NCBI RefSeq assembly: GCF_009601765.2
Contig: NZ_CP045699.1
Coordinates: 434,001-498,000 of the forward strand
Direction: 5' to 3'
DNA from: Vibrio algicola
GTDB lineage: Bacteria; Pseudomonadota; Gammaproteobacteria; Enterobacterales; Vibrionaceae
DNA length: 64,000 nt
Shown here in pieces: positions 1 through 64,000 of this stretch (position 1 is the stretch's first letter; every line of letters starts with the position of its first letter). A program made the translations under genes and the position numbers. The notes beneath the pieces were generated by a model. That model had not been told where the DNA came from. It saw nothing but the letters and a program-made list of their open reading frames with translations, and searched no databases.

Positions 1-925
1 ATAAAGACATACCGATCAGCAAGAATAATATGCCATTGAGGAATTCATCCACGAGTTCCCAGAAATGATCCATATGCTCGGTACTCTCTTTTGAGAACCC
101 AACATAACGTGTCCAGTTACCAATCATGATACTTGATACTACCATGGCCAATGGACCAGATACTTCCAAGACTTCGGCAAAGGCATAACCGGCGGTTGGA
201 ATACAAATGGTTAAGAGTAATTCCATCGAGTGATCGTTGGTGGAGCTAATAAGATAATGGAACACCAAACCAAGCACTAGACCATAAGCAATACCGCCGA
301 CCGCTTCTTGCAGGAATAAACTGACGACGCCACTAACGCTTGGTTCATTACCACTAAATGCCACAGTAAAGATGGTGACGAAAATAACCAAGCCAAAGCC
401 ATCATTAAATAATGATTCGCCTTCCACTTGAGTTGACACCCGTTGTGGGGCTTTCAGTTTTTTAACGATCGCTAATACCGCAATAGGATCGGTGGGTGAA
501 ATCAGCGCACCAAATAATAAACAGAAAACCAAATCAAGATCGAGATGAATGAATTGGCAGATCTCGTATAATGCAAAGCCAATAAAGAAGGTAGAAAAAA
601 GCGTCGAACCCAATGCTAAAATGGTGATTTCCCATTTTTGATCAGCAAAGTGCGGTAATTTAATTCCTAAGCCACCCGCAAAAAGCAAAAATCCCAGTAT
701 CCCTTGTAGTAAAAAGTCTTCAAAATTGATTTGCGCCATGGTGTGTGAGGCAATATGCAATAAATTGAACCAGCCGCTATGACCCGCAATGAGAATAAAT
801 AATGATAAAATCATCGCTCCTGCGGTAATGGCTATGGTGGTCTGCATGCGACCGAACTTACTGTTAATTAAAGCAATAACCATCGCGGCAAACGATAGAA
901 AGCAGAGTATATTGTATACTGACAT
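1..925 (-). CDS. CPA1-family Na+(K+)/H+ antiporter, C-terminus cut by window edge
   Basis: Inner-membrane cation/proton exchanger used in pH and salt homeostasis. About 308 N-terminal residues are visible and the reading frame is open to the window edge. They form a series of hydrophobic helices. The CPA1 signatures ISPTDPIAV and, about 20 residues later, EGESLFNDG are present, which contain the ion-binding Asp region. The ATG at 923-925 opens with MSVYNILCFLSF and has AAGG about nine bases upstream. It is divergent from metH. A Na+/H+ antiporter is the usual neighbour of metH in Vibrio (recall). Ion specificity cannot be read from sequence. Confidence 0.85.
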   Translation of the reverse strand, partial: MSVYNILCFLSFAAMVIALINSKFGRMQTTIAITAGAMILSLFILIAGHSGWFNLLHIASHTMAQINFEDFLLQGILGFLLFAGGLGIKLPHFADQKWEITILALGSTLFSTFFIGFALYEICQFIHLDLDLVFCLLFGALISPTDPIAVLAIVKKLKAPQRVSTQVEGESLFNDGFGLVIFVTIFTVAFSGNEPSVSGVVSLFLQEAVGGIAYGLVLGLVFHYLISSTNDHSMELLLTICIPTAGYAFAEVLEVSGPLAMVVSSIMIGNWTRYVGFSKESTEHMDHFWELVDEFLNGILFLLIGMSL

Positions 926-1074
926 GGACCAACCTTGGCTGTGTGTAACAAATTGTAATTTGCGTAATTTTCCAGCTGATTATAACAAAGGTCAACTGAA
1001 ATTTGTCGACTATTAATGGTTAGATTAAAAAAGAATAAAAAAACGATGAATTAACCATAACGAAAACTTATTTT

Positions 1075-1090
1075 AGACGTCTAGATTTCT
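1075..1090 (+). promoter_or_regulatory. Tandem MetJ operator (two adjacent met boxes)
   Basis: AGACGTCT at 1075-1082 is a perfect consensus met box. AGATTTCT at 1083-1090 directly abuts it and matches 6 of 8 positions. MetJ dimers bind tandem 8-bp boxes cooperatively. The pair lies 45 bp before the metH start, so S-adenosylmethionine-dependent repression of metH is expected. Confidence 0.8.
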
Positions 1091-1134
1091 ATGATAGGAT
1101 GGATTAAAACGATTAAGGAAGAGGTTGTATTGTG

Positions 1135-4100
1135 ATGGGAAGCACTTTAAATCAACGGATCAACACTCAAGTAGTGTTAGAAAAACTATTAACCCAACGC
1201 ATCTTATTGATAGATGGTGGTATGGGTACCATGATCCAATCGCATAAGCTCGAAGAGCAAGATTACCGTGGTGAACGCTTTGCCGCTTGGCATAGTGACT
1301 TAAAAGGTAACAATGACTTATTGGTGCTAACTCAGCCCCAACTGATTAAACAAATCCATTGTGATTATTTGGCCGCTGGCGCTGATATCCTTGAAACCAA
1401 TACCTTTAACTCGACCACCATTGCGATGGCCGATTACGACATGGAAAGCCTGAGCGCCGAGATTAACTTTGCCGCCGCCAAACTTGCCCGTGAAGCTGCC
1501 GATGAATGGACGGAAAAAACGCCAGATAAGCCTCGTTTTGTGGCAGGGGTGCTAGGTCCGACTAACCGTACGTGCTCTATTTCTCCTGATGTTAACGATC
1601 CAGGCTTTCGTAATGTTAGCTTTGATGAGTTAGTGACTGCTTACTCCGAATCTACTAAAGCCATGATTGAAGGCGGCGCCGATCTGATCATGATCGAAAC
1701 CATCTTCGATACCCTTAATGCCAAAGCGTGTGCCTTTGCGGTTAGCGCGGTGTTTGACCAGCTAGGCTATAAATTGCCAGTGATGATTTCAGGGACTATC
1801 ACTGATGCCTCGGGCCGTACGCTTTCAGGTCAAACCACTGAAGCTTTTTATAATGCCATGCGTCATATTCAGCCGATTTCATTTGGTTTGAACTGCGCTC
1901 TTGGTCCGGATGAATTACGCCAGTATGTGGCGGAGCTTTCGCGAGTGTCTGAGACCTTTGTTTCTGCTCACCCTAATGCCGGTTTACCGAATGCATTTGG
2001 TGAGTATGATCTGGAACCGCGTGAAATGGCGCGTCATATTCAAGAGTGGGCAGAAAGTGGTTTTCTCAATTTTGTCGGTGGTTGTTGTGGTACCACACCT
2101 GAGCATATTCGCCAAATGGCGCGGGTGGTAGAAGGCATTAAACCTCGTCAGTTACCCGATATCCCTAAAGCTTGCCGTTTATCAGGTTTAGAGCCGGTCA
2201 CCATCGATAAAGATTCCTTATTTGTTAATGTGGGCGAGAGAACCAATGTCACCGGTTCGGCCAAATTTAAACGCTTAATTGTCGATGAGCAGTACGATGA
2301 AGCATTGGATGTTGCTCGTGAACAAGTGGCCAATGGCGCGCAGATTATTGATATCAACATGGATGAAGGCATGTTGGATGCCGAAGCTTGTATGGAGCGC
2401 TTTTTAAAGTTGTGTGCTTCAGAACCAGAAATTTCCAAAGTGCCGATTATGGTCGATTCTTCAAAATGGGAAGTGATTGAAGCGGGCTTAAAATGCATTC
2501 AAGGTAAGGGCATTGTTAACTCCATTTCGATGAAAGAAGGAGTGGATAAGTTTATCGAGCAAGCGAAATTGATCCGTCGCTATGGTGCAGCGGTGATCGT
2601 GATGGCGTTTGATGAACAAGGCCAAGCCGATACCCGCGAACGTAAAGTTGAAATTTGTACTAAGGCTTATCATATTCTGGTGGATGAAATTGGTTTTCCG
2701 CCGGAAGATATTATTTTTGATCCCAATATTTTTGCCATTGCCACCGGTATTGATGAGCATAATAACTACGCGGTCGATTTTATTGAAGCCGTCGATGAAA
2801 TCAAAAAAACACTGCCTTATGCCATGATTTCTGGCGGGGTGTCGAACGTATCATTTTCATTCCGCGGCAATAACTATGTACGTGAAGCGATCCATGCGGT
2901 ATTCCTCTATCACTGTTTTAAGCGCGGTATGGATATGGGGATTGTGAATGCCGGTCAGCTTGAAATTTATGACAACATCCCAGAAAAATTGCGTGAAGCG
3001 GTTGAAGATGTGGTGCTTAACCGTCATTCAGATGCCACTGAAAATCTACTCGAATTAGCCGAAGAGTATCGCTCGAACGGAGTGGGTAAAGTCGAAGATC
3101 CAAATGCTTTGATCTGGCGTACTTGGGAAGTGGAAAAACGAATTGAACACTCATTAGTCAAAGGCATTACCGAATTTATTATCGATGATACCGAAGAAGC
3201 GCGTTTAAAGCTGGATAAGCCGATTGATGTGATTGAAGGTCCATTAATGGACGGCATGAACGTGGTGGGGGATTTATTCGGTGAAGGTAAAATGTTCTTG
3301 CCGCAAGTGGTGAAGTCGGCTCGAGTGATGAAGCAAGCTGTAGCCTACCTTGAACCTTTTATCAATGCCTTAAAAGATGAAGGTCAGCGCTCGAATGGTA
3401 AGATTTTGTTGGCCACCGTAAAAGGCGATGTGCACGATATTGGTAAAAACATTGTTGGCGTGGTGCTGCAATGTAATAACTATGAAATCATTGATTTGGG
3501 CGTAATGGTGCCTTGTGAAACTATCTTTAAAGTCGCACGCGAAGAGAACGTCGATATCATCGGTCTATCGGGGCTGATCACGCCATCACTGGATGAAATG
3601 GTGTATGTCGCCAAAGAAATGGAGCGCCAAGGGTTTGATATTCCATTGTTAATTGGCGGAGCGACCACTTCAAAAGCACATACTGCGGTTAAAATTGAAC
3701 AAAATTATAATCAGCCAGTGGTGTATGTGAATAATGCTTCACGCGCGGTTGGGGTGTGTTCGGCATTACTGTCTGACAGTTTACGTCCGGCATTTATCGA
3801 AAAGCTTAGTCTTGATTATGATCGTACTCGTGATCAACACGCGCGCAAACGGCCTAAAACCAAGCCGATCACATTAGAAGCGGCGCGCGCCAATAAGGTT
3901 GATATTGATTGGCAAACTTATACTCCGCCTGCACCTATGCAAACTGGTGTCCATGTGTTTGAACATATTGATGTATCGGTTTTGCGTAATTATATCGATT
4001 GGACCCCTTTCTTCCTGACTTGGGGATTAATGGGCAAATACCCTGCGATTTTTGAGCATGAAGAAGTGGGCGAAGAAGCGAAACGTATTTTTGATGATGC

Positions 4101-4833
4101 GATTGGTTTGCTTGAGAGGGTAGAAAAAGACGGCATTTTAAAAGCCAGCGGTATTTGTTCGATGTTCCCTGCCAATAGCGTGGGGGATGATATTGAAGTG
4201 TACGCCGATGAGTCGCGCACCGAAGTCATTAAAGTGCTGCATAACTTGCGCCAACAAACCGATAAACCGAAAGGACCTAACTACTGTTTATCCGATTACA
4301 TTGCACCTAAAGACAGCGGTAAAGCGGATTGGATTGGTGGGTTTGCGGTCACTGGCGGAATTGGCGAACGTGATTTAGCCGATGCTTATAAAGCGGCAGG
4401 CGATGATTACAACGCGATCATGATCCAAGCAGTAGCGGATCGATTAGCCGAAGCATTTGCAGAATATATGCACGAGAAAGTGCGTAAGGAAATCTGGGGT
4501 TATGCTGCCGATGAAAACCTCACCAATAACGATCTTATTCGTGAGAAATACCAAGGTACTCGCCCAGCGCCTGGCTATCCTGCTTGTCCTGAGCATACCG
4601 AAAAAGGCAGCCTATGGGAGATCCTAAAGGTAGAAGAAAGCATTGGTATGTCGCTGACCACCAGTTATGCGATGTGGCCTGGAGCGTCGGTTTCCGGTTG
4701 GTATTTCTCTCATCCAGATTCTCGTTATTTTGCTATTGCGCAGATCCAACAAGATCAAGCCGAAGAATATGCTAGGCGTAAAGGCTGGGATGAAGTGGAG
4801 ATGGAAAAATGGTTAGGGCCTAACTTGAGTTAA
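1135..4833 (+). CDS. metH: Cobalamin-dependent methionine synthase
   Basis: Transfers the methyl group of 5-methyltetrahydrofolate through methylcobalamin to homocysteine, the last step of methionine synthesis, in the cytoplasm. At 1232 aa it has the full family length. The order is homocysteine domain, pterin domain, B12 domain and AdoMet reactivation domain. Zinc ligands are visible as Cys254 (GLNCALG) and Cys317-Cys318 (GGCCGTTP). The cobalamin His767 sits in DVHDIGKN. The C-terminal reactivation domain has [15 protein letters not shown]. An in-frame GTG at 1132 immediately precedes the chosen ATG. AAGGAAGAGG at 1115-1124 fits the ATG. It is preceded by tandem met boxes and followed by a strong terminator, so it is probably monocistronic. 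Confidence 0.98.
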
Positions 4834-4856
4834 AGCCAAGGCCTGTCACTGAGTAT

Positions 4857-4896
4857 AAAAAAAGAGCGGATCCTGATGGATGCGCTCTTTTTATAT
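4857..4896. terminator. Bidirectional Rho-independent terminator between metH and lysC
   Basis: A 13-bp stem with one mismatch (arms 4861-4873 and 4878-4890, loop TGAT). It is preceded by an A run and followed by T-rich sequence, so it can end metH on the plus strand and lysC on the minus strand. Confidence 0.85.
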
Positions 4897-4902
4897 AAGA
4901 AG

Positions 4903-5060
4903 TATCGTCATTGAGCAAACGAGGCACGAGTTATCCGTGATCTCGCTTTTTAACCCTATCAGTAAGGATGAAAGCGAGATTCCCTATCAGCTCGTGCTAC
5001 TCGCGTATGAGGTGATCGTTTTAGATCACCTCACGGTTTGTATTCGTGACAGATGGAATA
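4903..5060 (+). repeat. Dispersed palindromic intergenic repeat, family 1, copy A
   Basis: A long imperfect inverted repeat. GCACGAG and ATCTCGCTTT on the left pair with AAAGCGAGAT (4971-4980) and CTCGTGC on the right. A separate perfect 10-bp hairpin lies at 5008-5033 (TGAGGTGATC and its complement). Similar sequence recurs at 10222-10372 in the opposite orientation and, as half a copy, at 22845-22925. It fills the lysC 3' region and encodes nothing evident. Confidence 0.7.
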
Positions 5061-5072
5061 CGAACATATCAC

Positions 5073-6422
5073 TTATTCAAACAAGGCGTGATGCAAAACT
5101 TGTATGGCTTGTTTGGATTCATCTTCGCTGACTAAAAAGCATAAATTATGCGGGCTAGCGCCATAACAAATCATACGGATATTAAACTCTTCGAGTGCGC
5201 TAAAGACTTGCTTAGCATATCCTTTTTTGCCGCTCATTTTATTACCAATTAAGGCGACCAAGCTTAAATTATGCTCGACTTCAACCGTACACAGTTGTTC
5301 TAGTTCTGCACGTGCTTCAATCGGCAACTGCGGTGCACCGCCAGAAGTATTGGTTTGATCTAATGTTAAAGAGACACTGACTTCAGAGGTGGTAATTAAG
5401 TCGACCGAGATTTGGTACTTGGCTAAAATGGCAAACACTTGCGCTAAAAAGCCATACGCTTGGTACATTTCTGGGCAGCGTAGCGTTACCATGGTTTGAT
5501 TGCCGCGCAAAGTTAATGCTCTAAACAACGGGGCGCTCTCGACTTTTTGACGGATCCAAGTGCCACCATTTTCAGGTTGACGAGACGATCCGACAAAGAC
5601 TGGGATTTGATGGCGCAATGCAGGTAATAAGGTCGAAGGGTGTAAAATTTTCGCGCCAAAATTGGCCATTTCCGACGCTTCACTAAAGCTGATTTCAGCA
5701 ATAGGAGCCGCTTTGGGGGCAATACGAGGATCGGTAGTGTAAATGCCAGGTACGTCGGTCCAGATCTCTAGCCCTTCCGCTTTAACCGCTTCAGCAATTA
5801 ATGCGGCGCTGTAATCACTGCCGCCACGTCCTAGTGTGGTGGTATTGCCTTCGCTGTCACTGCCAATAAAGCCTTGAGTGATCACCAGCTGCTTTTGACA
5901 TAGTGGGACTAAATGTTGTTCTGCAAGTTGCGATATTTCACTGATAATAGGCTCGGCTTTACCATGTTCAGAATTGGTGCGCAGGATCTCACGAATATCA
6001 AAACGAACCGCATCAATACCGCGCTCAACCATTAATTGAGTCAGAATATGAGTAGACATTAACTCGCCACACGCCACAATATGATCGGTTAATTTATCAC
6101 TGGTTTGAAAAGAGGCCGCTTCTGCCATGCTAGCCAGTCGAACTAACACCTTATTGACCGCATCATTGGTCGCTTTGGATTGTGATAGCTGCGCAATGAT
6201 GTCATCGTGGATAGCGCTGATCTTGGTTAATAATTGCTGTCTATGTTCAGCGTCAGTCACACCTAGCGAAAGCTCGACTAATAAATTGGTCACGCCCGAA
6301 CAAGCACTGCTGACCACTAGTTTTGTGGCTGGATTGTTTTCTATAATTGTCGCGCAACGGCTCATCGCCTCGAAGTTTGCTACACTGGTTCCGCCAAATT
6401 TTGCTACATTAAATGCGCTCAC
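5073..6422 (-). CDS. lysC: Lysine-sensitive aspartokinase III
   Basis: Phosphorylates aspartate, the first step toward lysine, threonine, methionine and diaminopimelate. At 449 aa it matches E. coli LysC. The N-terminal kinase domain opens with VAKFGGTSVA (Lys8). TTLGRGGSDY (substrate and ATP site) and EIWTDVPGIYTTDPR follow. Two C-terminal ACT domains follow (FLAQVFAILAKYQISVDLITTSEVSVS and the ICYGASPHNLCFLV end). The start is GTG at 6420-6422, with AAGGGAG upstream. No homoserine dehydrogenase domain is fused. A lysine riboswitch in the leader fits control by lysine and supports the LysC call over ThrA or MetL. Confidence 0.97.
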   Translation of the reverse strand: MSAFNVAKFGGTSVANFEAMSRCATIIENNPATKLVVSSACSGVTNLLVELSLGVTDAEHRQQLLTKISAIHDDIIAQLSQSKATNDAVNKVLVRLASMAEAASFQTSDKLTDHIVACGELMSTHILTQLMVERGIDAVRFDIREILRTNSEHGKAEPIISEISQLAEQHLVPLCQKQLVITQGFIGSDSEGNTTTLGRGGSDYSAALIAEAVKAEGLEIWTDVPGIYTTDPRIAPKAAPIAEISFSEASEMANFGAKILHPSTLLPALRHQIPVFVGSSRQPENGGTWIRQKVESAPLFRALTLRGNQTMVTLRCPEMYQAYGFLAQVFAILAKYQISVDLITTSEVSVSLTLDQTNTSGGAPQLPIEARAELEQLCTVEVEHNLSLVALIGNKMSGKKGYAKQVFSALEEFNIRMICYGASPHNLCFLVSEDESKQAIQVLHHALFE

Positions 6423-6556
6423 AACCTTGTCTCCCTTAATACCTAAATGGCCTATTCCAAACTAGAATAAGCAAACGTCCAATGTTGAAGAGAAGTCGGT
6501 TGAGCGAGTTTACAAGATACATAGAAGCTATAGCTGAGCAGCATAGCCATGTAAAT

Positions 6557-6775
6557 TATAGAAGCTCACCATCAATGATCTTGCCAAATATAGGGTCTCG
6601 ACATTGATGACAGTTGTTAGGATTCAGCCTAAACAACCGATGATATATCCGTCTTATTGGAATATAGAAACACCCACCATGTTTATTCACCTCGGCGTAA
6701 CTCTCCCTGAATTTATCGTATCGGCCTTGGGGGGACCACGAAAAATCTGCCTAGGTTACGCTCCTCTCCTTGTTA
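6557..6775 (-). promoter_or_regulatory. Lysine riboswitch (L box) in the lysC leader
   Basis: Read on the minus strand, the leader carries the conserved L-box blocks in order. These are AGAGGAGCG near 6763-6771, then TTACGCCGAGGTGAATAA, then GGCTGAATCC followed by TGTCA (6608-6612). A P5-like stem comes next (ATCAATG with CATTGAT) and a possible P1 return strand near 6557-6570. These blocks parallel the E. coli lysC leader. The boundaries are approximate. No clear terminator hairpin with a U run was seen before lysC, so control may be at translation. Confidence 0.9.
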
Positions 6776-7069
6776 CAAAAAGTACTTGAATGTCACATTT
6801 TTGTCACTCTTACATTGAACGGTTTTGCACGATAAATGTCAATATGCATTGTGAATCTTTATGGCTATTTTTAAAACGTTATTACTTATCACCTTATTGC
6901 TATTTTACCCGCTCGAATAACAAGAGAGCTTCGCTTATGAGTTTTAATATTAAGTGAGGATGTTCACATCTTGGTAAATGACTTTCGACTGTTGAGTCAG
7001 GTTAAATTGCGGCATGTTACAAATTTGTTTACAGTGGAACAAGACGCCACTCAAATTAAGGATAATAAG
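6776..7069. other. Intergenic region between the lysC leader and the aminotransferase gene
   Basis: Must contain the divergent promoters of lysC and the aminotransferase gene, but no element matches consensus convincingly. A 19-codon hydrophobic ORF (6861-6920, plus strand) lacks a ribosome binding site and is not called. Confidence 0.4.
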
Positions 7070-8188
7070 ATGATTCAACGCTTTTACCCACCACGTCGTA
7101 TTCTCATGGGACCCGGCCCATCCGATATTTCTCCTTATGTATTGCAAGCACTGAGTCGGCCAACCATCGGCCATCTGGATCCGCTGTTTATTGGCATGAT
7201 GGATGAAGTCAAAACGCTATTAAAATATGCTTTTCAAACTGAAAACGAGTTCACTATTCCTGTGTCTGCGCCAGGCAGCGCTGGGATGGAGGCCTGTTTT
7301 GTTAACTTATTAGAACCCGGTGATAAAGTTATCGTGTGCCGTAATGGTGTGTTTGGTGAGCGGATGCGTGAAAATGCCATTCGTTGTGGCGCGCAAGTCG
7401 TGCTAGTGGATGATGAATGGGGTCAACCGGTCAGTGTCGATAAAGTGCAAGTTGCGTTTGAACAAAATCCCGATGTAAAAGTATTAGCTTTTGTGCATGC
7501 TGAAACCTCAACTGGCGCGTTGAGTGATGCGCAAGCGTTAGCAAAAGTTGCGAAGCAGTTTAATGCATTAACCATTGTCGATGCGGTGACCTCACTTGGT
7601 GGCGTGCCATTAAAAGTGGATGAATGGGGATTAGATGCGGTGTATTCAGGCAGTCAAAAATGTTTGTCGTGCGTTCCTGGTTTATCACCAATAACTTTTT
7701 CACCCAAGGCCATAGAAAGAATCCAAGCACGTACCACACCCGTGCAAAGCTGGTTTTTAGACCAAAGCTTGGTGCTAGGTTATTGGAACGGCGGCGCAAA
7801 ACGTAGTTATCATCATACTGCGCCAGTCAATAGTCTGTATGCTTTGCATGAGTCATTACTAGCCTTGCATGAAGAAGGTCTTGAAAATGCGTGGCAACGG
7901 CATGCGGATATGCATCAACAGCTCAAAGTCGGTTTAGAAGCATTAGGCTTTCGTTTTGTCGTGGATGAAGCATGTCGCTTACCACAGTTAAACTCAGTGT
8001 ATTTACCGGAAGGTGTTGATGATGGCGCGGTTCGGGCTAGCCTGCTAGATAATTATAACCTGGAGGTCGGTGGCGGTTTAGGCGCGCTGGCAGGAAAAGT
8101 ATGGCGGATTGGTTTGATGGGCTACAGCGCGAAACAAGAAAATGTCGCGCTATGTTTAAAAGCACTGCAACAGACTTTAACTCAATAG
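7070..8188 (+). CDS. Class V pyridoxal-phosphate aminotransferase (alanine-glyoxylate / serine-pyruvate type)
   Basis: Cytoplasmic PLP transaminase of the alanine-glyoxylate, serine-pyruvate and phosphonoacetaldehyde-forming class. At 372 aa it has the family length. The N-terminal MGPGPSDISPYVLQA motif, VDAVTSLGG with the PLP-ring Asp, and the PLP lysine Lys197 in SGSQKCL are visible. GLGALAGKVWRIGLMG is near the C-terminus. The ATG at 7070 has AAGGA nine bases upstream. The frame is open a further 33 codons upstream, but that extension does not resemble the family. It ends at a bidirectional terminator shared with pglL. Substrate is not decided by sequence. Confidence 0.9.
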   Translation: MIQRFYPPRRILMGPGPSDISPYVLQALSRPTIGHLDPLFIGMMDEVKTLLKYAFQTENEFTIPVSAPGSAGMEACFVNLLEPGDKVIVCRNGVFGERMRENAIRCGAQVVLVDDEWGQPVSVDKVQVAFEQNPDVKVLAFVHAETSTGALSDAQALAKVAKQFNALTIVDAVTSLGGVPLKVDEWGLDAVYSGSQKCLSCVPGLSPITFSPKAIERIQARTTPVQSWFLDQSLVLGYWNGGAKRSYHHTAPVNSLYALHESLLALHEEGLENAWQRHADMHQQLKVGLEALGFRFVVDEACRLPQLNSVYLPEGVDDGAVRASLLDNYNLEVGGGLGALAGKVWRIGLMGYSAKQENVALCLKALQQTLTQ

Positions 8189-8249
8189 CGAATTAAATCG
8201 ACCAATATTGGTTAAAAATCAATGGCAGTAAAAACGGTATGAAAGGGCA

Positions 8250-8288
8250 AAAAAGGGAGCGGTTGATACGGCTCCCTTTATTTTTTTG
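8250..8288. terminator. Bidirectional terminator between the aminotransferase gene and pglL
   Basis: A 9-bp stem, AAAGGGAGC (8252-8260) with GCTCCCTTT (8271-8279). T runs follow on both strands. Confidence 0.85.
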
Positions 8289-8290
8289 GA

Positions 8291-10150
8291 TTATTTAGCA
8301 GGAACTTTCGGAGCCATAACCGAATTGCTGAACGCTTGAACTTCCATTGCTTTGCTCGTGGTTAATTCGGTGCTTTCACCCGTTGTCGCTTGCGATTGGG
8401 CATGTGACGCACGTTCGGCCTTGGGAATAAACCGCACTTTAGAAAAATCTTGATTCGGGAATAAAAATTCAGCTTCATGACGGATCGCTTGCGCTTTATC
8501 CATCTCACCTAAACCTTGATAAGCCACAATCAAACTAGAATAAAATGCTGGGCGAGGTTTGTGTTTAATTATTTCGTTAGCCCAATCAATAAAAGGTTGA
8601 ATGTATTCTGGTTTTTCCATTACTAACCCAATATTTAATTGGGTTTTATACACATCCCAATCAAAGCGATCTTTCCACACACTCGGGTTGGTTACTTGCT
8701 GTAAAAGTTCGGGGTTAACCTGACGACTACGCTCAAATTTATTCAGTACAATATTGGTTTGCAGCGCTGAAATCATATAAAACGTGGTGAGAATTGGCAG
8801 CACTAAAGACACGATGCTAAGAAAACTTTTGCTGATAGAGCTAAAGCCCGCTGTTTGATACTGAGAGGTGAGTTGGTCGAGCCAATAAATCAGCATGATA
8901 AAGATCACCCAATGCACGGCCGAGTGATAAAAAGGGTACTCTAATTGGGTGTGCAAGACGAGTGGAAAGAATAGTGCAGCAGTGGCTAAACGTGCGCCAG
9001 AGCTGACTTTGCGTATTTTTCGTAATACCAATAATGTAGCCAATAATAGGCCCATTAAAGGGACAATTCCGCCTTCTACCGCCCAGTATAATAGTTCGTT
9101 ATGTGGATGATCCATCGAGGCTAGGCCAGCATGATAATCTGGGGTTATTTGATGCTGTCTGGCGGTATAAACAATATAAGCCGGTTCAAAACGGCCGTAA
9201 CCATAGCCGGTTAATGGTTTTTCTATCACCATATCTAAGGTTTGAGGAAAGGTGTAACGGCGTGGACTTTCTAGGTTTGATTTTTGTTCAATGAGCTTAT
9301 TTCCACCATTTGCTTCCGCGATACCATAACCGGCTGCTAAGCCCAGAACCACTGCAAAGCACCAAAGTGAAAATTGTTTGGCAGATAAAAAGCGTTTTAA
9401 ATAAGGAAGTAACAATACACAACCAACAATGCCGCCTAACCAACCGGTTCTTGAGGCGAGTACCCATAATAAAGGCATACTAATGATCGGGAAAAGGTAC
9501 AATAATCCATTTAGTAGCGGATGATACTTCTCATTGCTTTGATGTTGGCGCGCCAACAAATAACCTGAAATGACTAAACCGGTGGCAACAAAACTGGCCA
9601 TCACATTCGGTTGTTGAAAAATACCAAATGGGCGATTGCTGACGGTGTTATAACCGAGTGGGTTGCCAGGTTGGAGGACTAAATATTGGATATAGGCATA
9701 AACGATTTCAATCAATACCCCGATCAGAATAAACCACAGCAAGGTTTGGCGTTGTTTGATGCTAAATTGAAATTGTTGCAACATACAAAAAAATAGCCAA
9801 CCACCCCATAAGCCAATTAAGCGCGTGATAGCATCTTGCGGTACCGAAGCGGAATAAAAGACAGGAATGGTGAGTAAAATACACACCACCAACAACCCGA
9901 TGGTTAAACTTGAATAGCGCCACGAACGCTTAGCACCAGTTTCGTACAATCCAATCGCAATACAAAAGCTCACCGCCAACCATACCGCAGGATTAAAGGG
10001 TAATAATAATCCAGAGCCACCAGGATTAGGTTGAAAAAAATGCATTGCGAGGCAGAAAATCAACCCTATCGACCATAAAAAAGGTTTGATCAGTGTTCGA
10101 GAGGCGGGTTGCGTATCGAGTAAGGTACCCTGGGTGTGTAAAGTCGCCAT
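8291..10150 (-). CDS. pglL: PglL-family O-oligosaccharyltransferase (Wzy_C family)
   Basis: A polytopic inner-membrane enzyme expected to move a lipid-linked oligosaccharide onto Ser/Thr of periplasmic proteins such as pilins. At 619 aa it has about a dozen hydrophobic segments in residues 25-470. The family's conserved QQPNVMASF (after RPFGIF) and periplasmic-loop MDHPHNELLYWAVEGG are present. A soluble C-terminal region (about 480-619) is TPR-like and ends in a low-complexity tail. WaaL and Wzy ligases share the fold. The HPHNE signature and the location between the aminotransferase and uvrA favour PglL. Its likely pilin partners in the nearby MSHA locus have been deleted, so any remaining acceptor lies elsewhere. 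Confidence 0.82.
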   Translation of the reverse strand: MATLHTQGTLLDTQPASRTLIKPFLWSIGLIFCLAMHFFQPNPGGSGLLLPFNPAVWLAVSFCIAIGLYETGAKRSWRYSSLTIGLLVVCILLTIPVFYSASVPQDAITRLIGLWGGWLFFCMLQQFQFSIKQRQTLLWFILIGVLIEIVYAYIQYLVLQPGNPLGYNTVSNRPFGIFQQPNVMASFVATGLVISGYLLARQHQSNEKYHPLLNGLLYLFPIISMPLLWVLASRTGWLGGIVGCVLLLPYLKRFLSAKQFSLWCFAVVLGLAAGYGIAEANGGNKLIEQKSNLESPRRYTFPQTLDMVIEKPLTGYGYGRFEPAYIVYTARQHQITPDYHAGLASMDHPHNELLYWAVEGGIVPLMGLLLATLLVLRKIRKVSSGARLATAALFFPLVLHTQLEYPFYHSAVHWVIFIMLIYWLDQLTSQYQTAGFSSISKSFLSIVSLVLPILTTFYMISALQTNIVLNKFERSRQVNPELLQQVTNPSVWKDRFDWDVYKTQLNIGLVMEKPEYIQPFIDWANEIIKHKPRPAFYSSLIVAYQGLGEMDKAQAIRHEAEFLFPNQDFSKVRFIPKAERASHAQSQATTGESTELTTSKAMEVQAFSNSVMAPKVPAK

Positions 10151-10221
10151 CGCGAGTGTGTTCCTAATTAAACGAAGATTAAATTATTTTGGTTGTGAAA
10201 CATGAAGCCACAATTATAAAG

Positions 10222-10372
10222 ATGACTATTCTATACGTAAGTAACACGAGCTGCGTCGCTCGATATATGTTGTCATTCCATATGCGAGTAGCACGAGTAG
10301 ATAGAGGATCTCGCTTTTATTTATATTCAAAAAGCGATATTACGGATAACTCGCCCCTCGCTGCTTTGGCCA
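10222..10372 (-). repeat. Dispersed palindromic intergenic repeat, family 1, copy B
   Basis: Matches the reverse complement of copy A over both arms. The core is GCGAGTAGCACGAG then ATCTCGCTTT, and further on AAAAAGCGATATTACGGATA followed by ACTCGCCCCTCG. It fills the gap downstream of uvrA and upstream of pglL. Confidence 0.7.
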
Positions 10373-10391
10373 TGTTAACGTTTTTAAGCGC

Positions 10392-13223
10392 CTATTTACC
10401 AGTTAACAACGGCTGTAAGAAATGCGCAGTATGCGAACCTTTCACCTTTGCCACTTGTTCTGGGGTGCCACAAGCGACGATCTCACCACCGCCACTGCCA
10501 CCTTCAGGGCCCAAATCGATAATCCAATCGGCGGTTTTGATGACATCCAAATTATGCTCAATCACCACCACGGTATTGCCATGATCCCGCAGGCGGTGCA
10601 ATACCGTTAATAGTTGTTGAATATCATAAAAATGCAGACCCGTCGTCGGCTCATCTAAAATATACAGCGTTTTACCGGTATCACGTTTCGACAATTCTTT
10701 GGCAAGCTTAACTCGTTGAGCTTCCCCGCCAGATAGTGTGGTTGCCGCTTGTCCTAAGCGAATATAGGATAAACCAACATCCATTAAGGTTTTGAGTTTT
10801 CGGGCAATTACCGGAACGGGTTCAAAAAATTGATGGGCATCTTCCACTGTCATGTCTAAAACTTCATCAATACTCTTGCCTTTATAGCGTACATCTAAGG
10901 TTTCACGGTTGTAGCGTTTACCTTTACAAGCATCACATGGTACATACACATCCGGTAAAAAGTGCATTTCTACTTTTATTACGCCATCGCCTTGGCAAGC
11001 TTCACAGCGACCGCCGCGCACGTTAAAACTAAAACGACCTGGTTTATAACCGCGCGAACGCGATTCTTGAGTACCAGCAAACAGCTCACGGATCGGGGTG
11101 AAAATACCAGTATAAGTGGCAGGATTGGAGCGTGGAGTACGGCCGATTGGGCTTTGGTTAATATCGATGACTTTATCGAAATGCTCCAAGCCGTTGATCT
11201 TTTTATAAGGCGCGGCTTCGGCTGTGGTAGCACCATTTAAGCGGGCATGAGCAATTTTAAAGAAAGTATCGTTAATTAAGGTTGATTTCCCTGAGCCGGA
11301 AACCCCTGTCACACAAGTAAATAAGCCAACAGGAATCGACATATCGACACTTTTCAAGTTGTTACCGGTTGCGCCAATGATCTCGACCGTTTTCTTTTTA
11401 TCGATTGGGGTACGTTGTTTGGGGATTTCGATTTCACGCGTACCACTTAGATACTGTCCGGTTAATGATTCTGGGCAATCTAAAATATCTTGCATTGTGC
11501 CTTCGGCGATCACTTGACCACCATGAATACCCGCCCCTGGGCCAATATCAATCACATAATCGGCGGCGCGAATAGCATCTTCATCATGCTCGACCACGAT
11601 CACGGTATTACCTAAGTCGCGTAAATGAACCAAGGTTTTTAATAAACGTTCGTTATCGCGTTGATGCAAGCCAATCGAAGGTTCATCCAAAACATACATT
11701 ACCCCAACTAATCCAGCGCCAATCTGACTGGCGAGACGGATACGTTGCGCTTCACCACCAGACAGGGTTTCGGCGCTGCGAGATAAATTAAGATAATTTA
11801 AGCCGACATTAATCAGAAAACTTAAACGGTCATTGATCTCTTTTAATATTTTCTCAGCGATTTGAGCGCGTTGCCCGGTTAAGGCTAATTGCTCGAAAAA
11901 GACTAATGATTCATGAATGCTCATTTCTACCACTTGTGGCAGTGTTGTTTGACCAATAAACACATGACGGGCTTCGATTTTCAGGCGAGCACCACCACAA
12001 CTTGAACAGGTTTTATTGGAAATGTATTTGGCTAAATCTTCTCTGACGGAATTGGATTCAGTCTCATGGTAACGACGATTAAGGTTATTTAAAATCCCTT
12101 CAAAAGCATGGCGTTTAACTCGGATATCACCGCGATCATTGACGTATTTAAACTCAATTTCTTCTCGTTTGGAGCCGTTTAAAACAATCTCTCTGATTTT
12201 CTTTGGCAGCTTATTAAAAGGTTGCTTTAAATCGAATTGATAATGTTCCGCCAAGGCATTGAGCATTTGGAAATAATAGAAATTCTTCTTATCCCAACCA
12301 CGGATCGCACCATCGGCTAAGCTTAAACTGTCATCTTGGATCACCCGTTCAGCATCAAAAAATTGCTGCACACCTAAACCATCACAAGTTTCACATGCAC
12401 CGGCTGGGTTATTAAAAGAGAATAAACGAGGCTCAAGTTCACGCATGCTATAACCACAATGTGAACAGGCAAAGTTGGCCGAGAAAATAACATCTTGCTG
12501 GCTATCATCATCCATCCAGCTAATGGTGGCGGTGCCGCCTGAAAGCTCCAATGTGGTTTCGAATGATTCTGCCAAGCGTTGTTCAATACCTGAACGTACT
12601 TTAAAGCGATCGACCACCACTTCGATAGTGTGCTTTTTATGTAACTCTAAAGTCGGAGGATCGGATAGATCACAGGTTTCACCGTCAATGCGAGCTCGAA
12701 TAAACCCTTGCGCGGCTAAGTTTTGCAGGGTTTTAACATGCTCCCCTTTACGCTCTTTAATGATTGGTGCCAATAGCATTAATTTACTGCCTTCAGGCAT
12801 TTCGAGTACTTTATCCACCATTTGAGAAATAGTTTGCGCTGCTAAAGGTGTGTCATGTTCTGGGCAGCGTGGCTCACCTACTCGAGCGTATAATAAGCGC
12901 AAATAATCGTAGATCTCGGTGATGGTTCCAACGGTGGAACGTGGGTTATGCGAGGTAGATTTTTGCTCGATAGAAATAGCAGGAGATAAGCCTTCAATAT
13001 GATCGACATCGGGCTTTTCCATCAAAGATAGAAATTGACGAGCATAAGCCGAAAGCGATTCAACATAACGACGTTGACCTTCGGCGTATAAGGTATCAAA
13101 AGCAAGTGAGGACTTACCTGAGCCTGATAACCCAGTGATCACAATTAATTTATCACGCGGAATAGTGAGATTAATATTTTTTAGATTATGGGTTCGGGCG
13201 CCGCGAACTTCGATGGTATCCAT
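10392..13223 (-). CDS. uvrA: Excinuclease ABC subunit A
   Basis: The damage-sensing ATPase of nucleotide excision repair, acting with UvrB. At 943 aa it has the family length. There are two ABC modules: Walker [14 protein letters not shown] and [13 protein letters not shown], and signatures [12 protein letters not shown] and [12 protein letters not shown]. Zinc-finger cysteine pairs are CSHCGY with CETCDGLG, and CEACQGDG with [10 protein letters not shown]. The frame continues 52 codons upstream, but homology starts at [15 protein letters not shown], so the ATG at 13221-13223 is chosen. A LexA box 76 bp upstream predicts SOS induction. It lies head to tail with galU. Confidence 0.98.
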
Positions 13224-13298
13224 GCTTGATGCTCTCACTATTAAGGTAAACTTACTGAAGCTAGTATTACATAGCTCTGGGTCTGTGGAAATAGTGAA

Positions 13299-13314
13299 CT
13301 GTATAAATAAACAG
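13299..13314 (-). promoter_or_regulatory. LexA (SOS) box upstream of uvrA
   Basis: CTGTATAAATAAACAG has the CTG-N10-CAG form and an AT-rich core close to the gammaproteobacterial LexA consensus. It sits 76 bp before the uvrA start. Confidence 0.8.
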
Positions 13315-13327
13315 TTGGATTGCAAGT

Positions 13328-13366
13328 ATAAAAAAACCGTAACGACACAGTGCGCGTTACGGTTTA
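13328..13366 (-). terminator. Rho-independent terminator of galU
   Basis: On the minus strand, AAACCGTAACG pairs with CGTTACGGTTT (11 bp; plus-strand arms 13334-13344 and 13355-13365). It is followed by a run of seven T. Confidence 0.88.
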
Positions 13367-13410
13367 GATTTTGAATCAAGCACTAATCAATCTACTACCA
13401 ATCAATAAAA

Positions 13411-14262
13411 TTATTTTTTACTGGTTTTGGTATCGTCTGATTTTAAGTACAGATTTTGGTAGCAGTAGTTAGTCGCTTCAATGTAGCCTTCAACACTGCC
13501 GCAATCAAAACGCTTACCTTTAAATTTATAAGCGAGTACACAGCCAGATTTAGCTTGTTTGAGTAGCGCATCGGTAATTTGAATTTCGCCGCCTTTACCT
13601 GGTTCGGTATTTTCAATTAGTTCAAAAATATCAGGGGTTAAAATATAGCGACCAATAATAGCAAGGTTGCTTGGTTCTGTGCCTGGTTCTGGTTTTTCGA
13701 CCATGTCATCGACGCGATAAAGATCGTCTTTGATCATCTCACCCGCAATAACGCCGTACTTGTAGGCTTCTTCTTTTGGTACTTCTTGCACCGCAACAAT
13801 CGTGCAGCGAAATTGCTTATACAAAGCCACCATTTGAGCCAAAACACCTTGTGCTTCATGGATACATAAATCATCGGCTAATACTACGGCAAACGGTTCA
13901 TCTCCGACCAATTCTCGGCCAGTCAGAATGGCATGCCCCAAACCTTTCATTTCACGTTGGCGAATATAAGTGAAGTAGGCACTGTCGATGGTGTCACGAA
14001 TATTAATCAATAAATCTTCTTTATTAGTGCCACTGATTTGGTGTTCTAATTCATAGTTTTTATCGAAGTGATCAGTCAGTGATTGCTTACCACGACCGGT
14101 AACAATACACATACCCGTCATACCTGCTTCAATCGCTTCTTCAACTCCATATTCGATTAATGGTTTATTAACGATAGGCATCATTTCTTTCGGCATTGAC
14201 TTAGTCGCCGGTAGGAAGCGAGTTCCGTAGCCAGCTGCGGGAAATAGGCACTTTTTGATCAT
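13411..14262 (-). CDS. galU: UTP-glucose-1-phosphate uridylyltransferase
   Basis: Makes UDP-glucose from UTP and glucose-1-phosphate for LPS core, capsule and trehalose pathways. At 283 aa it has a nucleotidyltransferase fold. The N-terminal KKCLFPAAGYGTRFLPATKSMPKEM nucleotide motif, VVLADDLC and the VDDMVEKP region are present. KGGEIQITDAL with GKRFDCGSVEGY lies near the C-terminus. A perfect 12-bp inverted repeat lies 37-63 bp upstream, and a strong terminator follows. Confidence 0.96.
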   Translation of the reverse strand: MIKKCLFPAAGYGTRFLPATKSMPKEMMPIVNKPLIEYGVEEAIEAGMTGMCIVTGRGKQSLTDHFDKNYELEHQISGTNKEDLLINIRDTIDSAYFTYIRQREMKGLGHAILTGRELVGDEPFAVVLADDLCIHEAQGVLAQMVALYKQFRCTIVAVQEVPKEEAYKYGVIAGEMIKDDLYRVDDMVEKPEPGTEPSNLAIIGRYILTPDIFELIENTEPGKGGEIQITDALLKQAKSGCVLAYKFKGKRFDCGSVEGYIEATNYCYQNLYLKSDDTKTSKK

Positions 14263-14298
14263 GACTGAAACCTTTAAGGGTAAAAAATAAGAATAGTA

Positions 14299-14325
14299 GA
14301 ATTAATGCTAACATAGCATTAATTC
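14299..14325. repeat. Perfect 12-bp inverted repeat upstream of galU
   Basis: GAATTAATGCTA, a 3-base spacer ACA, and the exact complement TAGCATTAATTC. There is no T run, so it is not a standard terminator. It could be an operator or a 5'-UTR hairpin of galU. Confidence 0.6.
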
Positions 14326-14518
14326 GTCAGGAAAAACAAACATAGGTAGGGAAAACAACGTATACCTGACACTTGCCTGATAAAACTATCACAATAGAGC
14401 ATTTTTAGTTGAAGTGGCAGATTTGTTGGCTGCATTAGATCAATACAACGCCAATTACTTTGACCATAGATACAATGAATGTCTTTAATTTAAACAATAA
14501 TCGAGGGGGATAGGGGGC

Positions 14519-15166
14519 TTATAAATACAGTTGCGCCCAATTGATCGCTTGTCGTCGATTACTGACATTGATTTTTTTAAAGATGCGATAGAGATGAGAT
14601 TTGATGGTGTGTTCACTGACAAATAAAGAATCGGCAATATCCAGATTACTTTGTCCTATTTGTAAATGATTGAGGATTTCAAGTTCACGACGGGTTAATG
14701 ACAACTTAGCTGACATCAGATGTTGATTATTATGTTGGTTAATTCCTTGCCAATATTGAAATAAATTAATCAATAATTGACGAGGTAAGCGATTTTCACC
14801 TTGGTTGATATCTTTTAATGTTCGCAACATATCGAAGGTGTTAGCGTTTGATGGAAAGTATCCAGCCAGATTTTTCCATTGAGATAGCAGCAATAAGTTT
14901 GCTTGTTGCGGGGCATTAAAAAGCACACATGCGTAAGCCTGGTGGCATACCGGGTGGGTTTGTAAGTCAAACAGCTCTTGTTCAGAAAATTGACCATCAA
15001 CGAAAATGATATATTTATTCTGGCTTTGTTTTAAGTTGGCGATAGTGGTTAGGTTTAGCGTATTGACTTCAAAGTCCGTAGTGGAGAGCAGTTGTCGATA
15101 GAGTGGGTGAGTATGGAAAGCAAAAGGCGATAGAAGGTAGATAGCAGTACGGGCTAATATGGTCAT
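14519..15166 (-). CDS. qstR: LuxR-type regulator, QstR (natural competence)
   Basis: A transcription factor with a C-terminal LuxR/FixJ helix-turn-helix. LTRRELEILNHLQIGQSN then IADSLFVSEHTIKSHLYRIF lies at about residues 150-200 of 215. The N-terminal 140 residues look like a degenerate receiver domain. In V. cholerae QstR links quorum sensing and TfoX to the DNA-uptake genes. Assignment rests on length, the HTH type and its position divergent from ssb and next to galU, as I recall for V. cholerae. ATG at 15164-15166 has AGGGAG upstream. An in-frame TTG lies one codon earlier. Confidence 0.75.
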   Translation of the reverse strand: MTILARTAIYLLSPFAFHTHPLYRQLLSTTDFEVNTLNLTTIANLKQSQNKYIIFVDGQFSEQELFDLQTHPVCHQAYACVLFNAPQQANLLLLSQWKNLAGYFPSNANTFDMLRTLKDINQGENRLPRQLLINLFQYWQGINQHNNQHLMSAKLSLTRRELEILNHLQIGQSNLDIADSLFVSEHTIKSHLYRIFKKINVSNRRQAINWAQLYL

Positions 15167-15613
15167 CAATTTACGCTCCCTAAATGTGCTTAAATGCTGA
15201 GTGGATTAAGGCTGACATCAACAATGCGACTCAACGGCAACTGAAGCGAGGACATCGTAGGTCAGGGGGAATTTAAAATAGAGAGCATGAAAAAATAAGC
15301 TCTGATTTTAAGTTGAATCAGGGAGCAATACACGTCGCATGACAATTAAGTGATAACCATTCTCACTATTGATACTCGATGTCTTTTATAAAGCGATAAG
15401 TTGTTAGATGGATTGCAGTTTTACAAAATAATAGATGCAATTTTTTATTATGAGTAATGATGAAATATGAGTTTAAGCGTTTTTTTTCTTGTGATTTAAA
15501 GCATTGTAATCACCGTTATCGAGCGACTTATTAGGGTGTAATTTTTTATCTATACATAAAAAATTATGCTATAATTTGGGGCTGAATTTAAATAGATTAA
15601 GACGGAGCAGCAC
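15167..15613. other. Divergent qstR-ssb intergenic region
   Basis: 447 bp without a convincing ORF. A good -10 for ssb (TATAAT, 15570-15575) is visible. AGCAA-N6-TCGCA at 15324-15339 resembles a CRP-S half-matched site about 160 bp upstream of qstR, but it is only suggestive. No LexA box was seen near ssb. Confidence 0.4.
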
Positions 15614-16159
15614 ATGGCTAGCCGCGGAATAAACAAAGTAATTTTAGTTGGAAACTTAGGGAATGATCCTGAGATCCGTTATCTACCAAGCGGTGGCGCA
15701 GTGGCTAACATCACAATAGCGACTTCAGAATCTTGGAGAGATAAAGCAACCGGTGAGCAACGTGAAAAAACAGAATGGCATCGTGTGTCTTTATTTGGAA
15801 AGCTTGCGGAAGTGGCTGGTGAATATTTACGCAAAGGTTCTCAAGTATATGTTGAAGGCCAACTGCAAACCCGTAAATGGCAAGATCAAAGTGGTCAAGA
15901 TCGCTACACTACCGAAGTGGTTGTACAAGGCTTTAACGGTGTGATGCAAATGTTAGGTGGTCGCTCGCAAGGTGCTGGCGCTCCAGCCGGTGGTAATCAG
16001 CAGCAAGGTAATTGGGGGCAGCCTCAGCAGCCTCAACAACAAGCTCCACAACATCAGCAGCAACAACAAGCGCCAAGAGCGCCGCAGCAAGCTCCACAAC
16101 AGGCTCAACCTCAATACAATGAGCCACCGATGGATTTCGATGACGACATTCCATTTTAG
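15614..16159 (+). CDS. ssb: Single-stranded DNA-binding protein
   Basis: Coats single-stranded DNA in replication, repair and recombination, and recruits partners through its acidic tip. At 181 aa it has an N-terminal OB-fold (about residues 1-112). It opens with [19 protein letters not shown] and has [15 protein letters not shown] and [21 protein letters not shown] Gln/Pro/Ala-rich disordered linker (about 115-170) follows. The conserved tip is MDFDDDIPF. The ATG follows ACGGAG. The linker is unusually Gln-rich. Confidence 0.97.
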
Positions 16160-16246
16160 ATCTTATATAAATTAAAAGTGTAAGAATAATCAGAAGCCGC
16201 AAGTTTTTTGTGGCTTTTGTTGTATATATGATAACTAAATGTTGGT

Positions 16247-16295
16247 TTTTTAAGCTGTTTTAAGCTGTTTTAAGCTGTTTTAAGCTGTTTTAAGT
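16247..16295 (+). repeat. Tandem 10-bp repeat upstream of mshH
   Basis: Four exact consecutive copies of TAAGCTGTTT at 16251-16290, with partial copies at both edges. The period is about one helical turn. It lies between ssb and mshH, about 120 bp before the mshH start. Confidence 0.9.
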
Positions 16296-16321
16296 AGTCT
16301 GTTAATCTAACAAGCAGGAAG

Positions 16322-16396
16322 CTATATCCACATAAATTGAAGCTGTAGTAAGCTCAATAGGCAACTAAGCCGCAACTTCAAATTAAGATGGGTATA
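16322..16396. repeat. Palindromic intergenic repeat, family 3, short copy
   Basis: The arms around AAATTGAAGCTGTAG (left) and CCGCAACTTCAAATTAAGAT then GGGTATATCC (right) are inverted relatives. They resemble the ends of the longer element at 62781-62930. Confidence 0.55.
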
Positions 16397-16413
16397 TCCT
16401 CAATTTCAATGGA

Positions 16414-18468
16414 ATGCGTTTGATGAGATACACCCCAACACTAAAGTTAAGTACCCGCTTGGTGGCTTTTGTCACTATGATCGTGATCACAGCAATGTTC
16501 ATCTTATTTATTGGTGGGGTATTAACCTTTCAAAAAATGGGCAATGACTACGTTGATCAAAATTTAGCTCGCCTGACCCAAGTGGTCGACAATGAACTTT
16601 CCTCATCACAAGATTTTGATTCTATTCGTCACTGGCTGCCTAAATTGCTGCAAACGAATAACGTGGTGACATTCAAACTCTCATCACCCGCGGGTGTGAT
16701 CTATCAATTTACCGATCGCGCATTAACCCAACCCTCACTGCAAGCTCAAAGTGTCTTGTTATATCAAAAGCAAATATCCCTTAATCGAAATCAAGGCTAC
16801 ATCGCAGTCTTTGAAGTTATCCCTCCTTATTCTGATAGTAGCTACTCATTTCAAGCTTTTTTCTCGTTAACTTGCGCCGTGTTGCTGGTGGTATTTTGTT
16901 TGATTCGAGGGCTTAAATGGTTGAAAGAGCAGCTATCAGGCTCTGAATTATTGGAAGAGCGTGGGCGAATGATCTTAGCGGGTCAAGTGGAGAGGTTTGC
17001 TAAAGGCGATGAAAGAGAGTGGCCCTATACCGCCAGTGAGGCGCTTGACCGATTAATTGAGGAACTGCAAGACGCACGCCAAGAAAGAAACCGTTTTGAT
17101 ACATTTATTCGTACTCATACCTTTTTAGATCAATTAACCGGTGCGGCTAATCGGATCTTATTTGACAGTAAACTCGAATCTGTATTGCAAGAAAATGGCG
17201 TGGCGGGTGGCGTGTTGATGGTGGCAATCAATGATTGGGAAGACGTAATAGAGAGCAATAATGGCCAATCGGGCGATGCCTTTTTGGTAGAAATAGGACA
17301 AGTGTTGTCAAATATTAGTCAACGCTATCCTAACTCTGTTTTTGCTCGTTATTATGACGCTCAATTTGCTTTAATGATCCCGCACCAAACCGAAAAAGAA
17401 ATCACTACCATGGCAGCGCAATGTGTCAATCAACTGAAAAAACTAACCCCATTAGAAGGGATGGAAAATGACAATTGGTGCCATATTGGTTTGAGTTTAT
17501 TCACGCAAGGTGAACGGCGAGGCAAGATTATTGATGAAGCTGAAACTGCATTAAAAGGGGTTCGTATAGAACAAGGGATCGGCTGGGGAAAATACAAAAA
17601 GCAACATAATCAACAAAATGAGCATCGTGGTGGGGTTCGTTGGAGAAATTTATTTGATCTCACTATAAATATGAACAAGATGTTAATTTATCAGCAGCCT
17701 TGTTATCTAATTGGTGGTAATGATAATAGGTCTTATAATAATGATGTGGTGGGTAATCAATATATTGTGCATTATGAATTATTCAACAGAATAAGAGATG
17801 AGGCGGGAGTTATAATTAAAGCATCACAGTTTTTAACTGCGATTGAACAAGTTGGTTACGAACGAAAATTAGACCAAGTAAATCTTGAAACAATACTGGT
17901 TCAACTTAAAAAAAATGAGACAAACTTGAATTACAGCATCAACCTTTTTGTCGAACCGTTTAAGAAGAAAGCGTATACTAGCTGGCTTAAATATGAGCTT
18001 TTACAGCTAACAAAAGACTTAAGAAGTCGCCTTGCTTTTGAGTTCGTCGAAGGCAATTTAGTTAACAATTTAGACTATATGCGTCCCATTATTAAAATGT
18101 TGGCGGGTATTGGCTGTAAAATCATTGTCGACCAAGTCGGCAGAACGATTGTTAGTACGCACTACGCGAAAGATTTACCAGTGACATATTTAAAATTACA
18201 CCGAAGCCTCATTAAACAAATTAACCTTAGAAATGAAAATCAATTATTCATTCGCAGTTTATTAGGCTCATGCAGTAATACTAATATTAAGGTTATTGCC
18301 GTAGGTGTAGAAAATGAACAAGAATGGATAGTATTAAAAAAACTTGGTTTACATGGTGGTCAAGGGCGATTTTTTGCATCTGAATCTTGTCTTTCTCCAT
18401 TGGATGACTTGCCAAAAGAAAAGCCAGTAAAATTAGTCACGCCAGGGCGCAGAAATCGCTGGCGATAA
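16414..18468 (+). CDS. mshH: MshH / CsrD-like degenerate GGDEF-EAL membrane protein
   Basis: In enterobacteria CsrD promotes turnover of the CsrB/C regulatory RNAs by RNase E. The Vibrio counterpart heads the MSHA locus. At 684 aa it has a first membrane helix at about residues 14-36, a periplasmic segment, and a second helix at about 147-168. A GGDEF-like domain (about 235-385) has YYDAQFAL where GGDEF should be. An EAL-like domain (about 405-665) has QQP where EAL should be. Both active sites are therefore degenerate, as in CsrD. The start may be ATG 16414 or ATG 16423; GGA at 16411 fits the second. It is the only complete gene left of the msh region. Confidence 0.85.
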   Translation: MRLMRYTPTLKLSTRLVAFVTMIVITAMFILFIGGVLTFQKMGNDYVDQNLARLTQVVDNELSSSQDFDSIRHWLPKLLQTNNVVTFKLSSPAGVIYQFTDRALTQPSLQAQSVLLYQKQISLNRNQGYIAVFEVIPPYSDSSYSFQAFFSLTCAVLLVVFCLIRGLKWLKEQLSGSELLEERGRMILAGQVERFAKGDEREWPYTASEALDRLIEELQDARQERNRFDTFIRTHTFLDQLTGAANRILFDSKLESVLQENGVAGGVLMVAINDWEDVIESNNGQSGDAFLVEIGQVLSNISQRYPNSVFARYYDAQFALMIPHQTEKEITTMAAQCVNQLKKLTPLEGMENDNWCHIGLSLFTQGERRGKIIDEAETALKGVRIEQGIGWGKYKKQHNQQNEHRGGVRWRNLFDLTINMNKMLIYQQPCYLIGGNDNRSYNNDVVGNQYIVHYELFNRIRDEAGVIIKASQFLTAIEQVGYERKLDQVNLETILVQLKKNETNLNYSINLFVEPFKKKAYTSWLKYELLQLTKDLRSRLAFEFVEGNLVNNLDYMRPIIKMLAGIGCKIIVDQVGRTIVSTHYAKDLPVTYLKLHRSLIKQINLRNENQLFIRSLLGSCSNTNIKVIAVGVENEQEWIVLKKLGLHGGQGRFFASESCLSPLDDLPKEKPVKLVTPGRRNRWR

Positions 18469-18518
18469 CGGTTAGTGATAGCCAATTGTTTGTGTTAAAA
18501 AAGGAAAAGAGCAACTCT

Positions 18519-18812
18519 ATGAGTATGAACTCATTAATACAAAGATTGACCGCAAAGAAGAAAGAAAAACCGACGCTGAGTATTGTAATACTCAGTGATG
18601 GTATTTATGTATCTAAAGTGAGCGAAGAATTCGGTATTGAACCTGCCGTTTTCTTTGAATTAGAAAATAATAATTGGCAATTCCAATTAGGTGCAGCGCT
18701 CGATAGCGAAGACATCAGTAACCTAAAAGCAACCGTCACGCTGGGCTCTCAGTTTTATCAAAGCTACCAATTGGACAAACCTGTAGTACCAAAAGAAGGC
18801 TTTGTTGCGTAA
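18519..18812 (+). pseudogene. mshI: mshI N-terminal fragment cut by an IS element
   Basis: About 93 native codons start at ATG 18519 (MSMNSLIQRLTAKKKEKPTL), 50 bp after mshH. They are followed by four codons from the IS end (GFVA) and a TAA inside the terminal repeat. Identity is inferred from position (mshI follows mshH in Vibrio) and from a PilM/MshI-like opening with a basic N-terminus and an SIVILSDGIYVSKV strand. The rest of the gene is missing. A frame open to 18486 offers an upstream GTG-region start, which is less likely. The product would not be functional. Confidence 0.7.
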
Positions 18813-19563
18813 TTCAAATTTAGAGGTGACAACACTAGAATGGTATTATTTCAATCAATTCGGTAAGTTTTAGGCATACCTAGCCCTGTTAGTTTATTTA
18901 AAGCTTTGATCATTGCGTAAGCTTCCCCAACTTGGGCATTATAATTTCTTAAGCTGAGTGTTCCGCCCAATAGCTTTTTCACTCGATGCATTGCCGTTTC
19001 TGAAATTGACCTTTTATGATACCCAAACCGTGTTTTCCACTGCTTATTAGAACCATAAAACTGTTGAAACCCGACGGATAAATTTCGTGGATGTCCCTTT
19101 TCTCAAAAGACTGCACCAAGTCTTGGAGGCACAAGTGGGGTGGCTTTTTTGATACGAATGGCTTCATAGCATTGTCGAGTATCGTAAGCACCATCGCCTG
19201 ATACTTTTAAGATCTTTCGACGTGTTTGCTTTAGTAAATTAGGTAGAATGTCTCCGTCACTGACATTCGAGAAAGTGAGTTCTGCCGCAATAATTTCATG
19301 AGTAACGACATCAACACCTATATGTAACTTACGCCAGATCCGGCGCTTCCCATCAGTTCCATGTTTCCTGACTTTCCATTCTTGGATAGCTTCTTCATCA
19401 ATCCAGAAAGTCAGTGAACCACGTTTAATCAGTGATTGATTATATAACTTCCAGTTTTTGGTCTTATAACGAGGTTTTGGCATGAATATCGATGGTTTAG
19501 TGGGGAGTAAACGATCTGATCGTCAGTTTCACATTTAGTTCCATCGAATTACGCAACAAAGCC
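18798..19563 (-). mobile_element. Defective IS5-family (IS903 group) insertion sequence
   Basis: Perfect 18-bp terminal inverted repeats are GGCTTTGTTGCGTAATTC (18798-18815) and its complement (19546-19563). They share their first 10 bases with the IS903 ends I remember. The element is 766 bp, against about 1057 bp for the group. The difference matches a missing internal part of the transposase. The 9 bp outside the ends differ (CCAAAAGAA and AGTTACCGA), so there is no target duplication. Confidence 0.9.
18851..19483 (-). pseudogene. IS903-type transposase, internally deleted and carrying a stop codon
   Basis: Starts MPKPRYKTKNWKLYNQSL, typical of IS903 transposases. After SLTFWIDEEAIQEW it jumps in frame to KVRKHGTDGKRRIWRKLHIG. 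Roughly 97 codons are skipped, including the first catalytic Asp region (AIDATGLKVYG in the family, from memory). The second Asp (VSGDGAYDT) and the Glu (HKRSISETAMHR) remain. A TGA at 19103-19105 stands where the family has Trp (FWEKGHPRN). The same frame then continues to LTGLGMPKTYRID and a stop at 18851. It is inactive. Confidence 0.9.
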
Positions 19564-19564
19564 A

Positions 19565-20239
19565 GTTACCGATCCAACGGAGGATAATGTTAATTTTGAT
19601 TTTGATGCTAATACAAATGGTAATGAAAGCTTTATAGTTCCAGACGATGCAGACGATGCAGACGATGCAGATGATGATCGCGCTATGCCATTTGATACTG
19701 CTCCTGATTTCCGTTATGGCCGCATGACATTGGATAATGTCAGTGGCCCGCAAGGTGGTTCGGTCCAAGTTCCGTTGCGCGCTGAGTACTGGAATGGTAA
19801 GTCTTTTGTTCGCAATGAAGACGATAGCGGCAGTGATTTTGATGCCAGTATTTATTGTGTGATGAGCAATGTAGAGAATAGCAGCGCAGCGTTAAGCAGT
19901 GATCCAGAAGGAGTGGAAAGCGTTGTGACTGGTAGCAGTGATATTGTTAATGCTGAACAAGCCAATAGTCAGCGTGAAATGGCGCGAATATTTTTACGTC
20001 AAGGCGATGACTCGATAGGGATGAACAGCGCTTTGCCTTTACCCGACGCTACATTAAATCAAACCCAGTGTGGTGACTGGAGTGCCAAAAGAGACGATGA
20101 TGAACAAGCTCAACCTTGGCTACAATTTAACTGGCGTAACTTGGGGGATGAAGACCCATCGACGGTGGTGAACTTTGGTGCTTACCGAGGTAACGACCGA
20201 ATAATTTACCGTGGTGAGCCGAACTTAATTGCCTATTAA
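19565..20239 (+). pseudogene. mshQ: mshQ C-terminal fragment
   Basis: About 224 codons, open from the IS end with no native start. It begins VTDPTEDNVNFDFDANTNGN. An Asp-Asp-Ala run (three copies of a 9-bp unit at 19643-19669) follows, then RYGRMTLDNVSGPQGGSVQV then PLRAEYWNGKSF. It ends VNFGAYRGNDRIIYRGE. These are the hallmarks of the C-terminal domain (DUF6701-like) of MshQ, the large MSHA surface protein. mshQ normally sits directly upstream of mreB, as here. An internal ATG at 19685 could give a 184-aa product, but no signal peptide remains. Confidence 0.8.
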
Positions 20240-20316
20240 TGGTCTTTTATTTACTAATAATTATAAAAATTAACCTCATTGAGTTAACTTTTTGTAAGAA
20301 TACGCACTATTGTTAG

Positions 20317-21453
<1,137 letters not shown>

Positions 21454-21486
21454 TCTTCTGATTGATAAAGAGACTGGCTTGTTTGC

Positions 21487-22368
21487 ATGAAATTGATTTT
21501 TGGCCGCGGCCCATCCTTACAGTTGCGATTATTCTTCGCATTGGTTGTATCTGCTAGCTTAATGCTGGCAGATAGTCGTTTAGATACCTTTTCTAACGTC
21601 CGTTATTTACTCAATAGTACGGTCTCGCCTCTGCAATATACGGCTAACTTACCTCGCAGTATGTTTGACGGTATGTATGAGCGTTTTAATAGCCTCAAAA
21701 CGTTGGTAGATAACAATAATGCGTTAAAAAATGAGGTACTAATCTTAAAAAGTGATGCCTTATTATTAAAGCAATATAAGGAAGAAAATACGCGTTTACG
21801 TGAGTTATTAGGTTCGCCTTACGTACGTGATGAAAAGAAAATCGTCACCGAAGTGATGGCGGTCGATTCTTCACCTTACAGTCATCAAGTAGTGATCAAT
21901 AAAGGTCGCACTGATGGTGTCTATGAAGGCCAACCGGTGATTAATGAAAAAGGTATCGTCGGCCAAATAATTAATGTTTCAGCACATAACAGTCGCGTAT
22001 TGTTACTTACCGACAGTAATAGCTCTATCCCGGTACAAGTTTTAAGAAATGATATTCGGGTGATTGCATCGGGCAGTGGCGATATTGATTCAATTCAATT
22101 GGAAGATGTTCCTACAAGTACTGATATTCAAACTGGCGATTTGTTAGTCACTTCTGGCCTTGGTGGTCGTTACCCTGAAGGTTATCCTGTTGGGTATGTC
22201 ACTAGCGTTAAGAATGATAATCGTCGTCCCTTTGCTGAGATCAAGGCCAAACCGGTAGTAGAATTTGATCGTTTGCGCTATTTACTTTTAGTGTGGCCCG
22301 ATCAAGCCCGTCAACAGCAAGCTCAAACCATATTGAAATCCGATCAGGCGGTGAATAATGAGCAATAA
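21487..22368 (+). CDS. mreC: Rod-shape-determining protein MreC
   Basis: A bitopic inner-membrane protein whose periplasmic domain organises the elongasome with MreB, MreD, RodA and PBP2. At 293 aa it has a membrane helix at about residues 12-30, a coiled-coil at about 65-105 (NNALKNEVLILKSDALLLKQ), and a double beta-barrel domain. That domain contains INKGRTDGVYEGQPVINEKG then IVGQI, and GLGGRYPEGYPVGYV. It overlaps mreD by 11 bp. Confidence 0.95.
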   Translation: MKLIFGRGPSLQLRLFFALVVSASLMLADSRLDTFSNVRYLLNSTVSPLQYTANLPRSMFDGMYERFNSLKTLVDNNNALKNEVLILKSDALLLKQYKEENTRLRELLGSPYVRDEKKIVTEVMAVDSSPYSHQVVINKGRTDGVYEGQPVINEKGIVGQIINVSAHNSRVLLLTDSNSSIPVQVLRNDIRVIASGSGDIDSIQLEDVPTSTDIQTGDLLVTSGLGGRYPEGYPVGYVTSVKNDNRRPFAEIKAKPVVEFDRLRYLLLVWPDQARQQQAQTILKSDQAVNNEQ

Positions 22369-22846
22369 TATTCTCCGTACCAAAGTCATTATTTGGTGTT
22401 CATTGCTGATAGCCTTAATTTTTCAAGCCATTCCTTGGCCTGGTCCATTAGAGATGCTGCGCCCAAGTTGGATTATTTTAATTATCAGTTATTGGATTTT
22501 AGCCCTGCCACATCGAGTGAATGTAGGATCGGCATTAATTGTTGGCCTACTGTGGGATTTGGTGATTGGTTCTACGCTCGGTATTCATGGCTTAGTGATG
22601 TCAATTGTGGCGTATATTGTGGCGTTGAACTTCCAAGTTCTTCGTAATATGGCGCTATGGCAACAAGCGGTCGTGATTGGTTTAATTACAGTATTAGCTG
22701 AATTTATTGAGTTTTTTGGTGAGTTTTTGATAACCGATGTTCATTTTGATGCCCACTACTTATGGGCAGGCTTAGTGAATGCAATTCTATGGCCGTGGAT
22801 GTTCTTGTTATTAAGACGCTTCCGCCGCCATTGGCATATGCGTTAA
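22358..22846 (+). CDS. mreD: Rod-shape-determining protein MreD
   Basis: An integral inner-membrane partner of MreC in cell elongation. At 162 aa it has five or six hydrophobic helices. Family features include RPSWIILIISYWILALPHRVN and GLLWDLVIGSTLGIHGL. The start lies inside the end of mreC, which suggests translational coupling. Confidence 0.93.
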   Translation: MSNNILRTKVIIWCSLLIALIFQAIPWPGPLEMLRPSWIILIISYWILALPHRVNVGSALIVGLLWDLVIGSTLGIHGLVMSIVAYIVALNFQVLRNMALWQQAVVIGLITVLAEFIEFFGEFLITDVHFDAHYLWAGLVNAILWPWMFLLLRRFRRHWHMR

Positions 22847-22925
22847 AAGCAGATTCCCTATCTGCTCGTTCGACTCGCGTATGGAATGACGTTTTTATTG
22901 TTCCACTCGCGTATCGAATGACACA
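22845..22925 (+). repeat. Dispersed intergenic repeat, family 1, partial copy C
   Basis: Starts AAAAGCAGATTCCCTATCTG and continues CTCGTTCGACTCGCGTATG. This matches the right arm of copy A (4971-5010). A further CACTCGCGTATCGAATGAC at about 22905-22923 repeats the tip. It lies between mreD and maf. Confidence 0.65.
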
Positions 22926-22963
22926 TTTTAAGCTAAATATAATCCACCTCACCGAGGCTCCGT

Positions 22964-23542
22964 ATGTCTTCTTCATTTCTTCTCGCTTCAGGTTCACCAC
23001 GCCGTAAAGAGCTGCTCACTTTGCTGGGTTATCAATTTGATATTATCATCCCCAATATAGAAGAGCAGCAGCAACCAGAAGAACGTCCACAAGATTATGT
23101 GGCGCGTTTGTCGCGTGAAAAAGCTCAAGCCGGATTAGTGTTATCTCAAGTGCAAAACCCTCAATTATCGTTGCCTGTACTCGGGGCAGATACTATCGTT
23201 GTGATAGATCAACAAGTATTAGAAAAGCCAGTCGATTACAATGATAGCAAACGTATGTTGCAACAGCTTTCCAACCGCAAACATCAAGTTATGACTGCGG
23301 TCACGGTAGCAACCGAGCAAAAATTTAAAACAACAACCGTAATCACAGACGTGTGTTTCAAACCACTAACAGAAGCAGAAATACAAGCCTATTGGCACAG
23401 TGGTGAGCCGTGTGATAAAGCGGGCAGTTATGGTATTCAAGGTATTGGAGGACGTTTCGTTTCTCGAATCGAAGGTAGCTATCACGCCGTGATGGGGTTA
23501 CCTTTAATGGAAACCGATTTGTTGTTAAGCGATTTCCTATAA
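22964..23542 (+). CDS. maf: Maf-family nucleoside triphosphate pyrophosphatase (YhdE type)
   Basis: Hydrolyses dTTP, UTP and modified pyrimidine nucleotides to monophosphates, acting as a house-cleaning enzyme. At 192 aa it has the N-terminal LLASGSPRRKELL motif, the catalytic LGADTIVVIDQQVLEKP segment, and the GSYGIQGIGGRFVSRIEGSY region that distinguishes the YhdE type. Its position between mreD and rng is the conserved one. Confidence 0.95.
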   Translation: MSSSFLLASGSPRRKELLTLLGYQFDIIIPNIEEQQQPEERPQDYVARLSREKAQAGLVLSQVQNPQLSLPVLGADTIVVIDQQVLEKPVDYNDSKRMLQQLSNRKHQVMTAVTVATEQKFKTTTVITDVCFKPLTEAEIQAYWHSGEPCDKAGSYGIQGIGGRFVSRIEGSYHAVMGLPLMETDLLLSDFL

Positions 23543-23557
23543 GATTATGAGGCGCAC

Positions 23558-25033
23558 ATGAGTGTAAGTGCAGAGTTATTAATAAATGTCACCCCAAGTG
23601 AAACCCGAGTTGCGATGATTGAGTTTGGGCAATTGCAAGAAGTACACATTGAGCGTGAAGCTCGCCGAGGCATTGTTGGCAATATTTATAAAGGCAAGGT
23701 CAGTCGAGTATTACCTGGTATGCAAGCGGCATTTGTCGATATTGGTTTAGATAAAGCGGCGTTCTTACATGCCTCAGATATCGTACCGCATACGGAATGT
23801 GTGGCGGAAAACGAAAAGAAACAATTTCAAGTATTAGATATTTCGCAACTGGTACGCCAAGGGCAAGATATTGTGGTGCAAGTGGTGAAAGATCCGCTTG
23901 GTACCAAAGGAGCACGTTTAACCACCGATATTACACTCCCTTCTCGTTATCTAGTATTTATGCCAGGGGCTGCACATGTTGGGGTGTCTCAACGTATTGA
24001 TGATGAAGCTGAACGTAATCGCTTAAAGAAAATTGTTTTACCTTATTGTGATGATAATGGTGGTTTTATTATTCGTACCGCAGCAGATGCCGCCGACAGC
24101 GATGAATTAGCCCAAGATGCTGCATTTCTAAAACGGTTATGGCAGAAAATCATTGAGCGTCGCAGTAAATATAAAAGTAAAACCATGCTGTATGGTGAGC
24201 TTGGTCTGGCTCAGCGAATTTTACGCGACTTCGTTGGCACTGAAATTACTAAGATTCAGGTCGATTCGCGTTTAGCGTTTGAAAGCCTGCAAGAGTTTAC
24301 CACTGAATATGTGCCAGAGTTAACCGAGCGTTTAGAGTTGTACGGTGGTGATAAACCGATTTTTGACTTGTACGATGCGGAAAATGAAATTCAACGTTCG
24401 CTCGATCGTAAAGTCGAACTAAAATCTGGCGGCTATTTGATCATCGATCAAACCGAAGCCATGACCACGGTTGATATAAATACCGGCGCATTTGTTGGGC
24501 GTCGTAATTTAGAAGACACGATTTTTAATACCAATGTTGAAGCCACTCAGGCTATTGCTCGTCAGCTTCGTTTACGCAATTTGGGCGGTATCATCATTAT
24601 CGATTTTATTGATATGATGGAAAATGAGCACCGCCAACGTGTTATTCTATCATTAGAGCAAGCGTTAGCGACAGATCGAGTGAAGACCAATATTAATGGT
24701 TTTACTCAATTAGGCTTAGTGGAGATGACTCGTAAAAGAACACGCGAGAGTATTGAACATGTTCTATGTGGTGGTTGCCCAACCTGCAAAGGTCGCGGCA
24801 CAGTCAAAACGGTTGAGACGGTTTGTTTTGAAGTATTACGTGAAATTACTCGAGTTAACCGTGCTTATGATGCAGATAACTTTGTGGTGTATGCAGCGCC
24901 AGCGGTAGCAGAAACATTGCAAGGTGATGAATCACACGCCTTGGCTGAACTAGAAGTCTTTATTGGAAAACAAGTGAAAATTCAAATTGAGCCTTTGTAT
25001 GTACAAGAGCAATTTGACGTTGTCATGATGTAA
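23558..25033 (+). CDS. rng: Ribonuclease G
   Basis: An endoribonuclease that trims the 5' end of 16S rRNA and degrades some mRNAs. At 491 aa it is the short RNase E/G form. An S1 domain (about residues 39-125, GNIYKGKVSRVLPGMQAAFV then DIGLDKAAF) comes first. The catalytic DNase I-like region has metal-binding TTVDINTGAFVG and IIIIDFIDM. The zinc-link CPTC is at 407-410. The long RNase E C-terminal scaffold is absent. Confidence 0.96.
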   Translation: MSVSAELLINVTPSETRVAMIEFGQLQEVHIEREARRGIVGNIYKGKVSRVLPGMQAAFVDIGLDKAAFLHASDIVPHTECVAENEKKQFQVLDISQLVRQGQDIVVQVVKDPLGTKGARLTTDITLPSRYLVFMPGAAHVGVSQRIDDEAERNRLKKIVLPYCDDNGGFIIRTAADAADSDELAQDAAFLKRLWQKIIERRSKYKSKTMLYGELGLAQRILRDFVGTEITKIQVDSRLAFESLQEFTTEYVPELTERLELYGGDKPIFDLYDAENEIQRSLDRKVELKSGGYLIIDQTEAMTTVDINTGAFVGRRNLEDTIFNTNVEATQAIARQLRLRNLGGIIIIDFIDMMENEHRQRVILSLEQALATDRVKTNINGFTQLGLVEMTRKRTRESIEHVLCGGCPTCKGRGTVKTVETVCFEVLREITRVNRAYDADNFVVYAAPAVAETLQGDESHALAELEVFIGKQVKIQIEPLYVQEQFDVVMM

Positions 25034-25044
25034 TGGAGTAAGCT

Positions 25045-28000
25045 GTGACCTTTGCCACCCGCCTTTGGCGTTCTTTATTATGGATAGTATTAACTGGCGC
25101 GGTTTTATTGGCGGTCATCGTCATAGCTTTGCGTGTTTTTCTGCCTAACCTCAATCAATACCGTGGAGAAATTGAATCTAAAATCTTTCAATCTACGGGT
25201 GTTCAGGTACAAGTTGGAAGCATTAAAGGTTATTGGGAAAACCTGACCCCTTCTTTAGCGTTAAAAAATGTAAAGGTTGTTTTACCTGGTGAGCAAGTCC
25301 CGATTGTTACCGTTGGTCGAAGCGATCTTAAATTGGATCTCTATTCTTCATTGATTCATTGGCAGCCAAAATTAGATAACGTTACCATTCAAAGTCTGCA
25401 AGCCGATGTTAGCCGCTGGTCGATCATTCCAAATAAAGACGAACCATCAAAGGCGGTAGAAACTGAATCAAGTAATCCTAAGTTATTAAAACAAATTAAA
25501 GATGTTTTTTTAAAGCAATTAGGTTCATTTTCGGTGCTCGACTCGTCGGTGATCTATTTAGCCCCGAGTGGGGATGTTCGTCAGTTAGATATTGACCGTT
25601 TACGCTTCCAAAATAATAACAACCATCACAAGGCTGAAGGAGTGTTAAGTATTGCTGGGGTCAATTTAAATAAAGTTTCAGTGATTGCCAATTTTACCGA
25701 ACATGGTGACCTTCGCTATCTCGATGGGGATTTTTTTGTCTCGGCACAAAATATCCGTATTACCCCATGGATGACGAAATTCTTGAAAGAGAGAACTACT
25801 ATTCATTCAGGTAGAGTCAGTGTCAATGGCTGGCTAACCTTAAAACAAGGCAAGCCAACCGATGCATTGGTAGAGTTGCAATCCTCTAATTTACGCTGGG
25901 GCGAGGATAAAACGGCTCACCAATTAGTGATTAATCATGGCGTGCTAAAACTTAAACCAGTGAATAAAGGCTGGGCGGTTCAAGGTCAGCAATTTGATAT
26001 TCAAACCGATAGTAAAAAATGGTTAGCGCCGAAGTTTGCCCTTGATTGGCAACCTAAAACCTTTGCGATTAATGTGTCTCAAATAGAAGTGGATAAACTC
26101 ACGCCTTTTGTTACCTTGCTTGCCGATCAAAAATCAAACGATGACTTTATTAAGCAACTTCAACCTACGGGATTATTAACCGATATTCGGGTTGATATTC
26201 CGCGCGATCAAAAAAAATTGACCTATTCTGCCACCTTGACCGATGGCAGCATCAAGCAACACGATTTGCTGCCTGGTTTTCATAAGCTGAGTGCCAAGAT
26301 TAGTGGTAATAAAAATACCGCCTCAATTAAAGCCAGTATCAAAGATGATGAACTGCCTTATGGTGAGGTATTCCAAGCCCCGTTACGTATCAAAGATAGC
26401 GCCGTTAATTTAGTGTGGCAAAGCGATAATAGTGGTTGGAAGTTATGGGCTGATAAAGTGGAAGTCAGTACGCCAGATCTAAAAGCAGTCGGGGCATTTA
26501 GGTTGGACTTCCCCAAAGAAAAATCCCCATTCCTCTCTTTTTATGCTGAAGCTGATGTACTTAATGCGGGTGAAACTTGGCGTTATTTGCCGACATTAGC
26601 ATTAGGGCGCGATCTGACCGATTATTTATCCGCAGCGATCCAAGGCGGCACCGCGAAAACAGCAAAACTGATTTGGTATGGCCCATTAAGTACCTTCCCT
26701 TATCATAATCATGATGGAATATTTCAAATCGGGGTTGGACTTAAAAATGCCAAATTTAGTTTCGATACCGCATGGCCTGCGATCACTAATTTACAGTTGA
26801 ATTTATTATTTGAAAATGACGCTATGTATTTGGATTCTCATTCCGCTAAATTAATGGGAGTGGACGCCGAACGCATTACCGGTAAGATCCCAAGCCTTGC
26901 ACCTGATGGCCACATTGAAATTACCGCTAAAGCCAAAGCTGACGGTAAGGATGTGCGTGATTACATGCTGGCAACCCCGCTAGTGGATTCTGTTGGCGCT
27001 GCGCTTTCGGCGGTACAAGTTAGTGGTCCGGTGACATCAACATTTAAACTTAACATTCCATTTGATGGTGGTAATGCTCGAGCTTGGGGTTATGCAGATT
27101 TGAAGGATAGCCCGATCTCAGTACAAAGCCCACCGATTGATTTAACCAAAGCATCTGGTCGAATTACTTTTGATAATGATGTAGTTAAAGCAAAAGGTAT
27201 TAAAGCGAACTTGCTGGATCAGCCAATTTCGCTCGATTTTACTGGGCAAAATCAAGCGGGTGGTTATGGGGTCGATGTTGATGTGTTGGGCGAAACCAGC
27301 TTAACTAAGCTGCAAAAAGCTATCCCATCGCCTTGGTTAAAACCGCTTAATGGTAGCGCACCATGGAACCTAAATCTCGATCTGAATCTTAACGATGTTG
27401 GCTTTACTTACCAAATAGACAGCCAAGCGGATCTTGAATATGTCACTAGCAGCTACCCTGCGCCATTAGGAAAAGGCTTAGGTTTGAAAGGCAAGGCTAG
27501 AATGCAAGCTGCGGGTGATCAAGAACATGTTTCGGCGCGTATTACCTTGCCAACGGCTAAGTATCAAGCCGATATTGATATTCGTCCATCTACGCCAGTG
27601 ATCAAAGCGAGTAACTTTATTGTCGGTAAAGGGGACTTTAAGGTTAGCCCAATTGGCGGCAATTATTTCGCAATAAATACCCCTAAATTTGATGCTGACA
27701 AATGGATTGATTTCTTGATGGATGGTGAGCATAACGTGGCGTTAAAACCGGTCGTACCCGATGCCAAACCAACCATACCCGCCAAGACGTCGCTAAGTAA
27801 AACTCAAGCAGCTAAAACGCCAGTAAATACGGAAGTTGAAAAGAAAACAGAAAAAGCTGAAATCAATTTCCCAGTACTACCAATGCCAGAAAATGTACAC
27901 ATTACGACTAAGACCTTAAAGTTGGCGGATTTAGATTGGCATAACCTCAAATTTTTAGCGGTACATCAAACCAAGCAATGGCAAATGAACCTCAACAGTA

Positions 28001-29007
28001 GCGAAGCGGTTGGTTCCGGCCAGTTTGTGAATAAAAAAGATTTACGAGTCAATTTAAGTAGCGCGCATATTTTTGTGCCGCAATGGGAACAATCGGAAAA
28101 GAAAACCTTAATCAGTGATCTTGGTAAGGATGATCCGTTGATCAGTGATTTTGACCGTCAGTTCCATAAGTCGATGCCCAACCTTGATTTAAAAGTTTCC
28201 GATCTGTGGTTGCAAGGCTACAAAGTCGGCACACTCGATATGCAAATACAGCACGATAAAGACAAGTTAGTGTGGAAAACGTTGGATTTAAAAACAGGCT
28301 CTAACCACTTGAAGTCCAGCGGCTGGTGGCAATTGGCCGGCGATAAAAGCCATTCTAACTTTAAGGTCAACTTAACCGGAGATAATAACTCCGAGGTGAT
28401 GGCGCGTTTTGGGATCAGCTCAGGTGTGCAAAAAGCCTCGTTTGTTATTGATACTTCCGCCGATTGGGATGGTGCGCCTTGGTCAATGAAGACTGATACT
28501 TTACAGGGACATTTATCCAGTGAGTTTAAAGATGGTGTGATCACCGATGTCAATGGCGCGGCGCGTCTACTCGGCTTATTTAGCTTAGATTCTATTATTC
28601 GCAAAATGAAGCTCGATTTCACCGGCGTATTTGATGATGGTATGACCTTTGATTCGATTAAAGGCACCGGAAAAATGAAGAAAGGGGTATTCGTCACTAA
28701 TGACTTAGGGATGGATGGTTCGGCAGGGGATCTAAAATTACGTGGTTCAGCGGATTTAAACACTCGCTTAGTCGATGCTGAAGTCACTTTTTATCCAGAT
28801 TTAACCTCCAGTATTCCCATTGTGGCAGCGTTTGCGGTTACCCCACAAACCGCCTTAGCCGTCTTTGCCTTAACCAAAGTTTTATCGCCCGTGGTGGATG
28901 TATTTACCAAGGTGCAATACTCAATCAAAGGTCCACTCGATGCGCCAGATGTAAAAGAAATCTCGCGTAGTAAGGGTGAGTACAAGCTAAACGAAGAAAA
29001 GAAATAA
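25045..29007 (+). CDS. yhdP: YhdP-family AsmA-like phospholipid transport protein
   Basis: A very large inner-membrane-anchored periplasmic protein of the AsmA/TamB group, which moves phospholipids to the outer membrane. At 1320 aa it has one N-terminal helix (LLWIVLTGAVLLAVIVIALR). Long beta-rich repeats follow. A C-terminal AsmA_2/DUF3971-type end has NGAARLLGLFSLDSIIRKMK then LDFTGVFDDG, and AAFAVTPQTALAVFALTKV. The start is GTG at 25045 with GGAG six to seven bases upstream. It follows rng by 11 bp, so it is probably cotranscribed. A low-complexity Lys/Thr/Ala stretch lies near residues 910-950. Confidence 0.92.
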   Translation: MTFATRLWRSLLWIVLTGAVLLAVIVIALRVFLPNLNQYRGEIESKIFQSTGVQVQVGSIKGYWENLTPSLALKNVKVVLPGEQVPIVTVGRSDLKLDLYSSLIHWQPKLDNVTIQSLQADVSRWSIIPNKDEPSKAVETESSNPKLLKQIKDVFLKQLGSFSVLDSSVIYLAPSGDVRQLDIDRLRFQNNNNHHKAEGVLSIAGVNLNKVSVIANFTEHGDLRYLDGDFFVSAQNIRITPWMTKFLKERTTIHSGRVSVNGWLTLKQGKPTDALVELQSSNLRWGEDKTAHQLVINHGVLKLKPVNKGWAVQGQQFDIQTDSKKWLAPKFALDWQPKTFAINVSQIEVDKLTPFVTLLADQKSNDDFIKQLQPTGLLTDIRVDIPRDQKKLTYSATLTDGSIKQHDLLPGFHKLSAKISGNKNTASIKASIKDDELPYGEVFQAPLRIKDSAVNLVWQSDNSGWKLWADKVEVSTPDLKAVGAFRLDFPKEKSPFLSFYAEADVLNAGETWRYLPTLALGRDLTDYLSAAIQGGTAKTAKLIWYGPLSTFPYHNHDGIFQIGVGLKNAKFSFDTAWPAITNLQLNLLFENDAMYLDSHSAKLMGVDAERITGKIPSLAPDGHIEITAKAKADGKDVRDYMLATPLVDSVGAALSAVQVSGPVTSTFKLNIPFDGGNARAWGYADLKDSPISVQSPPIDLTKASGRITFDNDVVKAKGIKANLLDQPISLDFTGQNQAGGYGVDVDVLGETSLTKLQKAIPSPWLKPLNGSAPWNLNLDLNLNDVGFTYQIDSQADLEYVTSSYPAPLGKGLGLKGKARMQAAGDQEHVSARITLPTAKYQADIDIRPSTPVIKASNFIVGKGDFKVSPIGGNYFAINTPKFDADKWIDFLMDGEHNVALKPVVPDAKPTIPAKTSLSKTQAAKTPVNTEVEKKTEKAEINFPVLPMPENVHITTKTLKLADLDWHNLKFLAVHQTKQWQMNLNSSEAVGSGQFVNKKDLRVNLSSAHIFVPQWEQSEKKTLISDLGKDDPLISDFDRQFHKSMPNLDLKVSDLWLQGYKVGTLDMQIQHDKDKLVWKTLDLKTGSNHLKSSGWWQLAGDKSHSNFKVNLTGDNNSEVMARFGISSGVQKASFVIDTSADWDGAPWSMKTDTLQGHLSSEFKDGVITDVNGAARLLGLFSLDSIIRKMKLDFTGVFDDGMTFDSIKGTGKMKKGVFVTNDLGMDGSAGDLKLRGSADLNTRLVDAEVTFYPDLTSSIPIVAAFAVTPQTALAVFALTKVLSPVVDVFTKVQYSIKGPLDAPDVKEISRSKGEYKLNEEKK

Positions 29008-29015
29008 GCCCTTTG

Positions 29016-29078
29016 GTTCTTGAAGCCGCAGCTTTGTTGTCTAGGTTACAGTTTCAATTACTTTGGGCATAGGTTACC
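29016..29078. repeat. Palindromic intergenic repeat, family 3, shortened copy
   Basis: TTGAAGCCGCAGCTTTGTTG matches the reverse complement of the right end of the 62781-62930 element at about 18 of 20 bases. TTTCAATTACTTTGGGCATA resembles the other end. The middle is missing. Confidence 0.5.
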
Positions 29079-29184
29079 CCAATTGCATAGATTTAATGAG
29101 CGTTCAAATAATAAATAGAATTGGGATTGCTATTATCATCTAAGAAGCAATACGGCGATCGAGTTCTAAGGAAAGGAGCGGACC

Positions 29185-30039
29185 ATGGCAAAGGTAGGAT
29201 TAATTCAAATGACCTCAGGACCCGATCCTCAGGTGAATTTGAACAGCATTGAAGCTGAACTCAACATATTACAACAACAGCAAGTGGCTTGGGCTATCGT
29301 GCCTGAAAATGCCTTGGTATTTGGTTGTAAGTCTGATTACCGCAAGTTTGCAGAGCGCTTAAATAATGGCCCTATCCAAGCCCAATTAGCCCAATTGGCC
29401 AAGCAATATCAAATGTGGTTAGTGGTGGGTTCGTTTCCTATCCAAGAGGGAGATGAAATCAAAACCACTTGTTTGCTATTCTCTGCTTGCGGAAGTCTAT
29501 ACGCTAATTATGATAAATTGCATTTGTTCGATGTTGATGTAGCGGATGCGCATCACAATTATCGAGAGTCCGATACTTTCTTGGCGGGTAATAGAGTCGT
29601 GGTAGCGCAAACTCCTTTTGCCAATATCGGTTTATCTATTTGTTATGACGTGCGTTTCCCATCATTATTTAATGCATTAAGGCAACAAGGTGCGCAAGTG
29701 ATTGTGGTGCCAGCCGCCTTTACCAAACCGACCGGACAAGCACACTGGCAAGTATTATTACGCGCGCGAGCGATTGAAACCCAATGCTGGATTGTGGCGG
29801 TCGGGCAAACCGGAATTCATCCTTGCGGACGAGAAACATGGGGTCATTCAATGGTGGTTGATCCGTGGGGCAATATTGTTGCCAGTTTATCCGAGACAGC
29901 CGGACACTTAATCGTTAACATTGATACCAAATTAAATGAAGATATTCGAACCCGTATGCCGGTTATTCAGCATCAACGATTCGACTGTCAGCTAATTACT
30001 CGGTCTGAAAAAGCCACATCGACAGACCCAAAGAACTAA
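29185..30039 (+). CDS. Nitrilase-superfamily amidase, NIT1-like
   Basis: A carbon-nitrogen hydrolase with the Glu-Lys-Cys triad visible as Glu41 (VPENALVFG), Lys111 ([11 protein letters not shown]) and Cys153 (SICYDVRFP). At 284 aa it is a single-domain enzyme. The [20 protein letters not shown] pattern and the [13 protein letters not shown] block resemble NIT1/YbeM-type deaminated-glutathione amidases, which remove by-products of transaminases. The substrate is inferred. AAGGAAAGGAG precedes the ATG. It is followed at once by tldD (10 bp gap). Confidence 0.88.
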
Positions 30040-30049
30040 CAGAGCACCT

Positions 30050-31495
30050 ATGACTTTAAATACAGTAGAGCAAGCATTATTAGCCCCAACAGGGTTAACC
30101 GACAGTGATATTCAACATACGCTAGAAAGTATTGCCACTCGTCAAATTGATTATGCGGATGTCTATTTTCAATCTAGCTGGCATGAGTCTCTGGTGCTAG
30201 AAGATAGCATCATTAAGGATGGTTCATTTAATATTGACCGTGGAGTGGGTATTCGCGCTATCTCGGGTGAAAAAACCGGTTTTGCTTATTCCGATCAAAT
30301 CGATCTTAATGGTTTAAAACAAAGTGCTATTGCGGCACGCGGGATCGCTCAACAAGGTCAGTCGGCCAGTGTGAAAGCGTTTTCAAAAGTGGTGACGCCG
30401 CAAACATATCAAGCGGTTAATCCATTAGACAGCTTGGATAAGCAGCAGAAGATTGAATTACTAAAAGAGATTGATGCGTACGTTCGCAGTAAAGAGCCTC
30501 TGATCCAAGAAGTCTCTGTCAGCATTAATGGCGTTTATGAGCAAGTGTTAGTCGCGGCTACTGATGGGACTTATGCTGGTGATGTGCGTCCTTTAGTACG
30601 TCTATCCATTAGCGTGTTAGTGCAACGTGGTGATAAACGTGAACGTGGTAGCGCAGGTGGCGGTGGTCGTTATGGTTATCAAGCGTTTTTGCAACAAGAG
30701 GGTGATAAATCGGTGGCGCTGCATTTTGCCGATGAAGCCATTCGCCAAGCATTGGTTAATTTAGATGCTGATGAAGCGCCAGCTGGCACCATGCCTATCG
30801 TATTAGGCGCAGGTTGGCCGGGGGTGTTATTGCATGAAGCAGTAGGGCATGGTTTGGAAGGGGATTTTAACCGTAAAGAGTCATCGGTTTTCTCGGGTAA
30901 ACTTGGCCAGAAAGTGACATCAGATCTGTGCACCATTGTGGATGATGGTACTTTAAAAGATCTACGCGGCTCGATTAATATCGATGATGAAGGCGTGGCT
31001 GGACAATACAATACGTTGATCGAAAATGGAGTATTGAAAGGTTATATGCAAGATAAGCACAATGCCGGTTTAATGGGAGTGGCGCCAACCGGTAATGGTC
31101 GTCGTGAATCTTATGCGCATTTACCAATGCCGCGCATGACCAATACCTACATGCTGCCAGGTGAGCATACCCCAGAAGAAATCATTTCAACCATCAAGAA
31201 AGGCTTATACGCGCCTAACTTTGGCGGTGGGCAAGTGGATATTACTTCTGGTAAGTTTGTGTTCTCAGCTTCAGAAGCGTATTTAATTGAAGATGGTAAA
31301 ATCACTCGTCCAGTGAAAGGCGCAACCTTAGTCGGTTCGGGTATTGAAGCGATGCAGCAAGTATCTATGGTCGGCAATGACTTGGCGATTGATAAAGGCG
31401 TTGGCGTGTGTGGTAAAGCTGGACAAAGCGTGCCAGTGGGCGTAGGTCAACCGACGTTGAAGCTAGATGCAATTACCGTGGGTGGTACGCAGTAA
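30050..31495 (+). CDS. tldD: Metalloprotease TldD
   Basis: The catalytic partner of PmbA (TldE). The heterodimer degrades unfolded peptides and processes microcin B17 and CcdA in E. coli. At 481 aa, the zinc motif [13 protein letters not shown] has His262, Glu263 and His266, and [20 protein letters not shown] near residue 390 supplies the further conserved region. It lies close to its partner pmbA, separated by the oppositely oriented darP. Confidence 0.97.
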
Positions 31496-31520
31496 AAGCT
31501 AAAGACATACTATCATCAAA

Positions 31521-31554
31521 TAAAAAAAGCGATCCTTGTAGGATCGCTTTTTTG
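31521..31554. terminator. Bidirectional terminator between tldD and darP
   Basis: A perfect 13-bp stem, AAAAAAGCGATCC (31523-31535) with its complement (31541-31553). The loop is TTGTA, with A and T runs on either side. Confidence 0.92.
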
Positions 31555-31622
31555 TTGCTCGCATTTACGGATATCTTAAAACCCGAAAATATTAAAACTG
31601 AAAACCGGTAAAAACCAGCCTT

Positions 31623-32177
31623 CTAAAGATCGTTTTGTTCGAGCTTTTTCTCTGCCGCTTCTTCTTTCAATTCTTTTAGGATTTGGAAGATTTCACGCGA
31701 TGCTTTTGGCGGCTTATTGCTGCCTTTTTCTTTTTGCGCTTGGCGAGCCAATTGACGTAAGCGTTGGCGATCAGCGTTTGGATATTCTGCCATTACTTCT
31801 TCAATCGCAGGATCAACATCGACCACGATGCGATCACGCGTTTGCTCTAGCTTGTGCAATTCTGCAGTCGCTTGTGAGTGCTTGTTACGCAGTTTATCCA
31901 GCTCAGCTTGAATTGGCGCAGGATCAATCTGACGCATCAATTTGCCAATGTATTGCAGTTGACGACGTTTCGCTTCGTTTTTGAAGCGTTGTGCATTGTC
32001 GATAGCATGGCGTAAATCATCACTGATCGGAAACTTATCTAACGATGATGCTTTTAAGCCAACTAACTCTTCGCCCAATGCTTGCAAGGCGTTCATATCT
32101 TCTTTCATCTCGGTTTTACTGACCCAGATGATTTCCTCTTCTTCTTCCCAAGGCGCTTTTTGATTCTTACGAGCCAT
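31623..32177 (-). CDS. darP: Ribosome-associated protein DarP/YjgA (DUF615)
   Basis: A small, highly charged helical protein that binds pre-50S particles and helps 50S maturation. At 184 aa it starts [40 protein letters not shown], the [16 protein letters not shown] motif and a C-terminal basic/acidic helix follow. It is transcribed against the flanking tldD and pmbA, a conserved arrangement in Vibrio as I recall. Confidence 0.94.
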
Positions 32178-32293
32178 AATTTTCTACTTATTTGGTGAAC
32201 TTACTGGGTATTTTAGCAAGAATTATGGGGATAAAGTGAAAAGCTTGTTATTCTAAGCGTAATTAATTCAAAAAAAGATGAATAAGACTCGTT

Positions 32294-33637
32294 ATGGACG
32301 CAAAACAACAGATCGCTCAACAGAAAATTGAATTAGAAATCGCAGTATCAAAAGCATTGGAAATGGCGAAAGTCAGCGCCGATGCGGTTGAAGTGGCGAT
32401 CACAAAAACGACTGGTATCAGTGTTTCTAGCCACGACTGCGAAGTGGAGAACGTTGAATTTAATAGTGACGGTGCATTAGGCATTACGGTGTATCGCGAT
32501 CATTGCAAAGGCAGTGCATCGACATCGGATTTAAGTGATGCCGCGATTCAAAAAGCGGTTGAAGCGGCGTTAGATATTGCACGTTATACTTCAAAAGATC
32601 CGTGTGCGGGACCGGCGCCAAAAGAATTGATGGTAAAAGAAATTCTAGACTTGGATTTATTTCACCCTGATGAGCCCAACCCTGATCATGCGGCAGAGTT
32701 GGCTATTCGTGCGGAACAAGCGGCACTAGCTTATAGCGATAAGATCAAACAAAGTGATGGCGCAAGTTATGACAGCCATTACGGTATTCGTGTTTATGGT
32801 AACAGCCACGGTTTGATTGCCAGCAATGCTTCTAGTCGTCACAGTTTAAGCTGTAGCGTGATTGGCGCAGGCAAAAATGGCGAGATGGAACGCGATTACA
32901 GTTACACCATGGCGCGTCATAAAGGTGCCCTGTGGACTCCAGAACAAGTTGGTTTGGAGGCGGCAGAAAAAACCGTTAGTCGTTTGGATGCGCAGCGAGT
33001 AAAAACGGGTCAATATCCGGTGTTATTTCAAGCCGATGTCGCCACCGGTTTGCTTGGCCATTTAGTGATGGCGATCAGCGGCGGCAATTTATACCGTAAA
33101 TCATCATTTTTGCTTGATAAACTGGGTGAGACTATTTTACCTGAGTGGTTTAATGTGGCTGAAAAACCGCATGTACTGCGTGGTTTAGCCTCGAGTGCAT
33201 TTGATAGTGAAGGGGTCTTTACCCAAGATAAACAAATCATTACTGATGGCGTGTTATCGACTTACCTACTTACTAGTTATGCAGCGCGTAAGATGAATAT
33301 GACTCCAACAGGGCACGCCGGTGGCATTCACAACTGGTTTGTGCAAACTAACGGCCCAGACTTTGCTGGTATGCTTAAAATGCTAGGTACTGGCCTTGTG
33401 GTGACAGAGTTGATGGGCCAAGGCGTCAATATGGTGACTGGTGATTATTCTCGCGGCGCGGCGGGTTTCTGGGTTGAAAATGGCGAAATCCAATTCCCAG
33501 TGTCTGAAATTACCATTGCCGGTAACTTACAGAATATGTTTACCAATATGGTTGCGGTTGGCAGTGATATTGAAACGCGCTCACAAATTCAAACGGGGTC
33601 AATTTTGATTGAATCAATGAAAGTCGCGGGTGAATAA
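32294..33637 (+). CDS. pmbA: TldE/PmbA metalloprotease partner
   Basis: The second subunit of the TldD/TldE peptidase. At 447 aa it has the PmbA fold but lacks the HExxxH zinc motif, as expected. Family blocks include [43 protein letters not shown] and [20 protein letters not shown]. It is followed by a GGGACGAG/CTCGTCCC hairpin. Confidence 0.96.
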
Positions 33638-33675
33638 AACGTTGGCGGTTTAATCTAAACCGGCGTCATCTCGGT

Positions 33676-33714
33676 ACGAGGGACGAGTTAGATAAATTCT
33701 CGTCCCGTGTTTTG
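33676..33714 (+). terminator. Probable terminator after pmbA
   Basis: GGGACGAG (33680-33687) pairs with CTCGTCCC (33699-33706). A short T-rich tail GTGTTTTG follows. It lies between the convergent pmbA and mgtE. Confidence 0.6.
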
Positions 33715-33715
33715 T

Positions 33716-35086
33716 TTAAATTAAATTCAGCTTAATCATCAAACTGGCTAAGCCTAAGAACGCCGACAAGCCCACCATATCGGTAACCGTCGTGAGCGCC
33801 ATTCCTCCGGCCAGAGCAGGATCAATGTTCATCTTTTTGAGTAATATTGGAATACTTACCCCAGCAATACCGGCGGCTAATAGGTTGGCAAGCATAGCAA
33901 CCGACATAATTAAGCCCAGCACAATACTGCCTTTCCATAGCATCACGATACCACCAATAATGATGGCCCATAACATACCATTCAGCAGACCAATCGCGGC
34001 CTCTTTGAACAGTAAAGAGCGTTGGTTGGTGCTACCGATGTGACCCAAGGCTAAACCACGAATAACCAGCGCGACGGTTTGATTACCGGCCACACCACCC
34101 ATTGATGGCACTATGGTCATTAATACCGCCACCGATGCCATTTGCGCTAATGTACCTTCAAACATATTCGATACCGATGCGGCGGCCAGTGCAGCCAGTA
34201 CATTGGCACCGAGCCAGATACTACGCCGACGAACGGACTTTACTACAGGGGCAAAGGTATCTTCATCATCATCCAAACCCGCCATACTCATCATCGAGTG
34301 CTCGGCATCTTCACGGATAACATCGACCACATCATCGATGGTGATACGACCGACTAAGATCCCATTAGCATCGACCACAGGGGCAGAAACCCAATTACGA
34401 CGTTCGAACAAACTGGCGACATCGGTATCACTGGTATCGACCGAAATAGCTTCATCCGCATCTTCCATAATATCGACGATCGGGGTGTCGGTTTGGGCGG
34501 TTAAGAGATCGGTTAAAGACAGATGTCCGGATAATTTGTTGTCACTGTCGACCACATAAAGTGCATCGGTATTTTCAGGTAATTCGCCTTTCATGCGCAA
34601 ATAACGCAATACCACATCGACATCAACGTCACTACGAATGGTAATAACGTCGGTGTTCATTAACCCACCGGCAGAGTCTTCTGGGTAAGACAGTGCAGTT
34701 TCAACCCGTTGACGATCGGCGCTGTCCATTTGGTCAAGCACTTCACGCGAAATATCATCTGGCAGACTACGCAGTACATAAGCGACATCATCGGTATCCA
34801 TGCCTTCGGTGGCTTCGGCCAGTTTTTCTGGCGCCATTTTGGATACGATATTATCTTTTATATCTTCCGACAGTTCGTCGAGGATCTCACCGTAATCTTC
34901 TGGATCAGTCAGTTGCCATAAAACATCACGGCTTTTATGTGGTGAGGCTTCGAGAAGATGGGCAATATCTTCTGGTTCCATATCCTGTAGTTGACGACGG
35001 ACATGGACAAAACGACCTTCTTCGATCGCTTCGCTAACTTCTTGGAGGGTTTGGTGGGTGAGTTCAAACTCTAATTGTTCAGCCAT
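33716..35086 (-). CDS. mgtE: MgtE-family magnesium transporter
   Basis: A Mg2+ channel/transporter gated by cytosolic Mg2+. At 456 aa it has an N-terminal superhelical domain (about residues 10-120), two CBS domains (about 125-250, DVDVVLRYLRMKGELPENTD and VGRITIDDVVDVIRED), a plug helix, and five C-terminal membrane helices. These contain SMGGVAGNQTVALVIRGLAL and PALAGGMALTTVTDMVG. ATG 35084-35086 has a strong GGAGGA. The frame continues 14 codons further up without support. It lies downstream of npr in the rpoN cluster. Confidence 0.95.
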   Translation of the reverse strand: MAEQLEFELTHQTLQEVSEAIEEGRFVHVRRQLQDMEPEDIAHLLEASPHKSRDVLWQLTDPEDYGEILDELSEDIKDNIVSKMAPEKLAEATEGMDTDDVAYVLRSLPDDISREVLDQMDSADRQRVETALSYPEDSAGGLMNTDVITIRSDVDVDVVLRYLRMKGELPENTDALYVVDSDNKLSGHLSLTDLLTAQTDTPIVDIMEDADEAISVDTSDTDVASLFERRNWVSAPVVDANGILVGRITIDDVVDVIREDAEHSMMSMAGLDDDEDTFAPVVKSVRRRSIWLGANVLAALAAASVSNMFEGTLAQMASVAVLMTIVPSMGGVAGNQTVALVIRGLALGHIGSTNQRSLLFKEAAIGLLNGMLWAIIIGGIVMLWKGSIVLGLIMSVAMLANLLAAGIAGVSIPILLKKMNIDPALAGGMALTTVTDMVGLSAFLGLASLMIKLNLI

Positions 35087-35237
35087 GCAGTCCTCCAAAA
35101 AGAAAAATAAAAAGGTGAGGGGTGCCAAATAGTCGGCGACTTGTGAGCTGAATCTTAGCGTAATTGTGGTCGAATTGTCATTTCTTTCCTGCTGTTAGGT
35201 AAAAAAAATGAACCGGAATTAGATATCGTGGCGAGGT

Positions 35238-35555
35238 TTATTCATCTTCGTCGAATTTTTGTTCAATTAATCCACAAACCGCTTCCAGTGCTTGTGATGC
35301 TTGTGGGCCCTTGGCTTGAATCGTCACATGCTGACCTTGGGATGATTCGAGTAACAATAAGCCCATTACGCCATCGGCGATCACTTCTTTATCACCATTG
35401 CCGATCGTCACTTGCGCATCAAAACTTTGCGCGAGTTCAACTAATTTTATTGCCGCGCGAGCATGCAAACCTAATCGATTTTGGATGAGTACCGTTTGGC
35501 TACAAGACTCCATTTTAATGGAATTATTTGTGTGAGTGGTTTCATTGGTCGGCAT
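35238..35555 (-). CDS. npr: Nitrogen-PTS phosphocarrier protein NPr (HPr-like)
   Basis: Relays phosphate from EI-Ntr to EIIA-Ntr (PtsN). The HPr fold has the phosphorylated His31 in [18 protein letters not shown] and [13 protein letters not shown]. Two starts are possible. The ATG at 35555 overlaps the rapZ stop (TAATG, coupling) and gives 105 aa. The ATG at 35513 would give 91 aa, close to the E. coli length, but lacks a visible ribosome binding site. Confidence 0.92.
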
Positions 35556-36463
35556 TATCGATTTTTCTCAAGTGAAGTATGACGGATCTGAACTTGATGA
35601 CCGAGGGCTTTAAAATGCTCGCCTAATTTTTGGGTGATATAAACCGAGCGATGTTTGCCACCAGTACAGCCGATAGCCACGGTTAAGTAACTGCGATTGT
35701 TTTTCTCAAGTAAGGGTAACCACTGGCTAATAAATTGTTCAATGCTGTTGTTTAGATTTAATACGTCCGGCTGAGCTTCAAGGAATTCAATGATAGGTTG
35801 ATCTAAGCCAGTGAGGGGGCGTAACTCTGGCACCCAATGAGGATTGGGCAAAAAGCGCACATCAAAGACATAATCAGCGTCATTAGGCAGACCAAATTTA
35901 AAGCCAAATGATTCAAATACCATTACCAGATCTTTTGATTCTCGGCCTTGAACGCGGATCCGAACCGTTTCGCTCAGTTCGTGCAGAGACAGGTTACTGC
36001 TGTCTAACACCAAATCAGCTTCTTCTTTTAAATTAAGTAACAGGTTTTTTTCTAGCTCAATCGCTTGTTCGAGTGAGCGCTGTTCGCCGAGCATAGAAAG
36101 AGGGTGTAAACGTCGGGTTTCACTATAACGTTTTAATAAGGTTTCGGCATTGGCATCTAAAAACAACACATTAACATCATGGGTTTGTTTTAGTTGTTGG
36201 AGTGTGAGAGAGACTTCGGTTGGATCTTGCGGTAAGTTGCGGATATCAATGCTGACCGCGACATTTTGTTCGCTACTTCTTACCGAGGCAACAAATTCAT
36301 CCAGCAAGTTTACTGGCAAGTTATCAACACAATAATAACCAAGATCTTCCAGTACTCGTAAGGCGACACTTTTGCCTGCACCAGATTGACCGCTGACCAC
36401 AATAATACGCATATTACTGCTGTGTTCATTGTTCACATCCGGATGATGAGATTCGCTTTGCAT
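35555..36463 (-). CDS. rapZ: RNase adapter protein RapZ
   Basis: In E. coli it binds GlmZ RNA and directs RNase E to it, controlling GlmS and amino-sugar supply. At 302 aa it has Walker A GQSGAGKS at residues 25-32 and [33 protein letters not shown] and the C-terminal [18 protein letters not shown] region are also present. ATG 36463 is two bases after the ptsN stop with AAGG upstream. An internal Met (MRIIVVSG, 36412) matches the usual family start and is a reasonable alternative. Confidence 0.95.
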
Positions 36464-36465
36464 GA

Positions 36466-36912
36466 TTAACCTTGCATCATTATGTCGTAGAGTTCTTGAT
36501 CGGACTGAGCGTGACGCAGTTGTTTTAGCGTCGCTTTGTCATTAAGTTTTTCTGCCATCAGTGCCAATGTTTTTAAATGTGTTTTGCATTGTGCATCAGG
36601 GACTAATAACGCAAAAAGGATATCCACTGGGCGGTTATCTATAGCGTCAAAATCAATTGGTTGTTCACATTGTAGTAGGACGGCAATTGCTTGATCGCTG
36701 TCTAAAATACGGCCGTGCGGGATGGCGATACCATTACCTATGCCAGTGGTGCCAACCTTTTCTCGGTTTAGCATACACTCGAATAAGTAAGTAGAGTCGA
36801 GGCCAGTGCGAGTGGCAGCCAGTTCGCTGATCAACTCTAAAGCGCGTTTTTTACTGGTACACTGGACTGCGCTTTTGCTGCAGTCCAGAGAAAGTACTTC
36901 ATTTAATTGCAT
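36466..36912 (-). CDS. ptsN: Nitrogen-PTS EIIA component PtsN
   Basis: The terminal phosphoacceptor of the nitrogen PTS. It regulates potassium transport and other targets by protein contact. At 148 aa the phosphorylated His66 lies in [11 protein letters not shown]. It is grouped with rpoN, hpf, rapZ and npr, the standard gammaproteobacterial cluster. Confidence 0.96.
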
Positions 36913-36914
36913 AG

Positions 36915-37202
36915 TTAGTGATTACTCAGTTTCTCTTTGTGTTTGTTTAATTGACGGCTCAGTTTATCGACCAATTCATCAATTGAAGCATACATGTTTT
37001 CATTTTGTGATGAGGCGTGTATTTCTCCACCATTGACGTGTAAGGTCGCCTCTGCAATTTGTTGTTGTTTCTCCACCCGCAATACGACATGGGTATTGTT
37101 TATATGTTCAAAGAATCGCTCTAGCTTTTGAAACTTAGTATTCACGTAGTCGTTGAGTGCATCTGTTAGATCGACATGGTGTCCGGTAATATTCATTTGC
37201 AT
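36915..37202 (-). CDS. hpf: Ribosome hibernation promoting factor
   Basis: Binds the 30S decoding region and promotes inactive 100S ribosomes in stationary phase. At 95 aa it has MNITGHHVDLTDALNDYVNT, VVLRVEKQQQIAEATLHVNG and GEIHASSQNENMYASIDELV. The chosen ATG (37200-37202) has AAGGA seven bases upstream. An ATG two codons earlier is too close to that site. It is the short form without a dimerisation domain. Confidence 0.95.
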   Translation of the reverse strand: MQMNITGHHVDLTDALNDYVNTKFQKLERFFEHINNTHVVLRVEKQQQIAEATLHVNGGEIHASSQNENMYASIDELVDKLSRQLNKHKEKLSNH

Positions 37203-37245
37203 AGACATTTCCTTTTGTTTTCCGGTGTTATGAGAAATTAATTAT

Positions 37246-38715
37246 CTACATCAGTCGCTTCCGTTGACTTGAAGGGGCAATGTGAAGCGATTCTCGGTAT
37301 TTAGCAACGGTACGGCGTGCGACTTGAATACCTTGCGCGACTAATAGGGTCGCAATTTTATTGTCACTTAATGGCTTCTTAGTGTCTTCTTCTGCCACCA
37401 GTTTTTTGATCAGTGCGCGAATGGCGGTCGATGAACATTCGCCGCCCGCTTCGGTACTGACATGGCTTGAGAAGAAATACTTCAATTCAAAAATACCACG
37501 CGGGGTATGCATGTATTTTTGGGTGGTGACGCGTGAAATGGTGGATTCATGCATATCAACATCGAGTGCGATATCATTAAGCACCATAGGTTTCATCGCT
37601 TCCTCACCATACTCAAAGAAATCTTGTTGATGTTCAACAATACAACGTGCGACTTTGAGCAAGGTCTCATTTCTGCTTTCTAAACTTTTAATTAACCATT
37701 TAGCTTCTTGAGTATGGGCGCGAATGTATTGGCTGTCTGGGTTATTGCCTTTAGCCATTGCCGCATACTGCTGATTCACCTTTAAGCGTGGCACACTGTC
37801 GGGGTTTATGGAAACCGTCCACTTACCTTTTTCTTTAAAAACCGACACATCCGGCACAACGTATTCGGTATCATCGGGTGTGATGCTATTACCTGGGCGA
37901 GGATCGAGCTGTTGGATCAGTTGCAATACCTGTTTTAATTCATCTTCTTTTAATTTGGTATCGCGATAAATCAGTCGATAATCTCGATTGCCAAGTTGAT
38001 CGATATGCTGTTCTAGTAGCATCTTGGCTTGAGTTAACCAAGGGGTATCTTGAGGAAAAGTGGCCAGTTGTAATAATAAACATTCTTGTAGATTGCGTGA
38101 GGCGACACCTAGCGGATCAAATTGTTGGATCCGCTTTAATACTGCCGTGATCTCATCGATTTCAATTTCTATGTCGCCTAAGCTTTGTTGAATATCTTCA
38201 AGAGACTCGGTCAGATAGCCGAAATTATCGAGACCATCTAAAATCGCGTAAGCAATAGTGCGATCGGTTTCACTAAAAGGGGTAAGCTCTAATTGCCAAG
38301 CAAGATAATCATGCAAGGTTTCGGTGGTTTCGCCTTGGTAGATAGGTAATTCAGCTTCCGAACTTATGCCTGTGCTGCCAGTATTGGCGCTGTAGATATC
38401 TTCCCAACTGGCGTCAATAGCAAGATCTTCGCTAATATTGGATTGTTCAAATTGTTCTGAACTGTCCGGCACTTCGGCTTCGTTGAATTCACTCTCGCTG
38501 GTGGTAGCGGATTCTGACTCAGGGCTTGATGGTGTGCTTTCTTCGTTACGGTCTTCTTGTGGCTCTTCCACTTCAAGCAACGGATTTGAGTCGAGCGCTT
38601 GTTGGATCTCTTGTTGCAAATCGAGCGTGGATAATTGCAATAAGCGGATCGCTTGCTGCAATTGAGGTGTCATGGTGAGGCTTTGACTAAATTTAAGCTG
38701 CAATGAAGACTTCAT
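37246..38715 (-). CDS. rpoN: RNA polymerase sigma-54 factor
   Basis: The alternative sigma factor for nitrogen, motility and other enhancer-dependent promoters. At 489 aa the Gln/Leu-rich region I is [20 protein letters not shown]. An acidic region II (about residues 55-120) follows, then the core-binding domain, the HTH, and the RpoN box [20 protein letters not shown]. It follows lptB on the same strand. Confidence 0.98.
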
Positions 38716-38865
38716 ACAATGTCCAGCGCCTTAATAATAGAGTCTCGGTAGCTAAATGTTAGGTGCTAAGTCGTTAAGTACCTAAGTTAAGAAGCTAAGG
38801 AAAGTACCATCCTTGATACTTGAGTTGTCGCGATGCTGTTGATTAGCAGAGTTGAGATAAACCGC

Positions 38866-39591
38866 CTATAAGCGGAAATCTTCACCTAAGTATACTTTTT
38901 TCACTTGCGCGTTATTTAGCACTTCTTCTGGTGTACCATTAGCGATTAAATGCCCTTGGCTCACAATATAAGCATGCTCACACACATCCAACGTTTCACG
39001 TACGTTATGGTCGGTGATTAATACACCCAGACCACGGTCACGTAAGTGCTGAATGATCTTCTTGATATCAATAACCGAAATCGGATCGACACCAGCAAAG
39101 GGTTCGTCCAATAAGATGAATTGAGGATTAGCGGCTAATGCGCGTGCAATTTCAACACGGCGACGTTCGCCACCAGAGAGTGCCATACCTGCACTTTTAC
39201 GAATATGTTGAATACTAAATTCGTTTAATAGATCTTCGAGTCGGTCTTGTTTTTCTTCGCGAGTCAGTTCTTTACGTGTTTGAAGTACCGCTAAGATATT
39301 ATCTTCAACTGATAATTTTCGAAAAATAGAGGCTTCTTGAGGTAAGTAACCAATCCCCATGCGAGAGCGTTGATGCATAGGTAAAATGCTGATGTCTTCA
39401 CCATCAATACTAATGGTGCCTTCGTCACGAGACACTAATCCCACTATCATATAAAAAGAGGTGGTTTTACCCGCGCCATTAGGGCCGAGTAAACCGACAA
39501 TTTGCCCTGATTTTACTTCAAGACCCACATCACTGACGACTTTTCGGTTGCCATAGGTCTTAGCTAATTTTTCAGCTTTTAGCATTGCCAT
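38866..39591 (-). CDS. lptB: LPS export ABC transporter ATPase LptB
   Basis: The cytoplasmic ATPase of LptB2FGC, which powers LPS extraction from the inner membrane. At 241 aa it has Walker [12 protein letters not shown], signature [15 protein letters not shown], Walker [14 protein letters not shown] and an H-loop Asp-His ([10 protein letters not shown]). It lies one base from the lptA stop. Confidence 0.97.
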
Positions 39592-39592
39592 A

Positions 39593-40090
39593 TTATTTAG
39601 TACCTACTTGATCGGGTTGCAAAACGGTGGATACACGTTGTCCATCACCACTATCGGCGGTAAGGTTTTGAGCTTTAATCAGGTAAGTGATCACTTTACC
39701 TTTAATCACGCTATCATCTTGGTGCAGTTCGGCATTGGTGGTCATGATCAGTTTATCGGTCTTGACGTTATATACTAAGGTGTTGGCTTGTCCTTTGAGT
39801 AACTTGCCATCATCGGTTTTTTGTGAAAAATGCGATGGTTTGCCATAGCCTTGTAATTCTTCAAGTTGCTGAGTTTTGCTATTACGGATCACGATCAGCT
39901 TATCCGCGGTTAAATGAATACTGCCTTGGTCAAGCTCAACATTACCAGTAAACGTCACTTTATTGGTGTTCATATCTAGATGTTGCTTATCCGATTTGAT
40001 ATGAATGGGTTGATGTTGATCGCTGGTCAGCGCCCAAGATGCGTTTGGGATTAATAAGCAAATAAATAAACTAAGGTGTGAGAGTTTCAT
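39593..40090 (-). CDS. lptA: LPS transport periplasmic bridge protein LptA
   Basis: Forms the periplasmic beta-jellyroll filament carrying LPS from LptC to LptD. The 165 aa include a signal peptide ([20 protein letters not shown], cleavage about residue 20). The OstA-like repeat [20 protein letters not shown] then [10 protein letters not shown] follows. The ATG at 40088-40090 (AGGG upstream) is chosen over an 11-codon extension because it begins the signal peptide. It overlaps lptC by 20 bp. Confidence 0.94.
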
Positions 40091-40634
40091 ACTTACCCTG
40101 TACTTGGTTAAACAGCGTGGCAATATTGGATTTGAAGTTGCCTTCTAATGCATTGCCGCTATTAGTAAATTGTGGTCCAATCATGAAAACTTTAGTGTCG
40201 CTTGAGAAATCTTTACTTTTCAGGTCAATCAACATTTTTTCGGTGTTCATGGTATCAAAACTGGAATCTGGTAGATTGTTTTTAGCCACCACATGCCCGA
40301 TCAGTGTGAGCTTATGATCTTTATCCAATACCGCAGTATCTGAGTTTACCACCCATTCAACTATTTTACCTTGTTGGTAAATGGTGAGGACCGGCTTATG
40401 AAATACGGTGTCGCCACTCTGGGCATAATTTTCGAGGGTGACTGCATAAATTTTATAGTCCCGCGTGCCTTCAAGATTATATTTGACCGAGTTTAAGTCA
40501 TTACTGGTAAATAATGGATGCTCTTTATCTAAAGTGATCTGGGTTGAATCGCTTGAGGATTTTTGATACAGGTAGTAACCGGAACCACAGGCAATGATGA
40601 TCAAAATTAAATACATGAGCCGCGAAAAACTCAT
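40071..40634 (-). CDS. lptC: LPS export protein LptC
   Basis: A bitopic inner-membrane component handing LPS from LptB2FG to LptA. At 187 aa it has one N-terminal helix (LMYLILIIIACGSGYYLY) and a periplasmic jellyroll (EGTRDYKIYAVTLENYAQSG). Its start overlaps the kdsC stop by four bases (ATGA). Confidence 0.92.
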   Translation of the reverse strand: MSFSRLMYLILIIIACGSGYYLYQKSSSDSTQITLDKEHPLFTSNDLNSVKYNLEGTRDYKIYAVTLENYAQSGDTVFHKPVLTIYQQGKIVEWVVNSDTAVLDKDHKLTLIGHVVAKNNLPDSSFDTMNTEKMLIDLKSKDFSSDTKVFMIGPQFTNSGNALEGNFKSNIATLFNQVQGKYETLTP

Positions 40635-41188
40635 ATGCTTTGCCCTTGGTAGGTTTCGAGTTCATCTCTGGCTTGTAAAATAAGATCGCATACTTCACGC
40701 ACTGCGCCATGACCACCATTAATATGGGTCACATAGTTGGCGCGTTGAACCAATAGTGGATGCCCATCAGCAACGCTCACTTTTAATGCTACTTTCTCCA
40801 TTACCGGCCAATCAATCAAATCGTCACCAATGTAGCCAACTTGTTCTGGCTGCAGATTTAGTTTGTCCATGATGTCTTGATAGGCGACGAGTTTATTGTC
40901 TTGCCCTTGATAGATGAGTTTAATGCCTAACGCTTGCATGCGATTTTCAACAATTTGAGATTGTCTGCCGGTAATGATCGCGATTTCAATTCCCGCTTGC
41001 ATTAACGACTTAACCCCGTAACCATCACGAGTGTGAAAAGTTTTGAATTCTTCGCCTTGGTTGCCCATGTACACTAAACCATCGGAAAAGACGCCATCAA
41101 CATCGCAAATCAATAGTTTGATCTGTTTTGCGATCGCGAGGATCTGATTTGAAGCTTGTCCATATGGGGTGAGAGTCATAGAACTCAT
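40631..41188 (-). CDS. kdsC: 3-deoxy-D-manno-octulosonate-8-phosphate phosphatase
   Basis: Removes phosphate from Kdo-8-P before CMP-Kdo formation for lipid A. At 185 aa it is a HAD C0-type enzyme without a cap. The nucleophile motif is LLICDVDGVFSDGLVYM. IAIITGRQS and GYIGDDLIDWPVM follow. The start overlaps the kdsD stop (TAATG). Confidence 0.95.
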   Translation of the reverse strand: MSSMTLTPYGQASNQILAIAKQIKLLICDVDGVFSDGLVYMGNQGEEFKTFHTRDGYGVKSLMQAGIEIAIITGRQSQIVENRMQALGIKLIYQGQDNKLVAYQDIMDKLNLQPEQVGYIGDDLIDWPVMEKVALKVSVADGHPLLVQRANYVTHINGGHGAVREVCDLILQARDELETYQGQSI

Positions 41189-42159
41189 TACATTACTCCG
41201 GCTTTTAATAGGTCGTGCATATTCAGCGCTCCAACTAATTTACCATCTTGACATAGCATTAATCCATTAATGCTTTTTTCTTGCATCATGTTTAGCCCTT
41301 CAACCGCCAGTAAATTTGGATTGGCTACGGTTGGTTTTGCGTTCATAACTTGATCTATGGTCGTAGTATGAATATCGATACGTTGATCAAGTAGGCGACG
41401 TAAATCCCCATCAGTAAAAATACCCAGTAGGGTCATATCAGCTTCAACCACCGCCGTCATACCTAATCCTTTTTGGGATACTTCAAGCAAGGCATCACGG
41501 ATTAGTGCGTCTTTAGATACGGTTGGTAACATGTTACCAGTGTGCATAATATCGGTGAGTTTTAATAATAACTTACGACCTAACGCGCCGCCAGGGTGAG
41601 AAAGGGCGAAATCTTCGGAAGTAAATCCGCGCGCTTTCATGAGCGCGATGGCTAAGGCATCGCCCATCACTAAGGTGGCAGTGGTGCTGGTGGTTGGGGC
41701 TAAATCGAGCGGGCAAGCTTCTTCGGGCACGGTGATTTGCAGATTAATATCGGCCAGTTTCGCCATGTTAGATTCAGGTTTGCCAGTCATACTGATAATT
41801 TTGATATTACGACGCAGCAGCACTGGGTAAAGCGAGAGAATTTCAGATGATTCACCAGAATTTGAAATCGCGATCACAATATCATTGCTGCCAATCATAC
41901 CGAGATCGCCGTGACTGGCTTCACCGGGATGAACAAAAAACGCCGAGGTGCCTGTGCTGGCAAGAGTGGCCGCAATCTTGTTACCGATATGACCCGATTT
42001 TCCCATCCCCATGACTACAACTTTGCCGTCGTTATTCAAAATTAACTCGCAAGCCTGAGCAAAGTGGCTATCAAAATATTGAGCTAGTTGGGTTAACCCT
42101 GCCAGTTCAATCGCAAGAACGTCGTTAGCGGCAGCGCAGTAATCAAATGAAGTCGACAT
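41188..42159 (-). CDS. kdsD: D-arabinose-5-phosphate isomerase
   Basis: Interconverts ribulose-5-P and arabinose-5-P, the first committed supply step for Kdo. At 323 aa it has an N-terminal SIS domain (VVVMGMGKSGHIGNKIAATL, HPGEASHGDLGM) and two C-terminal CBS domains (DIMHTGNMLPTVSKDALIRD). ATG 42159 has AGGAT eight bases upstream. A GTG two codons earlier is possible. Confidence 0.95.
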   Translation of the reverse strand: MSTSFDYCAAANDVLAIELAGLTQLAQYFDSHFAQACELILNNDGKVVVMGMGKSGHIGNKIAATLASTGTSAFFVHPGEASHGDLGMIGSNDIVIAISNSGESSEILSLYPVLLRRNIKIISMTGKPESNMAKLADINLQITVPEEACPLDLAPTTSTTATLVMGDALAIALMKARGFTSEDFALSHPGGALGRKLLLKLTDIMHTGNMLPTVSKDALIRDALLEVSQKGLGMTAVVEADMTLLGIFTDGDLRRLLDQRIDIHTTTIDQVMNAKPTVANPNLLAVEGLNMMQEKSINGLMLCQDGKLVGALNMHDLLKAGVM

Positions 42160-42274
42160 GAACACAATCCTAAAAATAATTCAAAGTAGGGAGATCCCTT
42201 TGTTACTTAAAGCCGCGTCAAGCTAGGCCTAGTAAAATGGGGAAACTGTCACAAGAGAAATTGCTGTTACTTTA

Positions 42275-43243
42275 TCATGCTCCAACATTGTAAAAAAGGT
42301 AACCTTGATAAGCTAAAAAGCAGGTGAACAATATTGCGCCTTCAATACGATTAATAGTACGTGATTTTCCGAGCACCATGATCACGAGTAATACCGAAAC
42401 ACCCAGCATAACCCAAAAATCTCGGCTCATAATGTGTTCGCTGATTGCCGAAGGATGGATTAAGGCTGGTATACCCATTACCGCAAGAATATTAAAGATA
42501 TTTGAGCCGATGATGTTACCCACCGCCATATCATCTTCACCTTTCATCACACCGGCAATTGATGCTGCTAATTCAGGAAGGCTAGTACCAATCGCAATGA
42601 TGGTTAAACCAATCACCAGATCACTCATACCAAAATATTTAGCAATAACCACAGCATTATCAACTACTAAATTTGATGAGACGAGTAATAAGACTAATCC
42701 GACTACCACCCAGAACAGCGCTTTTTTATTATCGACCCCTTCAGGGATTTCTGATTCTTGTTGTTCAATTAATACGTCATTGGTTAGCTTTTCGTTTTTA
42801 CTGATCCGTAACATCATTAAAATGAAGCCAATAAATAATACAACTAATGCAATACCTTCATAAAAGCTGAGGTAATTATCCCATAAGATAAAGCCAGAAA
42901 TAACGGTGACGCCCATCATGAGTGGCAGTTCGCGACGTAAAATAGTTGAACCAATCAATAACGGCTTGATTAGTGCGGTAATACCTAAAATTAACGCAAT
43001 ATTAGCAATGTTCGAACCCAGTACATTACCAATTGCAGTATCGGTTTTACCTGCTAATGCTGCCGCACCCGAAACCATCATTTCAGGCGCTGAAGAGCCC
43101 ATAGCTAAAATGGTCATACCGATAACCAATGGTGAAATACCCATATTTTTAGCTACAGCCGCTGAGCCATATACGAGTTTATCAGCACTCCACACTAACA
43201 ATGCTAAGCCAAAAATAAGTAATCCAATCGCAGTGAATAACAT
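42275..43243 (-). CDS. yrbG: CaCA-family Na+/Ca2+ exchanger-like protein YrbG
   Basis: An inner-membrane cation exchanger with an internal repeat. The alpha-repeat motifs GSSAPEMMVSGAAALAGKTD and GTSLPELAASIAGVMKGEDD are each followed by a GSNI-NI segment. At 322 aa it has about ten helices. ATG 43241-43243 has AGGAA upstream. It stands at the head of the kds-lpt block, as in E. coli. Transported ions are not proven for the family. Confidence 0.93.
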   Translation of the reverse strand: MLFTAIGLLIFGLALLVWSADKLVYGSAAVAKNMGISPLVIGMTILAMGSSAPEMMVSGAAALAGKTDTAIGNVLGSNIANIALILGITALIKPLLIGSTILRRELPLMMGVTVISGFILWDNYLSFYEGIALVVLFIGFILMMLRISKNEKLTNDVLIEQQESEIPEGVDNKKALFWVVVGLVLLLVSSNLVVDNAVVIAKYFGMSDLVIGLTIIAIGTSLPELAASIAGVMKGEDDMAVGNIIGSNIFNILAVMGIPALIHPSAISEHIMSRDFWVMLGVSVLLVIMVLGKSRTINRIEGAILFTCFLAYQGYLFYNVGA

Positions 43244-43586
43244 GTTTTTTCCTGTAATAAATAGAATTATGTTGTGGTACACCGACTCTAATTGACATTA
43301 CGCTTCAATAAAATTCAGCATAAAAGCAGTGTTTTGGGGTATTAAATTAGGATTAAATCATAAAGCGCGATTCTGACGTTTAGCGCTTCTAAATGGAAGT
43401 GTTTGTAGGTATTTATTCATAATTTATTGTAAATAGGGATTAAAACCTGATACCGGTAGCAAAAATGACTGGCTGACCTAGATTGCAGTGTTAATACACA
43501 AACGTGCAGATTACTTTGAATTCAAGCACTAATCACTTATGATGCTTGAGTGTATTGCATTTGTTATTACTTATACAGAGGTCATT
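43244..43586. other. Divergent yrbG-mlaF intergenic region
   Basis: 343 bp between divergent operons with no credible ORF. Apart from the mla promoter candidate listed separately, nothing recognisable was seen. Confidence 0.5.
43516..43543 (+). promoter_or_regulatory. Candidate sigma-70 promoter of the mla operon
   Basis: TTGAAT (43516-43521), a 16-bp spacer and TATGAT (43538-43543), 43 bp before the mlaF start. Both hexamers match consensus at 5 of 6 positions or close to it. Confidence 0.5.
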
Positions 43587-44387
43587 ATGGAAGATGATTT
43601 AATATCCATTCGGTCGATGACCTTTCGTCGTCAACAGCGAGTAATTTTTGATGATATTAGTTTGTCGATCCCCAAAGGAAAGATCACCGCCATCATGGGG
43701 CCTTCTGGTATAGGTAAAACCACCTTATTGCGTTTAATTGGCGGGCAAGTGTTGCCTGAAAGTGGTGATATCGACTTTGCTGGCGATAACATCCCGCAAT
43801 TATCCCGTTCTGAATTATATCGCGTGCGCAAAAAAATGAGCATGTTGTTTCAATCGGGAGCGCTGTTTACCGACATGAGCGTTTTTGACAATGTGGCCTT
43901 CCCATTGCGTGAGCATACTGAATTATCCGATGATTTAATCCGAACATTGGTATTACTGAAATTAGAAGCAGTAGGTTTGCGTGGCGCGGCTGAATTAATG
44001 CCGAGTGAGCTGTCGGGCGGTATGGCAAGACGCGCCGCACTCGCTCGTGCCATTGCACTCGACCCTGAACTGATCATGTATGACGAGCCTTTTGCTGGAC
44101 AAGATCCCATCGCAATGGCGGTGCTGGTGGCGCTGATCCAAAGTTTAAATCATGCATTAGGCATTACTTCTGTGGTGGTCTCACACGATGTACCTGAAGT
44201 GATGAGCATTGCCGATCATGTCTACTTACTGGCCAATGGCAAAGTGATTGCTCAAGGTTCGCCGCAGCAACTGAGAAATATGGAAGATGAACGTGTTCAG
44301 CAGTTTTTAACCGGCAAAGAAGATGGTCCGGTTCCGTTTCATTTCCCCGCCCCGTCACTACAAAAGGATTTATTTGAGCGTGAATAA
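43587..44387 (+). CDS. mlaF: Phospholipid ABC transporter ATPase MlaF
   Basis: The ATPase of MlaFEDB, which maintains outer-membrane lipid asymmetry. At 266 aa it has Walker [12 protein letters not shown], signature [15 protein letters not shown], Walker [14 protein letters not shown] and switch His VVSHD. ATG 43587 has AGAGG six bases upstream. A 16-codon upstream extension has no support. Confidence 0.95.
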
Positions 44388-45189
44388 ACCCAAGAAAAAT
44401 AATAATCGACAGCTTGATTGGATCGCCGATTTAGGGGCCAACAGCCTACAGTTTTGTCAGTCAGTAGGGCGCGCGTCATTAATGCTGTATGGTGCATTGT
44501 GCAGTCGACCTCAGTTTAAAAAAAGTTTTCCGCTATTGATTAAGCAATTGTATGTGATTGGCGTGCAGTCATTGGCGATTATCATGGTGTCGGGATTATT
44601 TATCGGTATGGTGTTGAGCCTGCAAGGTTATGTAATTTTAGTGGATTATGGAGCAGAAGGTAATCTTGGACAAATGGTGGCGCTGTCTTTATTGCGTGAA
44701 CTTGGCCCTGTGGTGACCGCATTATTGTTTGCTGGTCGTGCTGGCTCAGCTTTAACCGCTGAAATAGGTTTAATGAAAGCAACCGAGCAACTCTCTAGCC
44801 TTGAAATGATGGCAATAGACCCTCTAAAACGAGTGATCGCGCCACGTTTTTGGGCCGGAGTGATCTCAATGCCATTACTGGCGATGATTTTTATGGCGGT
44901 CGGTATTTGGGGCGGTCAGATTGTCGGAGTGGATTGGAAAGGGATTGATGCTGGCAGTTATTGGTCTGCGATGCAATCGGCGGTCAATTTAGGCCATGAT
45001 ATTGGCAATAGCGTAATTAAATGTATTGCTTTCGCGATCACTATTATTTGGATCGCGTTATTTAATGGCTACGATTGTGTACCGACTTCGGAAGGGATCA
45101 GCCGCGCCACAACTCGTACCGTGGTGCATTCATCTTTAGCAGTATTAGGGCTAGACTTTATATTAACCGCGTTGATGTTCGGTAATTAA
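44374..45189 (+). CDS. mlaE: Phospholipid ABC transporter permease MlaE
   Basis: The membrane permease of the Mla complex. It has [20 protein letters not shown] then [10 protein letters not shown], and a C-terminal [20 protein letters not shown]. No ATG fits. TTG at 44374 has AGGA six bases upstream and gives 271 aa, overlapping mlaF by 14 bp. GTG two codons later is an alternative. E. coli MlaE is about 260 aa. Confidence 0.92.
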
Positions 45190-45253
45190 TGTTAGGTAAT
45201 TAATCGCTTGGTTTTACCGTGTAGGAATAGAACATAAATGATGGAAAAGGATT

Positions 45254-45739
45254 ATGGATAAAAATCGTCGGATTGAGTTATGGGTAGGCTGTTTTGTGTT
45301 AGGCGCAATATTGGCTATTTTAGTGATGGTGTTTAAAGTCGCCAATGTGACCAGTATTGGACCCAGTGATAGCTATACCTTAAAAGCCAACTTTGACAAT
45401 ATTGGTAACTTGAAAGTGCGCTCGCCAGTCAAAGTGGGCGGGGTTGTGGTGGGGCGAGTCAGTGATATTAGTTTAGACACCGAGCAATATATTCCGGTAG
45501 TGAGCATGACAATTGGCAGACAATTTGGTCAGTATCCAGAAACCTCGAGCGCACAGATTTTAACTTCAGGCCTTATTGGCGAGCAATACATCAGTTTAGT
45601 TCCTGGGTTTTCAATGGACGGTATTGCGATGCTTGATAACAATGATTTTGTGGAAGATACAAAATCGGCATTAGTATTAGAAGATCTGATCGGCCAAATG
45701 CTGTATAGCGTAAAAGGGTCGGATTCAGATAAAAAATAA
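45254..45739 (+). CDS. mlaD: Phospholipid ABC transporter MCE protein MlaD
   Basis: A membrane-anchored substrate-binding ring of the Mla complex. At 161 aa it has one N-terminal helix (about residues 7-28) and an MCE domain (about 40-118: FDNIGNLKVRSPVKVGGVVV then GRVSDI, SSAQILTSGLIGEQYISLVP). GGAAAAGG precedes the ATG. Confidence 0.95.
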   Translation: MDKNRRIELWVGCFVLGAILAILVMVFKVANVTSIGPSDSYTLKANFDNIGNLKVRSPVKVGGVVVGRVSDISLDTEQYIPVVSMTIGRQFGQYPETSSAQILTSGLIGEQYISLVPGFSMDGIAMLDNNDFVEDTKSALVLEDLIGQMLYSVKGSDSDKK

Positions 45740-45759
45740 AGTCATTAGAGAAGGAGTCA

Positions 45760-46422
45760 ATGATGAAAGGGATAACTAAAATAATTGCGCTGCTGGTATT
45801 CGCGTTAGCCAGTGTTAACTTACAGGCAAAAACTGTCGAAACTAAAGCAATCGACACCAGCGATCCGTATCAAATGATGCATCAAGTGGCAGAAATTACT
45901 TTTGCGCGCTTAAAAGCTGAGCAAACTCAAATTCATAACGATCCTAATCATTTAAAAATGATTGTTGATGAAGAAATGATGCCTTATGTTAATTATCAAT
46001 ACGCGGCATTAAAGTTATTAGGGCCAAACTTACGCGGTGCGGATAAACAGGAAGTAGGCGCATTTATTGAAGAGTTTCGGGCCTATTTAATTACCTCTTA
46101 TGCTCAAGTACTCACTCAATACAGCGATCAAAAAATTCAATTTGAACAAGCTCAAACCATTGCTGAAGATCGCCGCGTGGTGAATGTTCGGGTGGAAATT
46201 ATTGATCGTTCACGTCCAAATATTAAACTGGATTTCACATTATTGAAAAATAGAAAAAACGGTGACTGGAAAGCGTATGATATGACCGCTGAAGGCATTA
46301 GTTTATTGTCGAGTAAACAATCGGAATGGAATACTAAAATTCGTCAAGATGGCATTCCTGCGGTAACTAAAGAGTTAACCGAGTTAGCTAAAAAAGATAT
46401 TACTTTTGAGGCTAAGAAGTAA
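45760..46422 (+). CDS. mlaC: Periplasmic phospholipid-binding protein MlaC
   Basis: Ferries phospholipids between MlaA-OmpC at the outer membrane and MlaD. At 220 aa it has a signal peptide (about residues 1-23, ending LQAKT or nearby). The MPYVNYQYAALKLLG and GDWKAYDMTAEGISLLSSKQ family motifs are present. AAGGAG precedes two adjacent ATGs. Confidence 0.93.
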   Translation: MMKGITKIIALLVFALASVNLQAKTVETKAIDTSDPYQMMHQVAEITFARLKAEQTQIHNDPNHLKMIVDEEMMPYVNYQYAALKLLGPNLRGADKQEVGAFIEEFRAYLITSYAQVLTQYSDQKIQFEQAQTIAEDRRVVNVRVEIIDRSRPNIKLDFTLLKNRKNGDWKAYDMTAEGISLLSSKQSEWNTKIRQDGIPAVTKELTELAKKDITFEAKK

Positions 46423-46739
46423 TGAATCATCCACAGTGGTTGCCACATGATGATCATAGCGCGTCACTTAGCGGTGAACTGACTCGTGACCATATTCCTG
46501 CGTTGTGGCAGCAATTTCAGGGCTGGCAGCCGCCCAATTCATCGTTTCAAGTGTGTTTAAAATCGGTTAAACGCGTCGACTCTGCTGGTATGGTCATGTT
46601 AATTCACTTAATTGAGCATGCAAAACGACAAAATTGTCATATAATGCTGACTTTCATGCCCGAACAACTGAAAACTTTGTTTGAGTTGAGTAATATAGAC
46701 GACCTATTTTCACAAAATATTGATAGCCGACTTATTTAA
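46422..46739 (+). CDS. mlaB: STAS-domain protein MlaB
   Basis: A cytoplasmic STAS protein that stabilises MlaF in the Mla complex. At 105 aa it has VKRVDSAGMVMLIHLIEHAK. The start overlaps the mlaC stop by one base (TAATG), indicating coupling. Confidence 0.9.
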   Translation: MNHPQWLPHDDHSASLSGELTRDHIPALWQQFQGWQPPNSSFQVCLKSVKRVDSAGMVMLIHLIEHAKRQNCHIMLTFMPEQLKTLFELSNIDDLFSQNIDSRLI

Positions 46740-46823
46740 CATAAAGAGCCAGCTTTACCACAGAACTGTAATTTTATGTGAATAATAGATGAATCGGTTA
46801 GACTAAACACGGTAGGAAACATA

Positions 46824-47078
46824 ATGGACATTATTCAAGTTAAACAAATTTTAGATGACGCGCTCGCATTACAAGAGATCCATGTGAAAGGCGAAGGCAG
46901 TCATTATGAAGTGGTTGCCGTCGATCCAACCTTCGAAAATATGAGTCGAGTGAAGAAACAACAATTAATTTACGCTCCGCTGATGGAGTTTATCCAAAGA
47001 AATGATATTCATGCGGTATCAATCAAAGCGTATACGCCTACAGAGTGGGCGCGTGATAAAAAATTGATGTCGTTATAA
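46824..47078 (+). CDS. ibaG: BolA-family protein IbaG
   Basis: A small BolA-like protein that works with monothiol glutaredoxin and iron-sulfur clusters. It is linked to acid stress in E. coli and envelope homeostasis in V. cholerae. At 84 aa it has [20 protein letters not shown] and the C-terminal [18 protein letters not shown]. Its position between mlaB and murA is conserved. Confidence 0.93.
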
Positions 47079-47103
47079 TACGTCTTTGAAGCATAAGAAA
47101 TAA

Positions 47104-48372
<1,269 letters not shown>

Positions 48373-48402
48373 AAAACAGCGTCGATGTTATACTCTGGAT
48401 TA

Positions 48403-48435
48403 AGAAGCTGAAGTCTTAAGATTTCAGCTTTTTTA
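48403..48435 (+). terminator. Terminator after murA
   Basis: AAGCTGAA (48405-48412) pairs with TTCAGCTT (48423-48430), followed by six T. It probably allows some read-through to plsC. Confidence 0.75.
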
Positions 48436-48466
48436 TTTAGGAAATAAATGTGATTGGAGAACTCAA

Positions 48467-49192
48467 ATGATTGCTTTACTGCGTATGATTGCTGTAGCGA
48501 TTTTTGCTGTATTGATGTTTATTATCGGTTGTGGTTATTGCTTATTTAGCCCGCGCAACCCTCGCCATGTCTTTACCTTTGGCCGTATGTTTGGTCGTAT
48601 GTCGAAGGTGTTTGGTATTACGCTTGAGCTAAGAATGCCAGATGACGCTTATGAGCGAGATCAGCACATTTATTTAGGTAACCATCAAAATAATTGGGAT
48701 TTATTTACCATTTCATCCGCATTAACGCCAAATGTAGTAACAGTCGGTAAAAAAAGTTTAGTGTGGCTACCATTGTTTGGTCAGTTGTATTGGATCACTG
48801 GCAACATATTGATCGACCGATCTAATCGAACCAAAGCAATGGGCACAATTGGTCAAGTCGCGGAGCAAATTAAAAAGAAAAAAGTGTCGGTATGGATGTT
48901 TCCTGAAGGAACTCGCTCGCGCGGACGCGGTTTACTGCCTTTTAAAACCGGCGCATTCCATGCTGCAATTGCAGCGCAAGTTCCTATTGTCCCTATCGTA
49001 TGTAGTAGTACCGATAAAATTAAACTGAACCGTTGGAATAATGGTCATGTGATTGTCGAAATGCTGCCACCAATCAGTGTAGAAGGTTACGATAAAGAGA
49101 ATGTTCGTCAATTGCTTAAAGAATGTCGTAATCAAATGAAAGATAAATTAGAGCAATTAGATAACGAAGTGGTAGAGCTTAACGCCAAGTAA
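48467..49192 (+). CDS. plsC: 1-acylglycerol-3-phosphate O-acyltransferase
   Basis: Acylates lysophosphatidic acid to phosphatidic acid at the inner membrane. At 241 aa it has an N-terminal hydrophobic segment (about residues 4-26). Acyltransferase motif I is NHQNNWD with His73 and Asp78. Motif III is MFPEGTRSRGRGL and motif IV is VPIVPIVCSS. GGAG lies eight bases before the ATG. Confidence 0.94.
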   Translation: MIALLRMIAVAIFAVLMFIIGCGYCLFSPRNPRHVFTFGRMFGRMSKVFGITLELRMPDDAYERDQHIYLGNHQNNWDLFTISSALTPNVVTVGKKSLVWLPLFGQLYWITGNILIDRSNRTKAMGTIGQVAEQIKKKKVSVWMFPEGTRSRGRGLLPFKTGAFHAAIAAQVPIVPIVCSSTDKIKLNRWNNGHVIVEMLPPISVEGYDKENVRQLLKECRNQMKDKLEQLDNEVVELNAK

Positions 49193-49214
49193 GAACAGAA
49201 GTTAAATACCTTTA

Positions 49215-49262
49215 AAGCCAATGAAGCCGTCAATATGACATCAGCGCTTCGTTGGTTTTTTT
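49215..49262 (+). terminator. Terminator after plsC
   Basis: CCAATGAAGC pairs with GCTTCGTTGG (one G-U pair), with an 18-base loop, followed by seven T. Confidence 0.7.
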
Positions 49263-49340
49263 GTGCCAGCGACTTAATGACGCCGATAGACTTGGCTTTA
49301 TTTTATAGTTACATTTTGAAATATCTTATTGCTATTTACT

Positions 49341-49382
49341 TGCCTAGGCAGTAATATCCTACTCTAGTTTGTTGCCTAGGCA
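49341..49382 (+). promoter_or_regulatory. Twin palindromic operators upstream of the MarR-emrAB operon
   Basis: TGCCTAGGCA occurs at 49341-49350 and again, identically, at 49373-49382, each preceded by TT. The centres are 32 bp apart, about three helical turns. They lie just before the MarR start, as expected for autorepression. Confidence 0.75.
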
Positions 49383-49393
49383 GGTATTTAATT

Positions 49394-49852
49394 ATGACGT
49401 CATACACCCTCAATCATGCTTATGCTGCGGCACTGCCCGTAGGAAAGTTGATCCACTTTGTTAATCAATACAAAGATCGTTTACTGGCCGAACATTTATC
49501 TCCTCTGGATATCACTCCAGCACAAATAAAAGTGTTGATGATGATTGAAGTTGAGAAAAAACATTCTCCGGCTGAAATCAGTAAAGCACTTTCTATTGAT
49601 TGTGGTTCGATGACACGCATGATTGAACGGTTAGTAAAAAAACAACTGATTGTTAAATTGCCTAATCCTAATGATAAACGCGGAGTGTTGGTTACTTTGA
49701 CTCCGCAAGGCATTGAGGTTTTAGATCAATGCCTAGACGTTATCGCTAAACAAGTTGGTCCGGCTTTAACCGGTAATTTATCGTCTAATGAAGTCGAAAT
49801 CTTACTGGACTTATTAAAGCGGATGCTGCCAGAAGAAGGCTACACTGTTTAA
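49394..49852 (+). CDS. MarR-family transcriptional regulator
   Basis: A winged-helix repressor, probably sensing hydrophobic drugs or phenolics and controlling the following efflux pump. At 152 aa the HTH is SPAEISKALSIDCGSMTRMI then ERLVKK, and the wing is LPNPNDKRGVLVTLTPQG. An EmrR/MprA-like role is inferred from context. Confidence 0.9.
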   Translation: MTSYTLNHAYAAALPVGKLIHFVNQYKDRLLAEHLSPLDITPAQIKVLMMIEVEKKHSPAEISKALSIDCGSMTRMIERLVKKQLIVKLPNPNDKRGVLVTLTPQGIEVLDQCLDVIAKQVGPALTGNLSSNEVEILLDLLKRMLPEEGYTV

Positions 49853-49897
49853 TTGCGCTAACGGCATTTCTTTTTTCATTTTTTGAATGGTTGAATC

Positions 49898-51160
49898 ATG
49901 GATACACAAAATAAAAACAATAGTATTGCGGCAAAACCAAGAAGCAAACGTAAAGCTTCTTTCCTTATTTTATTGCTTGTTATTATTTGCTTTGCGGTTG
50001 GTGGTTACTTCTATTACCTAACCTATTTAAAGTTTTATCAGTCGACAGACGATGCTTACGTTAATGGCAACTTAGTCACCTTAACGCCTGAAATTGCTGG
50101 CACGGTGACGACGGTGATGCCGGATGAAGGCGACTTTGTTAAAAAAGGCCAAGTATTGGTTGAATTAGATTCAAACGATACTCAAATTGCGCTGCAAGAA
50201 GCAGAGGCCAAATTAGGCTCTAAAGTGCGTGAAGTACGTAGCTTATATGCCACGGCGGATAACTTCAAAGCCAAAGTAGCGGCTAGTCAGGTGAAGTACC
50301 GCCAAGCGGTTAATGATTACAATCGACGTAAGCATTTGGTCGAGAAGGGTGCGATCTCGAAAGAAGATCTAAACCACTACTTAGATACGGTTGATGCAAC
50401 CCGAAGTGAATTAAAAGCTTCTCAAGAAGCCTTAAAAATGACCTTGGCATTAGTGGATAATACGGTGCTAAAAAGCCACCCAGGCATTAAGTCGGCAGTG
50501 GCGAACCTACGTCAAAGTTACTTAACCAATATCCGTACTAAAATCGTTGCACCTGTAAGCGGTTATGTAGCAAAACGCGCAGTACAATTAGGCAGCCGAG
50601 TGCAACCGGGTACGCCGTTAATGGTGATAGTACCTCTACATCAAGTATGGGTAGACGCCAACTTTAAAGAAAGCCAAATGAAAGATATGCGTATTGGCCA
50701 ACCAGTGACGTTAACCTCCGATTTGTACGGCGAGAAAGTGGTCTACAAAGGTGAAGTTGAAAGTTTAGGTATTGGTACTGGTAGTGCATTCTCATTATTA
50801 CCAGCGCAAAATGCCAGCGGTAACTGGATCAAAATTGTGCAACGTTTACCGGTTAAAATTCGCCTAGATGATGCCAACCAAGATAAGTACCCATTGCGTA
50901 TTGGTTTATCGATGCTTGCTGAAGTCAGCATTAAAAATACCGATGGTAAGTTGTTGTCGGTTGAGCCTAAAACTACGCCAAGTTACAGCACCGATGTGTA
51001 CACCGATGCTTTATCGCAAGTCGATTCTATCGTGACCAAAATTTTGCACGATAATCTTGGTATGCCAGATGTAACACTTGATGCGCCAACCGATGTTACG
51101 CCAGCAAAATCGGAAGCTGCATCAGACAAAGCAATGACATCAACACAGTCTGCTAAGTAG
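49898..51160 (+). CDS. emrA: EmrA-like membrane fusion protein (HlyD family)
   Basis: The periplasmic adaptor of a tripartite MFS efflux pump, linking EmrB to an outer-membrane channel. At 420 aa it has one N-terminal helix (about residues 23-44). The lipoyl/barrel-sandwich motif TDDAYVNGNLVTLTPEIAGT then VTTVMPDEGDFV and an alpha-hairpin (about 95-195) follow. KIVAPVSGYVAKRAVQLGSR and a beta-barrel end the core. No outer-membrane channel gene is adjacent. Confidence 0.9.
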   Translation: MDTQNKNNSIAAKPRSKRKASFLILLLVIICFAVGGYFYYLTYLKFYQSTDDAYVNGNLVTLTPEIAGTVTTVMPDEGDFVKKGQVLVELDSNDTQIALQEAEAKLGSKVREVRSLYATADNFKAKVAASQVKYRQAVNDYNRRKHLVEKGAISKEDLNHYLDTVDATRSELKASQEALKMTLALVDNTVLKSHPGIKSAVANLRQSYLTNIRTKIVAPVSGYVAKRAVQLGSRVQPGTPLMVIVPLHQVWVDANFKESQMKDMRIGQPVTLTSDLYGEKVVYKGEVESLGIGTGSAFSLLPAQNASGNWIKIVQRLPVKIRLDDANQDKYPLRIGLSMLAEVSIKNTDGKLLSVEPKTTPSYSTDVYTDALSQVDSIVTKILHDNLGMPDVTLDAPTDVTPAKSEAASDKAMTSTQSAK

Positions 51161-51171
51161 CAGAGGGTCGT

Positions 51172-52701
51172 ATGAAAGATCAAACCTATACGCCTCCTAG
51201 CCTGGTTATCGCGACCATTGGTTTAGCATTAGCGACGTTTATGCAGGTACTCGACAGTACCATTGCCAACGTTGCCTTGCCGACCATTGCCGGTAATTTA
51301 GGCGTGAGTTCAGAGCAAAGTACTTGGGTTATTACCTCGTTTGCAGTGTGTAATGCGATTGCATTGCCGCTCACGGGGTGGTTCTCTCGTCGCTTTGGTC
51401 AGTTGCGCTTATTTATTATTTCGGTTGCCTTGTTTACCGTCACCTCCGCATTATGTGGAATGGCGACCAGTATGCCAGAGCTTATCGTATTCCGTGCGTT
51501 GCAAGGCTTCTTTGCCGGCCCAATGTTCCCAATGTGTCAAACCTTGCTATTGGCGATATTCCCCACCACCAAACGAAGTGTAGCCTTAGCACTGATTTCG
51601 ATGGTGACGGTGGTCGCACCGATTGTAGGGCCGATCACTGGCGGTTGGATCACTGATAACTATTCATGGCCGTGGATTTTCTTCATTAATATTCCAATTG
51701 GGGTGTTTTGTTGCTCGGTGGTCTGGACACAGCTGAAAGATCGCGTTGATATTACCGCTAAAATGCCAGTCGATTATATTGGTATTGCGTTGCTGGTGGT
51801 TGGAGTTGGCTTCTTACAAGTGGTGCTCGACTTAGGTAATGATGCAGATTGGTTCTCATCGACTAAAATTGTGGTGATGGCGATTGTTTCGGGGATTGCA
51901 TTAATTTCCTTTGTTATATGGGAATTAACCGACGATCACCCAATCGTAAACTTATACCTGTTTAAAGATAGAAACTATGCCTTTGGTACCTTGGCATTAG
52001 TGCTAAGCTACTCTGCCTTTTTTGCGATTAATATTATCTTGCCGCAATGGTTGCAGATATATATGGGTTACACCGCGATTTGGGCAGGTTTAGCATCCGC
52101 GCCAATGGGGATTATTCCATTCTTCTTAACGCCATTAATGGGCCGCTATGCGCATAAGTTTGATATGCGAATATTGGCGTCGATGTCGTTTGTGGTGATT
52201 GGAACCTCATGCTTTATGCGTTCGGGTTTTAATACCTTTGTCGATTTCGAAACCATCGCATTAGTGCAGTTGTTTATGGGGCTTGGAGTGGCGCTGATGT
52301 TTATGCCATTAACCACGATTTTCCTATCCAATATGCATGGCCATGATATTGCCGAAGCGTCAGGCTTAACCACCTTCTTACGAGTGTTAGGCGGCAGTTT
52401 TGCTTCATCATTAACCACTTGGATTTGGCATCGTCGCGCCGATTTCCATCATGCGACCTTAACCGAACATGTGAGTAATTACCAACCGGCAGCGGTGGAC
52501 TATTTGCATAAAATGGGCGGTGAGACGCAAGTGAATCTGGCCGCAGTAGACCATATTATTACGGTGCAATCTTTCATGGTATCGACCGCAGATTATTTCT
52601 ATCTGCTCGGATGTTTGTTCTTTATCTTGATTGTGTTTATTTGGTTTACCAAGGGGCCATTTATTAAGGCAGGGCCTGCAGCGCCCGCCGCCGGTCACTA
52701 A
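51172..52701 (+). CDS. emrB: EmrB-like multidrug MFS transporter (DHA2)
   Basis: A 14-helix proton-driven exporter. At 509 aa it has the DHA2 motif LDSTIANVALPTIAGNLGVS, motif A LTGWFSRRFGQLRLF, motif C MVTVVAPIVGPITGGWITDN, and AEASGLTTFLRVLGGSFASS. It lies 12 bp after emrA. Substrates are unknown from sequence. Confidence 0.92.
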   Translation: MKDQTYTPPSLVIATIGLALATFMQVLDSTIANVALPTIAGNLGVSSEQSTWVITSFAVCNAIALPLTGWFSRRFGQLRLFIISVALFTVTSALCGMATSMPELIVFRALQGFFAGPMFPMCQTLLLAIFPTTKRSVALALISMVTVVAPIVGPITGGWITDNYSWPWIFFINIPIGVFCCSVVWTQLKDRVDITAKMPVDYIGIALLVVGVGFLQVVLDLGNDADWFSSTKIVVMAIVSGIALISFVIWELTDDHPIVNLYLFKDRNYAFGTLALVLSYSAFFAINIILPQWLQIYMGYTAIWAGLASAPMGIIPFFLTPLMGRYAHKFDMRILASMSFVVIGTSCFMRSGFNTFVDFETIALVQLFMGLGVALMFMPLTTIFLSNMHGHDIAEASGLTTFLRVLGGSFASSLTTWIWHRRADFHHATLTEHVSNYQPAAVDYLHKMGGETQVNLAAVDHIITVQSFMVSTADYFYLLGCLFFILIVFIWFTKGPFIKAGPAAPAAGH

Positions 52702-52721
52702 CATATCCATTGTGATAGAAA

Positions 52722-52758
52722 ATAAAAAGGAGCTCCTGATATAGGCGCTCCTTTTTTT
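52722..52758 (+). terminator. Terminator after emrB
   Basis: AAAAAGGAGC (52724-52733) pairs with GCTCCTTTTT (52747-52756). A T run follows. Confidence 0.85.
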
Positions 52759-52773
52759 ATGTTTCTAAGCAAT

Positions 52774-52929
52774 ATTATACCAATTCCATTTAATATTTGA
52801 TCAATTTGAATACGCCGAAAAGACGCTGATCCGTCCTTGGTCGCTTGAGAAAAGGCCATCCATGGCCTTTAACACTTTTCTCTGTCTTCAATTTTGAACA
52901 ATCATTAAAGTTATGGAATGGGTATTACT
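52774..52929. repeat. MITE-like palindromic element, family 2
   Basis: About 156 bp with imperfect inverted ends (TTATACCAATTCCAT at left; ATGGAATGGGTATTA at right). An internal perfect hairpin AAGGCCAT-CC-ATGGCCTT lies near 52855. There is no ORF. It resembles non-coding repeats I recall from Vibrionaceae genomes. Confidence 0.55.
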
Positions 52930-52952
52930 TAGTGTGAATATGAATTCGAATA

Positions 52953-53342
52953 TTACTTACGCACTGCAATTGCTTCGATTTCAATGCCAACATCTTTTGG
53001 TAGACGAGCGACTTCAACACATGAACGAGCAGGGTAGTTAGCAACCTTATGCTCATCAAAGAAAGCGCCGTACACTTCATTAACCGTGACAAAGTCATTT
53101 AAGTCTTTTACAAATACCGTCATTTTCACAATATCGCCGACGGTTAAACCAGAAGATTCAACCACCGCTTTAACGTTATCAAGCGATTGACGAGCTTGCG
53201 CTTTAATATCACTAGGCACTTCACCTGTACTTGGATTTACTGGGATCTGACCTGACGTCATGATCATGCTGCCAAGGTCAACACCTTGTACATAAGGACC
53301 GATTGCTGCTGGCGCTGCGTCTGTATGAAGTACTTTTGTCAT
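52953..53342 (-). CDS. ridA: Enamine/imine deaminase RidA
   Basis: Hydrolyses reactive 2-aminoacrylate and related imines, protecting PLP enzymes. At 129 aa it has AAPAAIGPYVQGVDLGSMIM then TSGQIPV and the active-site Arg region YPARSCVEVARLPKDVGIEI. It lies downstream of pyrI, as in E. coli. Confidence 0.96.
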   Translation of the reverse strand: MTKVLHTDAAPAAIGPYVQGVDLGSMIMTSGQIPVNPSTGEVPSDIKAQARQSLDNVKAVVESSGLTVGDIVKMTVFVKDLNDFVTVNEVYGAFFDEHKVANYPARSCVEVARLPKDVGIEIEAIAVRK

Positions 53343-53442
53343 GTTTCAATATCCATTTATTAATTCGTCAATATGAACGCTTATCATAACGAATGTTGAT
53401 GAGTGGTTAAACCGTATTTCGAGCAAACTCAATAGCGATGAT

Positions 53443-53904
53443 TTACTTTTCGGTCATAATGTCGCGCGAGAAGCTTTTTTCACAGTATTTGCACTTCAAT
53501 CGAATCACATCATTTTTCTCAATCACGCTAAAACTACTCGATACCGGTTCGTTATGTGTAATGCAGTTGCTATTGGCACAACGAAAAACATCCACCACCT
53601 GTTTAGGGAGAGTGAGCTCAAGCTTTTTGACCACGGCGTAGTTTTCAATTTGATTTACCGTCGCTTTTGGTGCATATAAGGCTAATTTCTGCGCTTGTTC
53701 TTGGCTAATAAAGGTGTTTTCTACTTTTAATAAATCTTTAGCCCCGAGCGCCGATGATGGCAAATTCAAGCCAATAGTGACGCGTTCATTCGAGTTGTGC
53801 ATATTAAATAGGCGCAGTACTTTTACTCCAACATGCGCAGGAATATGATCGATCACGGTGCCATTTTTAATTGCTTCAACTTGCAAATGATTTTGCTTAG
53901 ACAT
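53443..53904 (-). CDS. pyrI: Aspartate carbamoyltransferase regulatory chain
   Basis: Binds CTP/UTP and ATP and allosterically controls PyrB. At 153 aa it has an N-terminal nucleotide domain and a C-terminal zinc domain. Four cysteines are visible in CANSNC and CKYC. It lies 12 bp after pyrB. Confidence 0.97.
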
Positions 53905-53916
53905 GATGATCTCCTT

Positions 53917-54846
53917 TTATAAAGTTGAGTTAAGGACAAGGGCTAACAACGCGGTACGGGCATAGACACCGTTCTCGGCTTGTTGGAAGTAATAGGCGTG
54001 CGGCGTTTTATCGACATCGACCGTGATTTCATCGACGCGCGGCAGAGGGTGCAGCACTTTCAAGTTCTCTTTGGCATCTTTAAGTGAGGCGGCGGTTAAT
54101 ACAAACGCTGATTTAATGTGAGCATATTCAGATTCATCAAAACGCTCTTTTTGCACTCGGGTCATGTACAAAATATCAAGGTTTTCCATCACGCTTTCCA
54201 CTTCTGAATGCAAGCTATAAGTAATGCCTGCATCGTCGAGTTCTTCGCAAATGTAATCTGGCATGGCCAAGGCTTCTGGTGCAATAAAGTAGAAACGCAC
54301 ATTATCAAACTTAGCCAATGCTTGAGTGAGCGAGTGCACGGTACGGCCATATTTAAGGTCACCGACAAACGCAATGCTAATGCCATCTAATGTGCCTTGA
54401 GTTTCATAAATGGTGTATAAATCGAGCAAAGTTTGAGTTGGATGTTGATTGGAACCATCGCCAGCATTGATGATTGGCGTGTTGTTGGAAAATTCAGAGG
54501 CTAAACGTGCTGCGCCTTCTTGTGGGTGGCGCATCACAAACGCATCGACATACGATGAGATAATTTGAATCGAATCGGCCAGTGTTTCACCCTTATTGGC
54601 ATGAGAGGTGTTACCGGCATTATCAAAGCCAATCACACTGCCGCCAATACGTTGGATCGCCGTTTCAAAAGAAAGACGAGTACGAGTTGATGGTTCAAAA
54701 AAACAACTGGCAACCACTTTACCTTTAATCAATTCAGGTTGAGGCTCTGCTTTTATCTTCGCGGCAGTTTGAATGATTAATTCCATTTCTTGGCGTGAAA
54801 GTTCTGGAATCGAAATAATATGCTTTTGATAGAGCGAGTTTGCCAT
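53917..54846 (-). CDS. pyrB: Aspartate carbamoyltransferase catalytic chain
   Basis: Condenses carbamoyl phosphate with aspartate, the committed step of pyrimidine synthesis. At 309 aa the carbamoyl-phosphate loop is [13 protein letters not shown] (Ser52-Arg56). [18 protein letters not shown] and [10 protein letters not shown] are present. It is preceded by an attenuator and leader peptide. Confidence 0.98.
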
Positions 54847-54964
54847 GTGGGTTCCTTATTGCATTAGCTAACAGTAACTGAATATGAGGCGATATTGCAT
54901 TGTTAAGTCTATTAATATGAATCGATTATGAAATACCGCAACTGGGTTTAAATAATCCAGACAT

Positions 54965-54992
54965 AAAAAAACCTCCCGATAACAGGAGGTTT
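54965..54992 (-). terminator. pyrBI attenuator hairpin
   Basis: On the minus strand AAACCTCC pairs with GGAGGTTT, followed by seven T. It begins directly at the leader-peptide stop and lies about 120 bp before pyrB. Confidence 0.85.
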
Positions 54993-55083
54993 ATTTATGA
55001 ATGAAAAGATGGAATAACAACAGCACCCAAGCTAATTCGCTTGTAACATAACTCGGTAATTTTACCTTGCTGTAGCATTTCAT
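54991..55083 (-). CDS. pyrL: pyrBI leader peptide (PyrL-like)
   Basis: A 30-codon ORF starting at ATG 55081-55083 with AGGGAAG upstream. It begins MKCYSKVKLPSYV and ends LLLFHLFIHK. It runs through a U-rich stretch and stops inside the attenuator's first arm. By analogy with E. coli pyrL, ribosome position on this ORF when UTP is low would prevent termination. The protein sequence itself is not conserved. Confidence 0.7.
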   Translation of the reverse strand: MKCYSKVKLPSYVTSELAWVLLLFHLFIHK

Positions 55084-55106
55084 CTTCCCTTCATTGATTT
55101 GGGAAA

Positions 55107-55134
55107 ATTATACCCACAATCTCTGTTTGCGCAA
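55107..55134 (-). promoter_or_regulatory. Candidate promoter of the pyrBI leader
   Basis: On the minus strand TTGCGC (55129-55134), a 16-bp spacer, and TATAAT (55107-55112), 23 bp before the leader ATG. Confidence 0.6.
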
Positions 55135-55216
55135 GCGTTTGCTCACTTAATGCCAACCGAGTTGATGTTGCTCAACTTTCACCCAGCAAAGCGTAACCGA
55201 TGTGAACGAGTGAAAC

Positions 55217-56221
55217 CTAACTGCCGAGTGTCGCTACCATGATCGCCTTAATGGTGTGCATGCGGTTTTCGGCTTGATCAAAGACAATCGAATGATCGGA
55301 CTCAAACACTTCTTCGGTGACTTCCAACCCCTTCATGTTGTACTTTGCCGCCACTTCTTTGCCTACCGTGGTTTCATCGTTATGAAAAGCCGGTAAGCAG
55401 TGCATAAATTTAACGTGTGGATTGCCAGTCGCCTCAAGCATGGCTTGGTTGATTTGATAGGGTGTCATTAATGCAACGCGCTCATCCCAAGCTTGTGCTG
55501 CCTCTCCCATGGATACCCACACATCGGTATACAGGAAGTCACAACCTTTCACGCCGCTGGCCACATCTTCGGTTAAGGTGATGGTGGCGCCAGTTTGCGC
55601 TGCAATCGCTTGACACTGACTCACTAATTCTTCTTCAGGCCAAAAGGCTTTTGGGGCAACTAAGCGAATGTCCATACCCATTTTTGCCGCCCCAACCATG
55701 AGTGAATTGCCCATATTGTTACGCGCATCACCTAGGTAAGCAAAGCTAATGTCATGCAATTGTTTACCGCAAGCATACTCTTGCATGGTTAAAAAATCGG
55801 CCAAAATTTGAGTAGGGTGGAACTCATCAGTTAAGCCATTCCAAACCGGAACACCTGCGTATTGGGCTAGCTCTTCGACAATACTTTGTCCGTAGCCACG
55901 GTATTCAATACCATCATACATACGGCCAAGTACCCGAGCGGTATCTTTCATGGATTCTTTATGGCCGATTTGAGAGCCAGAAGGGCCAAGATAAGATACT
56001 TGAGCGCCTTGATCGAACGCGGCAACTTCAAAGGCACAACGAGTACGAGTGGATGACTTTTCAAAGATCAACGCAATGTTTTTTCCAACTAAAGTTTTTC
56101 GCTCCGATCCGGCATATTTGGCTTTTTTGAGATCGGCCGACAGCGCCAATAGAAATTGGATCTCTTTCGGGGTGAAGTCGAGTAACTTGAGAAAATGACG
56201 ATTGCGAAGATTGAAAGCCAT
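55217..56221 (-). CDS. argF: Ornithine carbamoyltransferase
   Basis: Makes citrulline from ornithine and carbamoyl phosphate in arginine synthesis. At 334 aa it has [14 protein letters not shown] (residues 53-66), [15 protein letters not shown] and the catalytic [15 protein letters not shown]. It is anabolic by context. ARG boxes upstream support arginine repression. Confidence 0.96.
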
Positions 56222-56254
56222 AATAATGTCCTTATTAATATACCAAACGATATT

Positions 56255-56293
56255 TATACATAAAAATGCGAATAAAGTGAATTTTTATTTATC
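56255..56293 (-). promoter_or_regulatory. Tandem ARG boxes upstream of argF
   Basis: TGAATTTTTATTTA (core 56278-56291) matches the ArgR core TGAATWWWWATTCA at 13 of 14 positions. A weaker box (core 56257-56270) is placed so that the two 18-bp boxes are 3 bp apart, the typical ArgR spacing. They lie 34-72 bp before the argF start. Confidence 0.7.
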
Positions 56294-56566
56294 GTGTTGA
56301 TGGTTTTTTTGCTGAAGTTAGTGACTATAGTGACACTAAATTGCGATAATGATGAATTCGATAGTAACAGTTTTTAGTGTTTATGCAGAAAGTGACGCTG
56401 AGAATTGTGCGGCATCATGCAGCGCGAGGGGCTTTTATATCAATGCAATGCTACTTTGTTAAAACATAATGCGATTTTATCTTAACATCGCGCATTTTCA
56501 CTTACCTCTGTTGGCGTTTCGTGGCAAAATAGCGATTCTGAATTAAGCCCATATTGGAGCACGGTT
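56294..56566. other. Rest of the divergent argF-rraB intergenic region
   Basis: Beyond the ARG boxes, no ORF or recognised element was found. Promoters for both genes must lie here. Confidence 0.4.
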
Positions 56567-57001
56567 ATGTCTAACAATGATCAATCTATGCAAGATGATT
56601 ACTTATCAGTTGAAGAGCTGATTGAATTCCAAAAAGAAGAAACTCGCGAAATTATCGCAGCATTGATTGAAGATGGCAGTGAACCTGATGCTTTGTATGA
56701 TATCGAGCACCACTTATTTGCAGAAGATCTCGAAGTTTTGCAAGAAGCGGTTATTGAAGCATTCAAGATGGGCTTTGAAGTATTAGAAGCGGAAGAAACA
56801 GAAGATGAAGACGGCACCAAAGTCTTATGCTGCGATGCCATTATGCAATCTGCATTGGATCCACTTCTGATTGATGAGCAAGTTGAAAAACTGGTTAACT
56901 TGGCAGAAAAATACGACATCATTTACGATGGCTGGGGAACCTTCTATGAAGGCGAAGACGCTATCTACGATGAAGAAAATGACGATTACGACGCAGAATA
57001 A
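56567..57001 (+). CDS. rraB: Regulator of RNase E activity B
   Basis: Binds RNase E and modulates its cleavage. At 144 aa it is very acidic. [20 protein letters not shown] then [13 protein letters not shown] and [20 protein letters not shown] match the family. GGAG precedes the ATG. A strong terminator follows. Confidence 0.93.
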
Positions 57002-57020
57002 GAGACGCTTATTACTGCCA

Positions 57021-57052
57021 ATAAAAAACCAGCCTGTTGCTGGTTTTTTTAT
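57021..57052 (+). terminator. Terminator after rraB
   Basis: AAAAAACCAGC (57023-57033) pairs with GCTGGTTTTTT (57039-57049), loop CTGTT. Confidence 0.88.
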
Positions 57053-57093
57053 ATCTATACTTATCTATAAATGACTACTTTTCACGGACGATT

Positions 57094-57900
57094 ATGCATC
57101 AACCTCTGACAGGCTTTTGGCAGTTATCACCATTAACCGATTTAACCCTACCGCAAGCCGATCTTGAATTTCCGGCGGTGCTAAGCTCCGTGCTTCCTGT
57201 GCATGTATCAGAGCAACAGATTGCCGAACAAGAATGGCATTTGATGCACGATATCGAAGTCGATGAAGCTATGCTTGGCTTGGCGGCGATTGACTTAGTG
57301 ATTGAGGGTATCAACCATTACGCTGAAGTACGTGTCGGTGGGGTGGCGGTATATGATTGCGATGGCAGTCGTTATCGTTACCAAAAAGACATTAAAGAAT
57401 ATTTAAACCTAGGCAAGAATCGGATTGAGATATTATTCTTAGATCAAGAAGAGGATTGGCTTATAGATGAACAAGCGACGGTTTGTCATTTGGATCACCA
57501 GCAAGCTGAACCTTGCAATAACCGTGTTGGAATTAAACGTGCGCCTTTTTTACGTTTGATCCGCAGCGTCCGTTTGCATCATGTTTCCACCGAGCAGATT
57601 TGGCATCATGGTGGCGGTTGTGAGCTTAAAGTCGATGTCTATTACCATTCATTGAAACCGGGTTTAGTGGCGGCAGATATTAAATATAACGGCATGACTT
57701 ATACGGTGCCGCTCGATATTCGTAGCGATCATGTGAGCGCTATTTTTCAAATCGACGCGCCGCAACAAGCGCTATTATCTGACGATAGTCGAGACGTGTT
57801 ATCTGGCGCGACACAACTATTTGTTCATTTAGATGGTTATCACTTTCCATTTGATATCGGGCTGTCAGAAACCCAATGTGTGAGCCATTATCCGTTATAG
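57094..57900 (+). CDS. Stand-alone protein resembling the sugar-binding domain of GH2 beta-mannosidases
   Basis: 268 aa with no signal peptide and no membrane segment. The N-terminus (MHQPLTGFWQLSPLTDLTLP, then EQEWHLMHDIEVDEAM, INHYAEVRVGGVAVYDCDG, and KEYLNLGKNRIEILF) follows the jelly-roll order of glycoside hydrolase family 2 N-terminal domains. No catalytic TIM barrel follows. The function is unknown. ATG 57094 has GGA upstream. A 19-codon extension overlaps the rraB terminator and is not used. Its end overlaps the convergent GNAT gene by 6 bp. Confidence 0.65.
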   Translation: MHQPLTGFWQLSPLTDLTLPQADLEFPAVLSSVLPVHVSEQQIAEQEWHLMHDIEVDEAMLGLAAIDLVIEGINHYAEVRVGGVAVYDCDGSRYRYQKDIKEYLNLGKNRIEILFLDQEEDWLIDEQATVCHLDHQQAEPCNNRVGIKRAPFLRLIRSVRLHHVSTEQIWHHGGGCELKVDVYYHSLKPGLVAADIKYNGMTYTVPLDIRSDHVSAIFQIDAPQQALLSDDSRDVLSGATQLFVHLDGYHFPFDIGLSETQCVSHYPL

Positions 57901-58398
57901 CGCTTTAACCATCACTACTTCACAATCACCATGCCCTGTATTTCCCCACGGGGCATCTAAATGTTCAAAGCCGATTTTTTGATATAAAGCTAATGCAGCG
58001 TTAAGTTCGGCAGTCGATTCTAAATAGCATTGTGTATAGCCCAATTGTTTGGCTTTATCTGAACATAACGCGATCAACTGTTGAGCCAAGCCTAGTCTGC
58101 GCGCTGGTGGCAAAATATACATCTTTTGTAATTCGCATACTTCGGGCTTGCCTGCTAATGGCGCAATTCCTGCACCACCAACCACGGTATCGTGACTATC
58201 CACTAGTACCCAATATTGAGCGTTAACAACATTATAAACGTCATATAATGTATCTAATGTCGGATCAGCAACGCTATAACCTTTATCGGCGGTTAAGCCA
58301 TGCTCGGCAGAAACATCGCGGATAACTTGAGCAATGGCCGCGTTATCGGTTGGTTGGATGGGACGGATCTGGAAATTAGAATGCATGTTGATGATCAT
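57895..58398 (-). CDS. GNAT-family N-acetyltransferase
   Basis: An acetyl-CoA-dependent N-acetyltransferase of unknown substrate. The fold is visible as FQIRPIQPTDNAAIAQVIRD, then CELQKMYILPPARRLGLAQQ (acetyl-CoA loop motif), and LYQKIGFEHLDAPWGNTGHG. The start is uncertain. ATG 58398 (167 aa) or ATG 58386 (163 aa) are both plausible, and neither has a clear ribosome binding site. The frame is open to 58458. Confidence 0.88.
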   Translation of the reverse strand: MIINMHSNFQIRPIQPTDNAAIAQVIRDVSAEHGLTADKGYSVADPTLDTLYDVYNVVNAQYWVLVDSHDTVVGGAGIAPLAGKPEVCELQKMYILPPARRLGLAQQLIALCSDKAKQLGYTQCYLESTAELNAALALYQKIGFEHLDAPWGNTGHGDCEVVMVKAL

Positions 58399-58458
58399 AT
58401 TGATAAATGAGAATGCTTTAATAACACGCTCAATTTTCAGGGACAAGTATTGCTGCAA

Positions 58459-58497
58459 TAAAAAAGCTCAATGAAGAGGACGTTCATTGAGCTAAAA
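58459..58497 (-). terminator. Terminator after the DUF2061 gene
   Basis: A perfect 11-bp stem AGCTCAATGAA (58465-58475) with TTCATTGAGCT (58483-58493). It is followed on the minus strand by a run of T. Confidence 0.88.
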
Positions 58498-58525
58498 GGT
58501 TGAAAATGCGAAGGCGTATGTCGAG

Positions 58526-58981
58526 TTAAGCCGATAAGGCATTCTTTTCTAATGGTGCTTCAGATAATTCCTGACCGTGTTGCTGTAAGTCATGATGGTG
58601 GCATTGCAAGCTAAACTGGATATTTTGCTTACGTTGCCAAAAACGCTCATGAAAATAAAACACCACAGTATTTACGCTCGGTTCAATGGTCGCCATTAAG
58701 CCACCAATAAAGGCGTCGCCGGTTAATAAGTAAGTCACTAAAAATGCAACACTAAAGTGTAATACCGCAAAGCTGAGAGTCTTTTTTGATGGTGCTTGCA
58801 GGGCAACTCTTAACAGCTTATTTCGTTGCCATACTTTGTCATGAAAATAGAAAGCGACGGTATTGACCATAGGTTCGGTCATGGCGATCAGGCTGCCAAT
58901 AATAATATCGCCAGTCAGTAAATAAGCTAAAGAGAAGGCAACGCTAAAATGTAATACCGCAAAAGTGAGAGTTTTTTTCAT
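58526..58981 (-). CDS. Membrane protein with two tandem DUF2061 domains
   Basis: 151 aa with four predicted hydrophobic segments. Two adjacent copies of a roughly 52-residue unit, beginning KKTLTFAVLHFSVAF and KKTLSFAVLHFSVAF, each end YFH-(D/E)-(K/R)-x-WQR. They are about 71% identical by my count, a recent-looking internal duplication. The C-terminus is His/Gln-rich (CHHHDLQQHGQ). ATG 58979-58981 has GGAGC eight bases upstream. The frame is open to 59047. Fur-box control suggests an iron-related role, but no function is known. Confidence 0.8.
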   Translation of the reverse strand: MKKTLTFAVLHFSVAFSLAYLLTGDIIIGSLIAMTEPMVNTVAFYFHDKVWQRNKLLRVALQAPSKKTLSFAVLHFSVAFLVTYLLTGDAFIGGLMATIEPSVNTVVFYFHERFWQRKQNIQFSLQCHHHDLQQHGQELSEAPLEKNALSA

Positions 58982-59026
58982 GAGCTTGCTCCAAGGCATT
59001 TGTTGAGCTGATGAAAATATCATAAT

Positions 59027-59045
59027 GTAAATGATAATCATTATC
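59027..59045 (-). promoter_or_regulatory. Fur box upstream of the tandem-DUF2061 gene
   Basis: GTAAATGATAATCATTATC matches the 19-bp Fur consensus GATAATGATAATCATTATC at 17 positions. It lies about 46 bp before the start of the DUF2061 gene. Confidence 0.85.
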
Positions 59046-59091
59046 AATTAAGTTTGGCGATTTTATTAATAGGTATTGGCTATTAAAGCTA

Positions 59092-59130
59092 ACAAAAAAG
59101 GCCAACCCAATGGCTGACCCTTTATTTTTG
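59092..59130 (-). terminator. Possible terminator after valS
   Basis: On the minus strand GCCA pairs with TGGC, with an outer AAAG/CTTT pairing across a bulge, then six T. The stem is weak. Confidence 0.45.
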
Positions 59131-59165
59131 TTTCGAATGAAAAGCTTACATTACTACGCTATTTA

Positions 59166-62042
59166 TTACAGCGCGGCAATTGTCGCTTTTTGCTCTTCCA
59201 GTTTAACCAAAGTATCTTGGTAACCTTCAAGCTTGCCACGTTCTGCAGCCACTACCGCTTCTGGCGCTTTTGCTACAAAGCCTTGGTTGTTGAGTTTGCC
59301 TTCAATGCGTTTGATTTCGCCTTGAATACGAACCGATTCTTTATCTAAGCGAGCCAGTTCAGCGTCTTTGTCGATAAGACCAGCCATTGGGATCATCAGT
59401 GTTGATTTACCCACCAATGCGGTTGCACATGCTGGAATATCTTTGCCATCGACCTGAGTATCACCTTCTGCTAATACTTTGATCTCTTCTAGTTTCGCAA
59501 GCGAGCTCAGTACGTTTAAGTTGGCTTGTAGGCGAGCAGTGTCGGTAGCATCGGCTTTTAGCATCACAGATAACGCAACACTTGGCGCAATATCGTATTC
59601 AGCGCGTAGGTTACGGATGCAAGTGATGAATTGCTTCACCCACTCAATATCCGCCACTGCGGTTTCGTCTAGGTTGTCAGCATTAAACTGAGGCAATGCC
59701 TGGGTCATAATGGTGTCCCCCTCAACGCCATCAACCAGCGGCTTGACACTTTGCCAGATGGACTCAGTAATAAATGGCAATACTGGGTGTGCTAAACGTA
59801 GCGTTTTCTCAAGGACCGTGATCAAGGTGCGACGAGTGGCGCGTTGCTTGGCTTCGGTGCCTTTCCAAAGGATTGGTTTGGTTAACTCTAAGTACCAGTC
59901 ACAGAATTGGTTCCAGATGAACTCGTACAAAGTATTGGCCGCCATATCCAAGCGGAAGTTTTCGATATGAGTATTAAAATCTTTTGCTGCTAATTCAAAC
60001 TGAGATTCAATCCAACGATCGGCGAGTGAATATTCAAGCTCTGCATCCGGTGCAAAACCACAGTCTTGATCTTCGGTGTTCATCAACACATAACGGCTGG
60101 CGTTCCATAACTTGTTACAGAAGTTACGGTAACCTTCTAGGCGTTTCATATCCCAGTTAATATCACGACCGGTTGATGCCATTGCCGCCAGAGTAAAGCG
60201 CAATGCGTCGGTGCCGTAAGGTTCAATCCCGTTTTCAAATGTCTTACGAGTGGCTTTTTCAATTTTAGCGGCCAGTTTAGGCTGCATCATGTTGCCACAA
60301 CGTTTTTCAACTAATTCTTCAAGGCCGATGCCGTCAATCATATCGATCGGATCAAGGACGTTACCTTTTGATTTCGACATTTTATCGCCGTTTTCATCAC
60401 GGATAAGTCCGGTCATGTAAACGGTTTTAAAAGGAACTTGAGATTTTCCGTCTTCGTCTTTGACAAAGTGCATGGTCATCATGATCATACGAGCAACCCA
60501 GAAGAAGATGATGTCAAAACCAGACACCAACACATCGGTTGGGTGGAAGGTAGACAAATCTTGAGTTTTCTCAGGCCAGCCCATGGTGCCGAATGTCCAT
60601 AACGCCGATGAGAACCAAGTATCTAATACGTCATCATCTTGGCGTAGAACCACAACCGGTGCTAAGTTGTTTTGCGCGCGAACTTCATCTTCATCGCGTC
60701 CAACATAAACATTACCATCGTTGTCATACCATGCTGGAATACGATGACCCCACCAAAGTTGACGCGAGATACACCAGTCTTGCACATCACGCATCCACGC
60801 GAAGTACATATTTTCATATTGCTTTGGTACAAATTGGATTTCGCCATCTTCTACTGCTTTAACGGCTGGTGCCGCTAATGGCGCAGTACGAACATACCAT
60901 TGGTCAGTCAGCATTGGTTCAATCACCACGCCGCCACGGTCACCATAAGGTACGGTTAAGTCGTGATCTTTTATTTCTTCTAACAGACCAAGAGCATCTA
61001 ATTCTGCTACCACGGCTTTACGCGCAGCAAAACGTTCCATGCCTTTAAATTGCCCTGGCAGTTCGGTGCTGTAAACATCAGAAGGCTCACCAGTCGTGGT
61101 AAATACTTCGGCGTTATCACGAATGTCGGCATTAAGGGTCAGGATATTGATCATCGGCAGTTGATGACGTTTACCTACTTCGTAATCGTTAAAATCGTGC
61201 GCAGGGGTGATCTTCACACAACCTGTGCCTTTTTCCATATCAGCGTGTTCATCGGCGACGATTGGGATTAAGCGATTAACTAAAGGAAGTAAGATTTCTT
61301 TACCGATCAGATCTTTATAACGAGGATCTTCCGGGTTAACCGCTACGCCAGTATCACCTAATACGGTTTCAGGGCGAGTTGTGGCAACCACAATGTAGTC
61401 TTTACCATCCGCGGTTTTTACGCCGTTGGCAAGTGGGTAGCGGAAGTGCCACATGAAGCCTTTTTTGTCTTTATTTTCAACTTCAAGATCCGAAATTGCA
61501 GTGTGCAGTTTTGGATCCCAGTTAACCAGACGTTTACCACGATAGATTAGGTCGTCTTCATAAAGGCGAACAAACACTTCTTTGGTGGCGTTAGATAAAC
61601 CGTCATCCATCGTAAAGCGTTCACGTTCCCAATCAACAGATGCACCAAGGCGACGAAGTTGACGAGTGATGTTGCCACCAGACTCGGCTTTCCATTCCCA
61701 GATCTTGTCGATGAAAGCTTCACGGCCATAATCATGCTTGGTTTTATTTTCTTCAGCGGCAATTTTACGTTCAACCACCATTTGAGTTGCAATACCTGCG
61801 TGATCGGTACCGACTTGCCAAAGGGTGTTTTTGCCTTTCATGCGCTCACAACGGATAAAAGTATCCATAATGGTATCTTGGAAAGCATGACCCATGTGTA
61901 GGCTACCAGTGACGTTCGGTGGCGGGATCACAATGCTGTAAGCTTGTTTTGATGTGTCACCATGAGGCTTAAAGTAACCAGCTTCTTCCCAACGCTGATA
62001 TAGCGCTTGTTCAATTGATGTTGGGTTATATGTCTTTTCCAT
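59166..62042 (-). CDS. valS: Valyl-tRNA synthetase
   Basis: Class I synthetase charging tRNA-Val, with an editing domain. At 958 aa the HIGH motif is HMGH (49-52) in [20 protein letters not shown]. The KMSKS motif is at 554-558. A CP1 editing domain (about 190-390, [15 protein letters not shown]) and a C-terminal coiled-coil (about 890-955) are present. It lies upstream of the DUF2061 gene and downstream of holC. Confidence 0.98.
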
Positions 62043-62154
62043 AGTCTTCTTTTATCGATACTGTGAGCGTGAAAAATAAGGTTAGTGTCAATGTAAAACG
62101 TTATAGCTAAAACAACAGCCTATAAATGATTGGTTTAGCTATAAGGATTTTAGG

Positions 62155-62613
62155 TTAAGTTGCCGCTTGGTTTTCAATGTTTATGGTCTGCATTTCAAAC
62201 CCTGCTTGTCGGTAGATTTTATACCTTTCTCGGGCTTGTTGCTTTCCTTTTTCTTCGCAAGCAACGAAGTCTACCACTTGTGTAAAGCTCAGGGCAAAAT
62301 TTGTCTTATCGTGGCTCATATTGATCACCAGCTGGCGGTTACGATTTGGTCTGACTTGTGAGTAACCAATTTCGATCGGGGTGCCATAATGAGGCCCTTC
62401 TCCAACTAAGTTATGCGCTTGATAATTTTCACTTTGTTGCTGCCAAAAATGCTCATCAATCGTTTCTGCTTGAGTTTTATCTTGTGCGTTAATATAAACT
62501 TTTGCACCTTGCTCAGCAAAATAGCGAGCTAAAAAAATCACATATTCAATATGACCTATTTGTGTCGCTTGAACGGAATTTGGCTCAATGATGTAAAAAG
62601 TCGCAATGCTCAT
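62155..62613 (-). CDS. holC: DNA polymerase III chi subunit
   Basis: A clamp-loader accessory protein that contacts SSB. At 152 aa it has ATFYIIEPNSVQA, DEHFWQQQSENYQAHNLVGE then GPHYGTPIEIGY, and VVDFVACEEKGKQQARERYK matching the chi fold. Its place between pepA and valS is the standard one. ATG 62611-62613 is preferred over a GTG/ATG-region start six codons upstream. Confidence 0.93.
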   Translation of the reverse strand: MSIATFYIIEPNSVQATQIGHIEYVIFLARYFAEQGAKVYINAQDKTQAETIDEHFWQQQSENYQAHNLVGEGPHYGTPIEIGYSQVRPNRNRQLVINMSHDKTNFALSFTQVVDFVACEEKGKQQARERYKIYRQAGFEMQTINIENQAAT

Positions 62614-62702
62614 AATAGGCCCATAGCTCAAAGCTCATTGATAAAAGCTCTCAAATGATTGGTAATTGTAAAACATCAAAGATAATTAGAAAGACGAAAA
62701 CA

Positions 62703-62728
62703 CAAAAAGGGCACAATGGCCCTTTTAT
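62703..62728 (-). terminator. Terminator, probably of pepA
   Basis: AAAAGGGC (62705-62712) pairs with GCCCTTTT (62719-62726). The minus strand continues TTTTTGTG. It lies about 200 bp beyond the pepA stop, after a repeat element. Confidence 0.7.
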
Positions 62729-62780
62729 ATTTAGCTTGTATATCGGTTTTACTTGACACAATAATTTAAGTAAAACAAAT

Positions 62781-64000
<1,220 letters not shown>

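Follow-up and report, generated by a model that had tools for sequence, protein, structure and literature searches.

An IS-associated deletion of the MSHA pilus locus in Vibrio algicola and broken msh loci among its closest relatives

What became of the MSHA type IV pilus genes of Vibrio algicola, of which two fragments lie between csrD and mreB, and how were the others lost? The window analyzed here is a stretch of 64,000 nucleotides (positions 434001 to 498000 of contig 1, which has 2,518,765 bp) from a 3.51-Mb genome that is assembled in 3 contigs and is 99.98% complete.

The csrD-mreB junction and its content in relatives

The left boundary gene, csrD (mshH; 16414 to 18468, forward strand), is complete, as a preliminary description of the DNA had proposed, and codes for a 684-aa protein with GAPES4-GGDEF-EAL domains that scores 721 bits against the NCBIfam CsrD equivalog model NF008281 (cut-off 663). 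It is followed by a 5′ fragment of mshI (18519 to 18797, forward strand) containing codons 1 to 93 of about 484, identified by tblastn with MshI of a close relative, genome G081 (66% identity). Homology runs from codon 1 to codon 93 and stops at 18797, an IS5-family insertion element begins at 18798, and the mshI frame reads for 4 codons past the left edge of the element to a stop at 18810 to 18812. The element spans 18798 to 19563 and contains a reverse-strand transposase remnant (19103 to 19483) of 126 codons. To its right is a 3′ remnant of mshQ (19564 to 20239, forward strand) with the last 224 codons and the stop, recognized by tblastn and by Pfam DUF6701, the end of which it contains; it is in frame again from 19565 and has no internal stop to 20239. 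This is about 15 to 21% of the length of MshQ in intact relatives (1084 to 1451 aa), in line with the third or less estimated at the outset, and the remnant lies beside mreB (20410 to 21453, forward strand), the intact right boundary gene. Both remnants sit in their expected place between csrD and mreB, and the anatomy first read from the sequence, including the break in mshI after about 93 codons at an IS end, is confirmed as real.

A search with the 97-aa product of the mshI stub had five candidates and returned three proteins. One is the window's own, one is a 53-residue piece of identical sequence on another contig (31,450 bp), and one is a relative's protein with 57% identity and a different ending. 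A public protein of 116 aa (P0003) has the sequence of G081 MshI over its first 45 residues and then a different ending; a frameshifted mshI may be present in a strain close to an intact-locus species.

Relatives illustrate the usual content of the interval. G081 and V. rumoiensis 1S-45 (G173) have a complete csrD-mshI-J-K-L-M-N-E-G-F-B-A-A2-C-D-O-P-Q-mreB series (loci L112 and L113, respectively), with about 18.5 kb from csrD to mreB, and the gene names are assigned by the gene order of V. cholerae. Pfam matches of 10 proteins of the G081 locus fit these names, with a PilN-like MshI, a PilO-like MshJ, a secretin, and AAA and TPR proteins, together with further matches to T2SSE with MshEN, T2SSF, N-methyl pilins, and DUF6701. 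Genomes G209, G128, and G069 also have mshI to mshQ, with mreB further on, such that 5 of the 10 nearest genomes keep mshI to mshQ in the interval, with csrD and mreB outside it, and the content first presumed normal for Vibrio is seen in all five. The positions matching the edges of the window's IS are about 17.4 kb apart in G081 and V. rumoiensis, with mshJ to mshP in between.

Some of these loci have other features. Two mshQ-like genes are in tandem in G014 (L104/L105), G209 (L114/L120), G128 (L115/L121), and G069 (L116/L122), whereas G081 and G173 show no such duplication. In Vibrionales bacterium SWAT-3 (L103), the mshI match starts at 12022 and the mshJ match at 14810, about 1.3 kb more than in relatives, and an insertion within or behind mshI is possible.

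The genome-wide search proposed with the first reading of the locus found no orthologue of mshA, mshE, or mshL in the three contigs and, with five relatives intact, bears out the loss of the locus. None of the six T2SSE proteins is an MshE orthologue; by size, identity, and neighbourhood, they are EpsE-, PilB-, PilT-, and PilU-like, with a further two encoded on contig C3. The best matches to G081 MshE are the EpsE-like (47%) and PilB-like (37%) proteins, compared with 81 to 95% for the other four intact relatives (G081 being the source of the query). Three secretins are present, the best scoring 132 bits against the MshL model TIGR02519 (cut-off 250), and MshA yields two weak matches, one of 31% over about 95 residues (25 bits) and one of 53% over 36. 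MshG, MshJ, MshK, MshM, MshN, and the minor pilins are absent from the locus itself.

Pilus genes outside the msh locus were also noted in relatives. There are MshA-like pilins at G109:C2:829400-829849 (48%, with one internal stop) and G173:C24:80056-80436 (58%), and a PilU-like match at G109:C1:2085040-2085849 has three internal stop codons, so that G109 may be losing a further pilus ATPase.

Broken and intact loci in one small clade

The clade sample contains the V. algicola genome and the nine nearest by CsrD (63 to 74% identity; the next has 58%), with one genome per species, and the msh locus is broken in 5 of the 10 (V. algicola, G206, G109, G014, and G119). Four of the junctions are readable and all differ, two of them being without an IS; the fifth, in G119, runs off contig ends. 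V. algicola is organized as mshI, IS, and mshQ. In G206 (Vibrio sp. S17_S38), mshM is fused to the tail of mshA, the two homologies being about 20 bp apart, which leaves no room for an IS, and there is a stop at codon 315 of mshI and a frame break in mshJ. G109 has mshJ directly joined to the tail of mshQ and an mshI with stops at codons 52 and 234. G014 has mshI to codon 330, then transposase-like frames (recognized by eye), and then mshC to mshQ; a further frame of this kind interrupts the first mshQ. In G119 (V. hibernica B1.19), the frame of mshI is broken, and the sequence stops within mshK at the end of one contig and starts inside mshQ on another; neither MshL nor MshE was found in its assembly. 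None of the five broken genomes has MshE, and in the four whose junctions are readable MshG is gone as well, along with the locus pilin MshA in whole or in part.

A tree built from six downstream proteins (2820 columns, LG+F+I+G4, with G003 and G093 as outgroups) has the topology ((V. algicola,(G206,G119)),(((G109,G069),((G209,G128),G014)),(G081,G173))), with ultrafast bootstrap values of at least 99 at every node, and intact and broken genomes are interleaved on it. By hand count, this topology requires at least three losses if there was no regain: one in the group of V. algicola, G206, and G119, one in G109, and one in G014.

Phages, niche, and drift are possible causes of the repeated loss. 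Recurrent negative selection on the MSHA pilus in this clade, with at least three independent losses made with and without an IS, is a tentative reading. If it were true, the losses of MshE, MshG, and MshA would be as expected from MSHA-dependent (for example, filamentous) phages or from a niche without MSHA-dependent attachment, and the clade would repeat in nature the laboratory finding that exposure to filamentous phage yields MSHA mutants. Among the titles and abstract openings of the open-licence literature, no report of MSHA loss in this clade was found, a weak negative result. IS-associated loss of a pilus locus is an already known kind of event, and the part worth following is the repeated and structurally different losses inside one small clade.

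The insertion element and the route of the loss

The element at the junction has 18 identical bases as terminal inverted repeats, and its transposase remnant is over the cut-off for PF01609 (Pfam DDE_Tnp_1) and scores 130.7 bits, just below the cut-off of 140, against NF033579 (IS5 family transposase). At 766 bp it is a deletion derivative of a 1054-bp element, with 288 bp missing between two 10-bp repeats, CTTTCCATTC, which flank the deleted part as direct repeats in full copies and of which one (19372 to 19381) marks the scar. The genome has 13 other two-ended copies, 8 of them of 1054 bp and 7 of these with a 306-codon transposase frame; none of the 13 has the 766-bp length. The copies, compared in one re-oriented alignment that includes the 13 except L133 and L136, are near-identical, with shortened forms of 705, 794, 804, 454, and 270 bp. 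They differ at too few positions for the parent copies of the junction IS to be named, and no pair reached 7/9 in a search for an inversion through flanks swapped between copies. The 454-bp form (L012; C1:2506508-2506961) is a non-autonomous derivative with exactly the same 288-bp internal deletion plus one more, and with a duplication matching at 8/9 positions. It has no derived base in common with the junction copy where both are readable, and with the 10-bp repeats flanking the deleted part, transposition of an already deleted element and repeated slippage both fit.

Members of the IS903 subgroup make a 9-bp target duplication. The flanks at the junction agree at 2/9 positions, and the absence of a duplication noted in the preliminary description is thus true as a fact; as evidence it is not diagnostic, since none of the 13 other two-ended copies (a count that omits the fragments L134, L135, and L137, with one end or none) has an exact duplication either, the closest being one at 8/9. 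Exact 9-bp duplications are present in 2 of 5 related plasmid copies (L128 and L130), and the element probably makes them, with the copies in the V. algicola genome no longer showing them. A full copy without a duplication (L003, the sole copy so tested) has flanks that are collinear in both sister species except for a short intergenic difference, so a missing duplication alone does not imply a large deletion. With the 13 copies, the five plasmid copies, and L003 as controls, target duplications are uninformative as a test of mechanism.

The breakpoints are better evidence than the missing duplication for the proposed involvement of the IS. Recognizable mshI reaches the IS end on the left, at codon 93, and on the right the alignment begins with the very first codon of mshQ beyond the IS in L104, L114, L115, and L121, and no later than the seventh in several other relatives, even though the stretch beside the IS is acidic and variable. 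Since both breakpoints coincide with IS ends, and a chance insertion exactly at a scar would be a coincidence, the IS is the likely agent. It is highly probable that this IS5-family (IS903-like) element caused, or was one end of, an msh deletion of about 17.4 kb after which no MSHA pilus is possible. Measured on G081 and V. rumoiensis, the deletion would run from mshI codon 94 to about the last fifth of mshQ and would have removed mshJ-K-L-M-N-E-G-F-B-A-C-D-O-P whole. Either an IS copy in mshI and a second in mshQ would have recombined with each other, or a single copy would have made an adjacent deletion; both routes fit and are not distinguishable here. The leftovers, a stub of mshI and a tail of mshQ without a start, would be non-functional, and no MSHA pilus could be built because the extension motor MshE, the secretin MshL, and the pilin MshA are missing.

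Several successive steps are nevertheless possible in the window's loss, and an IS is not required for losing the locus, because the deletion joints of G206 and G109 have no room for one. The locus could have decayed stepwise, with a lesion in the ancestor of V. algicola, G206, and G119 and the IS-bounded deletion coming later in an already dead locus, which has somewhat less than an even chance of being right; it is compatible with an IS-made final deletion, and the odds of the two overlap. All three genomes of this subclade lack MshE, and decay without selection would be expected to produce lesions such as the mshM-mshA deletion of G206's own, its mshI stop and mshJ frame break, and the frame break near codon 180 of mshI in G119. 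No lesion common to the three was found, the mshI breaks of G206 and G119 being at separate codons and the deletions not sharing their edges, although the part of the locus in which a common lesion would be visible is gone from the window. The same IS-free joints in G206 and G109 lend some plausibility to illegitimate recombination having deleted the locus, with the IS inserting at the scar afterwards, but this is improbable: a later insertion should leave scar sequence on one side, where the IS ends coincide with both breakpoints, and a young insertion should carry a 9-bp duplication, as in two of the five plasmid copies. An assembly artefact at a repeated IS might be suspected of an element present in many copies and has almost no likelihood here. 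MshE, MshL, and MshA do not reappear elsewhere in the genome, sister species are without the same genes, and the 3 contigs, the 99.98% completeness, and a length of 766 bp that is unique among two-ended copies argue that the junction is not a collapsed repeat. A deletion made or bounded by the IS is thus the preferred explanation.

Expected phenotype and the wider genus

V. cholerae without mshE is reported to lack surface pili, mutants in mshA or mshE are severely attenuated in monolayer formation, and surface attachment and biofilm formation are described as requiring MSHA (PMC7096442). MSHA is also reported to be a receptor for fs1, VGJ, and other filamentous phages (PMC3731265), and msh mutations are reported in 8 of 12 phage-resistant, phage-free clones of V. 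alginolyticus (PMC9532999). From the missing MshE, MshL, and MshA, we infer that the window's strain would be without MSHA pili, as predicted, and resistant to phages needing them. It need not be unpiliated, because the genome still has a PilQ-like secretin and PilB-, PilT-, and PilU-like ATPases, together with a type IV pilus-like cluster on contig C3 (52.8 kb; L138:3179-16149). That cluster has a secretin, two T2SSE ATPases, and a trypsin-like protein, as well as a T2SSF-like platform protein and a PilS-like pilin that are both just below cut-off; it could partly replace the lost pili. With half of its members intact and half broken by different lesions, the clade is a natural comparison of the cost and benefit of the MSHA pilus.

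Across 227 Vibrio species genomes, MshL (E up to 1e-60) is present in 196, of which 195 pass the curated cut-off; MshE (E up to 1e-150) is likewise present in 196, with 11 of the negatives in each set inferred by elimination. Only two genomes separate the sets, G206 with MshL alone and G129 (79% complete) with MshE alone. Surveys of a single gene can mislead, as G206 has a full MshL and scores as MSHA-positive with its motor gene gone. Both proteins are lacking in 30 of the 227 genomes, 4 of which are in this clade; the 26 of 217 outside it include two genomes of about 1 Mb and G217 (73% complete), and these observations are not independent. MSHA loss thus occurs elsewhere in Vibrio.

A survey of 46 named csrD loci, extending up to 10 kb downstream and with matches to MshA, B, C, D, O, and P dropped because prepilins cross-match, shows mshE downstream in 35. 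The 11 without it include one of S17_S38, those of V. hibernica, V. lentus, and V. madracius, in which the contig ends early, and those of V. ruber, Vibrio sp. MEBiC08052, and V. proteolyticus, which have mreB in place of msh. The remaining records, from V. variabilis, V. thalassae, and V. maritimus (two), have neither the searched msh genes nor mreB within 10 kb (L080, L084, L098, and L101), and the locus is arranged differently in these records.

The IS903-like copy on a V. harveyi plasmid (NZ_CP150472.1) has the same ends, 1054-bp length, and 306-codon transposase as the full copies in V. algicola, with about 72% DNA identity, but it has an exact 9-bp duplication, whereas the junction copy has none and is 288 bp shorter. 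Compared with the MSHA type IVa pilus locus of Vibrio, the window has the same boundary genes in the same orientation, and what remains of mshI and mshQ lies at the expected ends, but it has lost all sequence from codon 94 of mshI up to the last 224 codons of mshQ and is not a functional member. In V. ruber, MEBiC08052, and V. proteolyticus, the msh locus is likewise absent between csrD and mreB, the gap being about 200 bp in the first two and about 970 bp in V. proteolyticus. In these three, neither mshI nor mshQ has a match at E up to 1e-8, whereas the window retains the IS along with both remnants, and it therefore looks like an earlier stage toward a bare csrD-mreB junction.
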